DNA of 64,000 nt, from NCBI GenBank assembly GCA_019455325.1, contig JACFMQ010000006.1, forward strand, positions 1-64,000. Direction: 5' to 3'. A program made the translations under genes and the position numbers. Positions within the stretch are counted from its first letter, which is position 1, and each line of letters begins with the position of its first letter. Source of the stretch: Rhodocyclaceae bacterium (GTDB taxonomy: Bacteria > Pseudomonadota > Gammaproteobacteria > Burkholderiales > Rhodocyclaceae). Shown piece by piece: positions 1 to 64,000 of the stretch. The notes under the pieces are model-generated. The model searched no databases. It was not told the origin of the DNA and was given only the letters and a program-made list of their open reading frames with translations.

Positions 1-186
1 AACTGCCTGAAGGCCGAGAACATCTACTACATCGGCGACCTGATCCAGCGCACCGAGAACGAGCTGCTGAAGACGCCGAACCTCGGCCGCAAGTCGCTCA
101 ACGAAATCAAGGAAGTTCTGGCCGCGCGCGGCCTGACCCTGGGCATGAAGCTCGAAAACTGGCCGCCGGCCGGTCTCGAGAAGTAA
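1..186 (+). CDS. rpoA: RNA polymerase alpha subunit, C-terminal fragment (5' end outside window)
   Basis: The window opens in frame inside this gene; 61 codons and a TAA stop remain. The residues include [17 protein letters not shown], then [12 protein letters not shown] and GMKLENWPP, which is the helix-hairpin-helix part of the alpha C-terminal domain. This domain contacts UP elements and activators. rplQ follows after 33 nt, the standard rpsD-rpoA-rplQ order in proteobacteria. The fragment is cut by the window edge, not by mutation. Confidence 0.97.
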
Positions 187-219
187 TCCCGGCGGGACTG
201 AAACAGAGAGGAACACGAA

Positions 220-618
220 ATGCGTCACCGTTTGGGACTTCGCAAACTCAACCGTACCAGCAGCCATCGCCTGGCGATGCTGCGCAACATGAGCGTCTCG
301 CTGCTCCGGCACGAAGCGATCAAGACGACGCTGCCCAAGGCCAAGGAACTGCGCCGCGTCGTCGAGCCGCTGATCACGCTCGGCAAGAAGCCGTCGCTGG
401 CCAACCGCCGTCTGGCCTTCGACCGTCTGCGCGACCGCGACATCGTCGTCAAGCTGTTCGACGAGCTGGGCCCGCGCTTTGCCAGCCGCAACGGCGGCTA
501 CCTGCGCATCCTCAAGTGCGGCTTCCGCGTCGGCGACAACGCGCCGATGGCCTACGTCGAGCTGCTCGACCGGCCCGAGCCGACCGAGGCGCCCGCCGAG
601 GTCGCCGAAGCCGCCTGA
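220..618 (+). CDS. rplQ: 50S ribosomal protein L17
   Basis: A 132-residue L17 protein of the large ribosomal subunit. It begins [17 protein letters not shown], the conserved L17 N-terminus, and contains the basic [17 protein letters not shown] stretch. The length is normal for the family, with a short Glu/Ala-rich tail. AGAGAGGAA lies just upstream of the ATG. It is the last gene of the alpha operon and is followed by a strong terminator. Confidence 0.98.
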
Positions 619-636
619 TTCGCGGACGCTCCATGG

Positions 637-667
637 AAAAAGCCAGGCTGCGGCCTGGCTTTTTTTT
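637..667. terminator. Rho-independent terminator after rplQ
   Basis: AGCCAGGC and GCCTGGCT form an 8-bp GC-rich stem around a TGCG loop. It is preceded by five A and followed by seven T. The flanking A and T tracts let it work in both directions, so it can also end the minus-strand transcript whose last gene stops at 692. Confidence 0.93.
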
Positions 668-691
668 CGGCGGAGCCCGTCACCGGGCGTT

Positions 692-2242
692 TCAGGTCGG
701 GCAGTCGAGGAGCAGCAGCGACACGTCGTCCTGGGCCGGCGCCTCGGCGAGGTGGCCGAGCAGCGCCGCCTGGACGGCGTCGCGCCGCGCGGCGGGGGCA
801 ATGCCGGCGAGGGCGGCGAGCAGCCGCTCGCGGCCGAAGCGGGTGCCGTCCGGCGCCTCCGCCTCGAGCAGCCCGTCGGAGTACAGCACCAGTTGCGCCG
901 GCGCCCGCCATTCGAAAACGTCGGGCCGGCAGTCGATCTTCCGGCTGTCGACGATGCCGAGCGGCAGCTCGCGCGCCGTGAACTCCTGCAGAACGTCGCC
1001 GGCGACATCGACCAGGCAGGCGTTCGGCATGCCGCCCACCCAAATCTCTCCGCGCCTTTGCGCGGGGTCCAGGCAGACCAGCGTGGCGCCGACGAAATGG
1101 CCGACTGGCAGCGCGTCGCGCAACTGCTGGTTGATTTCGGCAAGCATTGCCGACAGCGCCGCACCGCTGGGCACGAGGCGGTAGAACAGCGTCAGCAGCG
1201 GCACCGTGCTGATCGCCGCCGCCAGTCCGTGGCCGGTGGCGTCGGCGAGCAGCGCATAGAGGCGTCCGTCCGGCGCGCGCGCCGCGGCCAGCGCGTCGCC
1301 GCTGAAGTTCTGCGCCGGCGACAGCCAGTAGCCGAGCGCCGGATCGTCGAGGCCCCGGCGCATCAACTGGCGCTCCATCAGCGACATGGCCAGCGCCTTC
1401 TCCTCCTCCGTCTGTTCGTAGTAGCGCTGCAGGCGTTCGGCGTTGTCGCGGAGCAGCGATTCGGAACGGTGCCGCTCGCTGATGTCGCGGATGACGCCGA
1501 TGAACATCCGCCGGTCCTTGAGGCGCACCTCGCTGATGCGGATCTCCGCCGGGAAGATCGAGCCGTCCCGGCGCTGCGCCGGAATCTCGCGGGTCGTGCC
1601 GATGATCCGCGGCGGCCCGCCGGAAACGTATTCGCGCACGTAGCCGTCGTGCCGGCTGCGGTACGGCTCCGGACAGAGCACGTTCACGTTCTGGCCGACG
1701 AGCTCTTCCGCGCGCCAGCCGAACAGATCTTCGACGGAGCGGTTGCACGAGGTGATGCTGGCGTCGGCATCGATCGTCACGATCGCCTCGAGGACGTTGT
1801 CCGAGATCGTCTGCAGGTGCCGCAGGGTGTCGTGCGCCGTCTGCTGCAGCGCCAGCATGCGCTGCATCGAGCGGACCTTCGCTTCGAGAACGACGAAATT
1901 GATCGGCTTCGACAGGTAGTCGTCGCCGCCGGCCTCCAGTCCGCCGACGAGATTTTCGTCGCGGTCCAGCGCCGACAGGAAGATGACCGGCACCCAGCGT
2001 TCCGACGGCAGCGCGCGGATGCGCTTCGTCGCTTCCAGTCCGCCCATCACCGGCATCATGATGTCCATCAGGATGGCGTCCGGCCGGTGCGCCTCGTACT
2101 GCGCCACCGCGACCTCGCCGTTCTCCGCCGCGACCGTCGTGTGGCCGAGCTTCTGCAGGAAGGCCTGCAGAAGCTGTAGGTTGGTCCGGCTATCGTCCAC
2201 CGTGAGGATCTTCAGCTTCGGCAGCTTTTCCATTTCCGCCAT
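692..2242 (-). CDS. Response regulator with PAS and PP2C/SpoIIE phosphatase domains
   Basis: A 516-residue cytoplasmic protein with three domains. Residues ~10-130 are a receiver domain (VDD near 15, phosphoacceptor D60 in [14 protein letters not shown]). Residues ~145-270 are a PAS domain. Residues ~305-515 are a SpoIIE/RsbU-type PP2C phosphatase with [19 protein letters not shown] and a C-terminal QDDVS metal-binding motif. Proteins of this build dephosphorylate anti-anti-sigma (STAS) proteins when activated. It is the last gene of a minus-strand run, 2 nt after the RsbW-like regulator. The target STAS protein is not in the immediate neighbourhood. Function as a switch phosphatase is inference from domains. 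Confidence 0.9.
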
Positions 2243-2244
2243 CC

Positions 2245-3135
2245 CTAGGCGTCCTTCAGCCAGGCGACGACGGTGTTGCCGCAGCCTTCGTAGTTCAGCG
2301 AATCGAACCCTGCCAGCCGGGCGAGGGCGATGCCGCGGCCGTTCGGGTCGAAGGCGCGCGCCGGGTCGAAGTCCAGGTAGGGCGTCCAGTCGAAGCCCGC
2401 GCCCTCGTCGGTGATGCGCAGGCGGAGGCCGTCGCCGTCGCGGTAAAGCAGCACGCGTACGCGCTTCTCCTGGTTCTCGGGCAGTTCGAGGCGGCGCTGC
2501 ACCTCTTCCAGCCAGCGATCCTCGCGTTTCAACTGCGCCTTTTCATCGTAGCCGATGCCGAGGTTGCCGTGCTCGATGGCATTGACGAGCAGCTCGGAAA
2601 TGCCGAGCACGGCGGCATCCGGACGTTGGCAGGCGTGCGCGAGAAAGGCCGCGAGCGTGCTTGCCTCGTCGATCGTGCGCAGGCGGAACTCGGCGTTGGT
2701 GAGCAACAGCAGCGCATCGTCGTAGCGCGCCAGCGCCTTCTGCAGCCGGCGCTGACTCTCCGCATCGGCCAGCGCGCCGCGCACGATGGAGAGCAGCGAG
2801 TCCCGCTCGTAAGGCTTCACGAGATAGTAGTGAGCGCCGGCCGCGAGCCCTTCGCGCACCTGCTCGGGATCGCCGGCCGCCGTCTGCATGATCACCGGGA
2901 TGCCGGCGAAGCGCGGGTCGGCCTTGATCCGCCGCAGCAGCGCCATGCCGTCGAGGACCGGCATCATGCGGTCGAGGATGACCGCATCGTAGGCGCCGCC
3001 GCCGTCCATCAGCCGCCAGGCTTCTTCGCCGTCGCCGGCGGTGTCGAGGGCGTAGCCGAGTCCGTCGAAGTACTCGCCGATGATTTCCAGGTTGAAAGGC
3101 TCGTCGTCGACGACGAGCAGGCGGAAAGGATTCAT
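2245..3135 (-). CDS. Response regulator with RsbW-like HATPase domain
   Basis: A 296-residue protein. Residues ~5-125 are a receiver domain (VVDDEP, phosphoacceptor D55 in VILDRMMP, VKPYE). The C-terminal ~150 residues are an anti-sigma-kinase-type ATPase domain, with the N-box-like SELLVNAIEHGN, a G1 box DEGAGFDW and a glycine-rich NGRGIALARL segment. RsbW-type domains phosphorylate STAS proteins and may sequester sigma factors. The ATG overlaps the stop of the histidine kinase by 4 nt, so the kinase is the likely phosphodonor. Together with the next gene (PP2C) it gives a kinase/phosphatase pair under receiver control. Confidence 0.9.
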   Translation of the reverse strand: MNPFRLLVVDDEPFNLEIIGEYFDGLGYALDTAGDGEEAWRLMDGGGAYDAVILDRMMPVLDGMALLRRIKADPRFAGIPVIMQTAAGDPEQVREGLAAGAHYYLVKPYERDSLLSIVRGALADAESQRRLQKALARYDDALLLLTNAEFRLRTIDEASTLAAFLAHACQRPDAAVLGISELLVNAIEHGNLGIGYDEKAQLKREDRWLEEVQRRLELPENQEKRVRVLLYRDGDGLRLRITDEGAGFDWTPYLDFDPARAFDPNGRGIALARLAGFDSLNYEGCGNTVVAWLKDA

Positions 3136-5384
3136 TGCCGGTTTCCTCGGTGCGGTGGCGGCATCTCGCGCGGCAGCACGATGCTGAACGAAGCGCCGCC
3201 GTCCGGATTATTGCACGCACCGATGCTGCCCCGGTGCTCGCGCATGATCTCCCGGCAGATCGACAGGCCGAGGCCGGTGCCGCCCGCACCGGTGCTGGTC
3301 CAACTGCTCTGGACGAATTTCTCGAAGATGGATTCCAGCTCGCCCTCCGGAATGCCGGGACCGGCGTCGTGCACGGCGATCTGCAGCGCCGCCACGTCGC
3401 CGACGTCGGTCGCTCGCCGGCCCCGCGCCAGCCGGGCGTCGGTCAGCTCGACGCGGACGCGGCCGCCGGCCGGCGAGAATTTCACCGCGTTCGACACCAT
3501 GTTGCGGATCACCTGCGCCAGCCGGCCGGCGTCGACCGCGGCGCGCGTATTCTGCGCTGCCGCGTCGATCTCCAGCCGGACCCCGCGTTCGCCCGCCATC
3601 GGTTCGAATTCGGCGAGCGTCTCGCGCACGATCGGCAGTGCGTCCTGCACGCTCGGCACGATCCGCATCTTGCCCGCTTCCAGCTTGGCCAGGTCGAGCA
3701 GGTCGTTCACCAGCGCCAGCAGCCGGCTGCCGCTCTGCTGGATGCGCTCGAAGTAGTGGGCGAGCTTTTCCTGCTGCGCCGCATGCGCCCGCTGGCTGCC
3801 GAGCGCGGCGAAGCTGAGCACGGAATGCAGCGGCGTGCGCAGCTCGTGCGACATGTTCGCCAGGGCCGCGGATTTCGCCTCGCTCGCCTGCTCCGCGGTT
3901 TCCTTCGCGCGCACCAGGTCGGCGGTGCGCTCCTCGACCATCTCCTGCAGGCGGTCGCGGTGGCGGAGAAGCTCGGCCTCGGCCAGCCGGCGCTCGGTGA
4001 TGTCGCTGGTCGAGCCGACCAGGCGCAGCGGCCGTCCGGCATCGTCGCGCACGCCCTGCGCATGCGAGCTGAGCCAGATCCACTCGCCGTCGCCCCGGCG
4101 GAAGCGGTATTCGACGCGATACGGCCGATCTTCCGAGAAATGCTCGGCCAGCGCCGCATCCAGCTTTGCTCGATCGTCCGGGTGGACGCAGGCGAGGAAG
4201 CGCTCGGGCCAATCGACGTCGGCGTCTCCCGGGTGGCCGAGCATCGCCTTCAGCCGTTCCGAGTGCCACAGCGTGCCGCGAACGAGATCGTGATCCCAGA
4301 GGCCTTCGCTGGCGCCCTCGGCGGCGAGCTTGAAGCGCTCCTCGGAGAGGCGGAGCTCGCGCGTCATGTCGACGGCCAGGCGTTCGGCGCGCTCGCGGTG
4401 CCAGGTCTGCGCGCGGGCAGCGGCGCCGAGCAGGATGCTGATCGTCAGGCCGACGATGAGGAGGGCGATGCTTTCCCGGGGCGGCGGGGCGTGTCCGGCC
4501 GAGACGAACTGGAGCTGCCAGTTGCGCTGGCCGAACTCGATCTCGCGCCGCTCGACGACGTGGCCGTCGACGCCGGGTTCGTGAAGCAGGCGCGGCACCG
4601 CGTCCGCGTCCGGTGAATTGAACGATTCGTCGTCGAGCACGCGCAGCGCCAGCGCGTTTTCGCGGGCGTGGTGCAGCGCGGCCAGCAGCGCGTCGATGCG
4701 GATGACGGCGAAGGCGACGCCGGCGAAGGCCCGGCGCCGATCGGCCACGGTCTCGATGGCACGGCTGCGGTCATAGATGGGCAGGGCCAGCAGCAGCCCG
4801 CCGGCGCTTTCCTCCGTGCCGAGCAGTTCGCCGAGCGTCAGGCGGCGGCTGAGGACGATGCCGTCGTAGTCCCGCGCCCGGTCGATGGCCGCCGCCCGGG
4901 ACGGGTCGGCAGACAGGTCGAGCGCCAGCGGCAGCGCGCCGGCCGGCGCCACGTGGCGTATCGGCAGGGAGGCCGCGGCGCTGCCCTCGGCGTGGCGGTC
5001 GCGGCGCGGCGCATAGCCGTAGGCGACGACGCCGGGCAGGGGGCGGTTCAGATGCAGCCGGCGCGTGAAGAGCCGCCACTCGCTTTCGCTCACCGCATCC
5101 TGCGTCGCGTGCAAGGCCTGGATGGCGCGCAACTGCTGCGCCGGCCGCTCCAGCGCCACCCGCAGCTCGGCGCTGATCAGCGCGGCGTCGCGGGCGATCT
5201 GCGTTTGCTGCTCCAGGCGGCTCCTGTGCCGGTCGTACTGGAAGACGGCGAGCGTCATGCCCAGGCTGAGCAGGAAGACGAGCAGCGGAAAGGCCCGGGC
5301 GGCGATGCCCGCCTGCGTCCCGGCGGCGGCCTTGGCCGCGGCCGGCGACATGCTGCGGGAGATGCGCGGCGCGGCGTTCAGCAT
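3132..5384 (-). CDS. Membrane sensor histidine kinase (CHASE-like sensor, PAS, HisKA, HATPase)
   Basis: A 750-residue kinase. A first membrane helix (FPLLVFLLSLGMTLAVF, ~32-50) is followed by a periplasmic region resembling CHASE, a second helix (IALLIVGLTISILLG), a PAS/PAC domain ending in GSTSDITERR, and a HisKA domain with phosphoacceptor H513 in NMSHELRTP. The HATPase domain carries NMVSNAVKFSP, DAGPGIP and GGTGLGLSI. I chose the ATG at 5384 because it overlaps the stop of the ABC gene by 7 nt and gives a typical N-terminus; the frame stays open upstream but only inside the ABC gene. Ligand unknown. It probably signals to the two receiver proteins downstream. Confidence 0.9.
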   Translation of the reverse strand: MLNAAPRISRSMSPAAAKAAAGTQAGIAARAFPLLVFLLSLGMTLAVFQYDRHRSRLEQQTQIARDAALISAELRVALERPAQQLRAIQALHATQDAVSESEWRLFTRRLHLNRPLPGVVAYGYAPRRDRHAEGSAAASLPIRHVAPAGALPLALDLSADPSRAAAIDRARDYDGIVLSRRLTLGELLGTEESAGGLLLALPIYDRSRAIETVADRRRAFAGVAFAVIRIDALLAALHHARENALALRVLDDESFNSPDADAVPRLLHEPGVDGHVVERREIEFGQRNWQLQFVSAGHAPPPRESIALLIVGLTISILLGAAARAQTWHRERAERLAVDMTRELRLSEERFKLAAEGASEGLWDHDLVRGTLWHSERLKAMLGHPGDADVDWPERFLACVHPDDRAKLDAALAEHFSEDRPYRVEYRFRRGDGEWIWLSSHAQGVRDDAGRPLRLVGSTSDITERRLAEAELLRHRDRLQEMVEERTADLVRAKETAEQASEAKSAALANMSHELRTPLHSVLSFAALGSQRAHAAQQEKLAHYFERIQQSGSRLLALVNDLLDLAKLEAGKMRIVPSVQDALPIVRETLAEFEPMAGERGVRLEIDAAAQNTRAAVDAGRLAQVIRNMVSNAVKFSPAGGRVRVELTDARLARGRRATDVGDVAALQIAVHDAGPGIPEGELESIFEKFVQSSWTSTGAGGTGLGLSICREIMREHRGSIGACNNPDGGASFSIVLPREMPPPHRGNRQ

Positions 5385-7213
5385 GCGGCGGCCAGCGCGT
5401 CCGCTTCGCCGTCGTCGCGCGCCTCTTCCTGCTGCTGCAACAGCCACATCCGCGCGTAGGCGCCGGCGGCGGCGAGCAGTTCGGCGTGCGTGCCGCGCTC
5501 GACGATGCGCCCGGCCTCCATGACCAGGATCTCGTCGGCGTCCTTCACCGTCGACAGGCGGTGGGCGACGATCAGCGTCGTCCGTCCGCGCGCCGCCGCC
5601 TCCATGCTGGACTGGATGGCCCGCTCGGTCTTCGAGTCGAGCGCCGACGTGGCTTCGTCGAAGATCAGGATCGGCGGGTTCTTGAGCAGCGCGCGGGCGA
5701 TCGCCACGCGCTGCTTCTCGCCGCCGGAGAGCTTCAGCCCGCGTTCGCCGACGCGCGATTCGTAGCCCTCGGGCAGGTCGGCGATGAAGTCGTGCAACTG
5801 CGCCGCCCGCGCCGCCGCCTCGATTTCCGCTTCGCTCGCGTCCGGGCGACCGTAGCGGATGTTGTGGCGGATCGTGTCGTTGAACAGCACCGTGTCCTGC
5901 GGCACGATGCCGATCGCCGCGCGCAGGCTCGCCTGCTTCAGCCGCCGGATGTCCTCGCCGCCGACCAGGATGCGGCCGTCGCCGACGTCGTAGAAGCGGT
6001 AGAGCAGGCGCGCCAGCGTCGACTTGCCGGCGCCGGAGTGGCCGACGACGGCAACGGTCTGGCCGGGGGCGATGGCGAAGTCGACGTCGTCGAGGATGCG
6101 CCGCGCCTTCTCGTAGGCGAAGCCGACCCGCTCGAAGCGGACGGCCAGCGGTCCGCCGGGTAGGTCGCGCGCATCCGGCGCGTCGGTGACCTCGCGGTTC
6201 TCGGCGAGCAGGTCGAACATGCGCTCGATGTCGGCGAGCGCCTGGCGGATCTCGCGGTAGACGATGCCGAGGAAGTTGAGCGGCGCATAGAGCTGGATCA
6301 GGAAGGCGTTGACCAGCACCAGGTCGCCGATGGTCATTGTGCCGTCCACGACGCCGCTTGCCGCGTGCCACATCATCACCGTCACGCCGACGGCGATGAT
6401 CGCCTGCTGGCCGAGGTTCAGCCACGAAAGCGAGATCTGGCTGGTGGTCGCCGCGTCTTCCCACTTCTGCAGTTGCTCGTCGTAGCGGCGCGCCTCGTAG
6501 GCCTCGTTGCTGAAGTACTTCACCGTCTCGTAGTTGAGCAGGCTGTCGATGGCGCGCGTGTTGGCCGCCGAGTCGGTCTCGTTCATCGTCCGCCGGATGG
6601 CCATGCGCCAGTTGCTGACGACGACCGTGAACACGATGTAGGCCGAGATCGAGGCGAGCGTGATCAGCGCGAAGACGACGTCGTACTGGACGAACAGCAC
6701 GCCGAGCACCAGGCCGACCTCGACCAGCGTCGGCAGGATCGAATAGAGGGTGTAGCTGATCAGCGCCGAGATCGAGCGGGTGCCGCGCTCGATGTCGCGC
6801 GAGACGCCGCCGGTCTGCCGGTCGAGGTGGAAGCGCAGCGACAGCGCGTGCAGGTGGCGGAAGACCTCGAGCGCGATGCGCCGCACCGCCTGCTGCGTGA
6901 CGCGGGCGAAGAGAATCTCGCGCAGCTCGGTAAACAGCGAGGACGAGAAGCGCAGCGCGCCGTAGAGCAGCAGCAGGCCGACCGGCAGCGCCAGCAGTTG
7001 TTGCTCCGGCGTCATGCCGTCGATCATCTCCTTGAAGACCAGCGGCACGCCGACGTTGGCCAGCTTCGCCGCGAACAGGCAGGACAGCGCGAGCAGGACG
7101 CGCCAGCGATAGCGCCAGAGATAGGGAAAGAGCAGGCGGACGGTGCGCCAAGCGTGTGTTTCGGAAGGGGGGCGGTCGGCGCCTGGAGGCTTCGGCGGCA
7201 GGTTGCGGGACAT
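5378..7213 (-). CDS. Atm1/HMT1-type ABC exporter (permease-ATPase half transporter)
   Basis: A 611-residue half transporter with an N-terminal six-helix membrane domain and a C-terminal ATPase. The segment SLLNYETVKYFSNE is the signature of the Atm1/ABCB7/HMT1 group, which exports glutathione-linked sulfur species or heavy-metal conjugates. Walker A is VVGHSGAGKST, the ABC signature LSGGEKQR, Walker B ILIFDEATSALD and the H-loop AHRLST. The length matches bacterial Atm1 (about 600). Its end overlaps the sensor kinase by 7 nt, so it is probably cotranscribed with the signalling genes. Substrate cannot be read from sequence. Confidence 0.92.
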   Translation of the reverse strand: MSRNLPPKPPGADRPPSETHAWRTVRLLFPYLWRYRWRVLLALSCLFAAKLANVGVPLVFKEMIDGMTPEQQLLALPVGLLLLYGALRFSSSLFTELREILFARVTQQAVRRIALEVFRHLHALSLRFHLDRQTGGVSRDIERGTRSISALISYTLYSILPTLVEVGLVLGVLFVQYDVVFALITLASISAYIVFTVVVSNWRMAIRRTMNETDSAANTRAIDSLLNYETVKYFSNEAYEARRYDEQLQKWEDAATTSQISLSWLNLGQQAIIAVGVTVMMWHAASGVVDGTMTIGDLVLVNAFLIQLYAPLNFLGIVYREIRQALADIERMFDLLAENREVTDAPDARDLPGGPLAVRFERVGFAYEKARRILDDVDFAIAPGQTVAVVGHSGAGKSTLARLLYRFYDVGDGRILVGGEDIRRLKQASLRAAIGIVPQDTVLFNDTIRHNIRYGRPDASEAEIEAAARAAQLHDFIADLPEGYESRVGERGLKLSGGEKQRVAIARALLKNPPILIFDEATSALDSKTERAIQSSMEAAARGRTTLIVAHRLSTVKDADEILVMEAGRIVERGTHAELLAAAGAYARMWLLQQQEEARDDGEADALAAAC

Positions 7214-7313
7214 GTCGGGGAGCAGGCTGTTCTTTCTTTCGATCGACAGTATGCCTTGCCGGCGCAGGCGGCGACAGCGACGACGGAAATTTCAAAAAGT
7301 GTTCAAAAAGTGC

Positions 7314-7342
7314 TTGCCTTCGTCTCAGGTCACACATATGAT
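7314..7342 (+). promoter_or_regulatory. Sigma70 promoter of the TetR-fadE operon
   Basis: TTGCCT at 7314-7319 and TATGAT at 7337-7342 are separated by exactly 17 nt. The palindromic operator begins at the next base, so a bound repressor would cover the start site. The gene downstream is the TetR regulator itself, implying autoregulation. Confidence 0.75.
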
Positions 7343-7359
7343 TTAAACGAACGTTTGAA
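7343..7359. promoter_or_regulatory. Palindromic operator, PsrA/FadP-like, copy 1
   Basis: TTAAACGAACGTTTGAA contains AAACG-AA-CGTTT, a perfect inverted repeat. The whole 17-bp sequence is the exact reverse complement of 17271-17287 in front of the fadN-type gene. It fits the published PsrA motif style (G/C)AAAC-N4-GTTT(G/C). It abuts the -10 box of the regulator promoter. Confidence 0.8.
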
Positions 7360-7394
7360 CCACGCCCCCGAACCAAGTACACAAGCCCGACCCG

Positions 7395-8111
7395 ATGAGC
7401 GAAGCCAGAACCCTGCCCGATACCCGCGAACGCATCCTCGACGCCGCCGAGCGCCTGTTCATGGAAAGCGGCTACGAAGGCACGTCGATGCGCACGATCA
7501 CCGGCGACGCGGGCGTCAACCTGGCGGCGGTCAACTATCACTTCGGCTCCAAGGAGGCCCTGCTGCGCGAGGTGTTCCGCCGCCGCCTGGCCTGGCTGAA
7601 CAGGGAGCGCCTGCACCGGCTCGACGAGATGGAGGCGCACGCCGGCGGCGAACCGCTCAAGCCGTCGGCGATCCTTTCGGCCTTCTTCGGCGCGCTGCTG
7701 CACATGGGCACCGACGAGTCGCTCGGCGGCATGACCTTCCTGCGCCTGCTCGGCCGGACGCTGACCGAACCGGCCGACTTCATCCGCACCTGTTTCGCCG
7801 GCGAATACGCCGAGGTGGTCGACCGCTACAAGCGCGCGCTTTTCCGCGCGCTGCCGGACGTGCCGCGCGAAGAGATCATCTGGCGCTTCCACCTCATGCT
7901 CGGTGCGATGTCCTATGCCATTTCCGGAACGGACGCGCTGCAGGCGGTCACCGACTGCGAGCTCGACCTGAACAACGACGGCCCGCAGGCCGCCGAACAC
8001 CTGGCGGCACGGGTGATGCCTTTCCTGCTCGGCGGCCTGCGCGCACCGCTGCCGCAGTTTGTGACGAACCAAGAACAGCAGCGCAAACCAGAGCCGAGCA
8101 AAGCGGCCTGA
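7395..8111 (+). CDS. TetR-family regulator of fatty-acid degradation (PsrA/FadP-like)
   Basis: A 238-residue repressor. The N-terminal ~60 residues are a TetR helix-turn-helix domain (RERILDAAERLFMESGYEGTS, then GVNLAAVNYHFGSKEALL). The rest is an all-helical ligand domain of the PsrA type. It is the first gene of a run with FadE 23 nt downstream. Identical palindromes overlie its own promoter and that of the second fad operon. Known PsrA/FadP proteins release DNA on binding long-chain acyl-CoA. I infer the same here from family, site and neighbours; the effector is not shown by sequence. Confidence 0.85.
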   Translation: MSEARTLPDTRERILDAAERLFMESGYEGTSMRTITGDAGVNLAAVNYHFGSKEALLREVFRRRLAWLNRERLHRLDEMEAHAGGEPLKPSAILSAFFGALLHMGTDESLGGMTFLRLLGRTLTEPADFIRTCFAGEYAEVVDRYKRALFRALPDVPREEIIWRFHLMLGAMSYAISGTDALQAVTDCELDLNNDGPQAAEHLAARVMPFLLGGLRAPLPQFVTNQEQQRKPEPSKAA

Positions 8112-8134
8112 CAAGACCATAAAGGAGAACGCAC

Positions 8135-10483
8135 ATGATCGAGACGATCATCCCTCTGCTGGCCGCACTGGCGGTCGCAGTTGCCGTGCTGATCGGCGTC
8201 CGGCCGCTGCGCCGGGCGCTGATCAGCCGGCCTATTTTTTCCACGTACAAGAAGATCCTGCCGCAGATGTCGGATACCGAGCGCGAGGCGCTCGAGGCCG
8301 GCACGGTCTGGTGGGACGGCGACCTGTTCCGCGGCAAGCCCGACTGGAACAAGCTGCTCGCCTACCCGGTGCCGAAGCTGACGCCGGAAGAGCAGTCCTT
8401 CATGGACAACGAGGTCGAGGAGGCCTGCCGCCTCGTCGACGACTGGAAGGTCTCGCACGAGGACCAGGATCTGAGCCCGGAAGCCTGGGCCTACATCAAG
8501 GACAAGGGCTTCCTCGGCATGATCATCCCGAAGAGGTACGGCGGCCTGGAATTCTCGGCCTACGCGCACTCGCAGGTGGTGACCAAGCTGTCGACGCGCT
8601 CGTCGGCGCTGTCGGTGTCGGTGATGGTGCCGAACTCGCTCGGCCCGGCCGAACTGCTGCTGCACTACGGCACCGACGCGCAGAAGAACCACTATCTGCC
8701 GCGCCTGGCCAAGGGCCAGGAGATTCCGGCCTTCGCGCTGACCAGCCCGTGGGCCGGTTCGGACGCCGCGTCGATCCCGGACGTCGGCGTCGTCTGCAAG
8801 GGCATGTGGCAGGGCAAGGAAGTGGTCGGCATGCGCGTTACCTGGGACAAGCGCTACATCACGCTCGGCCCGGTGTGCACCATCCTCGGCCTGGCCTTCC
8901 ACCTCTATGACCCGGACGGCCTGCTCGGTGGCAAGAAGCACATCGGCATCACCTGCGCGCTGGTGCCGTGGGATCATCCCGGCGTCGAGACGCGCCGGCG
9001 GCTCTTCCCGCTGAACGCCATGTTCATGAACGGCCCGACGCGCGGCAAGGACGTGTTCATGCCGCTCGACTTCATCATCGGCGGCCCGGCCATGGCCGGC
9101 CAGGGCTGGCGCATGCTGATGGAGTGCCTGGCCGCCGGCCGCTCGATCTCGCTGCCGTCGTCGAACACCGGCATGGCGCAGCTCACCGCGCGCACCGTCG
9201 GCGCCTACGCCCGCGTGCGCAGCCAGTTCAAGATGGCGATCGGCCGCTTCGAGGGCGTCGAGGAGGCGCTGACGCGCATCGGCGCCTACACCTACATGAT
9301 GGATGCGGTGCGCAAGATGACCGCCGGCGCCGTCGACCTCGGCGAGAAGCCCTCCGTCGTCTCGGCGATCGCCAAGTATCACGTCACCGAGCGCGCCCGC
9401 GTCGTCGTGAACGACGGCATGGACGTGATCGGCGGCAAGGGCATCTGCCTCGGCCCGTCGAACTTCCTCGGCCGCGCCTACCAGCAGGTGCCGATCGGCA
9501 TCACCGTCGAGGGCGCCAACATCCTGACGCGCAGCCTGATCCTCTTCGGTCAGGGCGCGATCCGCTGCCATCCGTACGTTCTGAAGGAAATGCAGGCGGC
9601 GCAGAACCCGAACGCGGCGCAGGGCCTCGACCAGTTCGACCGCGCGCTGTGGTCGCACATCGGCTTCACCATCGGCAACGGCGCCCGCGCGCTGTGGCAC
9701 GGCCTGACCGGCTCGCGCTTCGTCTCGGTGCCGGCCGGCGTGGCGCCGGAAGCGCGCCGCTACTACCAGCAACTGACCCGCTTCTCGGCCGCCTTCGCCT
9801 TCCTTTCCGACGTGTCGATGCTTGTCCTCGGCGGCGGCCTGAAGCGCCGCGAGAAGCTCTCCGCGCGCCTCGGCGACATCCTCGCGCAGATGTACCTGAT
9901 GTCGGCGACCTTGAAGCGCTACGAGGCGGAAGGCCGCCAGCAGGCCGACGCGCCGCTGCTGCACTGGTCGATCTGGGATTCGATGTTCAAGGCCCAGCTT
10001 GCCTTCGACGGCGTCACCGCCAATTACCCGAGCAAGTTCGTCGCCTTCTTCCTCAACCGTATCATCTTCCCGTTCGGCCACCCGTACGTGGTGCCGTCCG
10101 ACGATCTCGGCCACAAGGTGGCGAAGGCGATCATCGAGCCGTCGGCGACGCGCGAGCGTCTGACCGCCGAGGCCTACGTGCCGGAGATCGAGCAGGAGGC
10201 CGTCGGCGCCGTCGAACTGGCGCTCAAGGCGACGATCGAGGCCGAGCCGATCGAGGCAAGGATCCGCGCCGCCGAGAAGGACGGCGTCTTCGACGACAAC
10301 CCGGAGGCGAACGTCCGCGACCTGGCGCACGCCGCCTTTGCCGCCGGCGTCGTCACCGCCGCCGAATACGCGGTGCTGAAGCGCCGCAACGAACTGCGCG
10401 ACATCGTCATCCGCGTCGACGATTTCCCGATGGACTTCGGTCTGTCGGAGCGTCTGCCGGTGCAGCACAAGGCCGCCGCGTAA
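8135..10483 (+). CDS. fadE: Acyl-CoA dehydrogenase, FadE type
   Basis: A 782-residue protein, close in length to E. coli FadE (814). It starts with a hydrophobic helix (ETIIPLLAALAVAVAVLIGV), then KPDWNKLLAYP and the acyl-CoA dehydrogenase core (FALTSPWAGSDAAS in the FAD/substrate region, GGKGICLGPSNFLGRAYQQVPI). The C-terminal third is the FadE-specific DUF1974 region. It catalyses the first oxidation step of beta-oxidation, giving 2-enoyl-CoA. The RBS AAAGGAGAAC, 6 nt before the ATG, recurs in front of several fad genes here. It is cotranscribed with the TetR regulator. Confidence 0.95.
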   Translation: MIETIIPLLAALAVAVAVLIGVRPLRRALISRPIFSTYKKILPQMSDTEREALEAGTVWWDGDLFRGKPDWNKLLAYPVPKLTPEEQSFMDNEVEEACRLVDDWKVSHEDQDLSPEAWAYIKDKGFLGMIIPKRYGGLEFSAYAHSQVVTKLSTRSSALSVSVMVPNSLGPAELLLHYGTDAQKNHYLPRLAKGQEIPAFALTSPWAGSDAASIPDVGVVCKGMWQGKEVVGMRVTWDKRYITLGPVCTILGLAFHLYDPDGLLGGKKHIGITCALVPWDHPGVETRRRLFPLNAMFMNGPTRGKDVFMPLDFIIGGPAMAGQGWRMLMECLAAGRSISLPSSNTGMAQLTARTVGAYARVRSQFKMAIGRFEGVEEALTRIGAYTYMMDAVRKMTAGAVDLGEKPSVVSAIAKYHVTERARVVVNDGMDVIGGKGICLGPSNFLGRAYQQVPIGITVEGANILTRSLILFGQGAIRCHPYVLKEMQAAQNPNAAQGLDQFDRALWSHIGFTIGNGARALWHGLTGSRFVSVPAGVAPEARRYYQQLTRFSAAFAFLSDVSMLVLGGGLKRREKLSARLGDILAQMYLMSATLKRYEAEGRQQADAPLLHWSIWDSMFKAQLAFDGVTANYPSKFVAFFLNRIIFPFGHPYVVPSDDLGHKVAKAIIEPSATRERLTAEAYVPEIEQEAVGAVELALKATIEAEPIEARIRAAEKDGVFDDNPEANVRDLAHAAFAAGVVTAAEYAVLKRRNELRDIVIRVDDFPMDFGLSERLPVQHKAAA

Positions 10484-10495
10484 GACGGCGGGGCG

Positions 10496-10537
10496 CCCGG
10501 GGCGGTGGCCGAGATCGGCCATCGCCCCGGGTGTTTT
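10496..10537 (+). terminator. Hairpin after fadE (terminator or attenuator)
   Basis: CCCGGGGCG (10496-10504) pairs with CGCCCCGGG (10523-10531), with an inner TGGCCG/CGGCCA stem. TGTTTT follows. The T tract is short, so readthrough into the thiolase gene is possible. The degenerate operator at 10535 starts at the T tract. Confidence 0.6.
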
Positions 10538-10550
10538 AAACAAACGACTG
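10535..10550. promoter_or_regulatory. Degenerate PsrA/FadP-like operator before the FadI-type thiolase
   Basis: TTTAAACAAACGACTG matches 13 of 16 positions of the operator at 7342-7357. It lies 23 nt upstream of the thiolase ATG. I see no clear -35/-10 pair around it, so it may be a weak or relic site. Confidence 0.45.
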
Positions 10551-10573
10551 GATTGACCAAAGGAGAACGCACC

Positions 10574-11866
10574 ATGGGCTTTCAACCCGTGTACGTGGTG
10601 GACGGGGCGCGCACCCCGTTCCTCAAGGCGAAGAACGCGCCCGGACCGTTCGCGGCGAGCGACCTGGCGGTGCAGGCCGGGCGCGCGCTGCTGACGCGGC
10701 AACCCTTCCAGCCGTCCGATCTCGACGAGGTGATTCTCGGCTGCGCCGCGCCGTCGCCGGACGAGACCAACATCGGCCGCATGGTCGCGCTGCGCATGGG
10801 CTGCGGCCTCGAAGTGCCGGGCTGGACGGTGATGCGCAACTGCGCCAGCGGCATGCAGGCGCTCGATTCGGCGATGGCCAACATCCAGTCCGGCCGTTCG
10901 CAACTGGTGCTGGCCGGCGGCGTCGATGCGCTGTCGCGCGCGCCGCTGCTCTATTCCGACGCGATGGTGCTGTGGTTCGCGCAGATGGCGCAGGCGCGCA
11001 CGCTGGGTGCCCGGCTGAGGCAGTTCGCCAGGCTGCGCCCCGGCCTGCTGCTCTCGCCGGTGATCGGCCTGATGAAGGGGCTCACCGATCCGGTCAACGG
11101 CCTCCTGATGGGGCAGACCGCCGAAAACCTCGCCTGGAAGTTCGGCCTCACCCGGCCGCAGATGGACGAATTTTCGGTGCGCAGCCACCAGCGCGCAATG
11201 GCCGGCCGCGCCGCCGGCCACTTCGCCGAGATCGTGCCGCTGATCGACGAGCGCGGCAACGTCCATGCCGACGACGACGGCGTGCGCCCGGATGCGAGCC
11301 CGGCCGGCATGGCCAAGCCGAAGCCCTTCTTCGACAAGAAGTACGGCAACATCACCGCCGCCAACAGCTCGCAGATCACCGACGGCGCCGCCTGGCTGAT
11401 CCTCGCCTCCGAGGAAGCGGTGAAGAAGTGGAACCTGAAGCCGCTCGGCCGCATCGTCGACAGCCAGTGGTCCGGCCTCGACCCGGCGCAGATGGGCCTC
11501 GGCCCGGTGCACGCGGCGACGCCGATCCTGCAGCGCCACGGCCTCGGCCTGAACGACCTTGATGCGTGGGAGATCAACGAAGCCTTCGCGGCGCAGGTGA
11601 TGGCCTGCATCGAGGCGTGGAAATCCGACGACTACTGCCGCGAGCAGCTCGGCCTGCCCGCCGCGCTCGGCGCGCTCGACGAGGCGAAGCTCAACGTCGA
11701 CGGCGGCGCCGTGGCCATCGGCCACCCGGTCGGCGCTTCCGGCGCGCGCATCGTGCTGCACCTGCTGCACGTGCTGCGCCGGAACAAGGCCAAGCGCGGC
11801 ATGGCGTCGATCTGCATCGGCGGCGGCCTCGGCGGTGCGATGCTGGTCGAGGCGGCGGGAGCTTGA
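10574..11866 (+). CDS. Acetyl-CoA C-acyltransferase, FadI-like thiolase
   Basis: A 430-residue thiolase. The active-site Cys90 lies in NCASGMQALDSAM, the general-base region in NEAFAAQ, the conserved GGAVAIGHPVGASGAR and the C-terminal CIGGGLGGAM. It cleaves 3-ketoacyl-CoA to acetyl-CoA in the last step of beta-oxidation. The ATG at 10574 has AAAGGAGAAC upstream; the frame is open further 5' but that stretch is the fadE terminator. The length is nearer FadI (436) than FadA (387). It precedes degV and the FadJ-type gene, so these act as one unit. Confidence 0.92.
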   Translation: MGFQPVYVVDGARTPFLKAKNAPGPFAASDLAVQAGRALLTRQPFQPSDLDEVILGCAAPSPDETNIGRMVALRMGCGLEVPGWTVMRNCASGMQALDSAMANIQSGRSQLVLAGGVDALSRAPLLYSDAMVLWFAQMAQARTLGARLRQFARLRPGLLLSPVIGLMKGLTDPVNGLLMGQTAENLAWKFGLTRPQMDEFSVRSHQRAMAGRAAGHFAEIVPLIDERGNVHADDDGVRPDASPAGMAKPKPFFDKKYGNITAANSSQITDGAAWLILASEEAVKKWNLKPLGRIVDSQWSGLDPAQMGLGPVHAATPILQRHGLGLNDLDAWEINEAFAAQVMACIEAWKSDDYCREQLGLPAALGALDEAKLNVDGGAVAIGHPVGASGARIVLHLLHVLRRNKAKRGMASICIGGGLGGAMLVEAAGA

Positions 11867-11869
11867 GCG

Positions 11870-12814
11870 ATGCGCATCGGCGTCGTTGTCGATTCGTGTT
11901 GCGATCTGCCCAAGGACTTCATCGATGCGCACGGCGTGGTGGTGATGCCGATCACGCTGCGCATCGGCAAGACGCTGGTCGAGGACCGGCGCGATCCGGC
12001 GGAGACGCACGCCTTCTACGCCAGGCACCTCGATCGCAAAAGTGAGGATTTCGCCGAGTCGATCCCCTACTCGGTGCTGCAGATCGAGCGCCTGTTCCTC
12101 GATCGCCTGGTGCTCGACTACGACTACGTCTTCTGCCTGACCATCACCAGCCGCCGCAGCCCGATCTACGACCATGCGATGCTGGCCTCGCGCGCGATCC
12201 TCACCAAGTACAAGCAGATCCGCCGTCAGGCCGGCGTGCCGGAGCGCTTCGGCCTGGCCGTGCTCTCCTCGCGCAACATGTTCACCGGGCAGGCGGTGCA
12301 GGCGGCGGAGGCGGTCCGGCTGGTCCGCGCCGGCGCTTCGCCGAGCGAGATCGGCACCCGTCTGCGTACGCTCGTCGAGCAGACGCACACCTACATGGTG
12401 CCGGCCGACCTCTTCCACATCTACAAGCGGGCGTCGAAGAAGGGCGAGACGAGCATCGGCTGGGGCGCCTACGCGCTCGGCTCGATGCTCGACGTGAAGC
12501 CGATCCTGCACTGCCACCAAGACGCGACCGGGCCGGTGGACCGGGTGCGCGGCTTCGAGGCCGGCGTCGAACGCCTCTTCGTCGGCGCCGCCGAGCGCGT
12601 CCGCCAGGGGCTGGAGGCGCCCTACGTCTGCATCAGCTACGGCGGCGCGACGGAAGATGTGCCGAAGCTGCCGGGCTATTTCACCCTCGACCAGGCGGCG
12701 CGCGCGCACGACGTCGACGTTCTGATCTCGCCGATGAGCAAGACGGCGGCGGTGAACGTCGGCCCCGGCGCCGTGTCGCTGGCCTTTGCCGCGCACGGCG
12801 CGGCCCTGCATTGA
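11870..12814 (+). CDS. DegV-family fatty-acid-binding protein
   Basis: A 314-residue DegV protein. It starts MRIGVVVDSCCDLPKDF, the typical DegV nucleotide-free fold start. ESIPYS and the C-terminal DVLISPMSKTAAVNVGPGAV match the fatty-acid pocket region. In Firmicutes, DegV proteins (FakB) carry fatty acids to the kinase FakA. It starts 4 nt after the thiolase stop and ends 13 nt before the FadJ-type gene, so it is embedded in a beta-oxidation operon. No FakA (DAK2-type) gene is visible in the window. A role in fatty-acid delivery or sensing is inference. Confidence 0.85.
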   Translation: MRIGVVVDSCCDLPKDFIDAHGVVVMPITLRIGKTLVEDRRDPAETHAFYARHLDRKSEDFAESIPYSVLQIERLFLDRLVLDYDYVFCLTITSRRSPIYDHAMLASRAILTKYKQIRRQAGVPERFGLAVLSSRNMFTGQAVQAAEAVRLVRAGASPSEIGTRLRTLVEQTHTYMVPADLFHIYKRASKKGETSIGWGAYALGSMLDVKPILHCHQDATGPVDRVRGFEAGVERLFVGAAERVRQGLEAPYVCISYGGATEDVPKLPGYFTLDQAARAHDVDVLISPMSKTAAVNVGPGAVSLAFAAHGAALH

Positions 12815-12827
12815 AGGAACGGGAGAC

Positions 12828-14747
12828 ATGAATCTGAATCTGCAAAACTGGCGCGTCGCCGTCGATGGCGAAGGCATCGCCTGGGCGACGCTGGACAAGG
12901 CCGGCGAATCGGCCAACTCGCTCTCCAGGGCGGTGATGGACGAACTCGGGCAACTGCTCGACGCGCTCGACCGGCAGCCGCCGAAGGCGCTGATCTTCCG
13001 CTCCGGCAAGGAGGCCGGCTTCATCGCCGGCGCCGACATCCAGGAATTCACGCAGCTCGACACCGCCGAGAAGGGGCGCGAGCTGGTCGAGCGCGGCTGG
13101 AACCTGTTCAACCGCCTCGCCGCCGTGCGCTACCCGACGCTGGCGCTGGTGCGCGGCCACTGCCTCGGCGGCGGCCTCGAACTGGCGCTGGCCTGCCGCT
13201 ACCTGCTGGCGGTGGACGAGCCGGGCACCAAGATGGGCCTGCCGGAAGTCATGCTCGGCATCTTCCCCGGCTGGGGCGGCATGCTGCGTCTGCCCGAGCG
13301 TGTCGGCCCGGCGCTGGCGCTGGACATGATGCTCAGCGGCAAGACGCTCGACGCCAAGCGCGCGCGCAACCTGGGGCTGGCCGACGACTGCGTGCCGCCG
13401 CGCGTGATGGAGAACGCGGCGCGCACGCTGGCGCTCTCCAACCGGCCGCGCCGCCAGTTGCCCTTCGTGCAGAAGCTCTTGAACGGCCCGCTCAAGTTCG
13501 TCGTCGCCAACGGCGCGCGGAAGCAGGTGGCGAAGCGCGCGCGGCGCGAGCACTACCCGGCGCCGTACGCGATCATCGACATCTGGGCGAAGCACAACGG
13601 CAACGCGCTGGCGGCGCCGGAACTGGTCGACGGCATCGTCCGCTCGCCGACCGCGAGGAACCTCGTCCGCGTCTTCTTCCTGCAGGAGCGGCTGAAGGGC
13701 CTCGGCAAAGACGTCGACTTCAAGGCGCGGCGCGTGCACGTCGTCGGCGCCGGCGTCATGGGCGGCGACATCGCCGCCTGGTGCGCGCTGCGCGGCCTCA
13801 CCGTGACCTTGCAGGACCAGAACATGGAGCGCATCGCGCCGGCGATCAAGCGCGCCCGCGCCGCCTTCGCCAGGCGCATCAAGGACAAGCTGCAACTGCG
13901 CGCGGTCATGGACCGGCTGATCCCCGACCCGGAAGGGCAGGGCGCGGCGCACGCCGACGTGGTGATCGAGGCCATCTTCGAGAACGTCGAGGCCAAGCAC
14001 GAACTGTTCAGGAAGCTCGACGCGGTCATGCGTCCGGACGCGGTGCTGGCGACCAACACGTCCAGCCTGCGGCTCGAAGACCTGCGCACCGTGCTGAAGA
14101 ACCCGGCGCGGCTCACCGGCATCCACTTCTTCAACCCGGTGGCGAAGATGCCGCTGGTCGAGGTCGTCTCGGCCGAGGGCGGCGATCCGGAGATGGCGAA
14201 GAAGGCCGCGGCCTTCGTCCGCCAGATCGACCGCCTGCCGCTGCCGGTGAAGAGCGCGCCGGGCTTCCTGGTGAACGCCGTGCTCGGGCCGTACATGCTG
14301 GAAGCGCTGCGCGCGGTCGACGAGGGCAATTCGCCGGAAACGGTGGACGAGGCCATGCTCGCCTTCGGCATGCCGATGGGGCCGATCGAGCTGGTCGACA
14401 TGGTCGGGCTGGACGTCGCCATGGCCGCCGGCAAGGCGCTCGCCGGCGCCGGCGCCGAGCCGCCGAAATGCCTGGTCGAGCGCTTCAACGCCGGCCATCT
14501 CGGCAAGAAGACCGGCAAGGGCTTCTACGACCACGCCAGCGGCAAGCCGGCGAAGGGCGCGCCGGGCGCGGTGCCGGCCGGGCTCGCCGAACGGCTGGTC
14601 AGGCCGCTGCTCGAACGGACGCAGAAGCTGGTCGACGAGGGCGTCGTCGCCGATGCCGATCTGGCCGACGCCGGAGTAATATTCGGTACCGGTTTCGCCC
14701 CATTCACCGGCGGCCCCCTCAACTACCAGGCGAAAAGGAATGGCTGA
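12828..14747 (+). CDS. FadJ-type bifunctional enoyl-CoA hydratase / 3-hydroxyacyl-CoA dehydrogenase
   Basis: A 639-residue protein in hydratase-then-dehydrogenase order. Residues ~10-200 are crotonase (GHCLGGGLELALAC and GLPEVMLGIFPGWGG carry the two catalytic Glu). From ~305 there is an NAD fold, VHVVGAGVMGGDIAAW, with IHFFNPVAKMPLVEVV around the catalytic His. It is shorter than E. coli FadJ (714), and the C-terminal part is compact, ending IFGTGFAPFTGGPLNYQ. I chose the ATG at 12828 with GGGAGA upstream. It overlaps the thioesterase gene by 8 nt. It converts 2-enoyl-CoA to 3-ketoacyl-CoA. Confidence 0.92.
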   Translation: MNLNLQNWRVAVDGEGIAWATLDKAGESANSLSRAVMDELGQLLDALDRQPPKALIFRSGKEAGFIAGADIQEFTQLDTAEKGRELVERGWNLFNRLAAVRYPTLALVRGHCLGGGLELALACRYLLAVDEPGTKMGLPEVMLGIFPGWGGMLRLPERVGPALALDMMLSGKTLDAKRARNLGLADDCVPPRVMENAARTLALSNRPRRQLPFVQKLLNGPLKFVVANGARKQVAKRARREHYPAPYAIIDIWAKHNGNALAAPELVDGIVRSPTARNLVRVFFLQERLKGLGKDVDFKARRVHVVGAGVMGGDIAAWCALRGLTVTLQDQNMERIAPAIKRARAAFARRIKDKLQLRAVMDRLIPDPEGQGAAHADVVIEAIFENVEAKHELFRKLDAVMRPDAVLATNTSSLRLEDLRTVLKNPARLTGIHFFNPVAKMPLVEVVSAEGGDPEMAKKAAAFVRQIDRLPLPVKSAPGFLVNAVLGPYMLEALRAVDEGNSPETVDEAMLAFGMPMGPIELVDMVGLDVAMAAGKALAGAGAEPPKCLVERFNAGHLGKKTGKGFYDHASGKPAKGAPGAVPAGLAERLVRPLLERTQKLVDEGVVADADLADAGVIFGTGFAPFTGGPLNYQAKRNG

Positions 14748-15144
14748 AGAACCCGTCCAGCTGCCGCAAGGCCAGCCCGCGCTGCGGGTCATGCCGATGC
14801 CGGCCGACCTCAATCAGAACGGCGACGTTTTCGGCGGCTGGATCATGGCGCAGGTCGACGTGGCCGGCGCCATTCCCGCCATGCGGCGCGCCCGCGGCCG
14901 CGTGGCGACGGTGTCGGTCAATTCGTTCCTGTTCAAGCAGCCAGTGTCGGTCGGCGACGTCGTCAGTTTCTATGCCGAGATCGTCGACACGGGCCGCACC
15001 TCGATCAAGGTAAACGTCGAGGTTTATGCCGAGCGCAACCCCACCGATCCGGTGACGGTGAAAGTGACGGAAGCGACGCTGACCTATGTTGCAATCACAC
15101 AACAAGGGGTGAAGCGAGCGCTGCCGCCGCTGGACAAAGCGTAG
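14740..15144 (+). CDS. Acyl-CoA thioesterase, YciA-like hotdog protein
   Basis: A 134-residue hotdog-fold thioesterase. NQNGDVFGGWIMAQVDVAGAI corresponds to the YciA active-site helix with the catalytic Asp, and SVNSFLFKQPVSVGDVVSFYA to the central strands. It hydrolyses acyl-CoA to free acid and CoA. It overlaps the end of the FadJ-type gene by 8 nt, so translation is probably coupled. Within this operon it could vent accumulated acyl-CoA. Acyl specificity cannot be read from sequence. Confidence 0.88.
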   Translation: MAEEPVQLPQGQPALRVMPMPADLNQNGDVFGGWIMAQVDVAGAIPAMRRARGRVATVSVNSFLFKQPVSVGDVVSFYAEIVDTGRTSIKVNVEVYAERNPTDPVTVKVTEATLTYVAITQQGVKRALPPLDKA

Positions 15145-15146
15145 CT

Positions 15147-15163
15147 TTCAAACGCTGTTTTTT
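15147..15163. promoter_or_regulatory. Possible half-operator upstream of fadL
   Basis: TTCAAACG here is identical to the first half of the 17-bp operator at 17271. The second half is degenerate (12 of 17 matches overall). It sits about 90 nt upstream of the FadL gene, with a hairpin between. Alone it is weak; its place in front of a fatty-acid porin gives it some weight. Confidence 0.35.
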
Positions 15164-15182
15164 TGTTTAATCGCAGGGCCAA

Positions 15183-15204
15183 GTCGCCGAAAGGCGGTTT
15201 TTTT
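15183..15204 (+). terminator. Rho-independent terminator of the degV-fadJ-yciA operon
   Basis: GTCGCC and GGCGGT form a short stem (two outer G-T wobbles) capped by a GAAA tetraloop and followed by seven T. It lies between the thioesterase and fadL genes and would separate the two transcripts. Confidence 0.7.
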
Positions 15205-15237
15205 CTAACGATAATTCAAGTTCAAGGAGACCAAGGT

Positions 15238-16533
15238 ATGACCAAAGGAACGACCATGCGCCTGATCCCGGCGCTGATGATGCTGGGTTTTGCCGGCGTG
15301 GCGGGCGCATCGGGCTTCGCGCTTCAGAACCAGAGCGGTTCGGGTAACGGCAACGCCTTCGCCGGCGCCGCCGCCGCCGCCGAGGATGCCAGCACCATCT
15401 TCTTCAACCCGGCCGGCATGACCTATCTGCCGACGGGGCACACCGTCTCGCTGTCGGGCACGGTGCTCAACCGGGCGATCAAGTTCAAGGACACGGGAAC
15501 GAACCTCACGGTGCTCAACGGGCCGGGCAACACGCGCAACGGCGGCGACGCCGGCGGTACGGCGCTCCTGCCGCACGGCTACTGGTCGTGGTCCATCGCC
15601 CCGGACGTCTGGGTCGGCGTCGGCATCGGCCCGACCTTCGGCAACATCACCGACTACGACAGCAACTTCATCGGTCGCAACGCCGGCTATTACGCCGAGA
15701 TCGAACACATCAACATCAACCCGTCGCTGGCTTTCAAGGTGAACGAACGCTTCTCGCTGGGCTTCGGCGTCAACTTCACGCGTGCGCACGTCCGCTTCAA
15801 GCAGGGTTTCCCGAACGGCACGGGCAATCACATGGACGTCGAGAGCGATGGCGTCTGGGGCGTCGGCGGCAACATCGGCGCGATGTTCCAGCTTTCGCCG
15901 AGCACCCGCCTGGGCATCGCCTACCGCTCGGGCATCGACTTCGACGTCGAGGGCAAGCAGAAGATGGCCGCGGCGGTCGCGCTGCCGGGCGGCGCGCTGT
16001 TCCGCAACCAGGACGTCACCGCCGATGGCTACGAGACGCCGGCCACCCTGTCGTTCGCAGTCTCCCAGAAGCTCAGCGACCGCTGGGAGCTGCTCGGTGA
16101 CCTGACCTGGACCGACTGGAGCGTCTTCGAGAAGCTGACGCTGAAGACGAAGAATGCCGGGCTCGTCCCGGCTGGAACCGAGATCACCAGCCTCTCGTAC
16201 AACTTCGAGGACACGTGGCGCATCGGCCTCGGCGCGAACTACCAGTACAACGACGCGTGGAAACTGCGCTTCGGCGTGGCCTACGACGAGGCGCCGATCG
16301 GCAAGAACGCCGACCGCACGATGACGCTGCCCGATTCCGACCGGGTCTGGCTGTCGTTCGGCGCCAAGTACAGCCTGTCGAAGCAGTCCTCGCTCGACGT
16401 CGGCTACAGCCACATCTTCTTCAAGGACGCGAAGACGGTGCGTGCCGTCACCGGTACGCCGCAGGTCGTCCGCGGCGAGTGGAACCACAACCGCGCCGAT
16501 ATCCTGTCGGTGCAGTACAACCACACGTTCTAA
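15238..16533 (+). CDS. fadL: FadL/OmpP1-family long-chain fatty acid outer-membrane transporter
   Basis: A 431-residue porin-like protein. A signal peptide (LIPALMMLGFAGVAGA) ends before SGFALQNQSGSG, the FadL hatch start. EDASTIFFNPAGMTYLP is the family signature NPAG region. The C-terminus ends in NHTF with a terminal Phe, as outer-membrane beta-barrels do. It imports long-chain fatty acids or other hydrophobic substrates. AAGGAGACCAAGGT lies before the ATG at 15238. It follows the fad operon and is closed by a strong hairpin. Confidence 0.9.
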   Translation: MTKGTTMRLIPALMMLGFAGVAGASGFALQNQSGSGNGNAFAGAAAAAEDASTIFFNPAGMTYLPTGHTVSLSGTVLNRAIKFKDTGTNLTVLNGPGNTRNGGDAGGTALLPHGYWSWSIAPDVWVGVGIGPTFGNITDYDSNFIGRNAGYYAEIEHININPSLAFKVNERFSLGFGVNFTRAHVRFKQGFPNGTGNHMDVESDGVWGVGGNIGAMFQLSPSTRLGIAYRSGIDFDVEGKQKMAAAVALPGGALFRNQDVTADGYETPATLSFAVSQKLSDRWELLGDLTWTDWSVFEKLTLKTKNAGLVPAGTEITSLSYNFEDTWRIGLGANYQYNDAWKLRFGVAYDEAPIGKNADRTMTLPDSDRVWLSFGAKYSLSKQSSLDVGYSHIFFKDAKTVRAVTGTPQVVRGEWNHNRADILSVQYNHTF

Positions 16534-16549
16534 GCGCTTCCCTCTACCG

Positions 16550-16584
16550 GAAGACGGCGCCTGCGGGCGCCGTCTTCATTTCTT
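16550..16584 (+). terminator. Terminator after fadL
   Basis: A perfect 12-bp stem, GAAGACGGCGCC/GGCGCCGTCTTC with a TGCG loop (16550-16577), followed by ATTTCTT. It lies between the convergent fadL and ORF6N genes and may serve both. Confidence 0.85.
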
Positions 16585-16590
16585 CCGAGG

Positions 16591-17130
16591 TCATTTGGCG
16601 CTTTCCTTCTCGGTGATGAACCCGATGCCGCGTTTTTTGGTTTCGGGTGGAGCCATGAGTTGCCGAATGGCGTCGATCAGTCCGGCAATCGCCTGATCGT
16701 GGCTGCCGATCTTGCGTTCCAAGGCTTCCAGCCTGGCGGCAAGTTCCTTGTGCGTGGAGAGCATTTCACGAAGCTGGACGAAGGCGCGAACCACCATCAA
16801 GCTGACTTCCACCGCCCGATCCGAACGCAAGACATTGCCAAGCATCAGCGCCCCGTGTTCGGTGAAGGCAAAAGGCGGAAAACGGGGATCGCGGTGCTTC
16901 TGCGAACCGGTCACAATCTGTGACCGGTTGAGGTCCGCCACCTCGGCAGCGTCCAGTCGGAACATGAAATCTTCGGGGAAACGCTGGATGTTGCGTTTCA
17001 CCGCCTGATTCAGTGCGCTGGTGGTTACGCCATAGAGTTCGGCAAGCTCGGCATCCAGTATGACCTTATGCCCGCGAATGAACAGGATTCGTTGGGCGAT
17101 GGTTTCGGAAGCTACGGTGGTAGGGTTCAT
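16591..17130 (-). CDS. ORF6N-domain DNA-binding protein
   Basis: A 179-residue protein. The N-terminal ~90 residues are an ORF6N/KilA-N-type domain: ETIAQRILFIRGHKVILDAE, LAELYGVTTSALNQAVKRN and FPEDFMFRL. The C-terminal half is a helical coiled region (LREMLSTHKELAARLEALERKI). I chose the ATG at 17130 because GAGG lies 6 nt before it; an ATG at 17169 gives 13 more residues. Such genes occur singly in many bacterial genomes and in phages, and their role is unclear. It is lower in G+C than its neighbours and sits alone between two fad operons, suggesting acquisition. Confidence 0.85.
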   Translation of the reverse strand: MNPTTVASETIAQRILFIRGHKVILDAELAELYGVTTSALNQAVKRNIQRFPEDFMFRLDAAEVADLNRSQIVTGSQKHRDPRFPPFAFTEHGALMLGNVLRSDRAVEVSLMVVRAFVQLREMLSTHKELAARLEALERKIGSHDQAIAGLIDAIRQLMAPPETKKRGIGFITEKESAK

Positions 17131-17243
17131 CGGCGCCTCAATCAGTCGTGTGATCCGCTTCAATATCACTGCAATATGCCGTTGTCGTCAATCCCGGGCT
17201 CCGTTTTTGTAGCCACATGATCCGGATAACCTTCACTTCTCCC

Positions 17244-17271
17244 TTGACCTCCGGGTCGAGTCGCATATAAT
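17244..17271 (+). promoter_or_regulatory. Sigma70 promoter of the fadN-type operon
   Basis: TTGACC at 17244-17249 and TATAAT at 17266-17271 are separated by 16 nt, close to consensus. The operator begins at the last base of the -10 box, so repressor binding would block initiation. Confidence 0.8.
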
Positions 17272-17287
17272 TCAAACGTTCGTTTAA
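17271..17287. promoter_or_regulatory. Palindromic operator, PsrA/FadP-like, copy 2
   Basis: TTCAAACGTTCGTTTAA is the exact reverse complement of 7343-7359. The core AAACG-TT-CGTTT is a perfect palindrome and contains CAAAC-N4-GTTT, as in PsrA sites. It immediately follows the -10 box. Confidence 0.82.
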
Positions 17288-17346
17288 TTCGGCGGCGGGG
17301 AATTCGCTGGCCGGCACGTAACGCCAATCCACAAAAGGAGAACAGC

Positions 17347-19732
<2,386 letters not shown>

Positions 19733-19734
<2 letters not shown>

Positions 19735-19870
19735 TCAGGAGTGAGGAGAGAGGAGTAAGGAGTGATCCGACCTCTCTCAGGCTCCATGTGAACAATGAAT
19801 ATCAGAGGCGCCAGGAACGGGGGTGGGAGTTTTGCTCCTCACTCCTTCCTCCTGACTCCTCCCTTTCTCC
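19733..19870. repeat. Intergenic GGAGTGAGGAG-type inverted repeat, copy 1
   Basis: A purine-rich arm (about 19733-19764, with GTCAGGAG, GAGGAG and AAGGAGTGA units) faces a pyrimidine-rich arm (about 19834-19870, with CTCCTCACTCC and CTGACTCCT). The arms pair imperfectly over about 30 bp around a ~70-nt spacer. A second copy of the same kind is at 23421-23503. It lies between the fadN-type and thiolase genes, apparently inside the operon. Confidence 0.75.
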
Positions 19871-19883
19871 GAAGGAGAACAAA

Positions 19884-21086
<1,203 letters not shown>

Positions 21087-21100
21087 GCAAGTCCCCTCCG

Positions 21101-21142
21101 CGGATCGCGGCGGCTGCCGCATCGCCGTCGCGATCCGTTTTT
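21101..21142 (+). terminator. Terminator after the FadA-type thiolase
   Basis: CGGATCGCG (21101-21109) pairs with CGCGATCCG (21129-21137), followed by five T. The loop contains a small GCGGC/GCCGC hairpin. It ends just before the next ATG at 21146. Confidence 0.8.
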
Positions 21143-21145
21143 CCG

Positions 21146-21652
21146 ATGATCCCCTCCTTCTGGCGAAACGTTCCGCCGGCCTGGCAGCCGCTCCTGCTGC
21201 GCCTCGGCCTCAACTGGTTCCCGGCCTACCGGGCGACCGGCGCGCGCGTCGCGGAAATCTCGCGCGACATGAAGCGCGTCGTCGTCCGCCTGCCGCTCCG
21301 CCGCAGCACGCGCAACGGCGCCGGCACGCTGTTCGGCGGCAGCCTCTATTCGGCGACCGATCCGATCTTTGCGCTGATGCTGGCGGTGCACCTCGGGCCG
21401 GACTACATCGTCTGGGACAAGGCGGCGTCGATCCGCTATCGCCGTCCGGGCCGGGAGGCCCTGCACGCCGAATTCGCCGTCACCGACGCCGAGATCGCCG
21501 AGGTCCGCCGCGAAATCGAGCGCGAGGGCGCCTGCGACCGGACCTTCACCACCCGTTTCGTCGACCGCCAGGGCGTCGTCCATGCCGAGATCGAGAAGAC
21601 GGTGTACGTCGCCTGCAAGCAGTTCTACAAGAGCCGCCGCACCGCCGACTGA
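21146..21652 (+). CDS. DUF4442 (hotdog-fold thioesterase-like) protein
   Basis: A 168-residue protein of the DUF4442/PaaI-like hotdog superfamily. RNGAGTLFGGSLYSATDPIF resembles the active-site loop and helix of acyl-CoA thioesterases. The ATG at 21146 follows the terminator of the thiolase operon by 3 nt, so a promoter must lie in or before that hairpin, or expression depends on readthrough. Its nearness to fad genes suggests acyl-CoA hydrolysis, but substrate and activity are unproven. Confidence 0.75.
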   Translation: MIPSFWRNVPPAWQPLLLRLGLNWFPAYRATGARVAEISRDMKRVVVRLPLRRSTRNGAGTLFGGSLYSATDPIFALMLAVHLGPDYIVWDKAASIRYRRPGREALHAEFAVTDAEIAEVRREIEREGACDRTFTTRFVDRQGVVHAEIEKTVYVACKQFYKSRRTAD

Positions 21653-21679
21653 GGCCGCGCGGGCGCGTCCGGCGTCTGG

Positions 21680-21685
21680 CATAAT
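21680..21685 (+). promoter_or_regulatory. Possible extended -10 element
   Basis: TGGCATAAT lies 31 nt upstream of the DUF2802 gene start, an extended -10 form (TGG plus CATAAT). No good -35 box is visible. Confidence 0.35.
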
Positions 21686-21715
21686 AGCCCGCGCCATGAA
21701 CATCTCCTGCCGGCA

Positions 21716-22327
21716 ATGAATTTCGACGATCTGGCCCTCGGCTGGCGCGAAGCGCTGCTCGGCGTCGTCGTCTTGCTCGCGTTCTACGTCCTCGTCGTCT
21801 TCCGGCGGCTGCGCCGCCTGCGCCGGCCGCCGGCGGCAGAGACGGAGGCGGAGGCCGCGGGCGAACCGCCGCCGGCCGCCGAACCGCCCGACGCTGCGCC
21901 GGCCGTGCCCGCGGAGCGCGTGGCGGCGGCCTACGCCAAGGCCGATTTCCCGTGGAACGAACCGCCCGACGCACCGGCGCCGGACGTGCGCATCGCCGCG
22001 CTCGAAGGCGAGTTGAACCGCCTGCGCAGCGAGGTCGCCACGCTGCGCGGCGGGCTGGCGACGCTCGACGGCGGCCTCGCGTCGCTGCGCGAGGATTTGC
22101 GGCAGGAACTGGCACGGGTCAACGAGCACGTGCAGGCGGCGCAGCACATTGCGCCGATCTACGGCGATGCGATGCAGATGGCGCTGGCCGGGCACGACGC
22201 GGCGGCGATCGCCGAGCGCTGCGGCATCGCCCGCGCCGAGGCCGAACTCGTCGTCGCGCTGATCCGCAACCGGGATGACGGCGAGGCCGACGGCCAGTCG
22301 ATGATGGGGGAGCGCCAGAAACTATGA
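21716..22327 (+). CDS. DUF2802 membrane-anchored protein
   Basis: A 203-residue protein. The N-terminal hydrophobic helix (REALLGVVVLLAFYVLVVF) is followed by a basic RRLRRLRR stop-transfer, a Pro/Ala-rich linker and a coiled coil (IAALEGELNRLRSEVATLRGGL). The C-terminal ~50 residues (GDAMQMALAGHDAAAIAERCGIARAEAELV) form a helix-turn-helix-like DUF2802 domain, often found beside flagellar or polar genes. Here it overlaps the SPOR gene by 4 nt. Function unknown. Confidence 0.75.
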   Translation: MNFDDLALGWREALLGVVVLLAFYVLVVFRRLRRLRRPPAAETEAEAAGEPPPAAEPPDAAPAVPAERVAAAYAKADFPWNEPPDAPAPDVRIAALEGELNRLRSEVATLRGGLATLDGGLASLREDLRQELARVNEHVQAAQHIAPIYGDAMQMALAGHDAAAIAERCGIARAEAELVVALIRNRDDGEADGQSMMGERQKL

Positions 22328-23025
22328 ACCAGAATACGCAACCGCCGCCGGACGAAGCCGACCTCAAGCGCCAACTGGTGCGCCGCGTCGCCTTCGCCGG
22401 CCTGCTGATCGCCATGCTGCTCGGCGCGCTGGCGCTGGTCGATTATGTCGGGCAGCCGGCCGAGGAGCCGGTCGCCTCGGGGCCGACCTTCACGGAGCCG
22501 GTGCCGGTGGCGAAGAAGGAAGTGTCGCAGCCGCTGACGCAGGCCGAGCCGGAGCCGGAAAGCGCCCCGGCGCCGCATCCGGCGCCGCCGCCCGCGGCGG
22601 ATGCGACCGCCGCTGCGCCGGCGCGCCCCGAGATCACCGCCCAGCCGGCGCTGCCCGCCGTCCAGCCGCGCACCGGCGGCCGTGCGTCGCCGCCGCCGCG
22701 CGTCGCCGAGCCGGCCCTGCCGGAAGGAACCGCGGCGGCGACGGCGCCGCAGCCCGTACCGCCGGCGCCGCGCGCTCCGGCCGAGCCGCCGGCGCCGCCG
22801 CGCCTCATCTCCGGCTACGCCGTGCAGGCCGGCGTCTTCGCCGACGCGCAGCATGCCGAGGAACTGCGCGCCATGCTGGCGCTCAACGGCATCCCGGCGA
22901 CGCTGGAGGCGCGCGTCCAGGTCGGGCCGTTCAAGACCCGCGCCGAGGCCGACGCCGCGCGCCAGAAGCTGAAGGCGCTGGGCATCGACGGCATCCTGCT
23001 GCCGCCGAAGGGCGCCAGGCGCTGA
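22324..23025 (+). CDS. SPOR-domain membrane protein
   Basis: A 233-residue protein with a cytoplasmic start, one membrane helix (VAFAGLLIAMLLGALALVDYV), a long Pro/Ala-rich periplasmic linker and a C-terminal SPOR domain. The SPOR domain starts at SGYAVQAGVFADAQHAEEL and contains VGPFKTRAEADAARQKL. SPOR domains bind glycan strands lacking stem peptides at the division site. It overlaps the DUF2802 gene by 4 nt. It resembles DedD/FtsN-like septal proteins in build, but assignment to one of these is not possible. Confidence 0.85.
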   Translation: MNQNTQPPPDEADLKRQLVRRVAFAGLLIAMLLGALALVDYVGQPAEEPVASGPTFTEPVPVAKKEVSQPLTQAEPEPESAPAPHPAPPPAADATAAAPARPEITAQPALPAVQPRTGGRASPPPRVAEPALPEGTAAATAPQPVPPAPRAPAEPPAPPRLISGYAVQAGVFADAQHAEELRAMLALNGIPATLEARVQVGPFKTRAEADAARQKLKALGIDGILLPPKGARR

Positions 23026-23056
23026 ACCGCCGGCGCCCGCGCGGCGCCGCCGCCGT

Positions 23057-23398
23057 TCAGGCGCCGCCGGCCGCGTCGAGCGCCTTCCTGATCCGCCGCG
23101 CGAAGACCGTCATCTCCCTCGCCGCCTGCACGTCGCCCTTTGCTTCGGCGACGGCGATCCCCTGCTCGTAGGCGGCCAGCGCGCCCGTTGCATCGCCGGC
23201 GCCGGCGAGCGCCTTGCCGAGCAGCTTCCAGGCGGCGGAGAATTTCGGGTCGCGCTCGACCGCCTCGCGCAGGCGCTGCGCGGCCGCCGCCGCGTCGCCC
23301 GCCTTGAGCAGCTCGTTGCCGAGCGAATAGCGCAGCAGCGCGTTGTCGCGCGGGCCACCGAGCAGTTTTTCCAGATTGGCGATGATCGCGGCGCTCAT
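23057..23398 (-). CDS. Small tetratricopeptide-repeat protein
   Basis: A 113-residue protein of about three TPR-like helical pairs: ALLRYSLGNELLKAGDAAAAAQRL, then FSAAWKLLGKALAGAGDATGAL and AYEQGIAVAEAKGDVQAAREM. No signal peptide is seen, so it is cytosolic. TPRs mediate protein contacts; the partner is unknown. It is convergent with the SPOR gene (31-nt gap) and divergent from ridA, with the second GGAGTGAGGAG repeat in its upstream region. Confidence 0.8.
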   Translation of the reverse strand: MSAAIIANLEKLLGGPRDNALLRYSLGNELLKAGDAAAAAQRLREAVERDPKFSAAWKLLGKALAGAGDATGALAAYEQGIAVAEAKGDVQAAREMTVFARRIRKALDAAGGA

Positions 23399-23420
23399 TT
23401 AACATGCTCCTTCGTCGCAG

Positions 23421-23503
23421 AGAGAGGAGTGAAGAGTAAGGAGTGAGGAGCTAAAACCTCGCGCAACCCTGCTCCTCACTCCGCTCTCCTTACTCCTCAC
23501 TTT
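23421..23503. repeat. Intergenic GGAGTGAGGAG-type inverted repeat, copy 2
   Basis: GGAGTGAGGAGC (23440-23451) pairs perfectly with GCTCCTCACTCC (23471-23482) around a 19-nt loop. The stem continues outward after a bulge, GTGAAGAGTAAG (23429-23440) with CTTACTCCTCAC. The sequence units match copy 1 at 19733-19870. It fills the TPR-ridA intergenic region. Confidence 0.8.
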
Positions 23504-23514
23504 GGGACACTATT

Positions 23515-23898
23515 ATGGCAAAAACGATCATCTCCACCGCCGGCGCGCCGGCCGCCATCGGCACCTACTCGCAGGCGGTGAAGGTCGGCGACACCGTCTA
23601 CCTCTCCGGCCAGATCGGCCTCGACCCGCAGAGCGGCCAGATGGTCGACGGCATCGACGCGCAGATCGTGCGCGTCTTCGACAACCTGAAGGCGGTCGCC
23701 GAGGCGGTTGGCGGCTCGCTCGCCGACGTCGTCAAGCTGAACGTCTTCCTCACCGACCTCGGCCATTTCGCCAAGGTCAACGAGACCATGGCCAGGTATT
23801 TCCAGCAGCCCTACCCGGCGCGCGCCGCCATCGGCGTCGCCTCGCTGCCGCGCGGCGCGCTGGTCGAGGCCGACGCGGTGATGGTGCTCGGGCAGTAA
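23515..23898 (+). CDS. ridA: RidA-family reactive intermediate deaminase
   Basis: A 127-residue Rid-family protein (YjgF/YER057c/UK114). [25 protein letters not shown] is the family start, and [25 protein letters not shown] carries the conserved Arg that binds the substrate carboxylate and the terminal Glu. It hydrolyses reactive enamine/imine intermediates such as 2-aminoacrylate. Its TAA overlaps the recG ATG by one base (TAATG), so the two are translated together. Confidence 0.94.
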
Positions 23899-25952
23899 TG
23901 CCCGGCGGCGGCATCGGCGCGGCGCCGGCGCTGGCGGAGAAGCTCGGGAAGCTCGGCCTCGTCCGCGGCGACGATCTCGTCCTGCACCTGCCGCTGCGCT
24001 ACGAGGACGAGACGCGCTGCTTCGCCATCGCCGAGGCGCCGCCGGGCGAGCCGGTGCAGGTCGAGGCGCGCGTCGTCGATGTCGCGGTGCAGTTCCGGCC
24101 GCGCCGCCAGTTGGTCGCGCGCGTGCGCGACGCGGCCGGCGACGAGCTGGCGCTGCGCTTCCTCAATTTCTACGGCAGCCAGACCAAGCAGCTCGAAGGC
24201 GCGCGCGACGACGGTCGCCCGTTGCGCCTGTTCGGCGAGATCCGCCAGGGCTTTCTCGGGCCGGAGATGGTGCATCCGCGCTATCGCGTGGTCGACGCGG
24301 CGGCGCCGCTGCCGACGGCGCTGACGCCGGTCTATCCGACTACCGCCGGCGTCTCGCAGACGGCGCTCAGGAAACTGATCGGCGCGGCGCTCGCCGACGC
24401 CGACCTCGGCGAGCCGTTCGCGGCCGACGCCGGCTGGCTCGAGCGCCACGGCCTGGCCGGCTTCGCCGACGCCGTGCGCTACCTGCACCACCCGCCGCCG
24501 GGCGCGCCGCTCGCCGCCCTGCAGTCGCGCGATCATCCGGCCTGGCGGCGCATCAAGTTCGACGAGGCGCTGGCGCAGCAGCTCTCGCTGCGCCGCGCCT
24601 TCCTCGCCCGCCGCGAGCGCGGCGCGCCGGTGCTGGCCGCCGCCGGCGAGCTCGGCCGGCAGTTGCTCGGCCGTCTGCCCTTCGCGCTCACCGGCGCGCA
24701 GCGGCGCGTCGTTGCCGAGATCGAGCGCGACCTGGTGCAGCCTTTTCCGATGCAGCGCCTGTTGCAGGGCGATGTCGGCAGCGGCAAGACCATCGTCGCC
24801 GCGCTCGCCGCCTGCCGCGCCATCGAGGCCGGCTGGCAGGCGGCGTTCATGGCGCCGACCGAGATCCTCGCCGAGCAGCACTACCTCAAGCTGAAAAGCT
24901 GGCTGGAACCGCTCGGCGTGCGCGTGGCCTGGCTGTCCGGCAGCCTCAAGTCGGCGGCGAAGAAGGCGATGCAGGCCGAGGCCGCGGCCGGCGCGCAGCT
25001 CGTCGTCGGCACGCACGCGCTGATCCAGGACGCGGTCGACTTCGCCCGGCTCGGGCTGGCCATCGTCGACGAGCAGCACCGCTTCGGCGTGCAGCAGCGC
25101 CTCGCGCTGCGCAGGAAGGGGAGCGGCGCCGTCCCGCACCAGTTGATGATGTCGGCGACGCCGATCCCGCGCACGCTGGCCATGAGCTACTACGCCGACC
25201 TCGACGTCTCGGTGCTCGACGAACTGCCGCCGGGACGCACGCCGGTGAAGACCAAGCTGATCGCCGACGCGCGCCGCGACGAGGTGATCGCCGCTGTGCG
25301 CGCGGCTGTGGCCGAGGGCCGGCAGGCGTATTGGGTGTGTCCGCTGATCGAGGAGTCGGAGAAGCTGCAGTTGCAGACCGCGCTGGAGACGCACGCGGTC
25401 CTTTCCGAGGAACTGGCCGGCCTCTCCGTCGGCCTCGTGCACGGCCGGCTGAAGGCCGACGAGAAGGCGGCGACGATGGCCGCCTTCGCCGCCGGCAAGA
25501 TCGACGTGCTGGTGGCGACGACGGTCATCGAGGTCGGCGTCGACGTGCCCAACGCCAGCCTGATGGTGATCGAGCACGCCGAGCGCTTCGGCCTCTCGCA
25601 GTTGCACCAGTTGCGCGGCCGGGTCGGCCGCGGCGCACACGAGTCGGTGTGCGCGCTGCTCTATTCCGGGCCGCTGTCGGAAATGGCGCGCGCCCGGCTG
25701 AAGATCGTCTTCGAGAACACCGACGGCTTCGCGATCGCGCGCGAGGATCTGCGCCTGCGCGGTCCCGGCGAATTCATCGGCAGCCGGCAGAGCGGCGTGC
25801 CGCTCTTGCGCTACGCGGACCTCGAAGCCGACGCCGACCTCGTCGAGCTGGCCCGCGGCATGGCCGAGCGCCTGCTGGCCGACGATCCGGCCGGCGTCGC
25901 GCGCCATCTCGAGCGCTGGCTCGGGTCGCGCGAGGAATTGCTGAAGGCTTGA
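23898..25952 (+). CDS. recG: ATP-dependent DNA helicase RecG
   Basis: A 684-residue RecG, close to the usual 690. An N-terminal wedge/OB region (DDLVLHLPLRYEDETR) is followed by the superfamily 2 helicase core: Walker A GDVGSGKT, motif II DEQH, SATPIPRTLAM, and motif VI HQLRGRVGRG. RecG remodels stalled forks and branch-migrates Holliday junctions. The ATG at 23898 overlaps the ridA stop. It is followed after 11 nt by the LplT-PlsC fusion gene. Confidence 0.97.
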   Translation: MPGGGIGAAPALAEKLGKLGLVRGDDLVLHLPLRYEDETRCFAIAEAPPGEPVQVEARVVDVAVQFRPRRQLVARVRDAAGDELALRFLNFYGSQTKQLEGARDDGRPLRLFGEIRQGFLGPEMVHPRYRVVDAAAPLPTALTPVYPTTAGVSQTALRKLIGAALADADLGEPFAADAGWLERHGLAGFADAVRYLHHPPPGAPLAALQSRDHPAWRRIKFDEALAQQLSLRRAFLARRERGAPVLAAAGELGRQLLGRLPFALTGAQRRVVAEIERDLVQPFPMQRLLQGDVGSGKTIVAALAACRAIEAGWQAAFMAPTEILAEQHYLKLKSWLEPLGVRVAWLSGSLKSAAKKAMQAEAAAGAQLVVGTHALIQDAVDFARLGLAIVDEQHRFGVQQRLALRRKGSGAVPHQLMMSATPIPRTLAMSYYADLDVSVLDELPPGRTPVKTKLIADARRDEVIAAVRAAVAEGRQAYWVCPLIEESEKLQLQTALETHAVLSEELAGLSVGLVHGRLKADEKAATMAAFAAGKIDVLVATTVIEVGVDVPNASLMVIEHAERFGLSQLHQLRGRVGRGAHESVCALLYSGPLSEMARARLKIVFENTDGFAIAREDLRLRGPGEFIGSRQSGVPLLRYADLEADADLVELARGMAERLLADDPAGVARHLERWLGSREELLKA

Positions 25953-25963
25953 AGGAGAGCGTC

Positions 25964-27844
25964 ATGAGCAACCAGTACGAACTGATGCGCGCGGCGCGCT
26001 TCCGGCCGCTGTTCTGGACGCAGTTCCTCGGCGCCTTCAACGACAACCTGTACAAGAACGCGCTGATCGTCCTGCTCACCTTCCAGACCGCGCAGTGGAC
26101 GACGCTGCGCCCGGAAATCCTCGCCAACCTGGCGGCCGGCATCTTCATCCTGCCCTTCTTCCTCTTCTCCGCCACCGCCGGGCAGCTCGCCGACAAGCTC
26201 GACAAGGCGCGGCTGGCGCGCCTGGTCAAGGTGCTGGAGATGGGCATCATGCTCGTCGCCGCCGCCGGCTTCGCGCTGCACAGCCTGGCGTTGCTGCTCG
26301 CCGCGCTGTTCCTGCTCGGCCTGCATTCGACGCTGTTCGGGCCGGTGAAGTACGCGATCCTGCCGCAGCACCTGAAGGAGGAGGAACTGATCGGCGGCAA
26401 CGCGCTGGTCGAGGCCGGCACCTTCGTCGCCATCCTCGTCGGCACGCTCGCCGGCGGGCTGCTCGCCGGCGCCGGGCTCGATCCGTTGTGGATCGCGCTG
26501 GCCGGGCTGGCGGTGGCCGGGGCCGGCTATCTCGCCAGCCGCGGCATCCCGGCCGCGCCGCCGCCGGCGCCGGAACTGCGCGTCAACCCGAATCCGCTGA
26601 CCGAGACCTGGCGCAACATCGGCTTCGCGCGCGAGAACCGCACCGTCTTCCTCTCCATCCTCGGCATCTCCTGGTTCTGGCTCTACGGCGCGCTCTTCCT
26701 CGCGCAGATGCCGGCCTACGGCAAGAACGTGCTCGGCGGCGGCGAGGCGACGGTGACGCTGCTGCTCGCCGTGTTCACCGTCGGCATCGGCGCCGGTTCG
26801 CTGCTCTGCGAGCGGCTGTCGGCGCGGCAGGTCGAGCTCGGGCTGGTGCCCTTCGGCTCGCTCGGGCTGACGCTGTTCGGCCTTGATCTCGCGCTCGCTT
26901 CGATGGCGCTGCCGCCGCCGACGGCGCCGCTTGCCGTCGGCGCGCTGCTGGCGCAGCCGCAGGTCTGGCGCATCCTCGCCGACCTCATGCTGCTCGGCGT
27001 CTTCGGCGGCTTCTTCATCGTGCCGCTCTACGCGCTGGTGCAACTGCGCAGCGCGCCCGAGCACCGCGCCCGCATCATCGCCGCCAACAACATCGTGAAC
27101 GCCGCGTTCATGGTCGCCGGCGCGCTCGCCGCCGCCGGCCTGCTCGGCGCCGGGCTGTCGATCCCGGCGCTGTTCGCCGTCGCCGCCGTCGGCAACGCCG
27201 CCGTCGCCCTCTACATCTACCGGCTGGTGCCGGAGTTCCTGCTGCGCTTCCTCGCCTGGCTGCTGATCCACACCGTCTACCGGCTGCAGAAGCGCGGCGT
27301 CGAGCACATCCCGCACGAGGGGGCGGCGCTCGTCGTCTGCAACCACGTCAGCTTCGTCGACCCGGTGATCCTGATGGCGGTGTCGCCGCGGCCGATCCGT
27401 TTCGTCATGGATCACCGCATCTTCCGCACGCCGATCATCTCCTTCATCTTCCGCCACAGCCGGGCCATCCCCATCGCGCCGGCGAAGGAGGACCCGGCGA
27501 TGATGGAACGGGCCTTCGCCGAGGCGGCGCAGGCGCTGGCCGACGGTGAGCTGGTCGGCATCTTCCCCGAGGGGCGGATCACCGACAGCGGCGAGCTCTA
27601 CCCCTTCCGCCCCGGCGTCACGCGCATCCTCGCCGACAATCCGGTGCCGGTCGTCCCGCTCGCGCTGCAGGGCCTGTGGGGCAGCTTCTTCTCCCGGAAG
27701 GGCGGGCCGGCGATGACCAAACCGTTCCGCCGCGGCCTGTTCTCGAAGATCGCCGTCGTCGGCGCGCCGCCGGTGCCGGCGGCCGAGGCGACGCCGGCGC
27801 GGCTGCAGGAGATCGTGCAGGCGCTGCGCGGCGACTGGAAGTAG
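25964..27844 (+). CDS. MFS lysophospholipid transporter (LplT-like) fused to a PlsC-type acyltransferase
   Basis: A 626-residue fusion. Residues 1-~420 are a 12-helix MFS carrier starting [21 protein letters not shown], the LplT hallmark. Residues ~430-626 are a PlsC-type acyltransferase with NHVSFVD (the NHX4D catalytic motif) and [15 protein letters not shown]. It would flip lysophospholipid inward and re-acylate it. In E. coli these jobs are split between LplT and Aas; here the acyl-ACP synthetase part of Aas is absent, so the acyl donor must come from elsewhere. AAGGAGAGC lies before the ATG at 25964. Confidence 0.9.
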
Positions 27845-27880
27845 GGCGGGGGGAATTCCCCGGTCTGCGGCCGGATGGCC

Positions 27881-27886
27881 TAAAAT
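27881..27886 (+). promoter_or_regulatory. Possible -10 box of ubiA
   Basis: TAAAAT lies 9 nt before the ubiA ATG. No convincing -35 is seen, and a start this close would give a nearly leaderless mRNA. Confidence 0.3.
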
Positions 27887-27894
27887 CCGCCCTC

Positions 27895-28776
27895 ATGGAA
27901 CTTCGCTTCGATCAGGTCCGCGTCAAGCTCGATCTCTACGAAAAGCTGATGCGGCTGGACAAGCCGATCGGCATCCTGCTGCTGCTCTGGCCGACGCTGT
28001 GGGCCTTGTGGCTCTCGGCCGACGGGCGGCCGGACTGGACGGTCGTCTGGGTCTTCATCCTCGGCACCGTGCTGATGCGTTCGGCCGGCTGCGTCATCAA
28101 CGATTACGCCGACCGCGATTTCGACCGGCACGTCGAGCGCACCAGGGAGCGCCCGCTGACCGCCGGCCGGGTGACGACGCGGGAGGCGCTGGCGCTGTTC
28201 ACCGTGCTCTGCCTGCTCTCCTTTGTGCTGGTCCTGGCGCTCGGCCGGCCGCTGGTCGTCTGGCTGTCGATCCCGGCGCTCTTCCTCGCGGCCAGCTATC
28301 CCTTCACCAAGCGTTTCCTCGCCGTGCCGCAGGCTTACCTCGGCGTCGCCTTCGGCTTCGGCATCCCGATGGCCTATGCGGCGCACCTCGGCGGCGTGCC
28401 GCTCGAAGGCTGGCTGCTGCTGCTCGCCAACGTTTTCTGGGCGGTCGCCTACGATACCGAGTATGCGATGGTCGACCGCGACGACGATCTGAAGATCGGC
28501 ATCAAGACCTCGGCGATCACCTTCGGCCGCTTCGATGTCGCCGCCGTCATGATCTGCTACGGGGCGACGCTCGCCGTCATCGCCTGGCTCGGCGGCCGCT
28601 ACGCGATGGGCTGGCCGTTCTACGCCGGGCTGCTCGTCGCCGCCGGCATGATGCTGCTGCACTACACCTGGATTCGCGGCCGTGAGCGGATGTCCTGCTT
28701 CCGGGCCTTCATGCACAACAATTGGGTCGGCGGCGTCATCTTCGCCGGCATTGCGCTGGATTTCCTGCTTCGATGA
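27895..28776 (+). CDS. ubiA: 4-hydroxybenzoate octaprenyltransferase
   Basis: A 293-residue membrane prenyltransferase of ubiquinone biosynthesis. It attaches the polyprenyl chain to 4-hydroxybenzoate. The two Asp-rich motifs are NDYADRDFD and [12 protein letters not shown], binding Mg2+-diphosphate. LRLDKPIG-like [19 protein letters not shown] is the typical N-terminus, and about eight membrane helices follow. It overlaps ubiD by 4 nt, so the two successive pathway genes are coupled. Confidence 0.96.
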
Positions 28777-30236
28777 AATACGACGACCTGCGCGACTTCG
28801 TCGCCCGCCTGGAACAGCTCGGCGAACTGAAGCGCGTCGCCGTCGAGGTCGATCCTGCGCTCGAAATGACCGAGATCTGCGACCGCGTGCTGCGCGCCGG
28901 CGGCCCGGCGATCCTCTTCGAGAAGCCGAAAGGCCACGCCATGCCGGTGCTCGCCAACCTCTTCGGCACGCCGCGCCGCGTCGCGCTCGGCATGGGCCAG
29001 GACAGCCTGGAGGCGCTGCGCGAGGTCGGCCGCACTCTCGCCTACCTGAAAGAGCCGGAGCCGCCGCGGGGGCTGAAGGACGCCTGGGACAAGCTGCCGA
29101 TGCTGAAGCAGGTGCTGTCGATGGCGCCCAAGGTCGTCTCCTCGGCGCCGTGCCAGGAAATCGTCTGGGAAGGCCAGGACGTCGACCTCGGCCGCCTGCC
29201 GATCCAGCACTGCTGGCCGGGCGACGTGGCGCCGCTGATCACCTGGGGGCTGACCGTCACGCGCGGCCCGATGAAGCCGCGGCAGAACCTCGGCATCTAC
29301 CGCCAGCAGGTGCTCGGCCCGAACCGGCTGATCATGCGCTGGCTGGCGCACCGCGGCGGCGCGCTCGATTTCCGCGACCACTGCGCGAAGTTTCCCGGCC
29401 AGCCCTATCCGGTGGCGGTGGCGCTCGGCGCCGACCCGGCGACCATCCTCGGCGCCGTGACGCCGGTGCCGGACACGCTGTCCGAATACCAGTTCGCCGG
29501 CCTGCTGCGCGGTTCGCGCACCGAGCTGGTCAAGTGCATCGGCAGCGACCTGCAGGTGCCGGCTTCCGCCGAGATCGTGCTCGAAGGCGTCATCCATCCC
29601 GGCGACACGGCGCTGGAGGGCCCCTACGGCGACCACACCGGCTACTACAACGAGCGGGCCGAATTCCCGGTGTTCACCGTCGAGCGCATCACCATGCGCA
29701 GGAATCCGATCTACCACAGCACCTACACCGGCAAGCCGCCGGACGAGCCGGCGATGCTCGGCGTGGCGCTGAACGAGGTGTTCGTGCCGATCCTGCAGAA
29801 GCAGTTCCCGGAGATCGTCGACTTCTACCTGCCGCCCGAGGGCTGCTCGTACCGGCTGGCCGCGGTCAGCATCCGGAAGCAGTACGCCGGCCACGCCAAG
29901 CGCGTGATGTTCGGCATCTGGTCCTTCCTGCGCCAGTTCATGTACACCAAGTTCATCGTCGTCGTGGACGACGACGTCGACGTGCGCGACTGGAAGGAAG
30001 TGATCTGGGCGATGACCACGCGCGTCGACGCGGCGCGCGACACGCTGATCGCCGAGAACACGCCGATCGACTACCTCGACTTCGCGTCGCCGGTGGCCGG
30101 CCTGGGCAGCAAGATGGGCATCGACGCGACCAACAAGTGGCCGGGCGAGACGGAGCGCGAATGGGGGCGCACCATCGTCATGGACGCGGCGGTGAAGCGC
30201 CGCGTCGACGCGATGTGGCAGGAACTCGGCCTGTAG
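28773..30236 (+). CDS. ubiD: 3-octaprenyl-4-hydroxybenzoate carboxy-lyase UbiD
   Basis: A 487-residue UbiD decarboxylase, matching the E. coli length (497). It starts [22 protein letters not shown]. Prenylated-FMN-binding segments include [19 protein letters not shown] and [13 protein letters not shown], the latter with the conserved catalytic acidic residues. It removes the carboxylate of the UbiA product. The ATG overlaps the ubiA stop (ATGA). A UbiX prenyltransferase, needed for cofactor supply, is not in the window. Confidence 0.96.
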
Positions 30237-30258
30237 CCGGCACCGGAAAAGGAAACCG

Positions 30259-30645
30259 ATGAACGACGACCCGAACCTCGACGGCGCCCGCGCCTGGTGC
30301 CACGTGATCTACGCGCTGCACGCCTTCTCGGTGCTCACCGGCATCTTCGGCGCGGTCAGCGTGATCGGCGCCTTCCTCGTCGGCTGGCCGTCGATCATCG
30401 CCGTCATCCTCAACTACCTGAAGCGCGGCGACGTCGCCGGCACCTGGCTGGACAGCCATTTCCGCTGGCAGATCCGCACCTTCTGGTTCGCCGCGCTGTG
30501 GGTGCTGATCGCCATCGTGCTCGCCTTCACCATCGTCGGCCTGGTGCCGGCGCTGATCATCGCCGGCGTCGTCACCGTCTGGCTGATCTACCGCGTCGCC
30601 CGCGGCTGGCTGGCGCTCAACGCCGGCCAGCCGATCGACGCCTGA
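30259..30645 (+). CDS. DUF4870-family membrane protein
   Basis: A 128-residue integral membrane protein with about three hydrophobic helices (HAFSVLTGIFGAVSVIGAFL, IRTFWFAALWVLIAIVLAF and VPALIIAGVVTVWLIYRV). The stretch GTWLDSHFRWQIRTFWF is typical of the DUF4870/DUF4389-like family. GGAAAAGGAAACCG precedes the ATG. It follows ubiD by 22 nt and precedes the PyrR-like gene by 16 nt, so it is likely in the same transcript. Function unknown. Confidence 0.75.
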   Translation: MNDDPNLDGARAWCHVIYALHAFSVLTGIFGAVSVIGAFLVGWPSIIAVILNYLKRGDVAGTWLDSHFRWQIRTFWFAALWVLIAIVLAFTIVGLVPALIIAGVVTVWLIYRVARGWLALNAGQPIDA

Positions 30646-30661
30646 CCGGCGAGGGGGCGGC

Positions 30662-31225
30662 ATGGACGAGAAGCCGCCTGGCGAACGCTTCCGCCCCTAC
30701 GGCGCCGCCGACCTGGCGGCGGTGCTCGACCGCATGGCCGCCGAGGCGGCGGCGCTGCTCGCCGGCGCCGAGGAACCGCTGCTGCTCGGCATCCTGCGCC
30801 GCGGCGCGCCGCTCGCCGAGAGGCTGCAAGCGCGGCTGCGCGACCGCTTCGGCCTCGACGTGCCGCGCCACGAGCTGAAGCTCAAGCGCTACGGCGATGA
30901 CCTGACCCTGCTGCACCCCGACACCCGGCTCACCGAGAGCGCCGAGTTCGCCGCGCTCGACGTTTCGCGCGCCACCATCCTCGTCGTCGACGACGTGCTC
31001 TACCAGGGGCACTCGCTCGCCCGCGTCCTCGGCTACCTGTCGCAGCGCCGGGCGCCGACGATCCGCGCCGCGGTGCTGGTCGACCGCTGCTGCGGCCGTC
31101 TGCCGATCGCCGCCGACATCGTCGGCGTCCGCCTGCAGGTGGCGCCGGGCGACGTCGTCGAGTGCAACGTGCCGCCCTACGAGGACGATTTCGCGATCGA
31201 CGTGCTGCGCCCGCTGCGCGGCTGA
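30662..31225 (+). CDS. PyrR-like phosphoribosyltransferase
   Basis: A 187-residue type I phosphoribosyltransferase. The PRPP-binding motif is ATILVVDDVLYQGHSLARVL, close to PyrR (VDDVLYTGRT), and GILRRGAPLAERL resembles the N-terminal active-site loop. PyrR proteins have uracil phosphoribosyltransferase activity and in Gram-positives regulate pyr mRNA. In betaproteobacteria a pyrR-like gene usually accompanies pyrB-pyrC; here none of these is adjacent. A xanthine/hypoxanthine PRTase is an alternative. Confidence 0.75.
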   Translation: MDEKPPGERFRPYGAADLAAVLDRMAAEAAALLAGAEEPLLLGILRRGAPLAERLQARLRDRFGLDVPRHELKLKRYGDDLTLLHPDTRLTESAEFAALDVSRATILVVDDVLYQGHSLARVLGYLSQRRAPTIRAAVLVDRCCGRLPIAADIVGVRLQVAPGDVVECNVPPYEDDFAIDVLRPLRG

Positions 31226-31252
31226 CGCCGCTTTTCATCGGAGGTTTCCGCG

Positions 31253-31456
31253 ATGCCCTACGTCAATATCAAGATCACCCGCGAAGGCGCCACCGCCGAG
31301 CAGAAGGCCCGCCTCATCGCCGGCGTCACCGCCCTCCTGCAGGAGGTGCTGAACAAGAACCCGGCGACCACGGTGGTGGTCATCGACGAGGTGGAGACGG
31401 ACAACTGGGGCATCGGCGGCGAGAGTGTGACCGTGCGCCGCGCCCGCGGCGCCTAG
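31253..31456 (+). CDS. 4-oxalocrotonate tautomerase-family protein
   Basis: A 67-residue tautomerase. Pro2 of the ORF (MPYVNIKITREG) becomes the catalytic N-terminal Pro after Met removal. TAEQKARLIAGVTALLQEVL and VVVIDEVETDNWGIGGE match the family. It interconverts enol/keto forms of 2-hydroxydienoates or related acids. GGAGG lies 8 nt before the ATG. It stands downstream of the PyrR-like gene and convergent with dacB, with only 4 nt between stops. Substrate unknown. Confidence 0.88.
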   Translation: MPYVNIKITREGATAEQKARLIAGVTALLQEVLNKNPATTVVVIDEVETDNWGIGGESVTVRRARGA

Positions 31457-31460
31457 CCGC

Positions 31461-32867
31461 TCAGCGTTCCGCCACCCACTGCACCAGCGCGTCGAGCGGC
31501 GCCGCGCCGTTCTTCATGCGCGCATCGTTGATGAAGCCGACCACCACCCAGCGCCGGCCGCCGGCGTCGAGCACATAGCCGGCGACGGCACGCACGCCGT
31601 CGAGGTAGCCGGTCTTCAGGTGCGCGCGGCCGGCCGCCGGGCCGTCCTGCAGGCGCTTCTTCAGCGTGCCGTCGGCGCCGGCGATCGGCAGCGAGGCGAT
31701 CAGCTCGGGCATGACCGGGCTCTTCCAGGCGGCGAGCAGCAGGCGGCCGAGGCCCTCGGCGGTGAGCCGTTCGTCCTGCGAGAGGCCGGAGCCGTTGTCG
31801 AGCACGCTGCCGGCGACGCCCTTTCCCGCCAGCCAGCGGTCGACCGCGGCGCGCGCCGCCTCCGGCGTCGCCGGCCGCGTCGCGGCGAGCGAGAGGAAGA
31901 CCTGGCGGGCGGCGACGTTGTTGCTCCACTTGTTCACGTTGCGCACGATCTCGGCGAGCGGCGGCGATTCGTGCGCGAACAGGAGGTGCGCGCCGGCCGG
32001 CGTGTCGCCGGCGCGCACCCGGCCGGCGAAGTGTCCGCCCAGCTCGCGCCAGAGCGCGCGGAAGAGCTGTTCGACCTGGCGGTCGGCCGGCCACGGCGCG
32101 AGGTGCAGCGTCTTTTCGCCGCAGCGCGCGGAATAGCCGCCGGCGAGCGCCAGCGTGCCGCCGTCGACGGCGATGCGCAGGCGTTCGCGCCAGCCGGCGC
32201 ACGGCCCGTCGTCGAGGGCCAGGCGGTTGTCGATGCGCACGCCGTCGGCCGGATTCTCGGCGAAGACGCGCACGCGCCGCGCCGCGTCGTCCGGCAGCAG
32301 GCCGACGCGCAGGCTCTTGTGGTCGATGAGCAGCGCGTCGGCGCCGGCGTTGTAGGCGCGCAGCGGCTGTCCGTCGAAGGCGCCGGGATCGTGCGGCGGC
32401 AGGTGGAAGGCGCTGCGGTCGAGGACGAGGTCGCCGTCGATCGCGTCGACGCCGCGGTTCTTCAGCCGGCGCAGAAGCTGCGAGAAGCGTTCGAGGTCGA
32501 GCCCGGGGTCGCCGCTGCCGCGCAGGTAGAGGTTGCCGGCGAGCCGTCCGTCCCCGGCCGGGCCGTCGGCGAGCACCTCGGTCTGCCAGGTGTGCGCCGG
32601 GCCGAGCAGTTCGAGCGCGGCGTAGGTGGTCACCAGCTTCATCGTCGAGGCCGGGTTCATCGGCCGGCCGGCGTTGTGCGCGACCAGCGGCCGCTCGGCG
32701 TCGACGCGCTGCACGAAGAAGGCGGCGTTGGCCGGCGGCACGCCGCCCGCGCGCAGCGCGGCGGCGACCGGCGCCGGCGGCGCGGCGGCGGCGAGGCCGG
32801 CGGTAAAGACGAGGAGAACGGCGGCGAGGCCGCGACGGGACGACGGCGGGAAGGGGCGGAGCGGCAT
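31461..32867 (-). CDS. dacB: D-alanyl-D-alanine carboxypeptidase/endopeptidase (PBP4 type)
   Basis: A 468-residue class C penicillin-binding protein with a signal peptide (GLAAVLLVFTAGLAAAA). The catalytic S74-x-x-K77 is in NPASTMKLV, the SxN motif in KWSNN and the KTG motif in LKTGYLDGVRAVAGY. A long insert between SxxK and SxN is typical of the PBP4/DacB family. It acts in the periplasm, trimming and cleaving peptidoglycan peptides. It is a single minus-strand gene facing away from the PilZ gene. Confidence 0.94.
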   Translation of the reverse strand: MPLRPFPPSSRRGLAAVLLVFTAGLAAAAPPAPVAAALRAGGVPPANAAFFVQRVDAERPLVAHNAGRPMNPASTMKLVTTYAALELLGPAHTWQTEVLADGPAGDGRLAGNLYLRGSGDPGLDLERFSQLLRRLKNRGVDAIDGDLVLDRSAFHLPPHDPGAFDGQPLRAYNAGADALLIDHKSLRVGLLPDDAARRVRVFAENPADGVRIDNRLALDDGPCAGWRERLRIAVDGGTLALAGGYSARCGEKTLHLAPWPADRQVEQLFRALWRELGGHFAGRVRAGDTPAGAHLLFAHESPPLAEIVRNVNKWSNNVAARQVFLSLAATRPATPEAARAAVDRWLAGKGVAGSVLDNGSGLSQDERLTAEGLGRLLLAAWKSPVMPELIASLPIAGADGTLKKRLQDGPAAGRAHLKTGYLDGVRAVAGYVLDAGGRRWVVVGFINDARMKNGAAPLDALVQWVAER

Positions 32868-32940
32868 GAGCGGGAGGCGTTGCGGCGGGTTTGCTAATAT
32901 TGCCGCACTTCACGGTTCGTGGGAACGACAGAGCGAGGAC

Positions 32941-33534
32941 ATGCTTGAGAAACGGCGCCACCAGCGCATCCGCTTCGACGAACCGCTGCCGATGAGGATC
33001 GGCCACCACGGCGCCCGCGCCGCCGGCGCGCTCGAAAACCTCTCGCTCGGCGGCCTGATGTTCCGCACCGGGCTGCCGCTGTCGGTCGGCGAAACCATCG
33101 GCTGCGAGTTCCGCGTCTTCGCGTCGCCGCTGATCGACCTCGCCGCGGTGGTCGCCAGCCGCGTCGGCGCCGGGCTCTACGGCGCCCGCTTCCAGGCCGG
33201 GCCGATGAGCCGCCACCTGATCGACGACGCGATCAACGACGCCATCGACCAGGGCAAGGCCGGCATCGTCTCGCTCCACGAACTGCCCGGCGGCCGGGTG
33301 ATGCGCGTGACCGGCGCATTGACCGCCGGCCACCGCAACGACTTCATGCACGGCGTCGAGCGCGTCGGCGTTGTCGAGATCGACCTCGCCGGCGTGACGC
33401 TGATCGACGCCGCCGGCCTCGCCCTGTGCCGCCTCGCCATCGACCGCTTCGACGTGCGCATCGCGCGGCGTTCGCCGTGCGTCGAGGCTGCCTGGCCGCC
33501 GTCCGACGCTTTCGACCCTGCCCACCGACCATGA
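32941..33534 (+). CDS. PilZ-domain protein with C-terminal STAS-like region
   Basis: A 197-residue cytosolic protein. The N-terminal ~95 residues are a PilZ domain: EKRRHQRIRF holds the RxxxR c-di-GMP motif and ENLSLGGLMF the (D/N)xSxxG motif. The C-terminal ~80 residues (VMRVTGALTAGHRNDFM, VVEIDLAGVTLIDAAGLAL) look like a STAS fold, with DAAG in place of the usual DSSG, so the phosphorylatable Ser is missing. The ATG at 32941 follows GAGCGAGGAC. It overlaps the DUF59 gene by 4 nt. The PilZ assignment is firm; the STAS assignment is by pattern. Confidence 0.82.
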   Translation: MLEKRRHQRIRFDEPLPMRIGHHGARAAGALENLSLGGLMFRTGLPLSVGETIGCEFRVFASPLIDLAAVVASRVGAGLYGARFQAGPMSRHLIDDAINDAIDQGKAGIVSLHELPGGRVMRVTGALTAGHRNDFMHGVERVGVVEIDLAGVTLIDAAGLALCRLAIDRFDVRIARRSPCVEAAWPPSDAFDPAHRP

Positions 33535-33854
33535 ACGAAGCCGAGATCGCCACCGTTACCGAGCGGGTCCGCGCGGCCCTGCGCACCGTCATCGACCCCG
33601 AGGCCGGCATGAACGTCGTCGACCTCGGTCTCGTCTACGCCATCGAGGTCGACGACGCCGGCGTGCGCGTCGCCCTGACCATGACCTCGCCGACCTGCCC
33701 GATGGGCGACCTGATCGTCGACGAGGCGCGGCAGGCGGTCGCCGCCGTGCTGCCGGCCGGCAGCGCGCTCGCTGTCGATCTGGTCTGGGAGCCGCCGTGG
33801 GGGCCGCAGCGGATGAGCGCGCAGGCGCGCGCCCACTTCGGCTGGGAGGACTGA
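33531..33854 (+). CDS. DUF59/MIP18-family iron-sulfur assembly protein
   Basis: A 107-residue MIP18-family protein (SufT/PaaD-like). VIDPEAGMNVVDLGLVYAIEV is the family motif, and MTSPTCPMGDLIVDEAR carries the conserved Cys. WEPPWGPQRMSAQARAHFG is the usual C-terminus. Such proteins take part in Fe-S cluster assembly or transfer. The ATG overlaps the PilZ gene stop by 4 nt and the stop is 3 nt from the NnrS-like gene. Confidence 0.88.
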   Translation: MNEAEIATVTERVRAALRTVIDPEAGMNVVDLGLVYAIEVDDAGVRVALTMTSPTCPMGDLIVDEARQAVAAVLPAGSALAVDLVWEPPWGPQRMSAQARAHFGWED

Positions 33855-33857
33855 GCC

Positions 33858-34985
33858 ATGAGCATGCCGACGACGGGCGGACTGCCGGTGGCGTGGCGCG
33901 TGCCGCTGCTCGTGCTCGGCATGCTGTCGCTTCTCACCGGCGTCGCCGCCGGCCTGCTGCGCGCCGGCTGGGGCGTGCCGCTGCCCGATCCGGCGCTCGC
34001 CGCCGACCACGGCCCGCTGATGGCCGCCGCCTTCTTCGGCACGGTGATCGGCCTCGAACGCGCCGTCGCCCACGGCCGCCTGTGGGCCTTCCTGTCGCCG
34101 CTGCTGGCCGGCGCCGGCGGGCTGCTGCTGATCGGCGGCGCACCGGCGCCGGCGGCGCTGAGTTCGCTCGCCGGCGGCGGCGCGCTGCTGACGCTGGCGA
34201 CGCTCGCCGCGGCGCGCCGGCAGCCGGCGCTGCACACGCGCGTGCTGGTGCTCGCTTCCGCGCTTGCCGCCGTCGCGCCGCTGGTCTGGCTGGCCGACGC
34301 GCGGACCGCGGCCACCGCCGGCTGGGCCGGCTTCCTGGTGCTCACCATCGCCGGCGAGCGCCTCGAACTGTCGCGCTTCCTGCCGCCGTCGCCGGCCGCG
34401 CGCCGGGTCTTCGTCGCCATCGTCGGCCTGCTGCTGCTCGGCGTCGCCGCTTCCTGGGCCGGGGACGGCGGCCTGCGCCCGTTCGGCGCCGGCCTCGTCG
34501 CGCTGGCGCTGTGGCTGCTGCGCCAGGACGTGGCCCGGCGCACCGTGCGCCAGCGGGGGCTGACCCGCTTCATCGCCGTCTGCCTGCTCTCCGGCTACTT
34601 CTGGCTGTTCGTCGGCGGCGCGCTGCTCGTCGTCCAGCCGCCGCTGGTGCTGCTCATGGACGCGGCGCTGCACGCCGTCTTCGTCGGCTTCGTGCTGGCC
34701 ATGGTCTTCGGCCACGCGCCGATCATCTTCCCGGCCATCGTGCGCGTGAATCTCCCCTACCGGCCGCGCTTCTACCTGCCGCTGCTGGTCCTGCACGCCT
34801 CGCTGCTGCTGCGCGTCGGCGGCGATCTCGCCGGCGACGTGCAGTTGCGCGCCTGGGGCGCGGCCGGCAACGCGCTGTGCATCGCGCTCTTCGTCCTGAC
34901 CATGGCGGCCGCGGCCGTCGCCGGCCGGCGCGCGGGCGCCGGCGGCTCGCCGGACGATGCCGGCCCGGCCGCCGGCCGACGCTGA
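33858..34985 (+). CDS. NnrS-like multi-pass membrane protein
   Basis: A 375-residue membrane protein with about 11-12 hydrophobic segments. Conserved-looking polar residues within membrane stretches are DHGPLMAAAFFGTVIGLERA and FGHAPIIFPAIVRVN. This pattern (His at helix ends) recalls NnrS, a haem/copper membrane protein linked to nitric-oxide stress. The neighbour is an Fe-S assembly-type protein, which fits, but evidence is thin. It could simply be an uncharacterised membrane protein. Confidence 0.6.
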   Translation: MSMPTTGGLPVAWRVPLLVLGMLSLLTGVAAGLLRAGWGVPLPDPALAADHGPLMAAAFFGTVIGLERAVAHGRLWAFLSPLLAGAGGLLLIGGAPAPAALSSLAGGGALLTLATLAAARRQPALHTRVLVLASALAAVAPLVWLADARTAATAGWAGFLVLTIAGERLELSRFLPPSPAARRVFVAIVGLLLLGVAASWAGDGGLRPFGAGLVALALWLLRQDVARRTVRQRGLTRFIAVCLLSGYFWLFVGGALLVVQPPLVLLMDAALHAVFVGFVLAMVFGHAPIIFPAIVRVNLPYRPRFYLPLLVLHASLLLRVGGDLAGDVQLRAWGAAGNALCIALFVLTMAAAAVAGRRAGAGGSPDDAGPAAGRR

Positions 34986-35077
34986 CGGCCGCCGGCCGCG
35001 ATTCGCCCCCGCGTTCCACCCCGAAAAACCCCGCCGCACCGCCCCGGAAATCCTTCCGCCCCCGGTAGCAGGGCCTG

Positions 35078-35113
35078 CCGGCGGCGCCTCGGCCGGCGGT
35101 GCCGGAATTTTTT
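35078..35113 (+). terminator. Probable terminator after the NnrS-like gene
   Basis: CCGGCGGCGCC and GGCGGTGCCGG form a stem with a 2-bp internal mismatch, followed by AATTTTTT. The 93 nt between the stop codon and this hairpin are GC-rich with no other signal. Confidence 0.6.
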
Positions 35114-35117
35114 CATT

Positions 35118-35161
35118 CGTCAGACTGGCGTCAGTTTCAGGTAAGACTTCGTCAGAATAAT
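35118..35161 (+). promoter_or_regulatory. CGTCAG direct repeats and -10 box upstream of DUF4212-symporter operon
   Basis: CGTCAG occurs at 35118-35123, 35129-35134 and 35150-35155; the first two are 11 bp apart and the third lies two turns further. GGTAAG at 35140 may be a further half. AATAAT at 35156-35161 could be the -10. Direct repeats at one helical turn are typical of OmpR-family regulators. The same CGTCAG-N5-CGTCAG occurs at 59026 before the DUF485-actP operon. Confidence 0.6.
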
Positions 35162-35226
35162 GCCATTCGTGGTTCTCCCGGCGTTGCCGGGAGGAGCGCT
35201 AAATCCACACACAAAAAGGAGGCGAC

Positions 35227-35481
35227 ATGAACGACCAAGGCAAGGCCTACTGGTCGGCAACCCTCGGGTTGCTCGGCAAGATTCTGGTCATCTGGTTCAT
35301 CTGTTCATTCGGCGCGGGCATCCTGTTCGCGGACGCACTGAACAGCATCAAGCTCGGCGGCTATCCGCTCGGCTTCTGGTTTGCACATCAGGGTTCGATC
35401 TACATCTTCATCGCGCTGATCTTCTTCTACGCGAAAAAGATGGGCGACATCGACCGCAAGTTCGACGTCCACGAAGACTAA
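35227..35481 (+). CDS. DUF4212 small subunit of sodium:solute symporter
   Basis: An 84-residue membrane protein with two hydrophobic helices (GLLGKILVIWFICSFGAGILF and FWFAHQGSIYIFIALIFFYA). It belongs to DUF4212, the putative small subunit that accompanies VC_2705-type symporters. AAAAAGGAGGCGAC before the ATG is a strong RBS. The symporter gene follows after 12 nt. Confidence 0.9.
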   Translation: MNDQGKAYWSATLGLLGKILVIWFICSFGAGILFADALNSIKLGGYPLGFWFAHQGSIYIFIALIFFYAKKMGDIDRKFDVHED

Positions 35482-35493
35482 GGGGAACGACAC

Positions 35494-37302
35494 ATGGATC
35501 TGCAAACCACAATCTACCTGGTGGTCGGCGCCAGCTTCGCGCTGTACATCGGCATCGCCATCTGGGCGCGCGCCGGCTCCACCAGCGAGTTCTACGTCGC
35601 CGGCGGCGGCGTGCACCCGGTCATGAACGGGATGGCGACGGCGGCCGACTGGATGTCGGCGGCCTCGTTCATCTCGATGGCCGGCCTGATCGCCAACATG
35701 GGCTACGGCGGCGGTCTCTTCCTGATGGGCTGGACCGGCGGCTACGTGCTTCTCGCCATGCTGCTCGCCCCGTACCTGCGGAAGTTCGGCAAGTTCACCG
35801 TGCCGCAGTTCATCGGCGACCGCTTCTACTCGAAGTCGGCCTCGACGGTGGCGGTGATCTGCCTGCTGACGGCGTCGATCACCTACATCATCGGCCAGAT
35901 GACCGGCGTCGGCGTCGCCTTTTCGCGCTTCCTCGGCGTCTCGTCGGAAACCGGCATCTACGTCGGCATGGGCATCGTGTTCCTCTACGCGGTGTTCGGC
36001 GGCATGAAGGGCATCACCTATACCCAGGTCGCCCAGTACGTCGTGCTGATCTGTGCCTACATCATTCCGGCGATCTTCATCTCGCTGCACCTCACCGGTA
36101 ATCCGATTCCGCAGCTCGGCCTCGGCTCCAACATGTCGGGCACGGACACGGCGCTGCTCGTCCGCCTCGACCAGGTGATCACCGACCTCGGCTTCGGCAA
36201 GTACACGACGACGACGGCCGGCAGCACGCTGAACATGTTCGTCTACACGATGTCGCTGATGATCGGCACGGCCGGCCTGCCGCACGTGATCATGCGCTTC
36301 TTCACCGTGCCGAAGGTCGCCGACGCGCGCGCCTCCGCCGGCTGGGCGCTGGTCTTCATCGCGCTGCTGTACACGACCGCCCCGGCCGTCGCCGCGATGG
36401 CCAAGTACAACCTGCACGCCACGGTGAACACCGCCGTCGCCAGCGGGGGCGATCTGTACGCGCCGGAAAACAGCATCAAGTACGACGAGCGTCCGGACTG
36501 GATGAAGCGCTGGGAAACGACCGGCCTCTTGAAGTTCGAGGACAAGAACGGTGACGGCCGCATCCAGTACTACAACTCCGCGACCAAGAACCCGGACGCC
36601 AAGGCCAAGGCCGACGCCGCCGGCTGGAACGGCAACGAGCTGACGGTCAACGCCGACATCATCGTGCTCGCCAATCCGGAAATCGCGCTGTTGCCGAACT
36701 GGGTTATCGCGCTCGTCGCCGCCGGCGGTCTCGCCGCCGCGCTGTCGACCGCCGCCGGCCTGCTGATGGCCATCTCCGCCGCCGTCTCGCACGATCTGAT
36801 CAAGGGCGTGTTCATGCCGAACATCAGCGAGAAGAACGAGCTGCTCGCCGGCAAGATCTTGATGGCCGTGGCCATCGTCATCTCCGGCTGGCTCGGCCTG
36901 AATCCGCCAGGATTCGCCGCCGGTACCGTGGCCTTGGCCTTCGGCATCGCGGCCTCCTCGCTGTTCCCGGCGATCATGATGGGCATCTTCTCGAAGAAGA
37001 TGAACAAGGAAGGCGCCATGGCCGGCATGCTGGCGGGCCTCTTCATCACCCTGTTCTACGTGTTCGCGCACAAGGGCATCTTCTTCATCAAGGGCACCGA
37101 GTACCTCGGCCTGATCGGCGGCGCCAACAGCTTCTTCGGCATCACGCCGGAAGCCTTCGGCGCGATCGGCGCGTGCGTCAACTTCGCCGTCGCCTTCCTC
37201 GTCGACAAGGTGACGAAGGAGCCGCCGGAGCACATCCAGGCGCTGGTCGAAAGCGTCCGCGTGCCGCGCGGCGCCAAGGCCGTCGATGGGGCGCACATCT
37301 GA
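35494..37302 (+). CDS. Sodium:solute symporter, VC_2705/ActP-like (acetate or other monocarboxylate)
   Basis: A 602-residue SSS-family carrier with about 13 helices. FYVAGGGVHPVMNGMATAADWMSAASFISMAG is the family core (Na+ site region), seen here from residue ~29 on. A loop at ~330-395 (between IALLYTTAPAVAAMAKY and IALLPNWVIALVAAGG) carries DKNGDGRIQYYN, starting at D350, an EF-hand-like sequence. The DUF4212 partner and the shared operator with actP point to carboxylate uptake. The exact substrate is not shown. A terminator follows. Confidence 0.9.
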   Translation: MDLQTTIYLVVGASFALYIGIAIWARAGSTSEFYVAGGGVHPVMNGMATAADWMSAASFISMAGLIANMGYGGGLFLMGWTGGYVLLAMLLAPYLRKFGKFTVPQFIGDRFYSKSASTVAVICLLTASITYIIGQMTGVGVAFSRFLGVSSETGIYVGMGIVFLYAVFGGMKGITYTQVAQYVVLICAYIIPAIFISLHLTGNPIPQLGLGSNMSGTDTALLVRLDQVITDLGFGKYTTTTAGSTLNMFVYTMSLMIGTAGLPHVIMRFFTVPKVADARASAGWALVFIALLYTTAPAVAAMAKYNLHATVNTAVASGGDLYAPENSIKYDERPDWMKRWETTGLLKFEDKNGDGRIQYYNSATKNPDAKAKADAAGWNGNELTVNADIIVLANPEIALLPNWVIALVAAGGLAAALSTAAGLLMAISAAVSHDLIKGVFMPNISEKNELLAGKILMAVAIVISGWLGLNPPGFAAGTVALAFGIAASSLFPAIMMGIFSKKMNKEGAMAGMLAGLFITLFYVFAHKGIFFIKGTEYLGLIGGANSFFGITPEAFGAIGACVNFAVAFLVDKVTKEPPEHIQALVESVRVPRGAKAVDGAHI

Positions 37303-37359
37303 GCGTCGATCGGCGTATAGTGGTGGCCGTTCGCCCCTCCGGCGGCGGCCACGGCCAGG

Positions 37360-37394
37360 AAAGCCCCGCCGGTTGTCAGGCGGGGCTTTTTTTC
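37360..37394 (+). terminator. Terminator after the symporter gene
   Basis: AAAGCCCCGCC (37360-37370) and GGCGGGGCTTT (37379-37389) form an 11-bp stem with an 8-nt loop, and the T tract runs on to 37393. Confidence 0.92.
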
Positions 37395-37409
37395 CTGGCC
37401 TCTCCGTTT

Positions 37410-37441
37410 CAACGAACGTTGCGGCTCCGTCGCGGAGCCGC
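37410..37441 (+). promoter_or_regulatory. Palindrome plus hairpin in the leader of the 37453 gene
   Basis: CAACGAACGTTG (37410-37421) is a palindrome whose centre, AACGAACGTT, equals that of the fad operators. It is followed without gap by a 9-bp hairpin, GCGGCTCCG-TCG-CGGAGCCGC (37421-37441), which ends just before the start region of the next gene. It could be an operator, a leader structure, or chance. Confidence 0.4.
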
Positions 37442-37452
37442 GGGAGTGGTGA

Positions 37453-37830
37453 ATGCAATTCGATGTCAGCGTTGCCATGACGTGGCTGTTGTTCCTGGCG
37501 CTGTTCCCGATGGCCTTCTTCTGGCTGCGTCGGGCCTGGCGCATCGTGTTCCGGCGCGACTATTCGGAGGTCGCGCTCAGGCGCGGCGAGCCGCCGCCGG
37601 ACGCGGCGAAGTTCGCCCCCTATACCGCCGCGGTCAACCTCGTCGCCGGCGGCATCGCGGCGGCGGTGATCGTCATGGTCGTCGTCGGCGGCGTGGCCTA
37701 CGAGACGTGGACGGCGATCGCCGGTTCGACGATCTGGATGAAGTTCATCGCCGACTTCATCGTCAGCCGCCATGCGCGGCCGATCTGGGGCGAGAACAAA
37801 AAGATGAAGAAAGCCGAACAGGCGAAATGA
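37453..37830 (+). CDS. Hypothetical two-helix membrane protein
   Basis: A 125-residue protein I do not recognise. Two hydrophobic segments (VAMTWLLFLALFPMAFFWL near the start and VAGGIAAAVIVMVVVGGVAY in the middle) flank a charged stretch (RIVFRRDYSEVALRRGEPPPD). The C-terminus is basic (GENKKMKKAEQAK), so both termini are probably on the same side. CGGGAGTGGTGA precedes the ATG. It lies after the symporter terminator and before another hypothetical gene. Confidence 0.7.
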   Translation: MQFDVSVAMTWLLFLALFPMAFFWLRRAWRIVFRRDYSEVALRRGEPPPDAAKFAPYTAAVNLVAGGIAAAVIVMVVVGGVAYETWTAIAGSTIWMKFIADFIVSRHARPIWGENKKMKKAEQAK

Positions 37831-37966
37831 ATGCCGCCGGACCGCCTGCAGGCCGGTGCCGACCGATGGGACGGACATGGCGGCGCGGACGGGCAAGGCC
37901 CCATAGAGGGCTGCCTGCGTAACCCGGGCCGGCGCGCCGCCGGTCCCTGCAATGGAGGAGGCGGTA

Positions 37967-38455
37967 GTGGACGTGATTTTCGCGAAGACGCCGAAAGGGG
38001 TTTCCGAAATGGGGACCCGCAGCGGCGGGCTGACGCCGCGTGTGCGGCGCATCCTGATCATGGTCGACGGCAGGCGCTCGGTCGAGGAGCTGCGGGCGAT
38101 GGCGCTCGCCGACGATCTGACGCGCACGCTCGGCATGCTCGAGGAAGAGGGCTACATCGCCGTGGCCAGGACCGTGGAGGCGGCGCCGGCCGACGACGCG
38201 CTCCCCGCCTTCCGCGAGCTGCCCGAGTCTCCCGATCCGAAGGATCTGGAGATGGCGCGGCACTTCATCGTGAACACGCTGCGGACCTTCTGTGGGCCGA
38301 TGTCCCACATCGGCATCGTCGAGGCCGCCTTCACGGCCGAGACGCACGCCGAGCTGCGCGAGGTCTTCGGCCCCTGGAGCCGCGCCATCGTCGAGACGCG
38401 CGATGGACGGCGGCGGGCCGAGGAACTGCGTGCCGAACTGCTCAGGGTGATCTGA
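37967..38455 (+). CDS. Hypothetical protein with a winged-helix-like N-terminal region
   Basis: About 162 residues, not assigned to a named family. The N-terminal part (GGLTPRVRRILIMVDGRRSVEEL, then LGMLEEEGYIAV) resembles a small winged-helix-like module seen in many betaproteobacterial hypothetical proteins. The C-terminal ~75 residues (LEMARHFIVNTLRTFCGP, FGPWSRAIVETRDGRRRAEEL) are helical. I prefer the GTG at 37967, which has GGAGGAGG 4-5 nt upstream; the in-frame ATG at 37952 overlaps that RBS and adds five residues. Confidence 0.7.
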   Translation: MDVIFAKTPKGVSEMGTRSGGLTPRVRRILIMVDGRRSVEELRAMALADDLTRTLGMLEEEGYIAVARTVEAAPADDALPAFRELPESPDPKDLEMARHFIVNTLRTFCGPMSHIGIVEAAFTAETHAELREVFGPWSRAIVETRDGRRRAEELRAELLRVI

Positions 38456-38510
38456 GCGTCCCCGGAAAACAGCGGCGCGGCCCTGCGCCTCCCAGGGAGG
38501 GGGCCGGCGT

Positions 38511-39143
38511 TCAGTCGGGATAGATCAGATCGACGCGCCGCATCCGGCTGCGGCACTCGGCTGTGCGGCAGGCCGTGCCCCGCTTCTCGCTGCCGACGCC
38601 GTAGCTGCGGATCTGCGAGCGGCCGACGCCGAACGAGGTGAGCACTTCCGCCACGGCCGTCGTGCGCCGCTCGGCGATGGCCAGGTTGTAGGAACGGCTG
38701 CCGAGGTGGTCGGTGTGGCCGACCAGCGTGACGCTGAGGCGGCGATTCTCCTTCAGGCGCCCGGCGTGCGCGCGCAGCTTGCGCCGCCCTTCGTCGTCGA
38801 CCGCGGCGGCGCCGGAAGCGAAGAAGATCCGGTCCGTGTCGGGGATGTCCGGCGCCGCGGGGACCGCTGCGGCCGGCGGCGCATCCTGCGTTTCGGCAGC
38901 GGCCGGCGGCGCTGCGTCCGCCGGCGCCGCGGTCGTTGCCGCGGGCTCGGGCGCGCGGCGCGCGGCGGCCTCCGGTGCGGCGGTCGCCGCCGCGTCGGGC
39001 CGGGGCGGCTGGCCGCCGCAGGCGGCGAGCGCGGCGAGCAGCGCCAGCGCCGCCAGGCCTTGCCGGGCGGGCAGGAACCCGGTTCGTTCGGCCGGAGTCG
39101 GAAGAAAAGAGGAGGCGTTTTTCGGGGGTGGGGATACGGGCAT
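38511..39143 (-). CDS. OmpA-family lipoprotein
   Basis: A 210-residue protein. A hydrophobic segment ends in a lipobox LAALAAC with Cys42, predicting lipid attachment. A ~60-residue Ala/Pro linker follows, then a C-terminal OmpA/Pal peptidoglycan-binding domain (IFFASGAAAVDDEGRRKL, VTLVGHTDHLGSRSYNLAIAERR, RRVDLIYPD). It should tether the outer membrane to the wall. The n-region before the hydrophobic stretch is long (about 28 residues), so a later start is possible. It is divergent from the amidotransferase-like gene. Confidence 0.88.
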   Translation of the reverse strand: MPVSPPPKNASSFLPTPAERTGFLPARQGLAALALLAALAACGGQPPRPDAAATAAPEAAARRAPEPAATTAAPADAAPPAAAETQDAPPAAAVPAAPDIPDTDRIFFASGAAAVDDEGRRKLRAHAGRLKENRRLSVTLVGHTDHLGSRSYNLAIAERRTTAVAEVLTSFGVGRSQIRSYGVGSEKRGTACRTAECRSRMRRVDLIYPD

Positions 39144-39150
39144 CGCTGAT

Positions 39151-39179
39151 TTGCTGCATCAAGGGCGATCCATTATATT
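39151..39179 (+). promoter_or_regulatory. Sigma70-like promoter upstream of the amidotransferase-like gene
   Basis: TTGCTG (39151-39156) and TATATT (39174-39179) are 17 nt apart. The gene starts at 39283, giving a leader of about 95 nt in which I see no clear structure. Confidence 0.5.
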
Positions 39180-39282
39180 GAGCACCCCCTCGAGTGCAAG
39201 TTCGTCGTGTCGGCGGCATCTCCGCCGGCGCATCCGTCCGTGAGCTCGCGCCCCGCCGCGATCCTTCACAGGAGCAATAACA

Positions 39283-40065
39283 ATGAGCAGACGCCCCCTG
39301 CGCATCGGACTTTCCGCGCGCATCTACCACCCGCAGGCCGGCGCCAAGGGCCTGCAGTCGAAATCGCTGCAGTACCTCGAACAGTCGGTGGCGCACTGGG
39401 TTATGTCGCGCGAGGTGATGGTCTTCATGATCCCCTCGGTGAGCGGCGACGGCATCGTCCACCGCAGCAGCATCCGCCTCTCCGACTACCCGCAGTACCT
39501 CGACGGGCTGGTGCTGCAGGGCGGCGCCGACGTTGCGCCGCAGTGCTACGGCGAGGAACCGCTCAACCCGGACTGGGCCGGCGACCGCCTGCGCGACGCC
39601 TACGAGATGGAGCTGCTGCACGAGTTCATGGAGGCCGGCAAGCCGGTGCTCGGCATCTGCCGCGGCGCGCAGTTGATCAACGTCGCGCTGGGCGGCACGC
39701 TCTACCAGGACATCGCCAGCCAGTACGAGGGCGCGGCCGTGCACGTGCACGAGGACTACGACCGCCATTCGCACGAGATCGTCTGGGACGACGACTCCGG
39801 TTTCGCCAAGCTCTTCCCCGCGCTGCGCCGCGGCGGCACCGTGTCCATCCACCACCAGGCGATCCGCACGCTCGGCCGCGGCCTGCGCGTCGAGGCGCGC
39901 GGCGCCGACGACGGCCTGATCGAGGCGGTGCGCCTCGAAGGCCGGCCCTACGTGCTCGGCCTGCAGTGGCACCCGGAGTTCCATCCGCCGGGCGCCTCCG
40001 GCCTGCTCGACTGCACGCCGATCCTCGACGAGTTCCTCAACGCCGCGCGAGGCCGACGATGGTGA
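39283..40065 (+). CDS. Class I glutamine amidotransferase-like hydrolase (PuuD / peptidase C26 type)
   Basis: A 260-residue protein. The nucleophile Cys126 is in LGICRGAQLINVALGG and the His-x-Glu pair in LQWHPEFH. GLVLQGGADVAPQCYGEE is the oxyanion region. This matches gamma-glutamyl-GABA hydrolases (PuuD) and peptidase C26. It cleaves gamma-glutamyl amides. A YbdK-type gamma-glutamylcysteine-ligase homologue lies 1.3 kb downstream, so gamma-glutamyl metabolism may link them. Substrate not shown. Confidence 0.88.
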   Translation: MSRRPLRIGLSARIYHPQAGAKGLQSKSLQYLEQSVAHWVMSREVMVFMIPSVSGDGIVHRSSIRLSDYPQYLDGLVLQGGADVAPQCYGEEPLNPDWAGDRLRDAYEMELLHEFMEAGKPVLGICRGAQLINVALGGTLYQDIASQYEGAAVHVHEDYDRHSHEIVWDDDSGFAKLFPALRRGGTVSIHHQAIRTLGRGLRVEARGADDGLIEAVRLEGRPYVLGLQWHPEFHPPGASGLLDCTPILDEFLNAARGRRW

Positions 40066-40099
40066 GCGCCCGCCCGACGATCCGGTCCGGGAGCGCGTC

Positions 40100-41371
40100 A
40101 TGACCGAGCTGCTGCAGTGGCCGCGCCGTCTCTGGGAGGCGACGCAGGAGCGTCTTTTCTTCCTGCCGCCGTTCCCCGACCAGATCGACTCGCTGGCGCT
40201 GTTCAGCCTGCTCCTCGTCGCCGGCCTGCTCATCGGCGAAACCCTGCACGCCCGGCTGCGCTGGCCGCGGCTGATCGGCTACGTGCTCGCCGGCACCTTC
40301 TTCGGCCCGTCGCTGCTCGGCTGGATCGGCGTCGAGGCGCTGGCGCAGGCGCGGCCGATCGCCGACGCGGCGCTCGGCCTGCTGCTGCTCGAAGCCGGCC
40401 GCCGCCTCGATCTGCGCTGGCTGGCCAGCAATCCGGCGCTGCTGCGCGGCGCCGTCGGCGACATCGCGCTTTCGTTCATCGCCATCTACCTCTTCGCCAG
40501 CCTGGTCGTCGGCCTGTCGCCGGTGTGGGCGGCGGCGACGGCGGCGGTGACCATGGCCTCGGCGCCGGCGGTGGTGCTGCTCACGGTCGAGGAATCGAAG
40601 GCGCAGGGCCAGGTCACCGAGCGCGTCGTCCTCTATTCCTCGCTCGCCTCGGCGGTGTCCTTCGTCCTCTTCGCCTTCGTCCTCGGCATCGTGCACAGCG
40701 AGCTCGCCGGCAACTGGCTGAACGCCGTCGCGCATCCGGTCTGGGTGGTCGTCGGCGGCAGCGCCATCGCCTGGTTCGTGTCGCGCTTCGCGCTCGCCGT
40801 CGCCGCCCGCCTGCCGAAGCGTTCGCTGGCGCAGGTCTTCATCCTCGTCGCCAGCGCGCTGTTCGCCGTCGGCCTGGCGCGCATGCTGGCCGTGCCGGTG
40901 TTCCTGACGCTGTTCCTGATGGGCGCGCTGCTCGCCTTCCGCGACGAGCGGCAGGCGCTGCGCTACACCGAGCTGCCGGAGGCGCACTGGCTGCTCGCCA
41001 TCATCCTCTTCGTCGTCGTCGGCGCCTCGCTGCCGTGGCGGGAGTTCACCTGGCTGACCGGCCTCTACGCGCTCGGCCTGCTCTGCGTGCGCGCAGCGGC
41101 GAAGATCGTCGCCCTCTACTTCGCCGACGGCGAGCCGGCGCCGCTGAAGCGGCTGCTGGTCGGCGTCGGCGTGCAGCCGCTGTCGGCGACGGCGGTGTTC
41201 ATGGCCTACGAGATTTCCGGGCTGTATCCGGACGTCGGGCGCTCGGTGCTGCTGCTGCCGCTGTTCGCGGCGGCGATCATGGAGATCGCCGGCCCGGCGC
41301 TGTGCCGCTTCGCGCTGGCGTACGCCGGCGAGACGGAGCGGACCGACCAGAACGCAGGAGACATCGGATGA
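40100..41371 (+). CDS. CPA2-family cation:proton antiporter
   Basis: A 423-residue membrane protein with about 12 helices. LFSLLLVAGLLIGETLHARL and LIGYVLAGTFFGPSLLG match the CPA2 (KefB/KefC-like) fold, and DAALGLLLLEAGRRLDLRWL the helix carrying conserved acidic residues. It lacks the C-terminal TrkA-N/RCK domains of KefB/C. It exchanges Na+ or K+ for H+ at the inner membrane. It overlaps the ybdK gene by 4 nt, recalling the glutathione link of Kef systems, but that link is only suggestive. Confidence 0.85.
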   Translation: MTELLQWPRRLWEATQERLFFLPPFPDQIDSLALFSLLLVAGLLIGETLHARLRWPRLIGYVLAGTFFGPSLLGWIGVEALAQARPIADAALGLLLLEAGRRLDLRWLASNPALLRGAVGDIALSFIAIYLFASLVVGLSPVWAAATAAVTMASAPAVVLLTVEESKAQGQVTERVVLYSSLASAVSFVLFAFVLGIVHSELAGNWLNAVAHPVWVVVGGSAIAWFVSRFALAVAARLPKRSLAQVFILVASALFAVGLARMLAVPVFLTLFLMGALLAFRDERQALRYTELPEAHWLLAIILFVVVGASLPWREFTWLTGLYALGLLCVRAAAKIVALYFADGEPAPLKRLLVGVGVQPLSATAVFMAYEISGLYPDVGRSVLLLPLFAAAIMEIAGPALCRFALAYAGETERTDQNAGDIG

Positions 41372-42519
41372 ACGAACCGATCATCGGCAGTTTCACGCAG
41401 AGCGAACCGCTGACGCTGGGCGTCGAACTCGAACTGCAGCTCGTCTCGCGCCGCGACTTCGATCTGACGCGCGGCGCCACCGACCTGCTCGGCGCCATGG
41501 ACTACGACGGCCGCTTCGGCGAGGTCAAGCTGGAGATCACCGAAAGCATGATCGAGGTGAGCACGATGCCGCAGGCGCGCATCGCCGACATCGCCGCCGA
41601 CCTGCACGGCCTGCGCGAGACGCTGGTCCGCCACTGCGCGAAGAACAACATCGGCGTCTGCGGCGGCGGCACGCACCCCTTCCACCGCTGGTCCGAGCGG
41701 CGCATCTGCCCGGGCGAGCGCTTCGACCAGATCTACCAGCGCTACGGCTACTTGGCCAAGCAGTTCACCGTCTTCGGCCAGCACGTGCACGTCGGCTGCA
41801 CCTCGGCCGACGACGCCATCTGGCTGACGCAGGCGCTGGCCGAGCACATGCCGGCGTTCATCGCGCTCTCCGCCTCGTCGCCCTACATCGACGGCGTGGA
41901 CACGCTGTTCCAGTCGGCGCGGCTCAATTCGGTCTCCGCCTTTCCGCTGAGCGGCCAGTGCCCGCCGCTCGCCGACTGGGCGGATTTCGTCGCCCACTTC
42001 GAGTTCCTGTACGCCTGCGGCATCGTGAACAGCATCAAGGATCTCTATTGGGACGTGCGGCCGAAGCCGGAGTTCGGCACGGTCGAGATCCGCGTCTGCG
42101 ACACGCCGCTCGACGTCGACCGGGCGACGGCGCTCGCCGCGCTGGCGCAGACGCTGTGCCGCCACCTGCTGCGCACGCGGCCACCGCTCTTCGCCGAGCG
42201 CTGGCAGCACGTCGCCCGCTACAACAAGTTCCAGGCCTGCCGCTACGGCATCGACGCGCAGATATCCGACCCGGTGAAGCTCTGCCAGGAGCCGCTGCGC
42301 GATCGTCTGCTGCGCCTCTTCGAGGCGCTCGCCGAGGACGCCGACGCGCTCGGCTGCGCCGCCTGGCTGGCCACGCTCGCCGCCGTCGCTGAGGGCGGCG
42401 AGAGCGACGCCGCCTGGCTGCGCGCGCGGCAGGCGGCGCACGGCAACCTGCACGACGTCGTGCGCGAGGCGGCCGAGCGGCTGATGCAGGCCGCCGCTGC
42501 CGGGGAGGAGGCGCGATGA
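41368..42519 (+). CDS. ybdK: Carboxylate-amine ligase, YbdK type (GCS2 family)
   Basis: A 383-residue glutamate-cysteine ligase type 2 protein. It starts SEPLTLGVELELQLVSRRDFDL and has EVKLEITESMIEVSTMPQ and FGQHVHVGC, all conserved in YbdK (372 in E. coli), which has weak gamma-glutamylcysteine synthetase activity. The ATG at 41368 overlaps the antiporter stop and the end overlaps the next gene by 4 nt. An operon antiporter-ybdK-hydrolase-like is likely. Confidence 0.92.
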   Translation: MNEPIIGSFTQSEPLTLGVELELQLVSRRDFDLTRGATDLLGAMDYDGRFGEVKLEITESMIEVSTMPQARIADIAADLHGLRETLVRHCAKNNIGVCGGGTHPFHRWSERRICPGERFDQIYQRYGYLAKQFTVFGQHVHVGCTSADDAIWLTQALAEHMPAFIALSASSPYIDGVDTLFQSARLNSVSAFPLSGQCPPLADWADFVAHFEFLYACGIVNSIKDLYWDVRPKPEFGTVEIRVCDTPLDVDRATALAALAQTLCRHLLRTRPPLFAERWQHVARYNKFQACRYGIDAQISDPVKLCQEPLRDRLLRLFEALAEDADALGCAAWLATLAAVAEGGESDAAWLRARQAAHGNLHDVVREAAERLMQAAAAGEEAR

Positions 42520-43778
42520 GCCATTGCCACAACCTGTTCGCCGGCCTCGCCCTCGGGCTGGCCGCCTCCGCCGCGGTGGGCGAAACCTGCGTGCCGGAGC
42601 GCCTGCCCGCCGGCGGCCGCGCCCTCGGCGAATGGATCGACGCCGGCAACTGGCGCGCGCCCGGCAACCTGCGCGCCGGCCTGCGCGCGCCGGGAACCTT
42701 CATGCCGCGATCGAGCCTGCCGGCCGACCCGGCTGCGACGCCGCTGCCGACGGCGGCGCAGCCGCTCGACCTCGACCGGCTGACGCTCGCCGATCCGACC
42801 GACGGCGCCCGGCGCAGCGTCGCCTTCCTGCTCGACAGCCGCCTCTACGCCGAATCCGTGCTCGTCCTCTACAACGGCCGCGTCTTCGCCGAGCGCAACT
42901 GGCACGACGCCCGTACCGACGCGCCGCGCCTGCTGCAGCACGCCGGCCGGCCGCTGCTCTCGCTGCTCGGCGTGATGAGCGTGGCCCAGGGCCGGCTCGC
43001 CGGCGAGCGCGCCGTCGCCCGCTACCTGCCGCCGCTCGCCGGGCAGACCGGGCTGCGCCGCCTGTCGGTGCAGCGCCTGCTCGAAGGCGAGGCGCGCTTC
43101 GCCTGGCCGGCCGCCGACGTCGCCGGCTGGCGGCGCGCCGCCGGCTGGGCGGGCGAGGCGGCGCCGGCCGGCGTCCGCGACTGGCTGCGCCAGCCGGGAC
43201 GCTGGGACGCGCCGCTCGTCGACCTGCCGCCGCCGACCGCCGAGGGCGGCCCCGAGGACGACCTGCTCGCCTGGCTGCTCGCCGAGGCGCACGGCATGCC
43301 GCTGGCGCGCGTCTTCTGCGAGCAGTTCCAGGGGCGGCTGCGTCCGGAGCGGCCGGTGGCCTGGCTGACCGACGCTGCCGGCGACGAGCTGGCCGGCGGC
43401 CTGGTCATGTCGCTGCGCGACTTCGCGCGCGTCGGCCAGATGCTCGTCGAGGCCCGCGTCACGCCCCGGCGCAGCCGCATTCCCGACTGGTTCGTCGAGG
43501 CGCTGGCGGCGCCGGCCGCCGGCCGCGGCGCGCCGGAGCTGCGCGGGCTGCGGCCGGGCGCCGAGAACCGCTACGGCTTCGTCCGCCTGGCCGGCGCCGG
43601 CGCCCGCATCGCCATCCTCGGCGCGCACGGCAGCAGCCTCTACGTCGACTTCGACCGGCGCCTGGTCGTTGCCCTGCACGCCGCGCACCCCGAGGCCGGC
43701 GATCCGCTGCAGCGGGCCGCGCTGGAAAGCCTGTGGGAACGCCTGTCGGCGGCGCTGCCGCTGCCGGGGCGGCGCTGA
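42516..43778 (+). CDS. Serine-hydrolase-like (beta-lactamase/NylB-type) exported protein, probably inactive
   Basis: A 420-residue protein. A signal peptide (LFAGLALGLAASAAVG) leads to a domain that resembles the class C/NylB group: YNGRVFAERNWHD, LLSLLGVMSVAQGRL, and IAILGAHGSSLYVDF. At the place of the catalytic Ser-x-x-Lys I read SLLG, so the Lys is absent. ILGAHGSSLYVD stands where HSG/KTG-like motifs are found. It may be a pseudoenzyme or binding protein. It overlaps ybdK by 4 nt. Confidence 0.7.
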   Translation: MSHCHNLFAGLALGLAASAAVGETCVPERLPAGGRALGEWIDAGNWRAPGNLRAGLRAPGTFMPRSSLPADPAATPLPTAAQPLDLDRLTLADPTDGARRSVAFLLDSRLYAESVLVLYNGRVFAERNWHDARTDAPRLLQHAGRPLLSLLGVMSVAQGRLAGERAVARYLPPLAGQTGLRRLSVQRLLEGEARFAWPAADVAGWRRAAGWAGEAAPAGVRDWLRQPGRWDAPLVDLPPPTAEGGPEDDLLAWLLAEAHGMPLARVFCEQFQGRLRPERPVAWLTDAAGDELAGGLVMSLRDFARVGQMLVEARVTPRRSRIPDWFVEALAAPAAGRGAPELRGLRPGAENRYGFVRLAGAGARIAILGAHGSSLYVDFDRRLVVALHAAHPEAGDPLQRAALESLWERLSAALPLPGRR

Positions 43779-43791
43779 GGCGGGCCGCGCC

Positions 43792-44823
43792 GTGGATCCG
43801 CTGACCCACGCCCTGCTCGGCGCCTCGGCCGCGCACCTCGCCTTCGGCCGCCGGCTCGGCCGGCGCGCCTGGATGATCGGCGCCGTCGCCGGCATGCTGC
43901 CGGACGTCGAGTTCTTCATCCGCAGCAGCGAGGACCCGCTGCTGAACATCGAGGTGCACCGGCAGTTCACGCACGCCTTCGCCTTCATCCCGATCGGCGG
44001 CGCCGTCGCCGCAGCGCCCTGGCTGCTCAGGCGCGAGCGCCGCGCCGACTGGCGGCCGGTGCTCGGCGCGGCGACGCTTGCCTACGCCACGCACGGCCTG
44101 CTCGATGCCTGCACCAACTACGGCACGCAACTGCTCTGGCCGTTCTCCGACCTGCGCGTCGCCTGGCACTGGCTGACGACGATCGGCCCGCTGTTTACGC
44201 TGATGCTGCTGCTCGGCCTCGTCTTCGGCGTGCGCGGCGGCCGGCGCTGGCCGGCGGCGCTGGGCATCGCCGGCGCGCTCGCCTACGTCGGCGTCGCCGC
44301 CTGGCAGCAGGAGCGCGGCCTCGCTGCGCAGGCCGAGATCGCGGCGGCGCGCGGCCACCCGGTCGAGCGCGCCAAGATGTTCCCGACCGTCGGCAACGTC
44401 TTCCTCTGGCGCTCGGTCTACGAATCCGGCGGCGTGCTGCATACGGACCGCATCCGCACCGGCGGCGAGCTGAGCTGGAAACCCGGCGGCGCGGTGGCGC
44501 TGGCGCCGGAGTCGTCGCTGACGCCGGCCGAGCGCGCCAACGCGCGGGTGCTCCGCGACTACCGCCGCTTCGCCTGGTTCTCCGACGGCTGGGTGGCGCG
44601 CGCGCCGGCCGCGCCGGAGGTCTATGGCGACGCGCGCTATTCGCTGTCGACCGAGGGCTTCGCGCCGATCTGGGGCGTCCGCTTCGATCCCGGCGCGCGC
44701 GTGCCGACCGAGTGGGTGGACTTCACCGCGCAGAATCGCGTGCCGCTCGGCGATCTGTGGCGCGAGATCGCCGGCCTCGATCCCGGCTACCACCCGCTCT
44801 CCGGGCGGCTCGCAGCGCGCTGA
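43792..44823 (+). CDS. DUF457/YdjM-type membrane metal-dependent hydrolase, paralogue 1
   Basis: A 343-residue protein starting at GTG 43792 (VDPLTHALLGASAAHL). DPLTHALLG, VAGMLPDVEFF, HRQFTHAF and ATHGLLDACTNYGTQLLWPF hold the His/Asp residues that bind metal in this family, embedded in membrane helices; the C-terminal ~130 residues are soluble. The start is 13 nt after the previous stop with no strong RBS. Another member with the same layout is at 47629. Family substrates are unknown. Confidence 0.82.
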   Translation: MDPLTHALLGASAAHLAFGRRLGRRAWMIGAVAGMLPDVEFFIRSSEDPLLNIEVHRQFTHAFAFIPIGGAVAAAPWLLRRERRADWRPVLGAATLAYATHGLLDACTNYGTQLLWPFSDLRVAWHWLTTIGPLFTLMLLLGLVFGVRGGRRWPAALGIAGALAYVGVAAWQQERGLAAQAEIAAARGHPVERAKMFPTVGNVFLWRSVYESGGVLHTDRIRTGGELSWKPGGAVALAPESSLTPAERANARVLRDYRRFAWFSDGWVARAPAAPEVYGDARYSLSTEGFAPIWGVRFDPGARVPTEWVDFTAQNRVPLGDLWREIAGLDPGYHPLSGRLAAR

Positions 44824-44829
44824 TATAAT
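44824..44829 (+). promoter_or_regulatory. -10 box of gpmI
   Basis: TATAAT, a perfect -10, begins one base after the stop of the DUF457 gene and 56 nt before the gpmI ATG. The -35 would lie inside the preceding coding sequence, and I see no good match. Confidence 0.5.
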
Positions 44830-44879
44830 TCGTCTTTTGCGCCGGCCGCGCGCCGGCGCCCAGCCCGCAGGAAACCGCC

Positions 44880-46523
<1,644 letters not shown>

Positions 46524-46543
46524 ACGACGACAGGAACCCAGAC

Positions 46544-47500
46544 ATGCACACCGAACAGCTCGACGCCATTCTCTGCATCGCCCTCTTCGCCGCCTTCGCC
46601 GACGGCGTCAAGGACGACCGCGAGCGCGAGGAAGTCCGCCGCATCGCCGAATCGCTGGCCGGCGAGGCCGGCGCGCCGGACCTGGCGCGCCGCTACCAGG
46701 ACGTGCTGATGAAGCGGGTGACGCTGGCCGGCGCCGCCGGTCGCCTCGCAGACGCCGGCGAGCGCCACCTCGCCTACGAGATGGCGGTCTGCGTCTGCGA
46801 CGCCGACGGCCGCCAGACGGACGCCGAGCGCCGCTTCCTCGACGAACTGCGCGGCCTGCTCGGCCTGGCCGGCGGCGAGGCCGCGGACCTGGCGCGGACG
46901 CCGGACGCGCTCGCCGAGGCGGCGGCGACGGCCGCTGCGCCTGGCGCAACCGCCGCGACGCCGCCGTCCGCCGCCGCGGCCGCGCCGTCCGAGGCCGAGC
47001 TGGACAGCACCATCCTCAACCACGCCATCCTCGCCGGCGCGCTCGAACTGCTGCCGCAGTCCTGGGCGTCGATGGCGATCATCCCGCTGCAGCTCAAGCT
47101 GGTGCACCGCGTCGGCCGGATGCACGGCGTCGAGCTGGACCAGGGACACATCCGCGAATTCCTCGCCGCCGCCGGCGTCGGCCTCACGTCGCAGTATCTC
47201 GAACAGTTCGGGCGCAAGCTGATCGGCGGCCTGCTCGGCAAGATGGCCGGCAAGACCGTCGGCAAGGTCGGCCGGGCGGCGACCGGCGCGGCCTTCTCCT
47301 TCGCCACGACCTGGGCCCTCGGCCAGGTCGCCCGCCGCTACTACGCCGGCGGCCGGCGGATGAGCGGCGAACTGCTGCGCGAGAGCTTCCAGAACCTGCT
47401 CGGCCCGGCGAAGGATCTGCAAACGCGCTACCTGCCGCAGATCGAGCAGACGGCAGGCGGCCTCACTGCGGACAAGGTGATGGCGCTGGTGCGTGGTTGA
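46544..47500 (+). CDS. TerB-like / DUF697-like protein
   Basis: A 318-residue protein. The N-terminal ~110 residues (ILCIALFAAFADGVKDDRERE, VCVCDADGRQTDAERRFLDEL) show the paired acidic helical repeats of TerB-like domains. After an Ala/Pro linker, the C-terminal part (LQLKLVHRVGRMHGVELDQ, GLTSQYLEQFGRKLIGGLLG, AAFSFATTWALGQVARRYYAGG) resembles DUF697 with a hydrophobic helix pair. It probably associates with the membrane. Starts 20 nt after gpmI. Function unknown. Confidence 0.75.
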   Translation: MHTEQLDAILCIALFAAFADGVKDDREREEVRRIAESLAGEAGAPDLARRYQDVLMKRVTLAGAAGRLADAGERHLAYEMAVCVCDADGRQTDAERRFLDELRGLLGLAGGEAADLARTPDALAEAAATAAAPGATAATPPSAAAAAPSEAELDSTILNHAILAGALELLPQSWASMAIIPLQLKLVHRVGRMHGVELDQGHIREFLAAAGVGLTSQYLEQFGRKLIGGLLGKMAGKTVGKVGRAATGAAFSFATTWALGQVARRYYAGGRRMSGELLRESFQNLLGPAKDLQTRYLPQIEQTAGGLTADKVMALVRG

Positions 47501-47512
47501 AGATAAAAACAT

Positions 47513-47619
47513 AACGTCCACCGCAGAGGCGCAGAGACGCAGAGGTAACGCAGAGAAATGCCTTGCCTTCGGTTTTCCTCTGCGAATCTCTGCGTCTCTG
47601 CGCCTCTGCGGTGGACGTT
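47513..47619. repeat. Intergenic inverted repeat with perfect 32-bp arms, CGCAGAGGCGCAGAG type
   Basis: The left arm 47513-47544 and right arm 47588-47619 are perfect reverse complements over 32 bp, separated by 43 nt. Inside, CGCAGAG (47549-47555) and CTCTGCG (47578-47584) can extend the stem. The right arm ends GCGGTGGACGTT, also present at 51543-51554 in a second, related repeat. The unit is CGCAGAG repeated. It ends 9 nt before the next gene start. Confidence 0.92.
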
Positions 47620-47628
47620 GATCTTCAA

Positions 47629-48654
47629 ATGGACACCGTTTCGCAGATCGCCCTCGGCGCCAGCGTCGCCGTCGCCGTCATGGGGCGGCGCACGGCGCTG
47701 TGGAAGAGCGCCGTCGTCGGCGGCGCGCTCGGCACGCTGCCCGACCTCGACGTGGTCGTCGACTACGGCGACGCGGTGCTCGAGATGGTGCTACACCGCG
47801 CCGACAGCCATTCGCTCTTCTACCTGACGCTGCTCGGGCCGCTGCTCGGGTTCGTCATCGCCCATCTCCTCGGCGACGCGGCGCACCGGCGGCGCTGGGC
47901 GCTGGCCGCCTGGCTGGTGCTGTTCACGCATCCGCTGCTCGACCTGATGACGGTCTACGGCACGCAACTGCTGCGGCCGTTCACCGATCATCCGTTCGCC
48001 ATCGGCAGCGTCTTCGTCATCGACCCGCTGTACACGCTGCCGCTGCTCGCCAGCCTCGTCGGCACGCTGGCCACCGGCCGCACGCGGGCGAATGCCGTCG
48101 GCCTGCTGCTGGCGACCGCCTATCTCGGCTGGGGCGCCGCCGTGCAGCAGCACGTGACGGCGACGGCGCAGGCCGCGCTGCGCGCGCAGGGCATCGCCGC
48201 CGAGCGCCTGCTGGTGACGCCGACCGCGTTCAACAGCGTGCTCTGGCGCGTCGTCGCGGTGACGCCGGAAGAATTCCACGAAGGCTTCTACAGCCTGTTC
48301 GACGCGCCGCCCGCGGCCGGTGCGCCGGCGATCCGCTTCGACCGCTTCGCCCGCGGCGCCGACCTGATCGAGCGCTGGCAGGGGCACTGGGCGGTGCCGC
48401 GCATCGCCGCCTTCAGCCACGGCTTCTACAAGATGCGCGAGGAGCACGGCCGCGTCTGGCTGACCGACCTGCGCATGGGGCAGGAGCCGTACTACAGCTT
48501 CGACTTCGATCTGGCGGCCGCCGACGCCGATCCGGCGGCGGTCGCGGCCGACCCGGCGCCGGTCGGCCGCATCGGCCTGCGCGTGCCGTTCGAGCGCGGC
48601 CTGCCCTGGCTCGGCCGGCGGCTGCTCGGCGAACCGCTGCCGCCGCCGCGCTGA
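47629..48654 (+). CDS. DUF457/YdjM-type membrane metal-dependent hydrolase, paralogue 2
   Basis: A 341-residue paralogue of the 43792 gene. DTVSQIALGASVAVAVMG, LGTLPDLDVVVDYGD, ADSHSLFYLTLLGP and FTHPLLDLMTVYGTQLLRPF correspond in order to the metal-binding motifs there. At least four hydrophobic helices are followed by a soluble C-terminal part of ~150 residues. The ATG at 47629 lies 10 nt after the 32-bp inverted repeat, and the short GATCTTCAA between them is a poor RBS. Confidence 0.82.
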   Translation: MDTVSQIALGASVAVAVMGRRTALWKSAVVGGALGTLPDLDVVVDYGDAVLEMVLHRADSHSLFYLTLLGPLLGFVIAHLLGDAAHRRRWALAAWLVLFTHPLLDLMTVYGTQLLRPFTDHPFAIGSVFVIDPLYTLPLLASLVGTLATGRTRANAVGLLLATAYLGWGAAVQQHVTATAQAALRAQGIAAERLLVTPTAFNSVLWRVVAVTPEEFHEGFYSLFDAPPAAGAPAIRFDRFARGADLIERWQGHWAVPRIAAFSHGFYKMREEHGRVWLTDLRMGQEPYYSFDFDLAAADADPAAVAADPAPVGRIGLRVPFERGLPWLGRRLLGEPLPPPR

Positions 48655-48658
48655 GGGC

Positions 48659-49369
48659 TCAGCCCGGTTTGCGCAGCAGGTCGACCCGCTGCGGGCTGAC
48701 GAAGCTGGCGCCCGTCGGCGTCAGGTGGGCCGAGAACCGCTCCTCCACCTGCCGGTACAGCGCCGGCGACAGCCGATGGTCGGAGTGCGTGACGCGGATC
48801 ATGCGCGCGTCGAACTCGGCGAAGTCCGCGAAGCGGCTGCGCGTGCCGAAGAAAAGCTGCCGTTCGAGCGCCAGCCGGCCGTCGTCCACCGCCCGGCGCA
48901 CGGCGGCGAAGGCGGCCTCGCGGACGATCTTCTCGTCATGGAAGAGGCGCATGACCTCGTTCAGCTCGCCGGCGAAGACCGGCTCCGAGATCCACGCCCG
49001 GCCGCCCGGCCGCAGCACGCGGGCGATCTCGCCGAGCGCCCGGTCCATCAGCTCCACCGGCACGTGGTGCAGCGACTTGAACATGATGACGACGTCGAAG
49101 CTCGCGTCCTCGGCCGGAATCGCCTCGGCGCCGCCCTGGCGGAAGTCGACGCCGGGCAGGTCGGCGATCTGCAGGTTGCGCGCGTGCTGGACGGCGTCGA
49201 CCTCGAGGGCGACGATTTCCTGCGGCCGGCCGTTCTCGGCCAGCGTGCGCGTCTTCTCGGCGCGGCCGCAGCCGAGTTCGAGCACGCGGGCGCCGGCGAA
49301 GGGCAGTTCGTCGAGCAGCAGCTCGACCTCGTTGCAGGCGGCGGTCTGTAGCGGATCGGCGATCTTCAT
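48659..49369 (-). CDS. Class I SAM-dependent methyltransferase
   Basis: A 236-residue methyltransferase. The SAM motif I is VLELGCGRAEKTR, motif II EIVALEVDAVQH and post-motif FDVVIMFKSLHHVP (Methyltransf_11-like). The ATG at 49369 gives MKIADPLQTAACNEVELLL; the frame remains open upstream only because it shadows the lysR gene. It converges with the DUF457 gene with 4 nt between. Substrate unknown. Confidence 0.85.
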   Translation of the reverse strand: MKIADPLQTAACNEVELLLDELPFAGARVLELGCGRAEKTRTLAENGRPQEIVALEVDAVQHARNLQIADLPGVDFRQGGAEAIPAEDASFDVVIMFKSLHHVPVELMDRALGEIARVLRPGGRAWISEPVFAGELNEVMRLFHDEKIVREAAFAAVRRAVDDGRLALERQLFFGTRSRFADFAEFDARMIRVTHSDHRLSPALYRQVEERFSAHLTPTGASFVSPQRVDLLRKPG

Positions 49370-49443
49370 GGCGGGTGTTCCGTGGGTGAAAAGCGAAAAT
49401 ATTAGCAGACGATGATATGCGCCGGCAGCCCGCCGCCGCTTGC

Positions 49444-50349
49444 CTAGTCGCGGTCCCAGTACGGATCGGGGCCGAAGCGTTCGAGCAGGAAGTCGATGAA
49501 GGCGCGCACCTTGGCCGGCAGGTGGCGGGTCGGCAGGTAGAGCGCGTAGACGTGGCGCTCGACCGGGATGTATTCGGAGAGCGCGGCGCGCAGCCGGCCG
49601 GCCTGCAGGTCGCGGCCGATGATGAAGGTCGGCAGCAGGGCGAGGCCGAGGCCGCCGAGCACGGCCTGCGACAGCGCCTCGTCGTCGTTGATGCGCAGCC
49701 GGCCGGCGACCGGCACGGCGATCTCGCCTTCCGGCCCGGTGAAGCGCCACAGCCCCTGCTCGCCGGAGTGCGTGTAGTCGAGGCAGTTGTGCCGCGCCAG
49801 GTCCTGCGGCACGCGCGGCGTGTCGTGCCGGGCGAAGTACTCCGGCGTCGCGCACAGCCGGCGGCGCACCGGCGCCAGCTTCCTGGCGACGAGGTTCGGC
49901 GGCAGCTCGCGGGCGACGCGCACGACCACGTCGTAGCCTTCCTCGGCGAGGTCGATGCCGCGGTCGGTGATGGTCATGTCGATGTCCAGGTCCGGGTAGT
50001 GGCCGAGGAAGTCGGCCAGCGCCGGCGCCACGTGCAGCGTGCCGAAGGCCACCGAGGCGGCGACGCGCAGCACGCCGCGCGGCTGCGCGTGCAGGCTGCT
50101 CGCCACCTGCTCGGCGCGCGCCGCCTCGTCGAGGATGCGGCTGCAGTGTTCGGCGAAGGCGGCGCCGACCTCGGTCACGCTCAGGTGGCGGGTGCTGCGG
50201 TGGAGCAGGCGCACGCCGAGCGAATGCTCCAGCTTGGCCACCGCCTTGCTCACCGCCGAGCGCGACATGCCGAGCCGGCGCGCGGCGGCGGAAAAGCTGC
50301 CGCCCTCGACGACGTGGGCGTAGACGGCCATCAGATTGAGATCCTGCAT
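49444..50349 (-). CDS. LysR-family transcriptional regulator
   Basis: A 301-residue LysR protein. The N-terminal HTH is GSFSAAARRLGMSRSAVSKAV followed by KLEHSLGVRLLHRSTRHLSVT, close to the CrgA/DmlR subgroup. The rest is a substrate-binding-like effector domain. It is divergent from rnk; an inverted repeat GGAAAC-N10-GTTTCC (50370-50391) just upstream of its start could be its own site. Target and effector unknown. Confidence 0.9.
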   Translation of the reverse strand: MQDLNLMAVYAHVVEGGSFSAAARRLGMSRSAVSKAVAKLEHSLGVRLLHRSTRHLSVTEVGAAFAEHCSRILDEAARAEQVASSLHAQPRGVLRVAASVAFGTLHVAPALADFLGHYPDLDIDMTITDRGIDLAEEGYDVVVRVARELPPNLVARKLAPVRRRLCATPEYFARHDTPRVPQDLARHNCLDYTHSGEQGLWRFTGPEGEIAVPVAGRLRINDDEALSQAVLGGLGLALLPTFIIGRDLQAGRLRAALSEYIPVERHVYALYLPTRHLPAKVRAFIDFLLERFGPDPYWDRD

Positions 50350-50369
50350 GCGCGAATTGTATCTTCACG

Positions 50370-50391
50370 GGAAACAGTCATGTGCGTTTCC
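50370..50391. promoter_or_regulatory. Inverted repeat between lysR and rnk
   Basis: GGAAAC (50370-50375) and GTTTCC (50386-50391) are 10 nt apart, 21 nt upstream of the lysR start codon. A dyad of this size in a divergent lysR promoter is a plausible LysR-type site. Confidence 0.4.
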
Positions 50392-50434
50392 GGCGGCTTA
50401 TGCGCGCGCCCGATCATCCCTATGATTGTCCTGT

Positions 50435-50465
50435 CCCTGCCGCACGCGGCGGGGTTTTTTCTTTT
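50435..50465 (+). terminator. Rho-independent terminator-like hairpin upstream of rnk
   Basis: CCCTGCCGC (50435-50443) pairs with GCGGCGGGG (50446-50454), with one T-G wobble, followed by TTTTTTCTTTTT. On the plus strand no gene precedes it for 1.7 kb, so it would end a short transcript from the lysR-rnk region or act as an attenuator in the rnk leader. Confidence 0.7.
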
Positions 50466-50485
50466 TGCGCACGGGGATGTCGAAG

Positions 50486-50851
50486 ATGAGAAACGATGAA
50501 CTGGTGATCGCCGACCGGGACTACGCGCGGCTCGCCCTGCTGGCCCGCGACAGCGCGCTGGCCGAGGAGCTGAGCCGGGCCACCGTCCTGCCGCTGGCGC
50601 GGATGCCGGAGAACGTCGTGCGCATGCATTCGCGCGTCACCTACACCATCGACGGCGCCGGCGAGCCGCACGAGGTCGAGCTGGTCTTTCCCGACGAGGC
50701 CGATCTCGCCGCCGGCAAGGTGTCGGTGCTGGCGCCGGTCGGCGCCGCGCTGCTCGGGCTGGAGGAAGGGCAGGAGATCGACTGGTCCTTCTTTCCCGAC
50801 GGCAACGCGCGGCGCCTGCGCGTCGTGCGCACGCTGGCGCCGACCGACTGA
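50486..50851 (+). CDS. rnk: Rnk-like nucleoside diphosphate kinase regulator (GreA/GreB C-terminal domain)
   Basis: A 121-residue protein. NDELVIADRDYARLALLAR is the Rnk N-terminal helix region and the C-terminal part (EVELVFPDEADLAAGKVSVL, PVGAALLGLEEGQEIDW) is the GreA/GreB FKBP-like domain. Rnk binds RNA polymerase near the secondary channel. I chose ATG 50486, with GGGGA 8 nt upstream; ATG 50477 adds three residues. A terminator-like hairpin lies just upstream, hinting at attenuation. Confidence 0.85.
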   Translation: MRNDELVIADRDYARLALLARDSALAEELSRATVLPLARMPENVVRMHSRVTYTIDGAGEPHEVELVFPDEADLAAGKVSVLAPVGAALLGLEEGQEIDWSFFPDGNARRLRVVRTLAPTD

Positions 50852-50895
50852 GCGCCGCGCGATGGACAGCGGCGCCACCGACCGGCGCCCGGCCG

Positions 50896-51459
50896 GTGGC
50901 CGGCGCCGCTTCGTTTGCCTCGGCGACGGCCGTCATGGTGCATAGCGAATTCCCGCTGCAGCGGCTGGTGCAACTGGCGTCGAGCCCGTTCCAGGTGGGC
51001 TTCGCCCGCCAGGTGGTGCGCATGCTGCCGCCGTCGCCCGTCGCCGCCTACGAGCCGACCCGCGACGGGCTGCTGATCCTCGCCGGCAACGAGGCCGCGC
51101 TGCGTGCGCAGACCGAAATGCTCTGCGGCATGTACGGCGACGACCTGCTGCCGCAGCCGCCGCAGGTGCGCTACATCTCGCTCGGCAACCGGCCGTACGA
51201 GCCGATCATGCGCGTGCGCGTGCGCGTCGCCGGCGAATACCGGGACGCCGTGTGCGCGGACCTGGCCGAGCGCGAGGCGCTGCTGCTCGGCGAACGCGCG
51301 CGCGCCGGCGCCTGCCTGCTGCGCGCCGAGGCGCCGCTGCGCACCCTGCTCGGCTACGGCGAGGCGCTGGCCGGTCTGGCCGCGGGCGCGACCTGGCACC
51401 GGACCGTGCTCGACCGCTACGTGCCGATGCGTCGTCCGCCCGGCGGTCGGGCGGCCTGA
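50896..51459 (+). CDS. Standalone EF-G domain III-V-like protein A (no GTPase domain)
   Basis: About 187 residues (GTG at 50896) or 174 (ATG at 50935); neither has a good RBS. From EPIMRVRVRVAGEYRDAV through DLAERE, LRAEAPLRTLLGYGEAL and LDRYVPM it follows the pattern of EF-G domain V (EPVMKVEV, DLSRRRG, AEVPLSEMFGYATQLRSL in E. coli). Before it, RDGLLILAGNEAALRAQ and PQVRYISLG match EF-G domain III (TIIAGMGELHLDI, PQVAYRET). The G domain, domain II and domain IV are absent. A paralogue is at 52859-53389. Function unknown. Confidence 0.7.
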   Translation: MAGAASFASATAVMVHSEFPLQRLVQLASSPFQVGFARQVVRMLPPSPVAAYEPTRDGLLILAGNEAALRAQTEMLCGMYGDDLLPQPPQVRYISLGNRPYEPIMRVRVRVAGEYRDAVCADLAEREALLLGERARAGACLLRAEAPLRTLLGYGEALAGLAAGATWHRTVLDRYVPMRRPPGGRAA

Positions 51460-51476
51460 ACGGCGTAAACACCTAC

Positions 51477-51554
51477 CGCAAAGGCGCAAAGGAAAAACGA
51501 AAGCAGGAATTTCTTTGCGTTTCCTTTGCGCCTTTGCGTCTTTGCGGTGGACGT
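51477..51554. repeat. Intergenic inverted repeat, CGCAAAGGCGCAAAGG type
   Basis: The left arm 51477-51495 and right arm 51520-51538 are perfect reverse complements over 19 bp, with a 24-nt loop. The sequence continues TCTTTGCGGTGGACGTT, whose last 12 bases also end the 47513-47619 repeat. Same family, with A for G in the repeated unit. It separates the two EF-G-like gene clusters. Confidence 0.88.
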
Positions 51555-51615
51555 TCGCCTTTTCATGCGATCGCCCTGGGGTGAACGGCTGGCCGTCGCC
51601 GCGGCCCGGCCCCGT

Positions 51616-52527
51616 TCAGGGCGCGGGCGCGCCGGCGCCGGCCCAGCAGCCGCTCATCAGTCCCTGCGGCCGCAGGCGCGCCCGTACCTGCGCGCTGCTT
51701 TCCCAGTCGTCGGCGCGCACGCCGAGTCCGGCGAAGATGCCGTAGCCGGCGCCGGCGCGGATCTCGTCGCCGGCGCAGAGGCTTTCGCCCGCCCGGATGG
51801 CGCCGGCGGCGACGATCGCCGCGCCGGCGCGGATGCCCCAGCCGGTTTCGAGATGCCGCGCGCAGTCGATGGCGCCGCCGGCGTCGATGCCCTGTTCCGC
51901 CCGGATGTCCTCGCCGCCGACGATGTCGCCGCCGGCGCGCAGGCGCTTGCCGCAGCGGATGGCGCCGGCGACGACGACGTCGCGGCCGGCGACGGCGTTG
52001 CCGGCGACCGTCAGCGCGCCGCCGCTCCGCAGTTCCCAGCCGGCGCGCACGTCGCCGTGGCCGACGATGTCGCCGTCGGCCTCGACGCCCCAGTCGGCGC
52101 GGATGTCGCCGTGCGCCTCGATGCTGCCCGCGCAGTGCAGGCTGCCGGCGATGCGCAGGTCGCCGCCGGCGACGACGGCCTTGCCGACGCGCGCGCCGCC
52201 GCCCGCGCGGATGTCCCGGCCGGCGCGCAGGAGGCCGGCGGCCTCGATGCCGCCGCGCACCTCGACGCTGCCGGCGAAGACCAGCGCGTCGGCGTCGAGG
52301 CGGTCGAGCACGAGCACGGCGTCGGTCGGCCCGAACTGGTCGAGCAGCCAGCAGGCGTCGTTGATCCGCCCGTCGGCGACGAGGGCGTCGAGCAGCTCCT
52401 GGTAGTCGCCGCCGTCGCCGTAGCGGCGCAGGAACCAGCGGAAGCCGTCGGCGCAGGGGCGCTTGGCGCGGACGAAGTCGCGCGTCAGGTCGACGGCGCG
52501 GTCGGTCGGGGCGATCGTCGCGCTCAT
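51616..52527 (-). CDS. Beta-helix (bactofilin/hexapeptide-like) repeat protein
   Basis: A 303-residue protein. The N-terminal ~75 residues (DLTRDFVRAKRPCADGFRWF, ALVADGRINDACWLLDQFG) form a small conserved module. From about residue 80 there are some 25 short rungs of the type AG.DI.AGG (for example AGRDIRAGGGARVGKAVVAG, AHGDIRADWGVEADGDIVGH), predicting a beta-helix as in bactofilins or acyltransferase LbH domains. It ends GLMSGCWAGAGAPAP. I chose ATG 52527, which overlaps the phasin-like stop by 4 nt. Last gene of the usp operon. Role unknown; scaffold-like is a guess. Confidence 0.75.
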   Translation of the reverse strand: MSATIAPTDRAVDLTRDFVRAKRPCADGFRWFLRRYGDGGDYQELLDALVADGRINDACWLLDQFGPTDAVLVLDRLDADALVFAGSVEVRGGIEAAGLLRAGRDIRAGGGARVGKAVVAGGDLRIAGSLHCAGSIEAHGDIRADWGVEADGDIVGHGDVRAGWELRSGGALTVAGNAVAGRDVVVAGAIRCGKRLRAGGDIVGGEDIRAEQGIDAGGAIDCARHLETGWGIRAGAAIVAAGAIRAGESLCAGDEIRAGAGYGIFAGLGVRADDWESSAQVRARLRPQGLMSGCWAGAGAPAP

Positions 52528-52862
52528 TTCGCCGGCGGCTCCTCCGCCGGCAGCGCCGCGGCCAGGCTCCGGTTCAGCCCGCGGCCGATTTCGCGGCAGG
52601 CGGCGCAATAGAGGGCGAAGCGCTCGACCTGCGGCGGCAGGCCGGCGCTCAGTTCTGCCGCCGCTTCGCCCGGCGTCTGCGCGGCGACCAGGCGCAGCGC
52701 GACGAGCGAGGCGTCGTCGACGGCGGCGCGGGCGACGGCCAGGTTCAGCTCGGTCAGCCGGCCGAACGAGGCCAGCCCGGCACGGCCGACGGCCAGCGAG
52801 GTGTCGAGGGCGGCGAGCTGCCGCCGGGCGAGGTGCGTGAAGAGCGTTTCCATGTCGTTCAT
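52524..52862 (-). CDS. Phasin-like protein
   Basis: A 112-residue helical protein: LARRQLAALDTSLAVGRAGL, then TELNLAVARAAVDDASLVAL and VERFALYCAACREIGRGLNRSL. The spacing of amphipathic helices and the start (ETLFTHLARRQLAALD) match the phasin_2 family, which coats polyhydroxyalkanoate granules. It is shorter than typical phasins (about 180) and has a Pro/Glu tail. The ATG at 52862 overlaps the EF-G-like stop by 4 nt; ATG 52853 is an alternative. Confidence 0.7.
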   Translation of the reverse strand: MNDMETLFTHLARRQLAALDTSLAVGRAGLASFGRLTELNLAVARAAVDDASLVALRLVAAQTPGEAAAELSAGLPPQVERFALYCAACREIGRGLNRSLAAALPAEEPPAK

Positions 52863-53389
52863 CCCGGGTAACAGGCCATCGTTTCGGAGGAATACGACCA
52901 CAGTGGCCGGTAGTGGCTGAGCCAGAGGGTCGCGTGGGCGGTGCCGCCGCTCAGGCGCCGCAGCGCGCGCGGGTAGCCGAGCAGCGTGGCGAGCGGCGCC
53001 TGGCCGCGGATGACGCCGCTGTCCGGGCGGACCTCGACGTCGGAGATTTCCGCCGCGCGCCGCGCCAGGCAGGCTTCGATCGGTCGGACGTCGGCCGGCG
53101 CAGCGACGACGCGAAAGCCCATGATCGGCTGCTGCCAGCCGTCGGCGTAGAGCAGGCGCACGCCCGGCGTCGAGAAGCGGACGCCGGCGCCGAAGGCGTC
53201 GCGCAGGAGACGCCGCGGCTCGGCGAGGTCGGCTTCCGTGCGGCCGAGGATGAGCAGGCCGTCGCGCGTCGCTTCGCGCGCGAAGTCGCCGCCGTCGGGC
53301 AGCAGCTCGCGCGCCTTTCTGGCGAAGGCGAGCTGCGGGCCGGGGACGGTGCCGGTGGCCAGTTGTTCGATGGGGTAGGCGGCGTTCAT
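52859..53389 (-). CDS. Standalone EF-G domain III-V-like protein B (no GTPase domain)
   Basis: A 176-residue paralogue of the 50896 protein. Shared landmarks are TRDGLLIL, then PIM, and then a run matching EF-G domain V: QAPLATLLGYPRALRRLSGG and LSHYRPL. ATRDGLLILGRTEADLAEP followed by GVRFSTPGVRLLYAD corresponds to EF-G domain III; the GELHL motif is replaced by TEADL. There is no G domain, domain II or domain IV. It lies 9 nt after the usp gene and overlaps the phasin-like gene by 4 nt. Function unknown; a ribosome or RNA link is inference from fold only. Confidence 0.72.
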   Translation of the reverse strand: MNAAYPIEQLATGTVPGPQLAFARKARELLPDGGDFAREATRDGLLILGRTEADLAEPRRLLRDAFGAGVRFSTPGVRLLYADGWQQPIMGFRVVAAPADVRPIEACLARRAAEISDVEVRPDSGVIRGQAPLATLLGYPRALRRLSGGTAHATLWLSHYRPLWSYSSETMACYPG

Positions 53390-53398
53390 CTCGCGGCG

Positions 53399-54370
53399 TC
53401 ACCGGATCAGGGTCACGGGCAGCGGCGAGCGGCGCAGCACGCCGCCGGAGATCGAGCCGAGCAGCAGGCCGCCGAGCCAGCCGAGGCCGCGCGTGCCCAT
53501 CACCAGGTGGCCGCAGCCGACGTCCTCGGCGACTTCGAGGATCTTCGCCACCGGATCGCCGAAGGCGACGTGGAAGTCGTAGCCGACGCCGGCGGCGGCG
53601 AGCGCGTCCAGGGCCTCGCGGCAGTCGACGGCGGCCTGCTCGCGCTCCGCGGCCATCGTCGCCACGTCCGGCGTCGCCGGCAGCGGTCCCGCGGGCGGGC
53701 GCACGTTGAGCAGGTGCAGGCGCGGCGCGCGCGGCCGGCCGGCGAACTGCGCCAGCGCGTAGCGCAGCGCGCGCAGCGACGCCGCCGAGCCGTCGCAGGC
53801 GATCAGCCAGTCCACCCATTCGGCGGGAAACTCCCCGGCGCGGCAGCCGGACTTGGCCAGCGTCACCGGCACCCCGGCCTTCGCCAGCACGTCCATGGCC
53901 ACCGAGCCGAGCAGCGCGCAGGCGACGCTGCCGGCGCCGTCGGCGCCCATGACGATCTCGGCGGCGGCGTGCTCGCGCGCGTGTGCCAGGATCGCCTCGG
54001 CCGGGTTGGCGGCGACGAGGCGCAGCAGGTAGGGAAGACCCGCCTCGTCGAGCGCGGCGCGCGCCGCCCAGGTGTCGGCGAGGCCCTGCCGCAGCAGCGT
54101 GTCGTCGCGTTCGCCGGCGCCGAGGACGATCTGCGCGTTGAGCAGGTGCACCTCGACGTCGGCCGGGCCGTCGGCCATGCGCAGGGCGACGTGCAGCGCG
54201 CCGAGCGCGGCCGCCGAACCGTCGACCGGAACCAGGATGCGGCGCGCGGCCGCGCCGGCCGCCGGGCCGCTGCGCGCCGTCAGGCCGCTCAGGCGTCCGA
54301 AGGCGTCGCACTCGACGGCGTGCCAGTTGGTGAATCCGGTCTTCATGTCCATTCGTTCATCCATTCGCAT
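53399..54370 (-). CDS. Tandem universal stress protein (two UspA domains)
   Basis: A 323-residue protein with two UspA domains. The first is ~40-175 (RRILVPVDGSAAALGALHVAL, AAEIVMGADGAGS, GSVAMDVLAKAGVPVTL). The second is ~185-323 (VDWLIACDGSAASLRALRYAL, VMGTRGLGWLGGLLLGSISGGVLRRSPLPVTLI), with the G2xG9G(S/T) ATP-binding pattern best preserved in the second domain. It heads the operon with the EF-G-like, phasin-like and beta-helix genes. The start is uncertain: in-frame ATGs occur at 54370, 54364, 54352 and 54346, none with a strong RBS. Confidence 0.88.
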   Translation of the reverse strand: MRMDERMDMKTGFTNWHAVECDAFGRLSGLTARSGPAAGAAARRILVPVDGSAAALGALHVALRMADGPADVEVHLLNAQIVLGAGERDDTLLRQGLADTWAARAALDEAGLPYLLRLVAANPAEAILAHAREHAAAEIVMGADGAGSVACALLGSVAMDVLAKAGVPVTLAKSGCRAGEFPAEWVDWLIACDGSAASLRALRYALAQFAGRPRAPRLHLLNVRPPAGPLPATPDVATMAAEREQAAVDCREALDALAAAGVGYDFHVAFGDPVAKILEVAEDVGCGHLVMGTRGLGWLGGLLLGSISGGVLRRSPLPVTLIR

Positions 54371-54626
54371 CGATCGGAACGGGTTCCTGGGTGGAAACCG
54401 TTCCTCATAAACGACAATCCGGCGCTGCGCGCTCTGTCTTCCGGGCGCCCGCCGAATGCGTGTTTTCCTTTGTTTTTTCGGATGATATGTCTATCAAATG
54501 GAAAGAATAAGCCTCCGTAGCAGAATCACTTTGTTTCCTTAAAGGCTACAATAGGCCGCCGGATATGCCCACCCATTGCACTGTTCCGGCACAAATGCGC
54601 ATTCGTCGGCGGCGCTGCGCGGTCGA
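54371..54626. other. Intergenic region between usp and groES promoters
   Basis: It is notably A+T-richer than the window (for example 54470-54545). It must hold the minus-strand usp promoter. TACAAT at 54547-54552 could be a plus-strand -10 for a second groESL promoter, but I see no matching -35. No gene is supported here. Confidence 0.5.
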
Positions 54627-54656
54627 CTTGAAATCCGCCGGGGCTGTCCCTATCAT
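54627..54656 (+). promoter_or_regulatory. Sigma32-type heat-shock promoter of groESL
   Basis: CTTGAAA at 54627-54633 and CCCTATCAT at 54648-54656 are 14 nt apart, close to the sigma32 consensus CTTGAAA and CCCCATNT. It immediately precedes the CIRCE element and groES. Confidence 0.8.
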
Positions 54657-54682
54657 TGGCACTCGTTGGCTTTGAGTGCTAA
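54656..54682. promoter_or_regulatory. CIRCE element (HrcA operator)
   Basis: TTGGCACTC (54656-54664), 9 nt, GAGTGCTAA (54674-54682). It differs from the consensus TTAGCACTC-N9-GAGTGCTAA at a single base. HrcA binding here would overlap the transcription start. Confidence 0.95.
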
Positions 54683-54776
54683 CACGGCCCGTCGCGATCC
54701 CGCACCGCGGGCGTCGCAGGACAGCCGCCGTTGGCGTTGTCAGCAATCACTACCGCTTTGAACCAAGGAGAATTCG

Positions 54777-55067
54777 ATGAAAATCCGTCCGTTGCACGAC
54801 CGTGTGATCGTCAAGCGCATCGAAGCCGAGCGCACCACCGCTTCCGGCATCGTCATCCCCGATACCGCCGGCGAAAAGCCGGACCAGGGCGAAATCCTGG
54901 CCGTCGGCCCGGGCAAGCGCGACGAGAACGGCAAGCACATCGCCGTCGACGTCAAGGTCGGCGACCGCGTGCTGTTCGGCAAGTACGCCGGCCAGACGGT
55001 CAAGGTCGATGGCCAGGAACTGCTGGTCATGCGCGAAGAAGACATCATGGGCGTGCTGGAAGCCTGA
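54777..55067 (+). CDS. groES: Co-chaperonin GroES
   Basis: A 96-residue GroES, the standard length. It starts [19 protein letters not shown], has the mobile loop [16 protein letters not shown] that binds GroEL, and [18 protein letters not shown]. It caps the GroEL cage. CCAAGGAGAATTCG is a strong RBS. groEL follows after 36 nt. A sigma32-like promoter and CIRCE control the operon. Confidence 0.99.
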
Positions 55068-55103
55068 TCGCGCCTTTGCAAACGAAGAATAGGAGATACA
55101 TAA

Positions 55104-56756
<1,653 letters not shown>

Positions 56757-56810
56757 TGTAATTGCCGGTCCGGCCGGCCGGGATCCGCTCCCGGCCCGGC
56801 CCTCCCGCGG

Positions 56811-56853
56811 AAAGCCCCGTTCGGCCTCGGCCGGCCGGGGCTTTCTCTTTTTT
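56811..56853 (+). terminator. Terminator after groEL
   Basis: AAAGCCCCG (56811-56819) pairs with CGGGGCTTT (56836-56844) around a 16-nt GC-rich loop, followed by a T-rich run to 56853. Confidence 0.88.
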
Positions 56854-56935
56854 CCGGCCGTCGCCGGCCGGCGGTGGGGCTTTCCGCTCGCCGGGCGACG
56901 CGGTAACCTTGCCGCCGGACGAAGGGAGCGGAACG

Positions 56936-57616
56936 ATGCGGGTATTGCTGATCGAAGACGACGAACTGCTGGCCGACGGCATCGCGCGCGGCCTGCGCCA
57001 CGCCGGGCACGTCGTCGAGCGGGCCGCCGACGGCCGGCATGCGGACGCCTGGCTGGCCGAGCGCGAGTACGACGTCGTGATCCTCGACCTCGGCCTGCCC
57101 GGCCTCGACGGCTCCGAGGTGCTCAAGCGCCTGCGCGGCCGCCGGCAGGACATGCCGGTGCTGGTCGTCTCGGCGCGCGAGATGCTCGACGAACGCATCC
57201 GCCTGCTCGACCTCGGCGCCGACGACTATCTCGTCAAGCCGGTGGCGGTGGCCGAACTGGAGGCGCGCATCCGGGCGCTGACCCGGCGCGGCCAGGGCAA
57301 GTCCGATCCGATGCTGCGGCTGGGCAACCTCGACCTCGACACCGCCGCGCGCCGCGCCTGGATCGGCGAGCAGCCGCTCGACCTCACCGCGCGCGAGTGG
57401 TCGGCGCTGGAATTCCTCGCCTTGCGCGCCAACCGCATCGTCAGCAAGGACCTCGTCATGCAGTCGCTGTACAACTGGGACGAGGAGATCACCCCGAACG
57501 CGGTCGAGAAGATCATCTCCCGGCTGCGCGGCAAGCTCGAACCGGCCGGCGTCAACATCCGCACCGTCCGCGGCATGGGCTACTACCTTGAAAAACCAAA
57601 GTCTTCACCCGCGTAG
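56936..57616 (+). CDS. OmpR-family response regulator (TctD/QseB-like)
   Basis: A 226-residue regulator. The receiver domain (1-~115) has DD at 8-9, the phosphoacceptor D51 in VVILDLGLPG, and VKPVAVAELEARI. The C-terminal OmpR winged helix follows (ARRAWIGEQPLDLTAREWSALE, NAVEKIISRLRGKL, IRTVRGMGYYL). It overlaps the kinase gene by 29 nt. The paired kinase is TctE-like, a type that controls carboxylate transport genes. It stands directly upstream of the acetate permease operon, so that operon is a likely target. Confidence 0.92.
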   Translation: MRVLLIEDDELLADGIARGLRHAGHVVERAADGRHADAWLAEREYDVVILDLGLPGLDGSEVLKRLRGRRQDMPVLVVSAREMLDERIRLLDLGADDYLVKPVAVAELEARIRALTRRGQGKSDPMLRLGNLDLDTAARRAWIGEQPLDLTAREWSALEFLALRANRIVSKDLVMQSLYNWDEEITPNAVEKIISRLRGKLEPAGVNIRTVRGMGYYLEKPKSSPA

Positions 57617-59012
57617 CCTGCGTCAACTGCTCCTCGCCTGGCTGCTGCCGGGCGTGGCGTTCATCCTCGTCGCCAGCGGCACCAGCGCCTATCTCGTCGC
57701 CTCCGGCAACGCCAACCGCGCCTACGACCGCTCGCTGCTCAACCTGGCGCTGGCGCTCGCCAACCAGGTCGAGACGCGCGGCGGGCGGCCGACGCTCGAC
57801 CTGCCGCCGCAGGGGCTGCAGATTCTCTTCGCCGACCCCTTCGACCGCATCCACTTCGCCGTCTACGGCTCGCGCGGCGAACTGCTCGCCGGCGAGGAGG
57901 GGCTCTTTCCGGAGAACGCGCCGAGCACCTTCCAGGGCGCTTCGCACGGCCTCTTTCCCAGGGACATCTCCGGCCCCGACGCCTTCGCCGACGGCAAGCT
58001 GTTCTTCAACAGCCGCATCCGCGGCCGGGACGTGCGCGGCGTCGTCCTCGTCACGCAGAAGGACGGCCACGAGCTGACCGTCGTCGTCGCCGAGACCCTG
58101 GCCAAGCGCGAGAAGCAGGTCGGCGACATCCTGCTCAGCATCGTCGTGCCCGCGTTCCTGCTTTCGGCGGCGACGATCGCCCTCGTCATGTTCGGCGTCA
58201 ATCTCGGCCTGCGGCCGCTCGAGGCGCTGCGCGACCGCCTGTCGCGGCGTTCGCCGGTCGACCTCAGTCCGGTCGGCGACAGCGGCCTGCCGACCGAGCT
58301 GCAGCCCCTGGCCGACGAAATCGACCGCCTGCTGCGGCGCCTCGACGTCGCCCTCGGCGCCCAGCGGCATTTCGTCGCCGACGCCGCGCATCAGTTGCGC
58401 ACGCCGATCGCCGGCCTGCAGGCGCAGGTCGAATCGGCCGTGCAGACCGGCGACACGGCGCGCCTGCCGCACATCCTCGCCGCCGTGCAGCGCCTGTCGC
58501 GCCTGGTCAACCAGTTGCTCGCGCTGGCCCGCGCCGAGCCCGGCGCCCTGCCGGCGCAGCGGACCGTGTCCCTGCGCGGCCTGATCGAGGAGAGCGCCGA
58601 TCCGTGGCTGCGCATGGCCATCGAGCGCAACGTCGATCTCGGCTTCGACCTCGCGGAGGCGAGCGTCGTCGGGAACCCGCTGCTCCTCCGGGAATTGATC
58701 GGCAACCTCGTCGACAACGCCATCCGCTATACGCCGGCGGGCGGGGAGGTGACGCTGCGCTGTCGGCGCGCCGGGGACGGCGGCGCGCTCGTCGTCGTCG
58801 AGGACAGCGGTCCGGGCATTCCGCCCGGCCAGCGCGAGCGCGTTTTCGAGCGTTTCTTCCGCGGCCGCGCCGATTCGGACGACGGCTGCGGCCTCGGTCT
58901 GGCCATCGTGCGGCGCATCGCCGACCAGCACGGTGCCACGATCCACATCGGCGATGCGGCCGTCGGCGGGGCGCGGGTCGAGGTGGCCTTTCCGGCGCCG
59001 TGCGACGGCTGA
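57588..59012 (+). CDS. Sensor histidine kinase, TctE-like (2CSK_N)
   Basis: A 474-residue kinase with two membrane helices (QLLLAWLLPGVAFILVASGTS near 12-32 and SIVVPAFLLSAATIALVMFG near 185-204). The short periplasmic region between them (YDRSLLNLALALANQVE, DRIHFAVYGSRGELLAGEEG) resembles 2CSK_N of TctE. HAMP-like and HisKA (HFVADAAHQLRTPI) and HATPase (NLVDNAIRYTPAGG, DSGPGIP, GCGLGLAIV) domains follow. The start is TTG at 57588 within the regulator gene; no strong RBS is visible. Likely cues are carboxylates. Confidence 0.9.
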   Translation: MKNQSLHPRSLRQLLLAWLLPGVAFILVASGTSAYLVASGNANRAYDRSLLNLALALANQVETRGGRPTLDLPPQGLQILFADPFDRIHFAVYGSRGELLAGEEGLFPENAPSTFQGASHGLFPRDISGPDAFADGKLFFNSRIRGRDVRGVVLVTQKDGHELTVVVAETLAKREKQVGDILLSIVVPAFLLSAATIALVMFGVNLGLRPLEALRDRLSRRSPVDLSPVGDSGLPTELQPLADEIDRLLRRLDVALGAQRHFVADAAHQLRTPIAGLQAQVESAVQTGDTARLPHILAAVQRLSRLVNQLLALARAEPGALPAQRTVSLRGLIEESADPWLRMAIERNVDLGFDLAEASVVGNPLLLRELIGNLVDNAIRYTPAGGEVTLRCRRAGDGGALVVVEDSGPGIPPGQRERVFERFFRGRADSDDGCGLGLAIVRRIADQHGATIHIGDAAVGGARVEVAFPAPCDG

Positions 59013-59025
59013 CGCCTTTCGTTTC

Positions 59026-59042
59026 CGTCAGCGTGGCGTCAG
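59026..59042 (+). promoter_or_regulatory. CGTCAG-N5-CGTCAG direct repeat upstream of DUF485-actP
   Basis: CGTCAG at 59026-59031 and 59037-59042 repeat with an 11-bp period, as at 35118-35134. It lies about 195 nt upstream of the DUF485 gene and just after the kinase stop. Confidence 0.6.
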
Positions 59043-59151
59043 CATGGCGCGGCCTTCCATGCGCCGGGCCGCGTTCTCCCGACGTCGCAAAAATCCTTGT
59101 GCCACGGCGCTTTTCGCCGCGATCCGCTTTCCCGAAAAGCATTTCCCATAG

Positions 59152-59184
59152 CGTAAGAGCAGCGTCAGTGAAGCTCCGTATAGT
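59152..59184 (+). promoter_or_regulatory. Promoter-proximal CGTAAG/CGTCAG repeat and -10 box
   Basis: CGTAAG (59152-59157) and CGTCAG (59163-59168) are again 11 bp apart. TATAGT (59179-59184) is a likely -10 placed 10 nt downstream. A lack of a -35 box here fits an activator-dependent promoter. Confidence 0.6.
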
Positions 59185-59236
59185 GGCGCCTGAACTCTGA
59201 AAAGAGTCGATAACGTCACAAAGAGAGGAGCACTCG

Positions 59237-59548
59237 ATGTCACAAGAGATAAGCAACAAGATCGCTGCCAACCCGGCGTTCCAGCGCTTCGTTTCGAAAC
59301 GCAACAGCTATTCCGTCGTTATGACGATCCTCGGTGCGGTGGCCTACTACGGCTTCATCCTGTTGGTCGCCTACAACCCGACCTTCCTCGCCCAGAAGCT
59401 GGGCGCGGGCATGACCACGAGCATCGGCGTGCCGATCGGTCTCGGCGTGATCGTGTTCACGATCATCATCACCTGGATCTTCGTCCGTCGCTCGAACACC
59501 GAGTTCGACGACGAAGCGGCTGCGATTCTCAAGGAGGCGACGAAATAA
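59237..59548 (+). CDS. DUF485-family membrane protein (YjcH-like)
   Basis: A 103-residue protein with two membrane helices ([21 protein letters not shown] and [22 protein letters not shown]). The pattern [15 protein letters not shown] and the length match YjcH, the DUF485 partner gene of ActP in E. coli. The ATG follows AAAGAGAGGAGCACTCG. One nt separates it from actP. It is probably a small subunit or assembly partner of the permease. Confidence 0.93.
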
Positions 59549-59549
59549 C

Positions 59550-61229
59550 ATGAATATCAAGCACATCCTCGCCGCAGTCGCGGCCCTCTCCGTCGCCGGC
59601 GGCGCCATCGCGGCCGGCGCCGATCTCGGCCAGGCGCAGAAGCAGGCGACCAACTGGACGGCGATCACCATGTTCGCCATCTTCGTCGCCGCCACGCTGT
59701 GGATCACGAAGTGGGCCGCGGCCAAGACCAAGTCGGCGGCCGACTTCTACACCGCCGGCGGCGGCATCACCGGCTTCCAGAACGGCCTGGCGATCGCCGG
59801 CGACTACATGTCGGCGGCCTCGTTCCTCGGCATCTCGGGCCTCGTGTTCGCCAACGGCTTCGACGGCCTGATCTTCTCGATCGGCTGGCTGGTCGGCTGG
59901 CCGATCATCACCTTCCTGATGGCCGAACGGCTGCGCAACCTCGGCAAGTTCACCTTCGCCGACGTCGCCGCCTACCGCTTCTCGCAGACCCCGGTGCGCA
60001 TCTTCGCCGCCTTTTCGTCGCTGATCGTCGTCGCCTTCTACATGATCGCGCAGATGGTCGGTGCCGGTCAGTTGATCAAGATCCTCTTCGGCATGGAGTA
60101 CATCTACGCCGAGATCCTGGTCGGCATCATCATGCTCGCCTACGTGCTCTTCGGCGGCATGACGGCGACGACCTGGGTGCAGATCATCAAGGCCGTGATG
60201 CTGCTCGGCGGCGCGACCTTCATGGCGCTGGCCGTGCTGGTCCAGTTCGGCTTCTCGCCGGAGGCGCTGTTCACCAAGGCGACCGAGATCCACTCGAAGA
60301 AGGATGCGATCATGGCGCCGGGCGCACTGATCAAGGATCCGATCTCGGCGATCTCCGTCGGCATGGCGCTGATGTTCGGCACCGCCGGCCTGCCGCACAT
60401 CCTGATGCGCTTCTTCACCGTGCCGAACGCCAAGGAAGCCCGCAAGTCGGTGGCCTGGGCGACGACCTGGATCGGTTACTTCTACATCCTGACCTTCATC
60501 ATCGGCTTCGGCGCCATCACCAACCTGATCGCCAACCCGGGCGAGTACTACGTCGGCGGCGAACTGGCCGGTGGCCTGAAGGGCGGCGGCAACATGGCGG
60601 CGGTGCATCTCTCCGGTGCCGTGGGCGGCAACCTGTTCCTCGGCTTCATCTCGGCCGTGGCCTTCGCCACCATCCTCGCCGTGGTCGCCGGTCTGACGCT
60701 GGCCGGCGCCTCCGCCGTGTCGCATGACCTGTACGCCTCGGTGATCCGCAAGGGTCAGGCCTCGTCGGCCGAAGAGCTGCGCGTGTCGAAGATGGCCACT
60801 GTCGCTCTCGGCATCCTGGCCATCGTGCTCGGCATCGCCTTCGAGAAGGAGAACGTCGCCTACATGGTGATGCTGGCCTTCACCATCGCCTGCTCGGGCA
60901 ACTTCCCGGTGCTCTTCATGTCGGTGCTGTGGAAGGATTGCACGACCCGCGGTGCCGTCGTCGGCGGCTTCGTCGGCCTGGTCCTGGCCACCGTGCTGAC
61001 CATCGGTTCGGCCTCGGTGTGGGAAGCGGTGATGCACAACCCGAAGGGCTCGGCCTGGTTCCCGTACAACTCGGCCGCGCTGTTCTCGATGACCGCCGCC
61101 TTCTTCACGATCTGGCTGGTGTCGATCCTCGACAAGTCGGCCCAGGCGACGAAGGAGCGTGAGCTGTACCTCGACCAGCAGATCCGTTCGGAGACCGGCG
61201 TCGGCGCCGCGGGCGCGAGCGCCCACTAA
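59550..61229 (+). CDS. actP: Cation/acetate symporter ActP
   Basis: A 559-residue SSS-family permease. A cleavable signal ([17 protein letters not shown]) is followed by a periplasmic start and 13 helices. [29 protein letters not shown] is the Na+-site region, read here from residue ~66 on. [20 protein letters not shown] is the typical cytosolic loop. It takes up acetate and other short carboxylates with Na+. It is preceded by DUF485 and a TctDE-like system and followed by a strong terminator and a NarL-type system. Confidence 0.93.
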
Positions 61230-61251
61230 GCCTCCGGGGTAGCCACCCAAG

Positions 61252-61283
61252 AAAAGGCCCGGGCTTCGGCCCGGGCCTTTTTT
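61252..61283. terminator. Terminator between actP and the NarL-type regulator
   Basis: AAAAGGCCCGGGC and GCCCGGGCCTTTT form a 13-bp stem with a TTCG loop and T run. The genes converge here, and the A and T tracts on both sides allow bidirectional use. Confidence 0.93.
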
Positions 61284-61329
61284 CGTCCACCGCCGGCCCG
61301 AGGTCCGGCGGGTCTCGGCGTTCGCCGCC

Positions 61330-61983
61330 TCAGAAATCGGATGGGCGGGCGAGCCCGTGCGAGATGGCGTAGCGCACCAGCTCCGCCACGTTGCTCAGGC
61401 CCATCTTCTGCAGGATGTGGGTCTTGTGCGTGCTGACGGTCTTCACGCTGAGCGAAAGCTCGGCCGCGATCTCGGTCAGGCCGCGGCCGGCGACGATCAT
61501 GTTGAACACTTGATATTCGCGGTCGGACAGCAGGTCGTGCGGCAGGTGGTCGGCCTTCGGCCGGATGCCGTGCACCATCAGCGCCGCCACCTTCTGGCTG
61601 ACGTAGACGCCGCCGCGGGTGATCTGGCGGATCGCCGAGATCAGGATCTCGGTCTCGGTCTCCTTGGTCAGGTAGCCGGAGGCGCCGGCCTGCAGCGCGC
61701 GCACCGCGTACTGCTCCTCGTGGTGCATGCTGAGGACGAGGATCGGCAGCTCGGGCCGTTCGTCCTTGACCATGCGGATCAGATCCAGGCCGTTGCGCCC
61801 CGGCATCGACATGTCGAGGATGAGCACGTCCCAGGGCCGCTCGCGGACGAGGTGCATGAGTTCGTTGCCGTTCGCCGCCTGGCCGGCCACCGTGAAGTCC
61901 TCGGTGTCGTCCAGGATCTGCTTCAGGCCGTCGCGGATGATGGCGTGGTCGTCCGCCAGCAGGACTTCGAATCTTTCCATCAT
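61330..61983 (-). CDS. NarL/LuxR-family response regulator
   Basis: A 217-residue regulator. The receiver domain has DDH at 11-13, the phosphoacceptor D57 in VLILDMSMPG and LTKETE. The C-terminal LuxR helix-turn-helix is HDLLSDREYQVFNMIVAG, then LTEIAAELSLSVKTVSTHKT and QKMGLSNVAELVRYA. Its start overlaps the stop of the kinase gene by 4 nt. It converges on the actP operon. In several bacteria a NarL-type regulator controls actP and acs (CrbR); whether this one does is not shown. Confidence 0.93.
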   Translation of the reverse strand: MMERFEVLLADDHAIIRDGLKQILDDTEDFTVAGQAANGNELMHLVRERPWDVLILDMSMPGRNGLDLIRMVKDERPELPILVLSMHHEEQYAVRALQAGASGYLTKETETEILISAIRQITRGGVYVSQKVAALMVHGIRPKADHLPHDLLSDREYQVFNMIVAGRGLTEIAAELSLSVKTVSTHKTHILQKMGLSNVAELVRYAISHGLARPSDF

Positions 61984-64000
61984 TTCACCTCTCTCGATCT
62001 TTCAAGGGGGATCGTCGCCTCGATCAAGGTGCCCTGTCCAGGGGACGTGGTCACGGAGAAACGCCCGCTGAGCGTCTGCACGCGCTCGCGCATGCCGATC
62101 AGGCCGAGGCTGCCGCGCCGGCTCGGGTCGTGGACGAAGCCCTTGCCGTTGTCGGCGATGTGCAGCGCCCATTCCTCGTCGCTCCGCAGCAGGCGGACGT
62201 CGATGGCGGAGGCGCCGGCGTGCCGGGCGACATTGGTCAGCGATTCCTGCAGAACCCGGAACAGGGCGGTGGCCACGGCGCCGCCCTGCTGCGGGTTTTC
62301 CGGCGGCAGATCGAGCCGCACCTGGATGCCCGTGCGCTCCGAGAACTGGTTGACGTACCAGGCGGCGGCGGCCGACAGGCCGAGGTCGTCGAGCACGAGC
62401 GGCCGCAGCTCCGAGGAAATGCGGCGCACCGAGGCGATCGCCTGGTCGATCTGCCCCTTGATCGACTTGACCTTGCCCGCCTCCGCCGACAGATCCGGCG
62501 GCAGGCGCCGGCCCAGCCACGAGATTTCCATGCGGATGCCGGTGAGCAACTGGCCGAGTTCGTCGTGCAGTTCCCGGGCGATGCCCGTGCGCTCCTGCTC
62601 GCGGACGTTCTGCTGCGAGGCCGACAGCTCCTGCAACTGCCGGTTCGTTTCCAGCAGTTCGCGCTCCGCGCGCTGGCTTTCGCTGAGGTCGCGGAACACG
62701 GCGGTGAGCAGGATGTCGCCGTGGAACGAGCTGGTCGACAGGCTGATCTCCACCGGCACCTCGCGTTCGTCCCGCCGCAGCTCGATGTTGGTCAGCACGG
62801 CGAAGCTGGTCGGCGACCGCCAGCCTTCCTCCAACTGGCGGCGCAGGTAGGCGCGCTGCTGCTCGCTCAGGCCGCTGTAGAGCAGTTCCCCGATCGGGCG
62901 GCCGACCGCGTCCGCCGCCTTCGTGTCGAAAAGCCTTTCCGCCGCGTAGTTGAAGAGGACGATCCGCCGCGACGAATCGGCCGTGACGATGGCGTCGCGC
63001 ACCGACTGGACCATGTGCCGGATCTGGTCGTCGCGCTCCTTGAGCCGGGTTTCCAGGCCCTCCTTGCGGTGCAGGTTCCTGATCGTCGCCAGCGCGACGA
63101 CCAGGATGAAGATGTGCACGAGCGCGGTGCCGGCGGCGATCATCTGCGCGGTGTGCCGCCACGGCAGCAGCGCGTCCCGTTCGGTGACGGCGACGCTGAG
63201 GTCCAGAGGGTAGTTGGCGATGCTCCGGTAGGCGACGAAGCGCCGGTCTTCCGCCGGGCCGATGCTCGTCTCGACGACGCTGCCGCCGCTCTGGTCGCGC
63301 AGCGTCTGCAGCGCCTCCCGGTCGCCCTCGATCATGCCGGTGCGGGCGCTGTCGCGCGGCGTGCCGGCGAGGCGGGCGCCCTGCCGGTTGAGCAGCAGGA
63401 TGTGGCTGACGGACTTCAGCGTGATCGACTGGTAGAGCGATTCGAAGTATTCGATGCTGATCGCCGCGGCGATGGTGCCGCGGAAGTTCCCCCGGGCGTC
63501 GCGCAGCGGGATGCTGACGTAGTAGGTCCATTGGCCGTCCACGCTGGCCCGCTCGGCGTTGCTGATGAAGACCTCGTTCGGCCCGCCGTCCGCGTGATAG
63601 CGGAAGAATTCCCGGTTCTGCATCGACAGGTTGCGGATGAAGTCGGGGCGCGACGAGTTGACGCCGCGCCCCTGGCTGTCGACCAGGAAGATCGACTTCA
63701 CCTGCGGCAGGCCGGAGGTGCGGGCCTGGAGCAGGTAGTGGACGAGCAGGTTGTCGAGTTCGAGGCGGCTGCCGATGTCGTCGGAAAGCCGCTCGCGGGT
63801 CGCGCGCATGGTCAGGAGGACGCTGTCGAAGGTGCGCGTCGTCTGGTCGGAGAGCACCCGGCTGAGGCCGACGATGGTTTCCCGGGCGTGCTTCAGCTCG
63901 CGCTGGCGGAGATCCAGGATCAGCGCCGCCGTGGCGACGACGATCACCAGGCAGGTCATCAGCGAGAGCAGGAGCACCGCCCTCACCGACGTGCCGACGT
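61980..64000 (-). CDS. Membrane sensor histidine kinase (Cache-like sensor, PAS, HisKA_3), 5' end at window edge
   Basis: At least 668 residues. The first membrane helix is near the N-terminus (LLLSLMTCLVIVVATAALIL), followed by a ~250-residue periplasmic Cache-like domain (NREFFRYHADGGPNEVFISN, GQWTYYVSIPLRD), a second helix (AGTALVHIFILVVALATI), a PAS domain, and HisKA_3 with the phosphoacceptor in ARELHDELGQLLTGIRMEI, then HATPase (ESLTNVARHAGAS, GSLGLIGMRER). The GTG at 63986 has no RBS and the frame is open to the edge, so the true start probably lies outside. Its partner is the NarL-type regulator. Confidence 0.9.
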   Translation of the reverse strand, partial: VGTSVRAVLLLSLMTCLVIVVATAALILDLRQRELKHARETIVGLSRVLSDQTTRTFDSVLLTMRATRERLSDDIGSRLELDNLLVHYLLQARTSGLPQVKSIFLVDSQGRGVNSSRPDFIRNLSMQNREFFRYHADGGPNEVFISNAERASVDGQWTYYVSIPLRDARGNFRGTIAAAISIEYFESLYQSITLKSVSHILLLNRQGARLAGTPRDSARTGMIEGDREALQTLRDQSGGSVVETSIGPAEDRRFVAYRSIANYPLDLSVAVTERDALLPWRHTAQMIAAGTALVHIFILVVALATIRNLHRKEGLETRLKERDDQIRHMVQSVRDAIVTADSSRRIVLFNYAAERLFDTKAADAVGRPIGELLYSGLSEQQRAYLRRQLEEGWRSPTSFAVLTNIELRRDEREVPVEISLSTSSFHGDILLTAVFRDLSESQRAERELLETNRQLQELSASQQNVREQERTGIARELHDELGQLLTGIRMEISWLGRRLPPDLSAEAGKVKSIKGQIDQAIASVRRISSELRPLVLDDLGLSAAAAWYVNQFSERTGIQVRLDLPPENPQQGGAVATALFRVLQESLTNVARHAGASAIDVRLLRSDEEWALHIADNGKGFVHDPSRRGSLGLIGMRERVQTLSGRFSVTTSPGQGTLIEATIPLERSREVK

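Follow-up and report, generated by a model that had tools for sequence, protein, structure and literature searches.

The locus raises the question of what two short proteins with EF-G-like sequence and no attached GTPase are, and what they may do. They are encoded in the window, i.e. the whole stretch of 64,000 nucleotides analysed here, from contig JACFMQ010000006.1 of a Rhodocyclaceae bacterium. The original prediction had described two paralogous proteins built like EF-G domains III and V, encoded by the plus-strand ORF 50896-51459 and the minus-strand ORF 52859-53389, and both ORFs are present with these coordinates and strands. For the first, the frame stands, but the GTG start at 50896 is probably too early and the frame from there too long, judged from sequence; ATG 50935 is the likelier start because most orthologues open with M-x-H-S-E-F-P. 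The gene so delimited (50935..51459, plus strand) encodes 174 aa, assigned by Pfam EFG_C, hhalign and predicted structure, with residues ~1-87 domain III-like and residues 88-174 domain V-like. The second gene (52859..53389, minus strand) encodes 176 aa and belongs to a different family branch. Paralogy of the two products in sequence is borne out by 33% identity across 164 aligned columns (BLASTP E 4e-18). The first protein (window 50935-51456) contains 0 lysines and 21 arginines among its 174 residues. The C-termini of the family (window 51433-51456) end in -AA in 16 of 23 rows, a few of the 23 being cut short of the true end; this tail is often preceded by P-G or PPG, and a degron-like or stalling-like role is possible.

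The C-terminal half is EF-G domain V, as predicted. Both proteins exceed the gathering cut-off of Pfam EFG_C (PF00679, 27.9 bits), the first with 39.9 and the second with 34.8 bits, and the family profile matches the EF-G domain V profile with E 4.8e-21. EFG_C matches in the own genome number six, namely frames of 703, 716, 626 and 616 aa and the two window genes. Among solved structures, the first protein is closest in sequence to EF-G and the second to mitochondrial EF-G2. Profile searches had been named beforehand as a test able to refute the EF-G assignment, and they return EF-G matches.

The N-terminal half gives weaker matches. Profiles were built for this half from at most 23 family rows, and for EF-G domains II, III, IV and V from 77 EF-Gs. 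In a single hhalign comparison the N-half profile matches domain III with a probability of 26.3 (E 7e-4), against 0.1 each for domains II, IV and V, and when compared with the whole EF-G profile it again falls on domain III (probability 3.8, E 0.011). Among solved structures, the family profile gives a BipA match that runs across the III-V junction (positions 42-164, E 1.7e-4); in EF-G chains the same profile is in correct register over domain III, there scoring below zero bits. Pfam EFG_III (PF14492) matches neither window protein at E <= 10, and no Pfam family matches the N-half of either, while the five EFG_III matches at E <= 10 in the own genome all lie in frames of 559-716 aa. The proposed counterpart of GMGELHL followed by PQV.Y is placed by hhalign in the same register on domain III, but by a weak match (26%) that EFG_III does not repeat. 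From sequence alone, the N-half is suggestive of domain III.

The predicted absence of domains G, II and IV, leaving III-V to stand alone, agrees with the comparisons made. Pfam at E <= 10 lists EFG_C alone, i.e. no G domain, and the 174 and 176 aa are taken up by the two domains. Domain II has no Pfam match and a profile probability of 0.1; domain IV likewise has no Pfam match, with profile probabilities of 0.1-0.5.

Because the sequence alone is suggestive, the fold carries the assignment of domain III. The model of the first protein contains two beta-alpha-beta-beta-alpha-beta domains, i.e. the two ferredoxin-like domains expected, and its residues 3..174 align in VIA-align to EF-G residues 403..691, with the N-half on domain III and domain IV skipped. 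By this predicted fold, together with the weak profile match in register, domain III appears to be present. A Foldseek comparison had been suggested as a check, and for the first model EF-G, EF-2, BipA or LepA occupy 50 of the 50 rows listed. For the second model 49 of the 50 rows listed are translational GTPases, counting 1wdt, which bears a project-code title and is an EF-G homolog in the sequence search of solved structures; the remaining row, 4v90_AY, is titled 'Thermus thermophilus Ribosome', without naming the chain. The best 50 VIA-align rows for each model contain spliceosome entries in addition, presumably the EF-2 relative of the spliceosome. The second model has a pTM of 0.59 and rmsd values of mostly 6-7 A, so that the way its two domains are arranged is uncertain.

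Ferredoxin-like folds are common, EFG_III gives no match and the N-half taken by itself is still arguable, so that an unrelated double ferredoxin-like protein resembling EF-G by convergence has to be weighed. The EFG_C scores above a curated cut-off and the domain V profile match contradict convergence for the C-half, the Foldseek rows speak against it too, and we consider it very improbable. The original reading is supported: the III-V anatomy of the first protein is established, that of the second has good support, and the identity of both as EF-G-like III-V proteins without GTPase is close to certain.

Proteins of this kind form a rare family of ~160-180 aa, with EF-G-type domains III and V only and without GTPase, II and IV. 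The family search, covering 150 genomes, finds full-length relatives of the first protein in 4 other than its own and in none of the three same-genus genomes listed; in the order search (E <= 1e-12) 9 of 399 genomes match, the own included. The contig profile search yields 15 loci, with 12 relatives matching across both halves (L048-L059) from Rhodocyclaceae, Sulfuritalea, Candidatus Desulfobacillus denitrificans, Thiobacillus, other betaproteobacterial MAGs and one MAG labelled Gammaproteobacteria. The start of L054 is cut off by a contig edge; L055, L056 and L058 duplicate records of three genomes from the family search. L060-L062 (Chloroflexi/Anaerolineae) match at 89-162, in domain V only, and were left out. 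A contig scan queried with the second protein alone finds no relative. The alignment searches of class and phylum return mostly EF-G domain V, and matches were counted only if extending into the N-half. By this count the class (369 genomes) contains at least four further full-length members (G810, G551, G868, G556) and at least one partial (G609), and the phylum (299 genomes) has no full-length match outside the class among the matches listed; weaker members may be missing because these counts rest on the matches listed. Later searches add one new genome each, G1169 among 5 matching genomes of 28 and G1215 among 2 of 147; the search of the order of G551 covered a single genome, G551 itself. 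Short frames with domain V matches occur, among other places, at G636:C140, G863:C2 and G1022:C192, and at G132:C358 and G123:C2 (family search). A tblastn search of plasmids, queried with two members of different branches, gives no match. Of 46 viral-contig stretches fitting a pattern 0 were confirmed, and the one match with E < 0.001 in a viral structure library is an EF-2 fragment of Yasminevirus.

In the tree the first protein falls in an eight-row clade (support 99/99) and the second beside L131 (support 91/83); each window protein has 22-40% identity to members of other branches. The second gene was considered as a recent duplicate of the first, which is rejected since the eight-row clade excludes it. 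Seemingly internal TAG/TGA triplets that might mark members as pseudogenes fall where shorter members terminate. Purifying selection acts on the first branch, with dN/dS of ~0.14-0.33 in seven close pairs, all of this branch. That only EF-G parts are present might suggest functionless, decaying fragments of EF-G genes; the dN/dS values contradict this for the first branch, the occurrence of open, conserved frames in many genomes and a confident predicted fold argue against it, and of all the readings weighed here it is the least credible.

Directly upstream of the first gene lies rnk (50477..50851, plus strand; start at ATG 50477, or at 50486 as in orthologues), encoding a GreA/GreB C-terminal domain. 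With the longer frame from 50426 as query, its product scores 60.3 bits with Pfam GreA_GreB and 112.6 bits with NCBIfam PRK05753 (cut-off 109), and matches E. coli Rnk (3bmb, E 2.7e-12) among solved structures. A LysR-type regulator (49444..50349, minus strand), divergent from rnk, is a recurring neighbour. A Rnk-like gene is located directly upstream and on the same strand in 22 of the 31 family genes with flanks scanned, at 11-170 bp from rnk stop to aligned family-gene start and at <=21 bp in 15 of the 22. In L134 and L144 it lies upstream on the opposite strand, at 437 and 787 bp, and 7 of the 31 flanks have no adjacent rnk, namely that of L054, which begins at a contig edge and is uninformative, and those of L056, L123, L129, L131, L135 and the second window gene, which have none within reach. 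The pairing recurs across several families of order and class. Independent pairing events are fewer than rows, because the 31 include near-identical strains (L050/L051, L126/L141) and two genes from G478. The rnk search profile was built partly from these same rows; Pfam GreA_GreB independently confirms the rnk-like genes in the window, upstream of L048, L053 and L128, and that of L134. The Rnk-like proteins encoded by the second copies in L048 and L053 reach 77.4 and 76.1, below the NCBIfam Rnk cut-off of 109, and a quick tree places the rnk-like partners in several lineages with weak backbone support. In L128:6032-7577 the III-V gene is flanked on either side by an rnk-like gene of its own strand, and these two differ. 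A further Rnk-like gene, in a 182 aa frame, occurs elsewhere in the genome (L149, G000:C24:248341-248514) and groups weakly with the L132 and L133 partners. RNA polymerase is bound by Rnk, whose function is listed as unknown in a passage of a 2015 review (PMC4598747). A functional partnership with Rnk is, on balance, probable for the first branch.

The rnk leader contains an intrinsic-terminator-like hairpin with U-run (50435..50454, plus strand) between a -10-like CTATGAT, recognised by eye, and the rnk start. A promoter scan does not report this -10 and instead reports another site (50336-50365), and a terminator scan of the region finds 3 sites vs 1.8 in shuffles; for these reasons the window's own hairpin proves nothing alone. 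A simple structure scan of the region from the -10-like site to the rnk start is positive in 11 of 11 stretches vs 259 of 2200 mononucleotide shuffles, the 11 being those of the 14 first-branch loci with the first rnk copy located (L049, L054 and L056 excluded). Rfam reports no family at gathering score over 49000-55000. Leaders of rnk containing terminators are described for other Proteobacteria in part of PMC2965389. The stretch with the -10-like site, hairpin and U-run before rnk (50421-50486) is a possible attenuator of the whole operon.

A section of a review (PMC6562825) describes EF-G Glu456, Arg660, Ser661 and Gln664 as forming a network with the sarcin-ricin loop. In the 23 aligned rows of the 31 family genes the Glu456 column holds E in 23 of 23, while the Arg660, Ser661 and Gln664 columns hold R in 4, S in 1 and Q in 0; in 77 EF-Gs the same four columns are conserved in 77, 77, 70 and 67. 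The residue numbers are assigned to these alignment columns, presumably correctly, by sequence context. Loss of three of the contacts does not exclude ribosome binding, because the BipA homologue of the own genome also lacks them, with M, N and R in the Arg660, Ser661 and Gln664 columns. Net charge varies from -7 to +5 among the 23 rows, and general RNA binding is therefore not suggested. Most domain V contacts being lost and positive charge being inconsistent across members, the III-V protein might have given up ribosome contact and, as a dedicated partner, bind and tune Rnk itself or its complex with RNA polymerase, in keeping with the tight rnk pairing of 22 of the 31 genes. The existence of members without rnk, the second window protein included, and the invariant glutamate of domain III count against such a role, which we hold to be less likely than not but far from negligible.

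The second gene is found in a different setting. A tandem universal stress protein (Usp) gene (53399..54370, minus strand) lies directly upstream at a gap of 9 bp, and a phasin-like gene (52524..52862, minus strand) directly downstream, its start overlapping the stop of the second gene (ATGA). The next gene on that strand encodes a beta-solenoid-like protein (51616..52608; FapA 26.5 bits, below the cut-off of 31), and this long repeat protein has relatives in the flanks of L054, L056, L057 and L058. L129 shows the same order of Usp and III-V gene, with a gap of 7 bp. Neither this Usp linkage nor that to rnk was part of the original prediction. In L056 (6538-8768), compared with window 51616-54370, the Usp, phasin and FapA-like genes adjoin without an intervening III-V gene, which suggests that the gene was inserted in the window or lost in L056. 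With the second protein and L129 behind a Usp gene rather than rnk, and with identity between branches this low, the family might be a repurposed pair of ferredoxin-like domains with a role in general stress metabolism, whose binding partner is some other protein, nucleic acid or small ligand and which has nothing to do with Rnk or the ribosome. The EF-G-like relative placement of the domains kept in the first model and the recurrence of rnk pairing run counter to this, and we regard it as improbable.

The most economical reading, held tentatively and at slightly under even chances, is that of a docking module without a motor, linked to Rnk in the first branch and to Usp in the second. In EF-G, domains III and V make contact with S12, the sarcin-ricin loop and the base of the L11 stalk. 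The III-V protein would keep these parts of a translational GTPase and be incapable of driving translocation; it would act with the RNA-polymerase-binding Rnk to adjust both transcription and the use of ribosomes as growth slows, and the second copy would do the same kind of job inside a universal-stress-protein operon. The ribosome as its binding target is possible, at somewhat lower confidence, and an action on ribosomes or RNA under stress, as originally suggested, is conjectural. Against a docking module, gene neighbourhood proves neither contact nor a common function, and near-identical strains make up some of the rows; ribosome affinity without a G domain may be low; and the mostly lost sarcin-ricin contacts, the variable net charge, the genes without adjacent rnk, the weak domain III match and the uncertain domain arrangement of the second protein count here as well. 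A quite improbable extension would have Rnk on RNA polymerase and the III-V protein on the ribosomal factor site form a transcription-translation bridge, slowing or parking the coupled machines in stress; if true, Rnk's role would be that of the polymerase half. The pairing offers a direct handle on the question of Rnk function, and the proteins themselves a natural case in which to study the roles of domains III and V apart from the GTPase. Few proteins have been studied as thoroughly as translational GTPases, yet in the literature searched, a search with most subscription journals outside its scope, none of the titles listed describes a III-V-alone architecture; automatic database names for such proteins may exist.

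Among known systems, Rnk is a neighbour and not a relative of the III-V proteins, belonging to another family (GreA/GreB C-terminal domain). IMPACT/YigZ and SBDS are described as separate, GTPase-free proteins that contain EF-G-like ferredoxin folds, in different domain sets; as to an IMPACT domain in the window proteins, Pfam at E <= 10 lists EFG_C alone, the HMMER filters dropping most weak matches. In BipA/TypA and LepA/EF4 domain III runs into domain V without domain IV between them, and the family alignment with BipA crosses this junction. BipA and LepA retain GTPase and domain II and carry C-terminal domains particular to each, whereas the window proteins stop after domain V, and the match spans III-V of BipA alone. 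From EF-G the family differs by its missing G domain, II and IV and by the mostly lost contacts at Arg660, Ser661 and Gln664; with bacterial EF-G, EF-G2 and mitochondrial EF-G2 it shares the fold and order of domains III and V, the domain III glutamate, and the motifs EPxM, LxxR, PLxxLxGY and the final Y.
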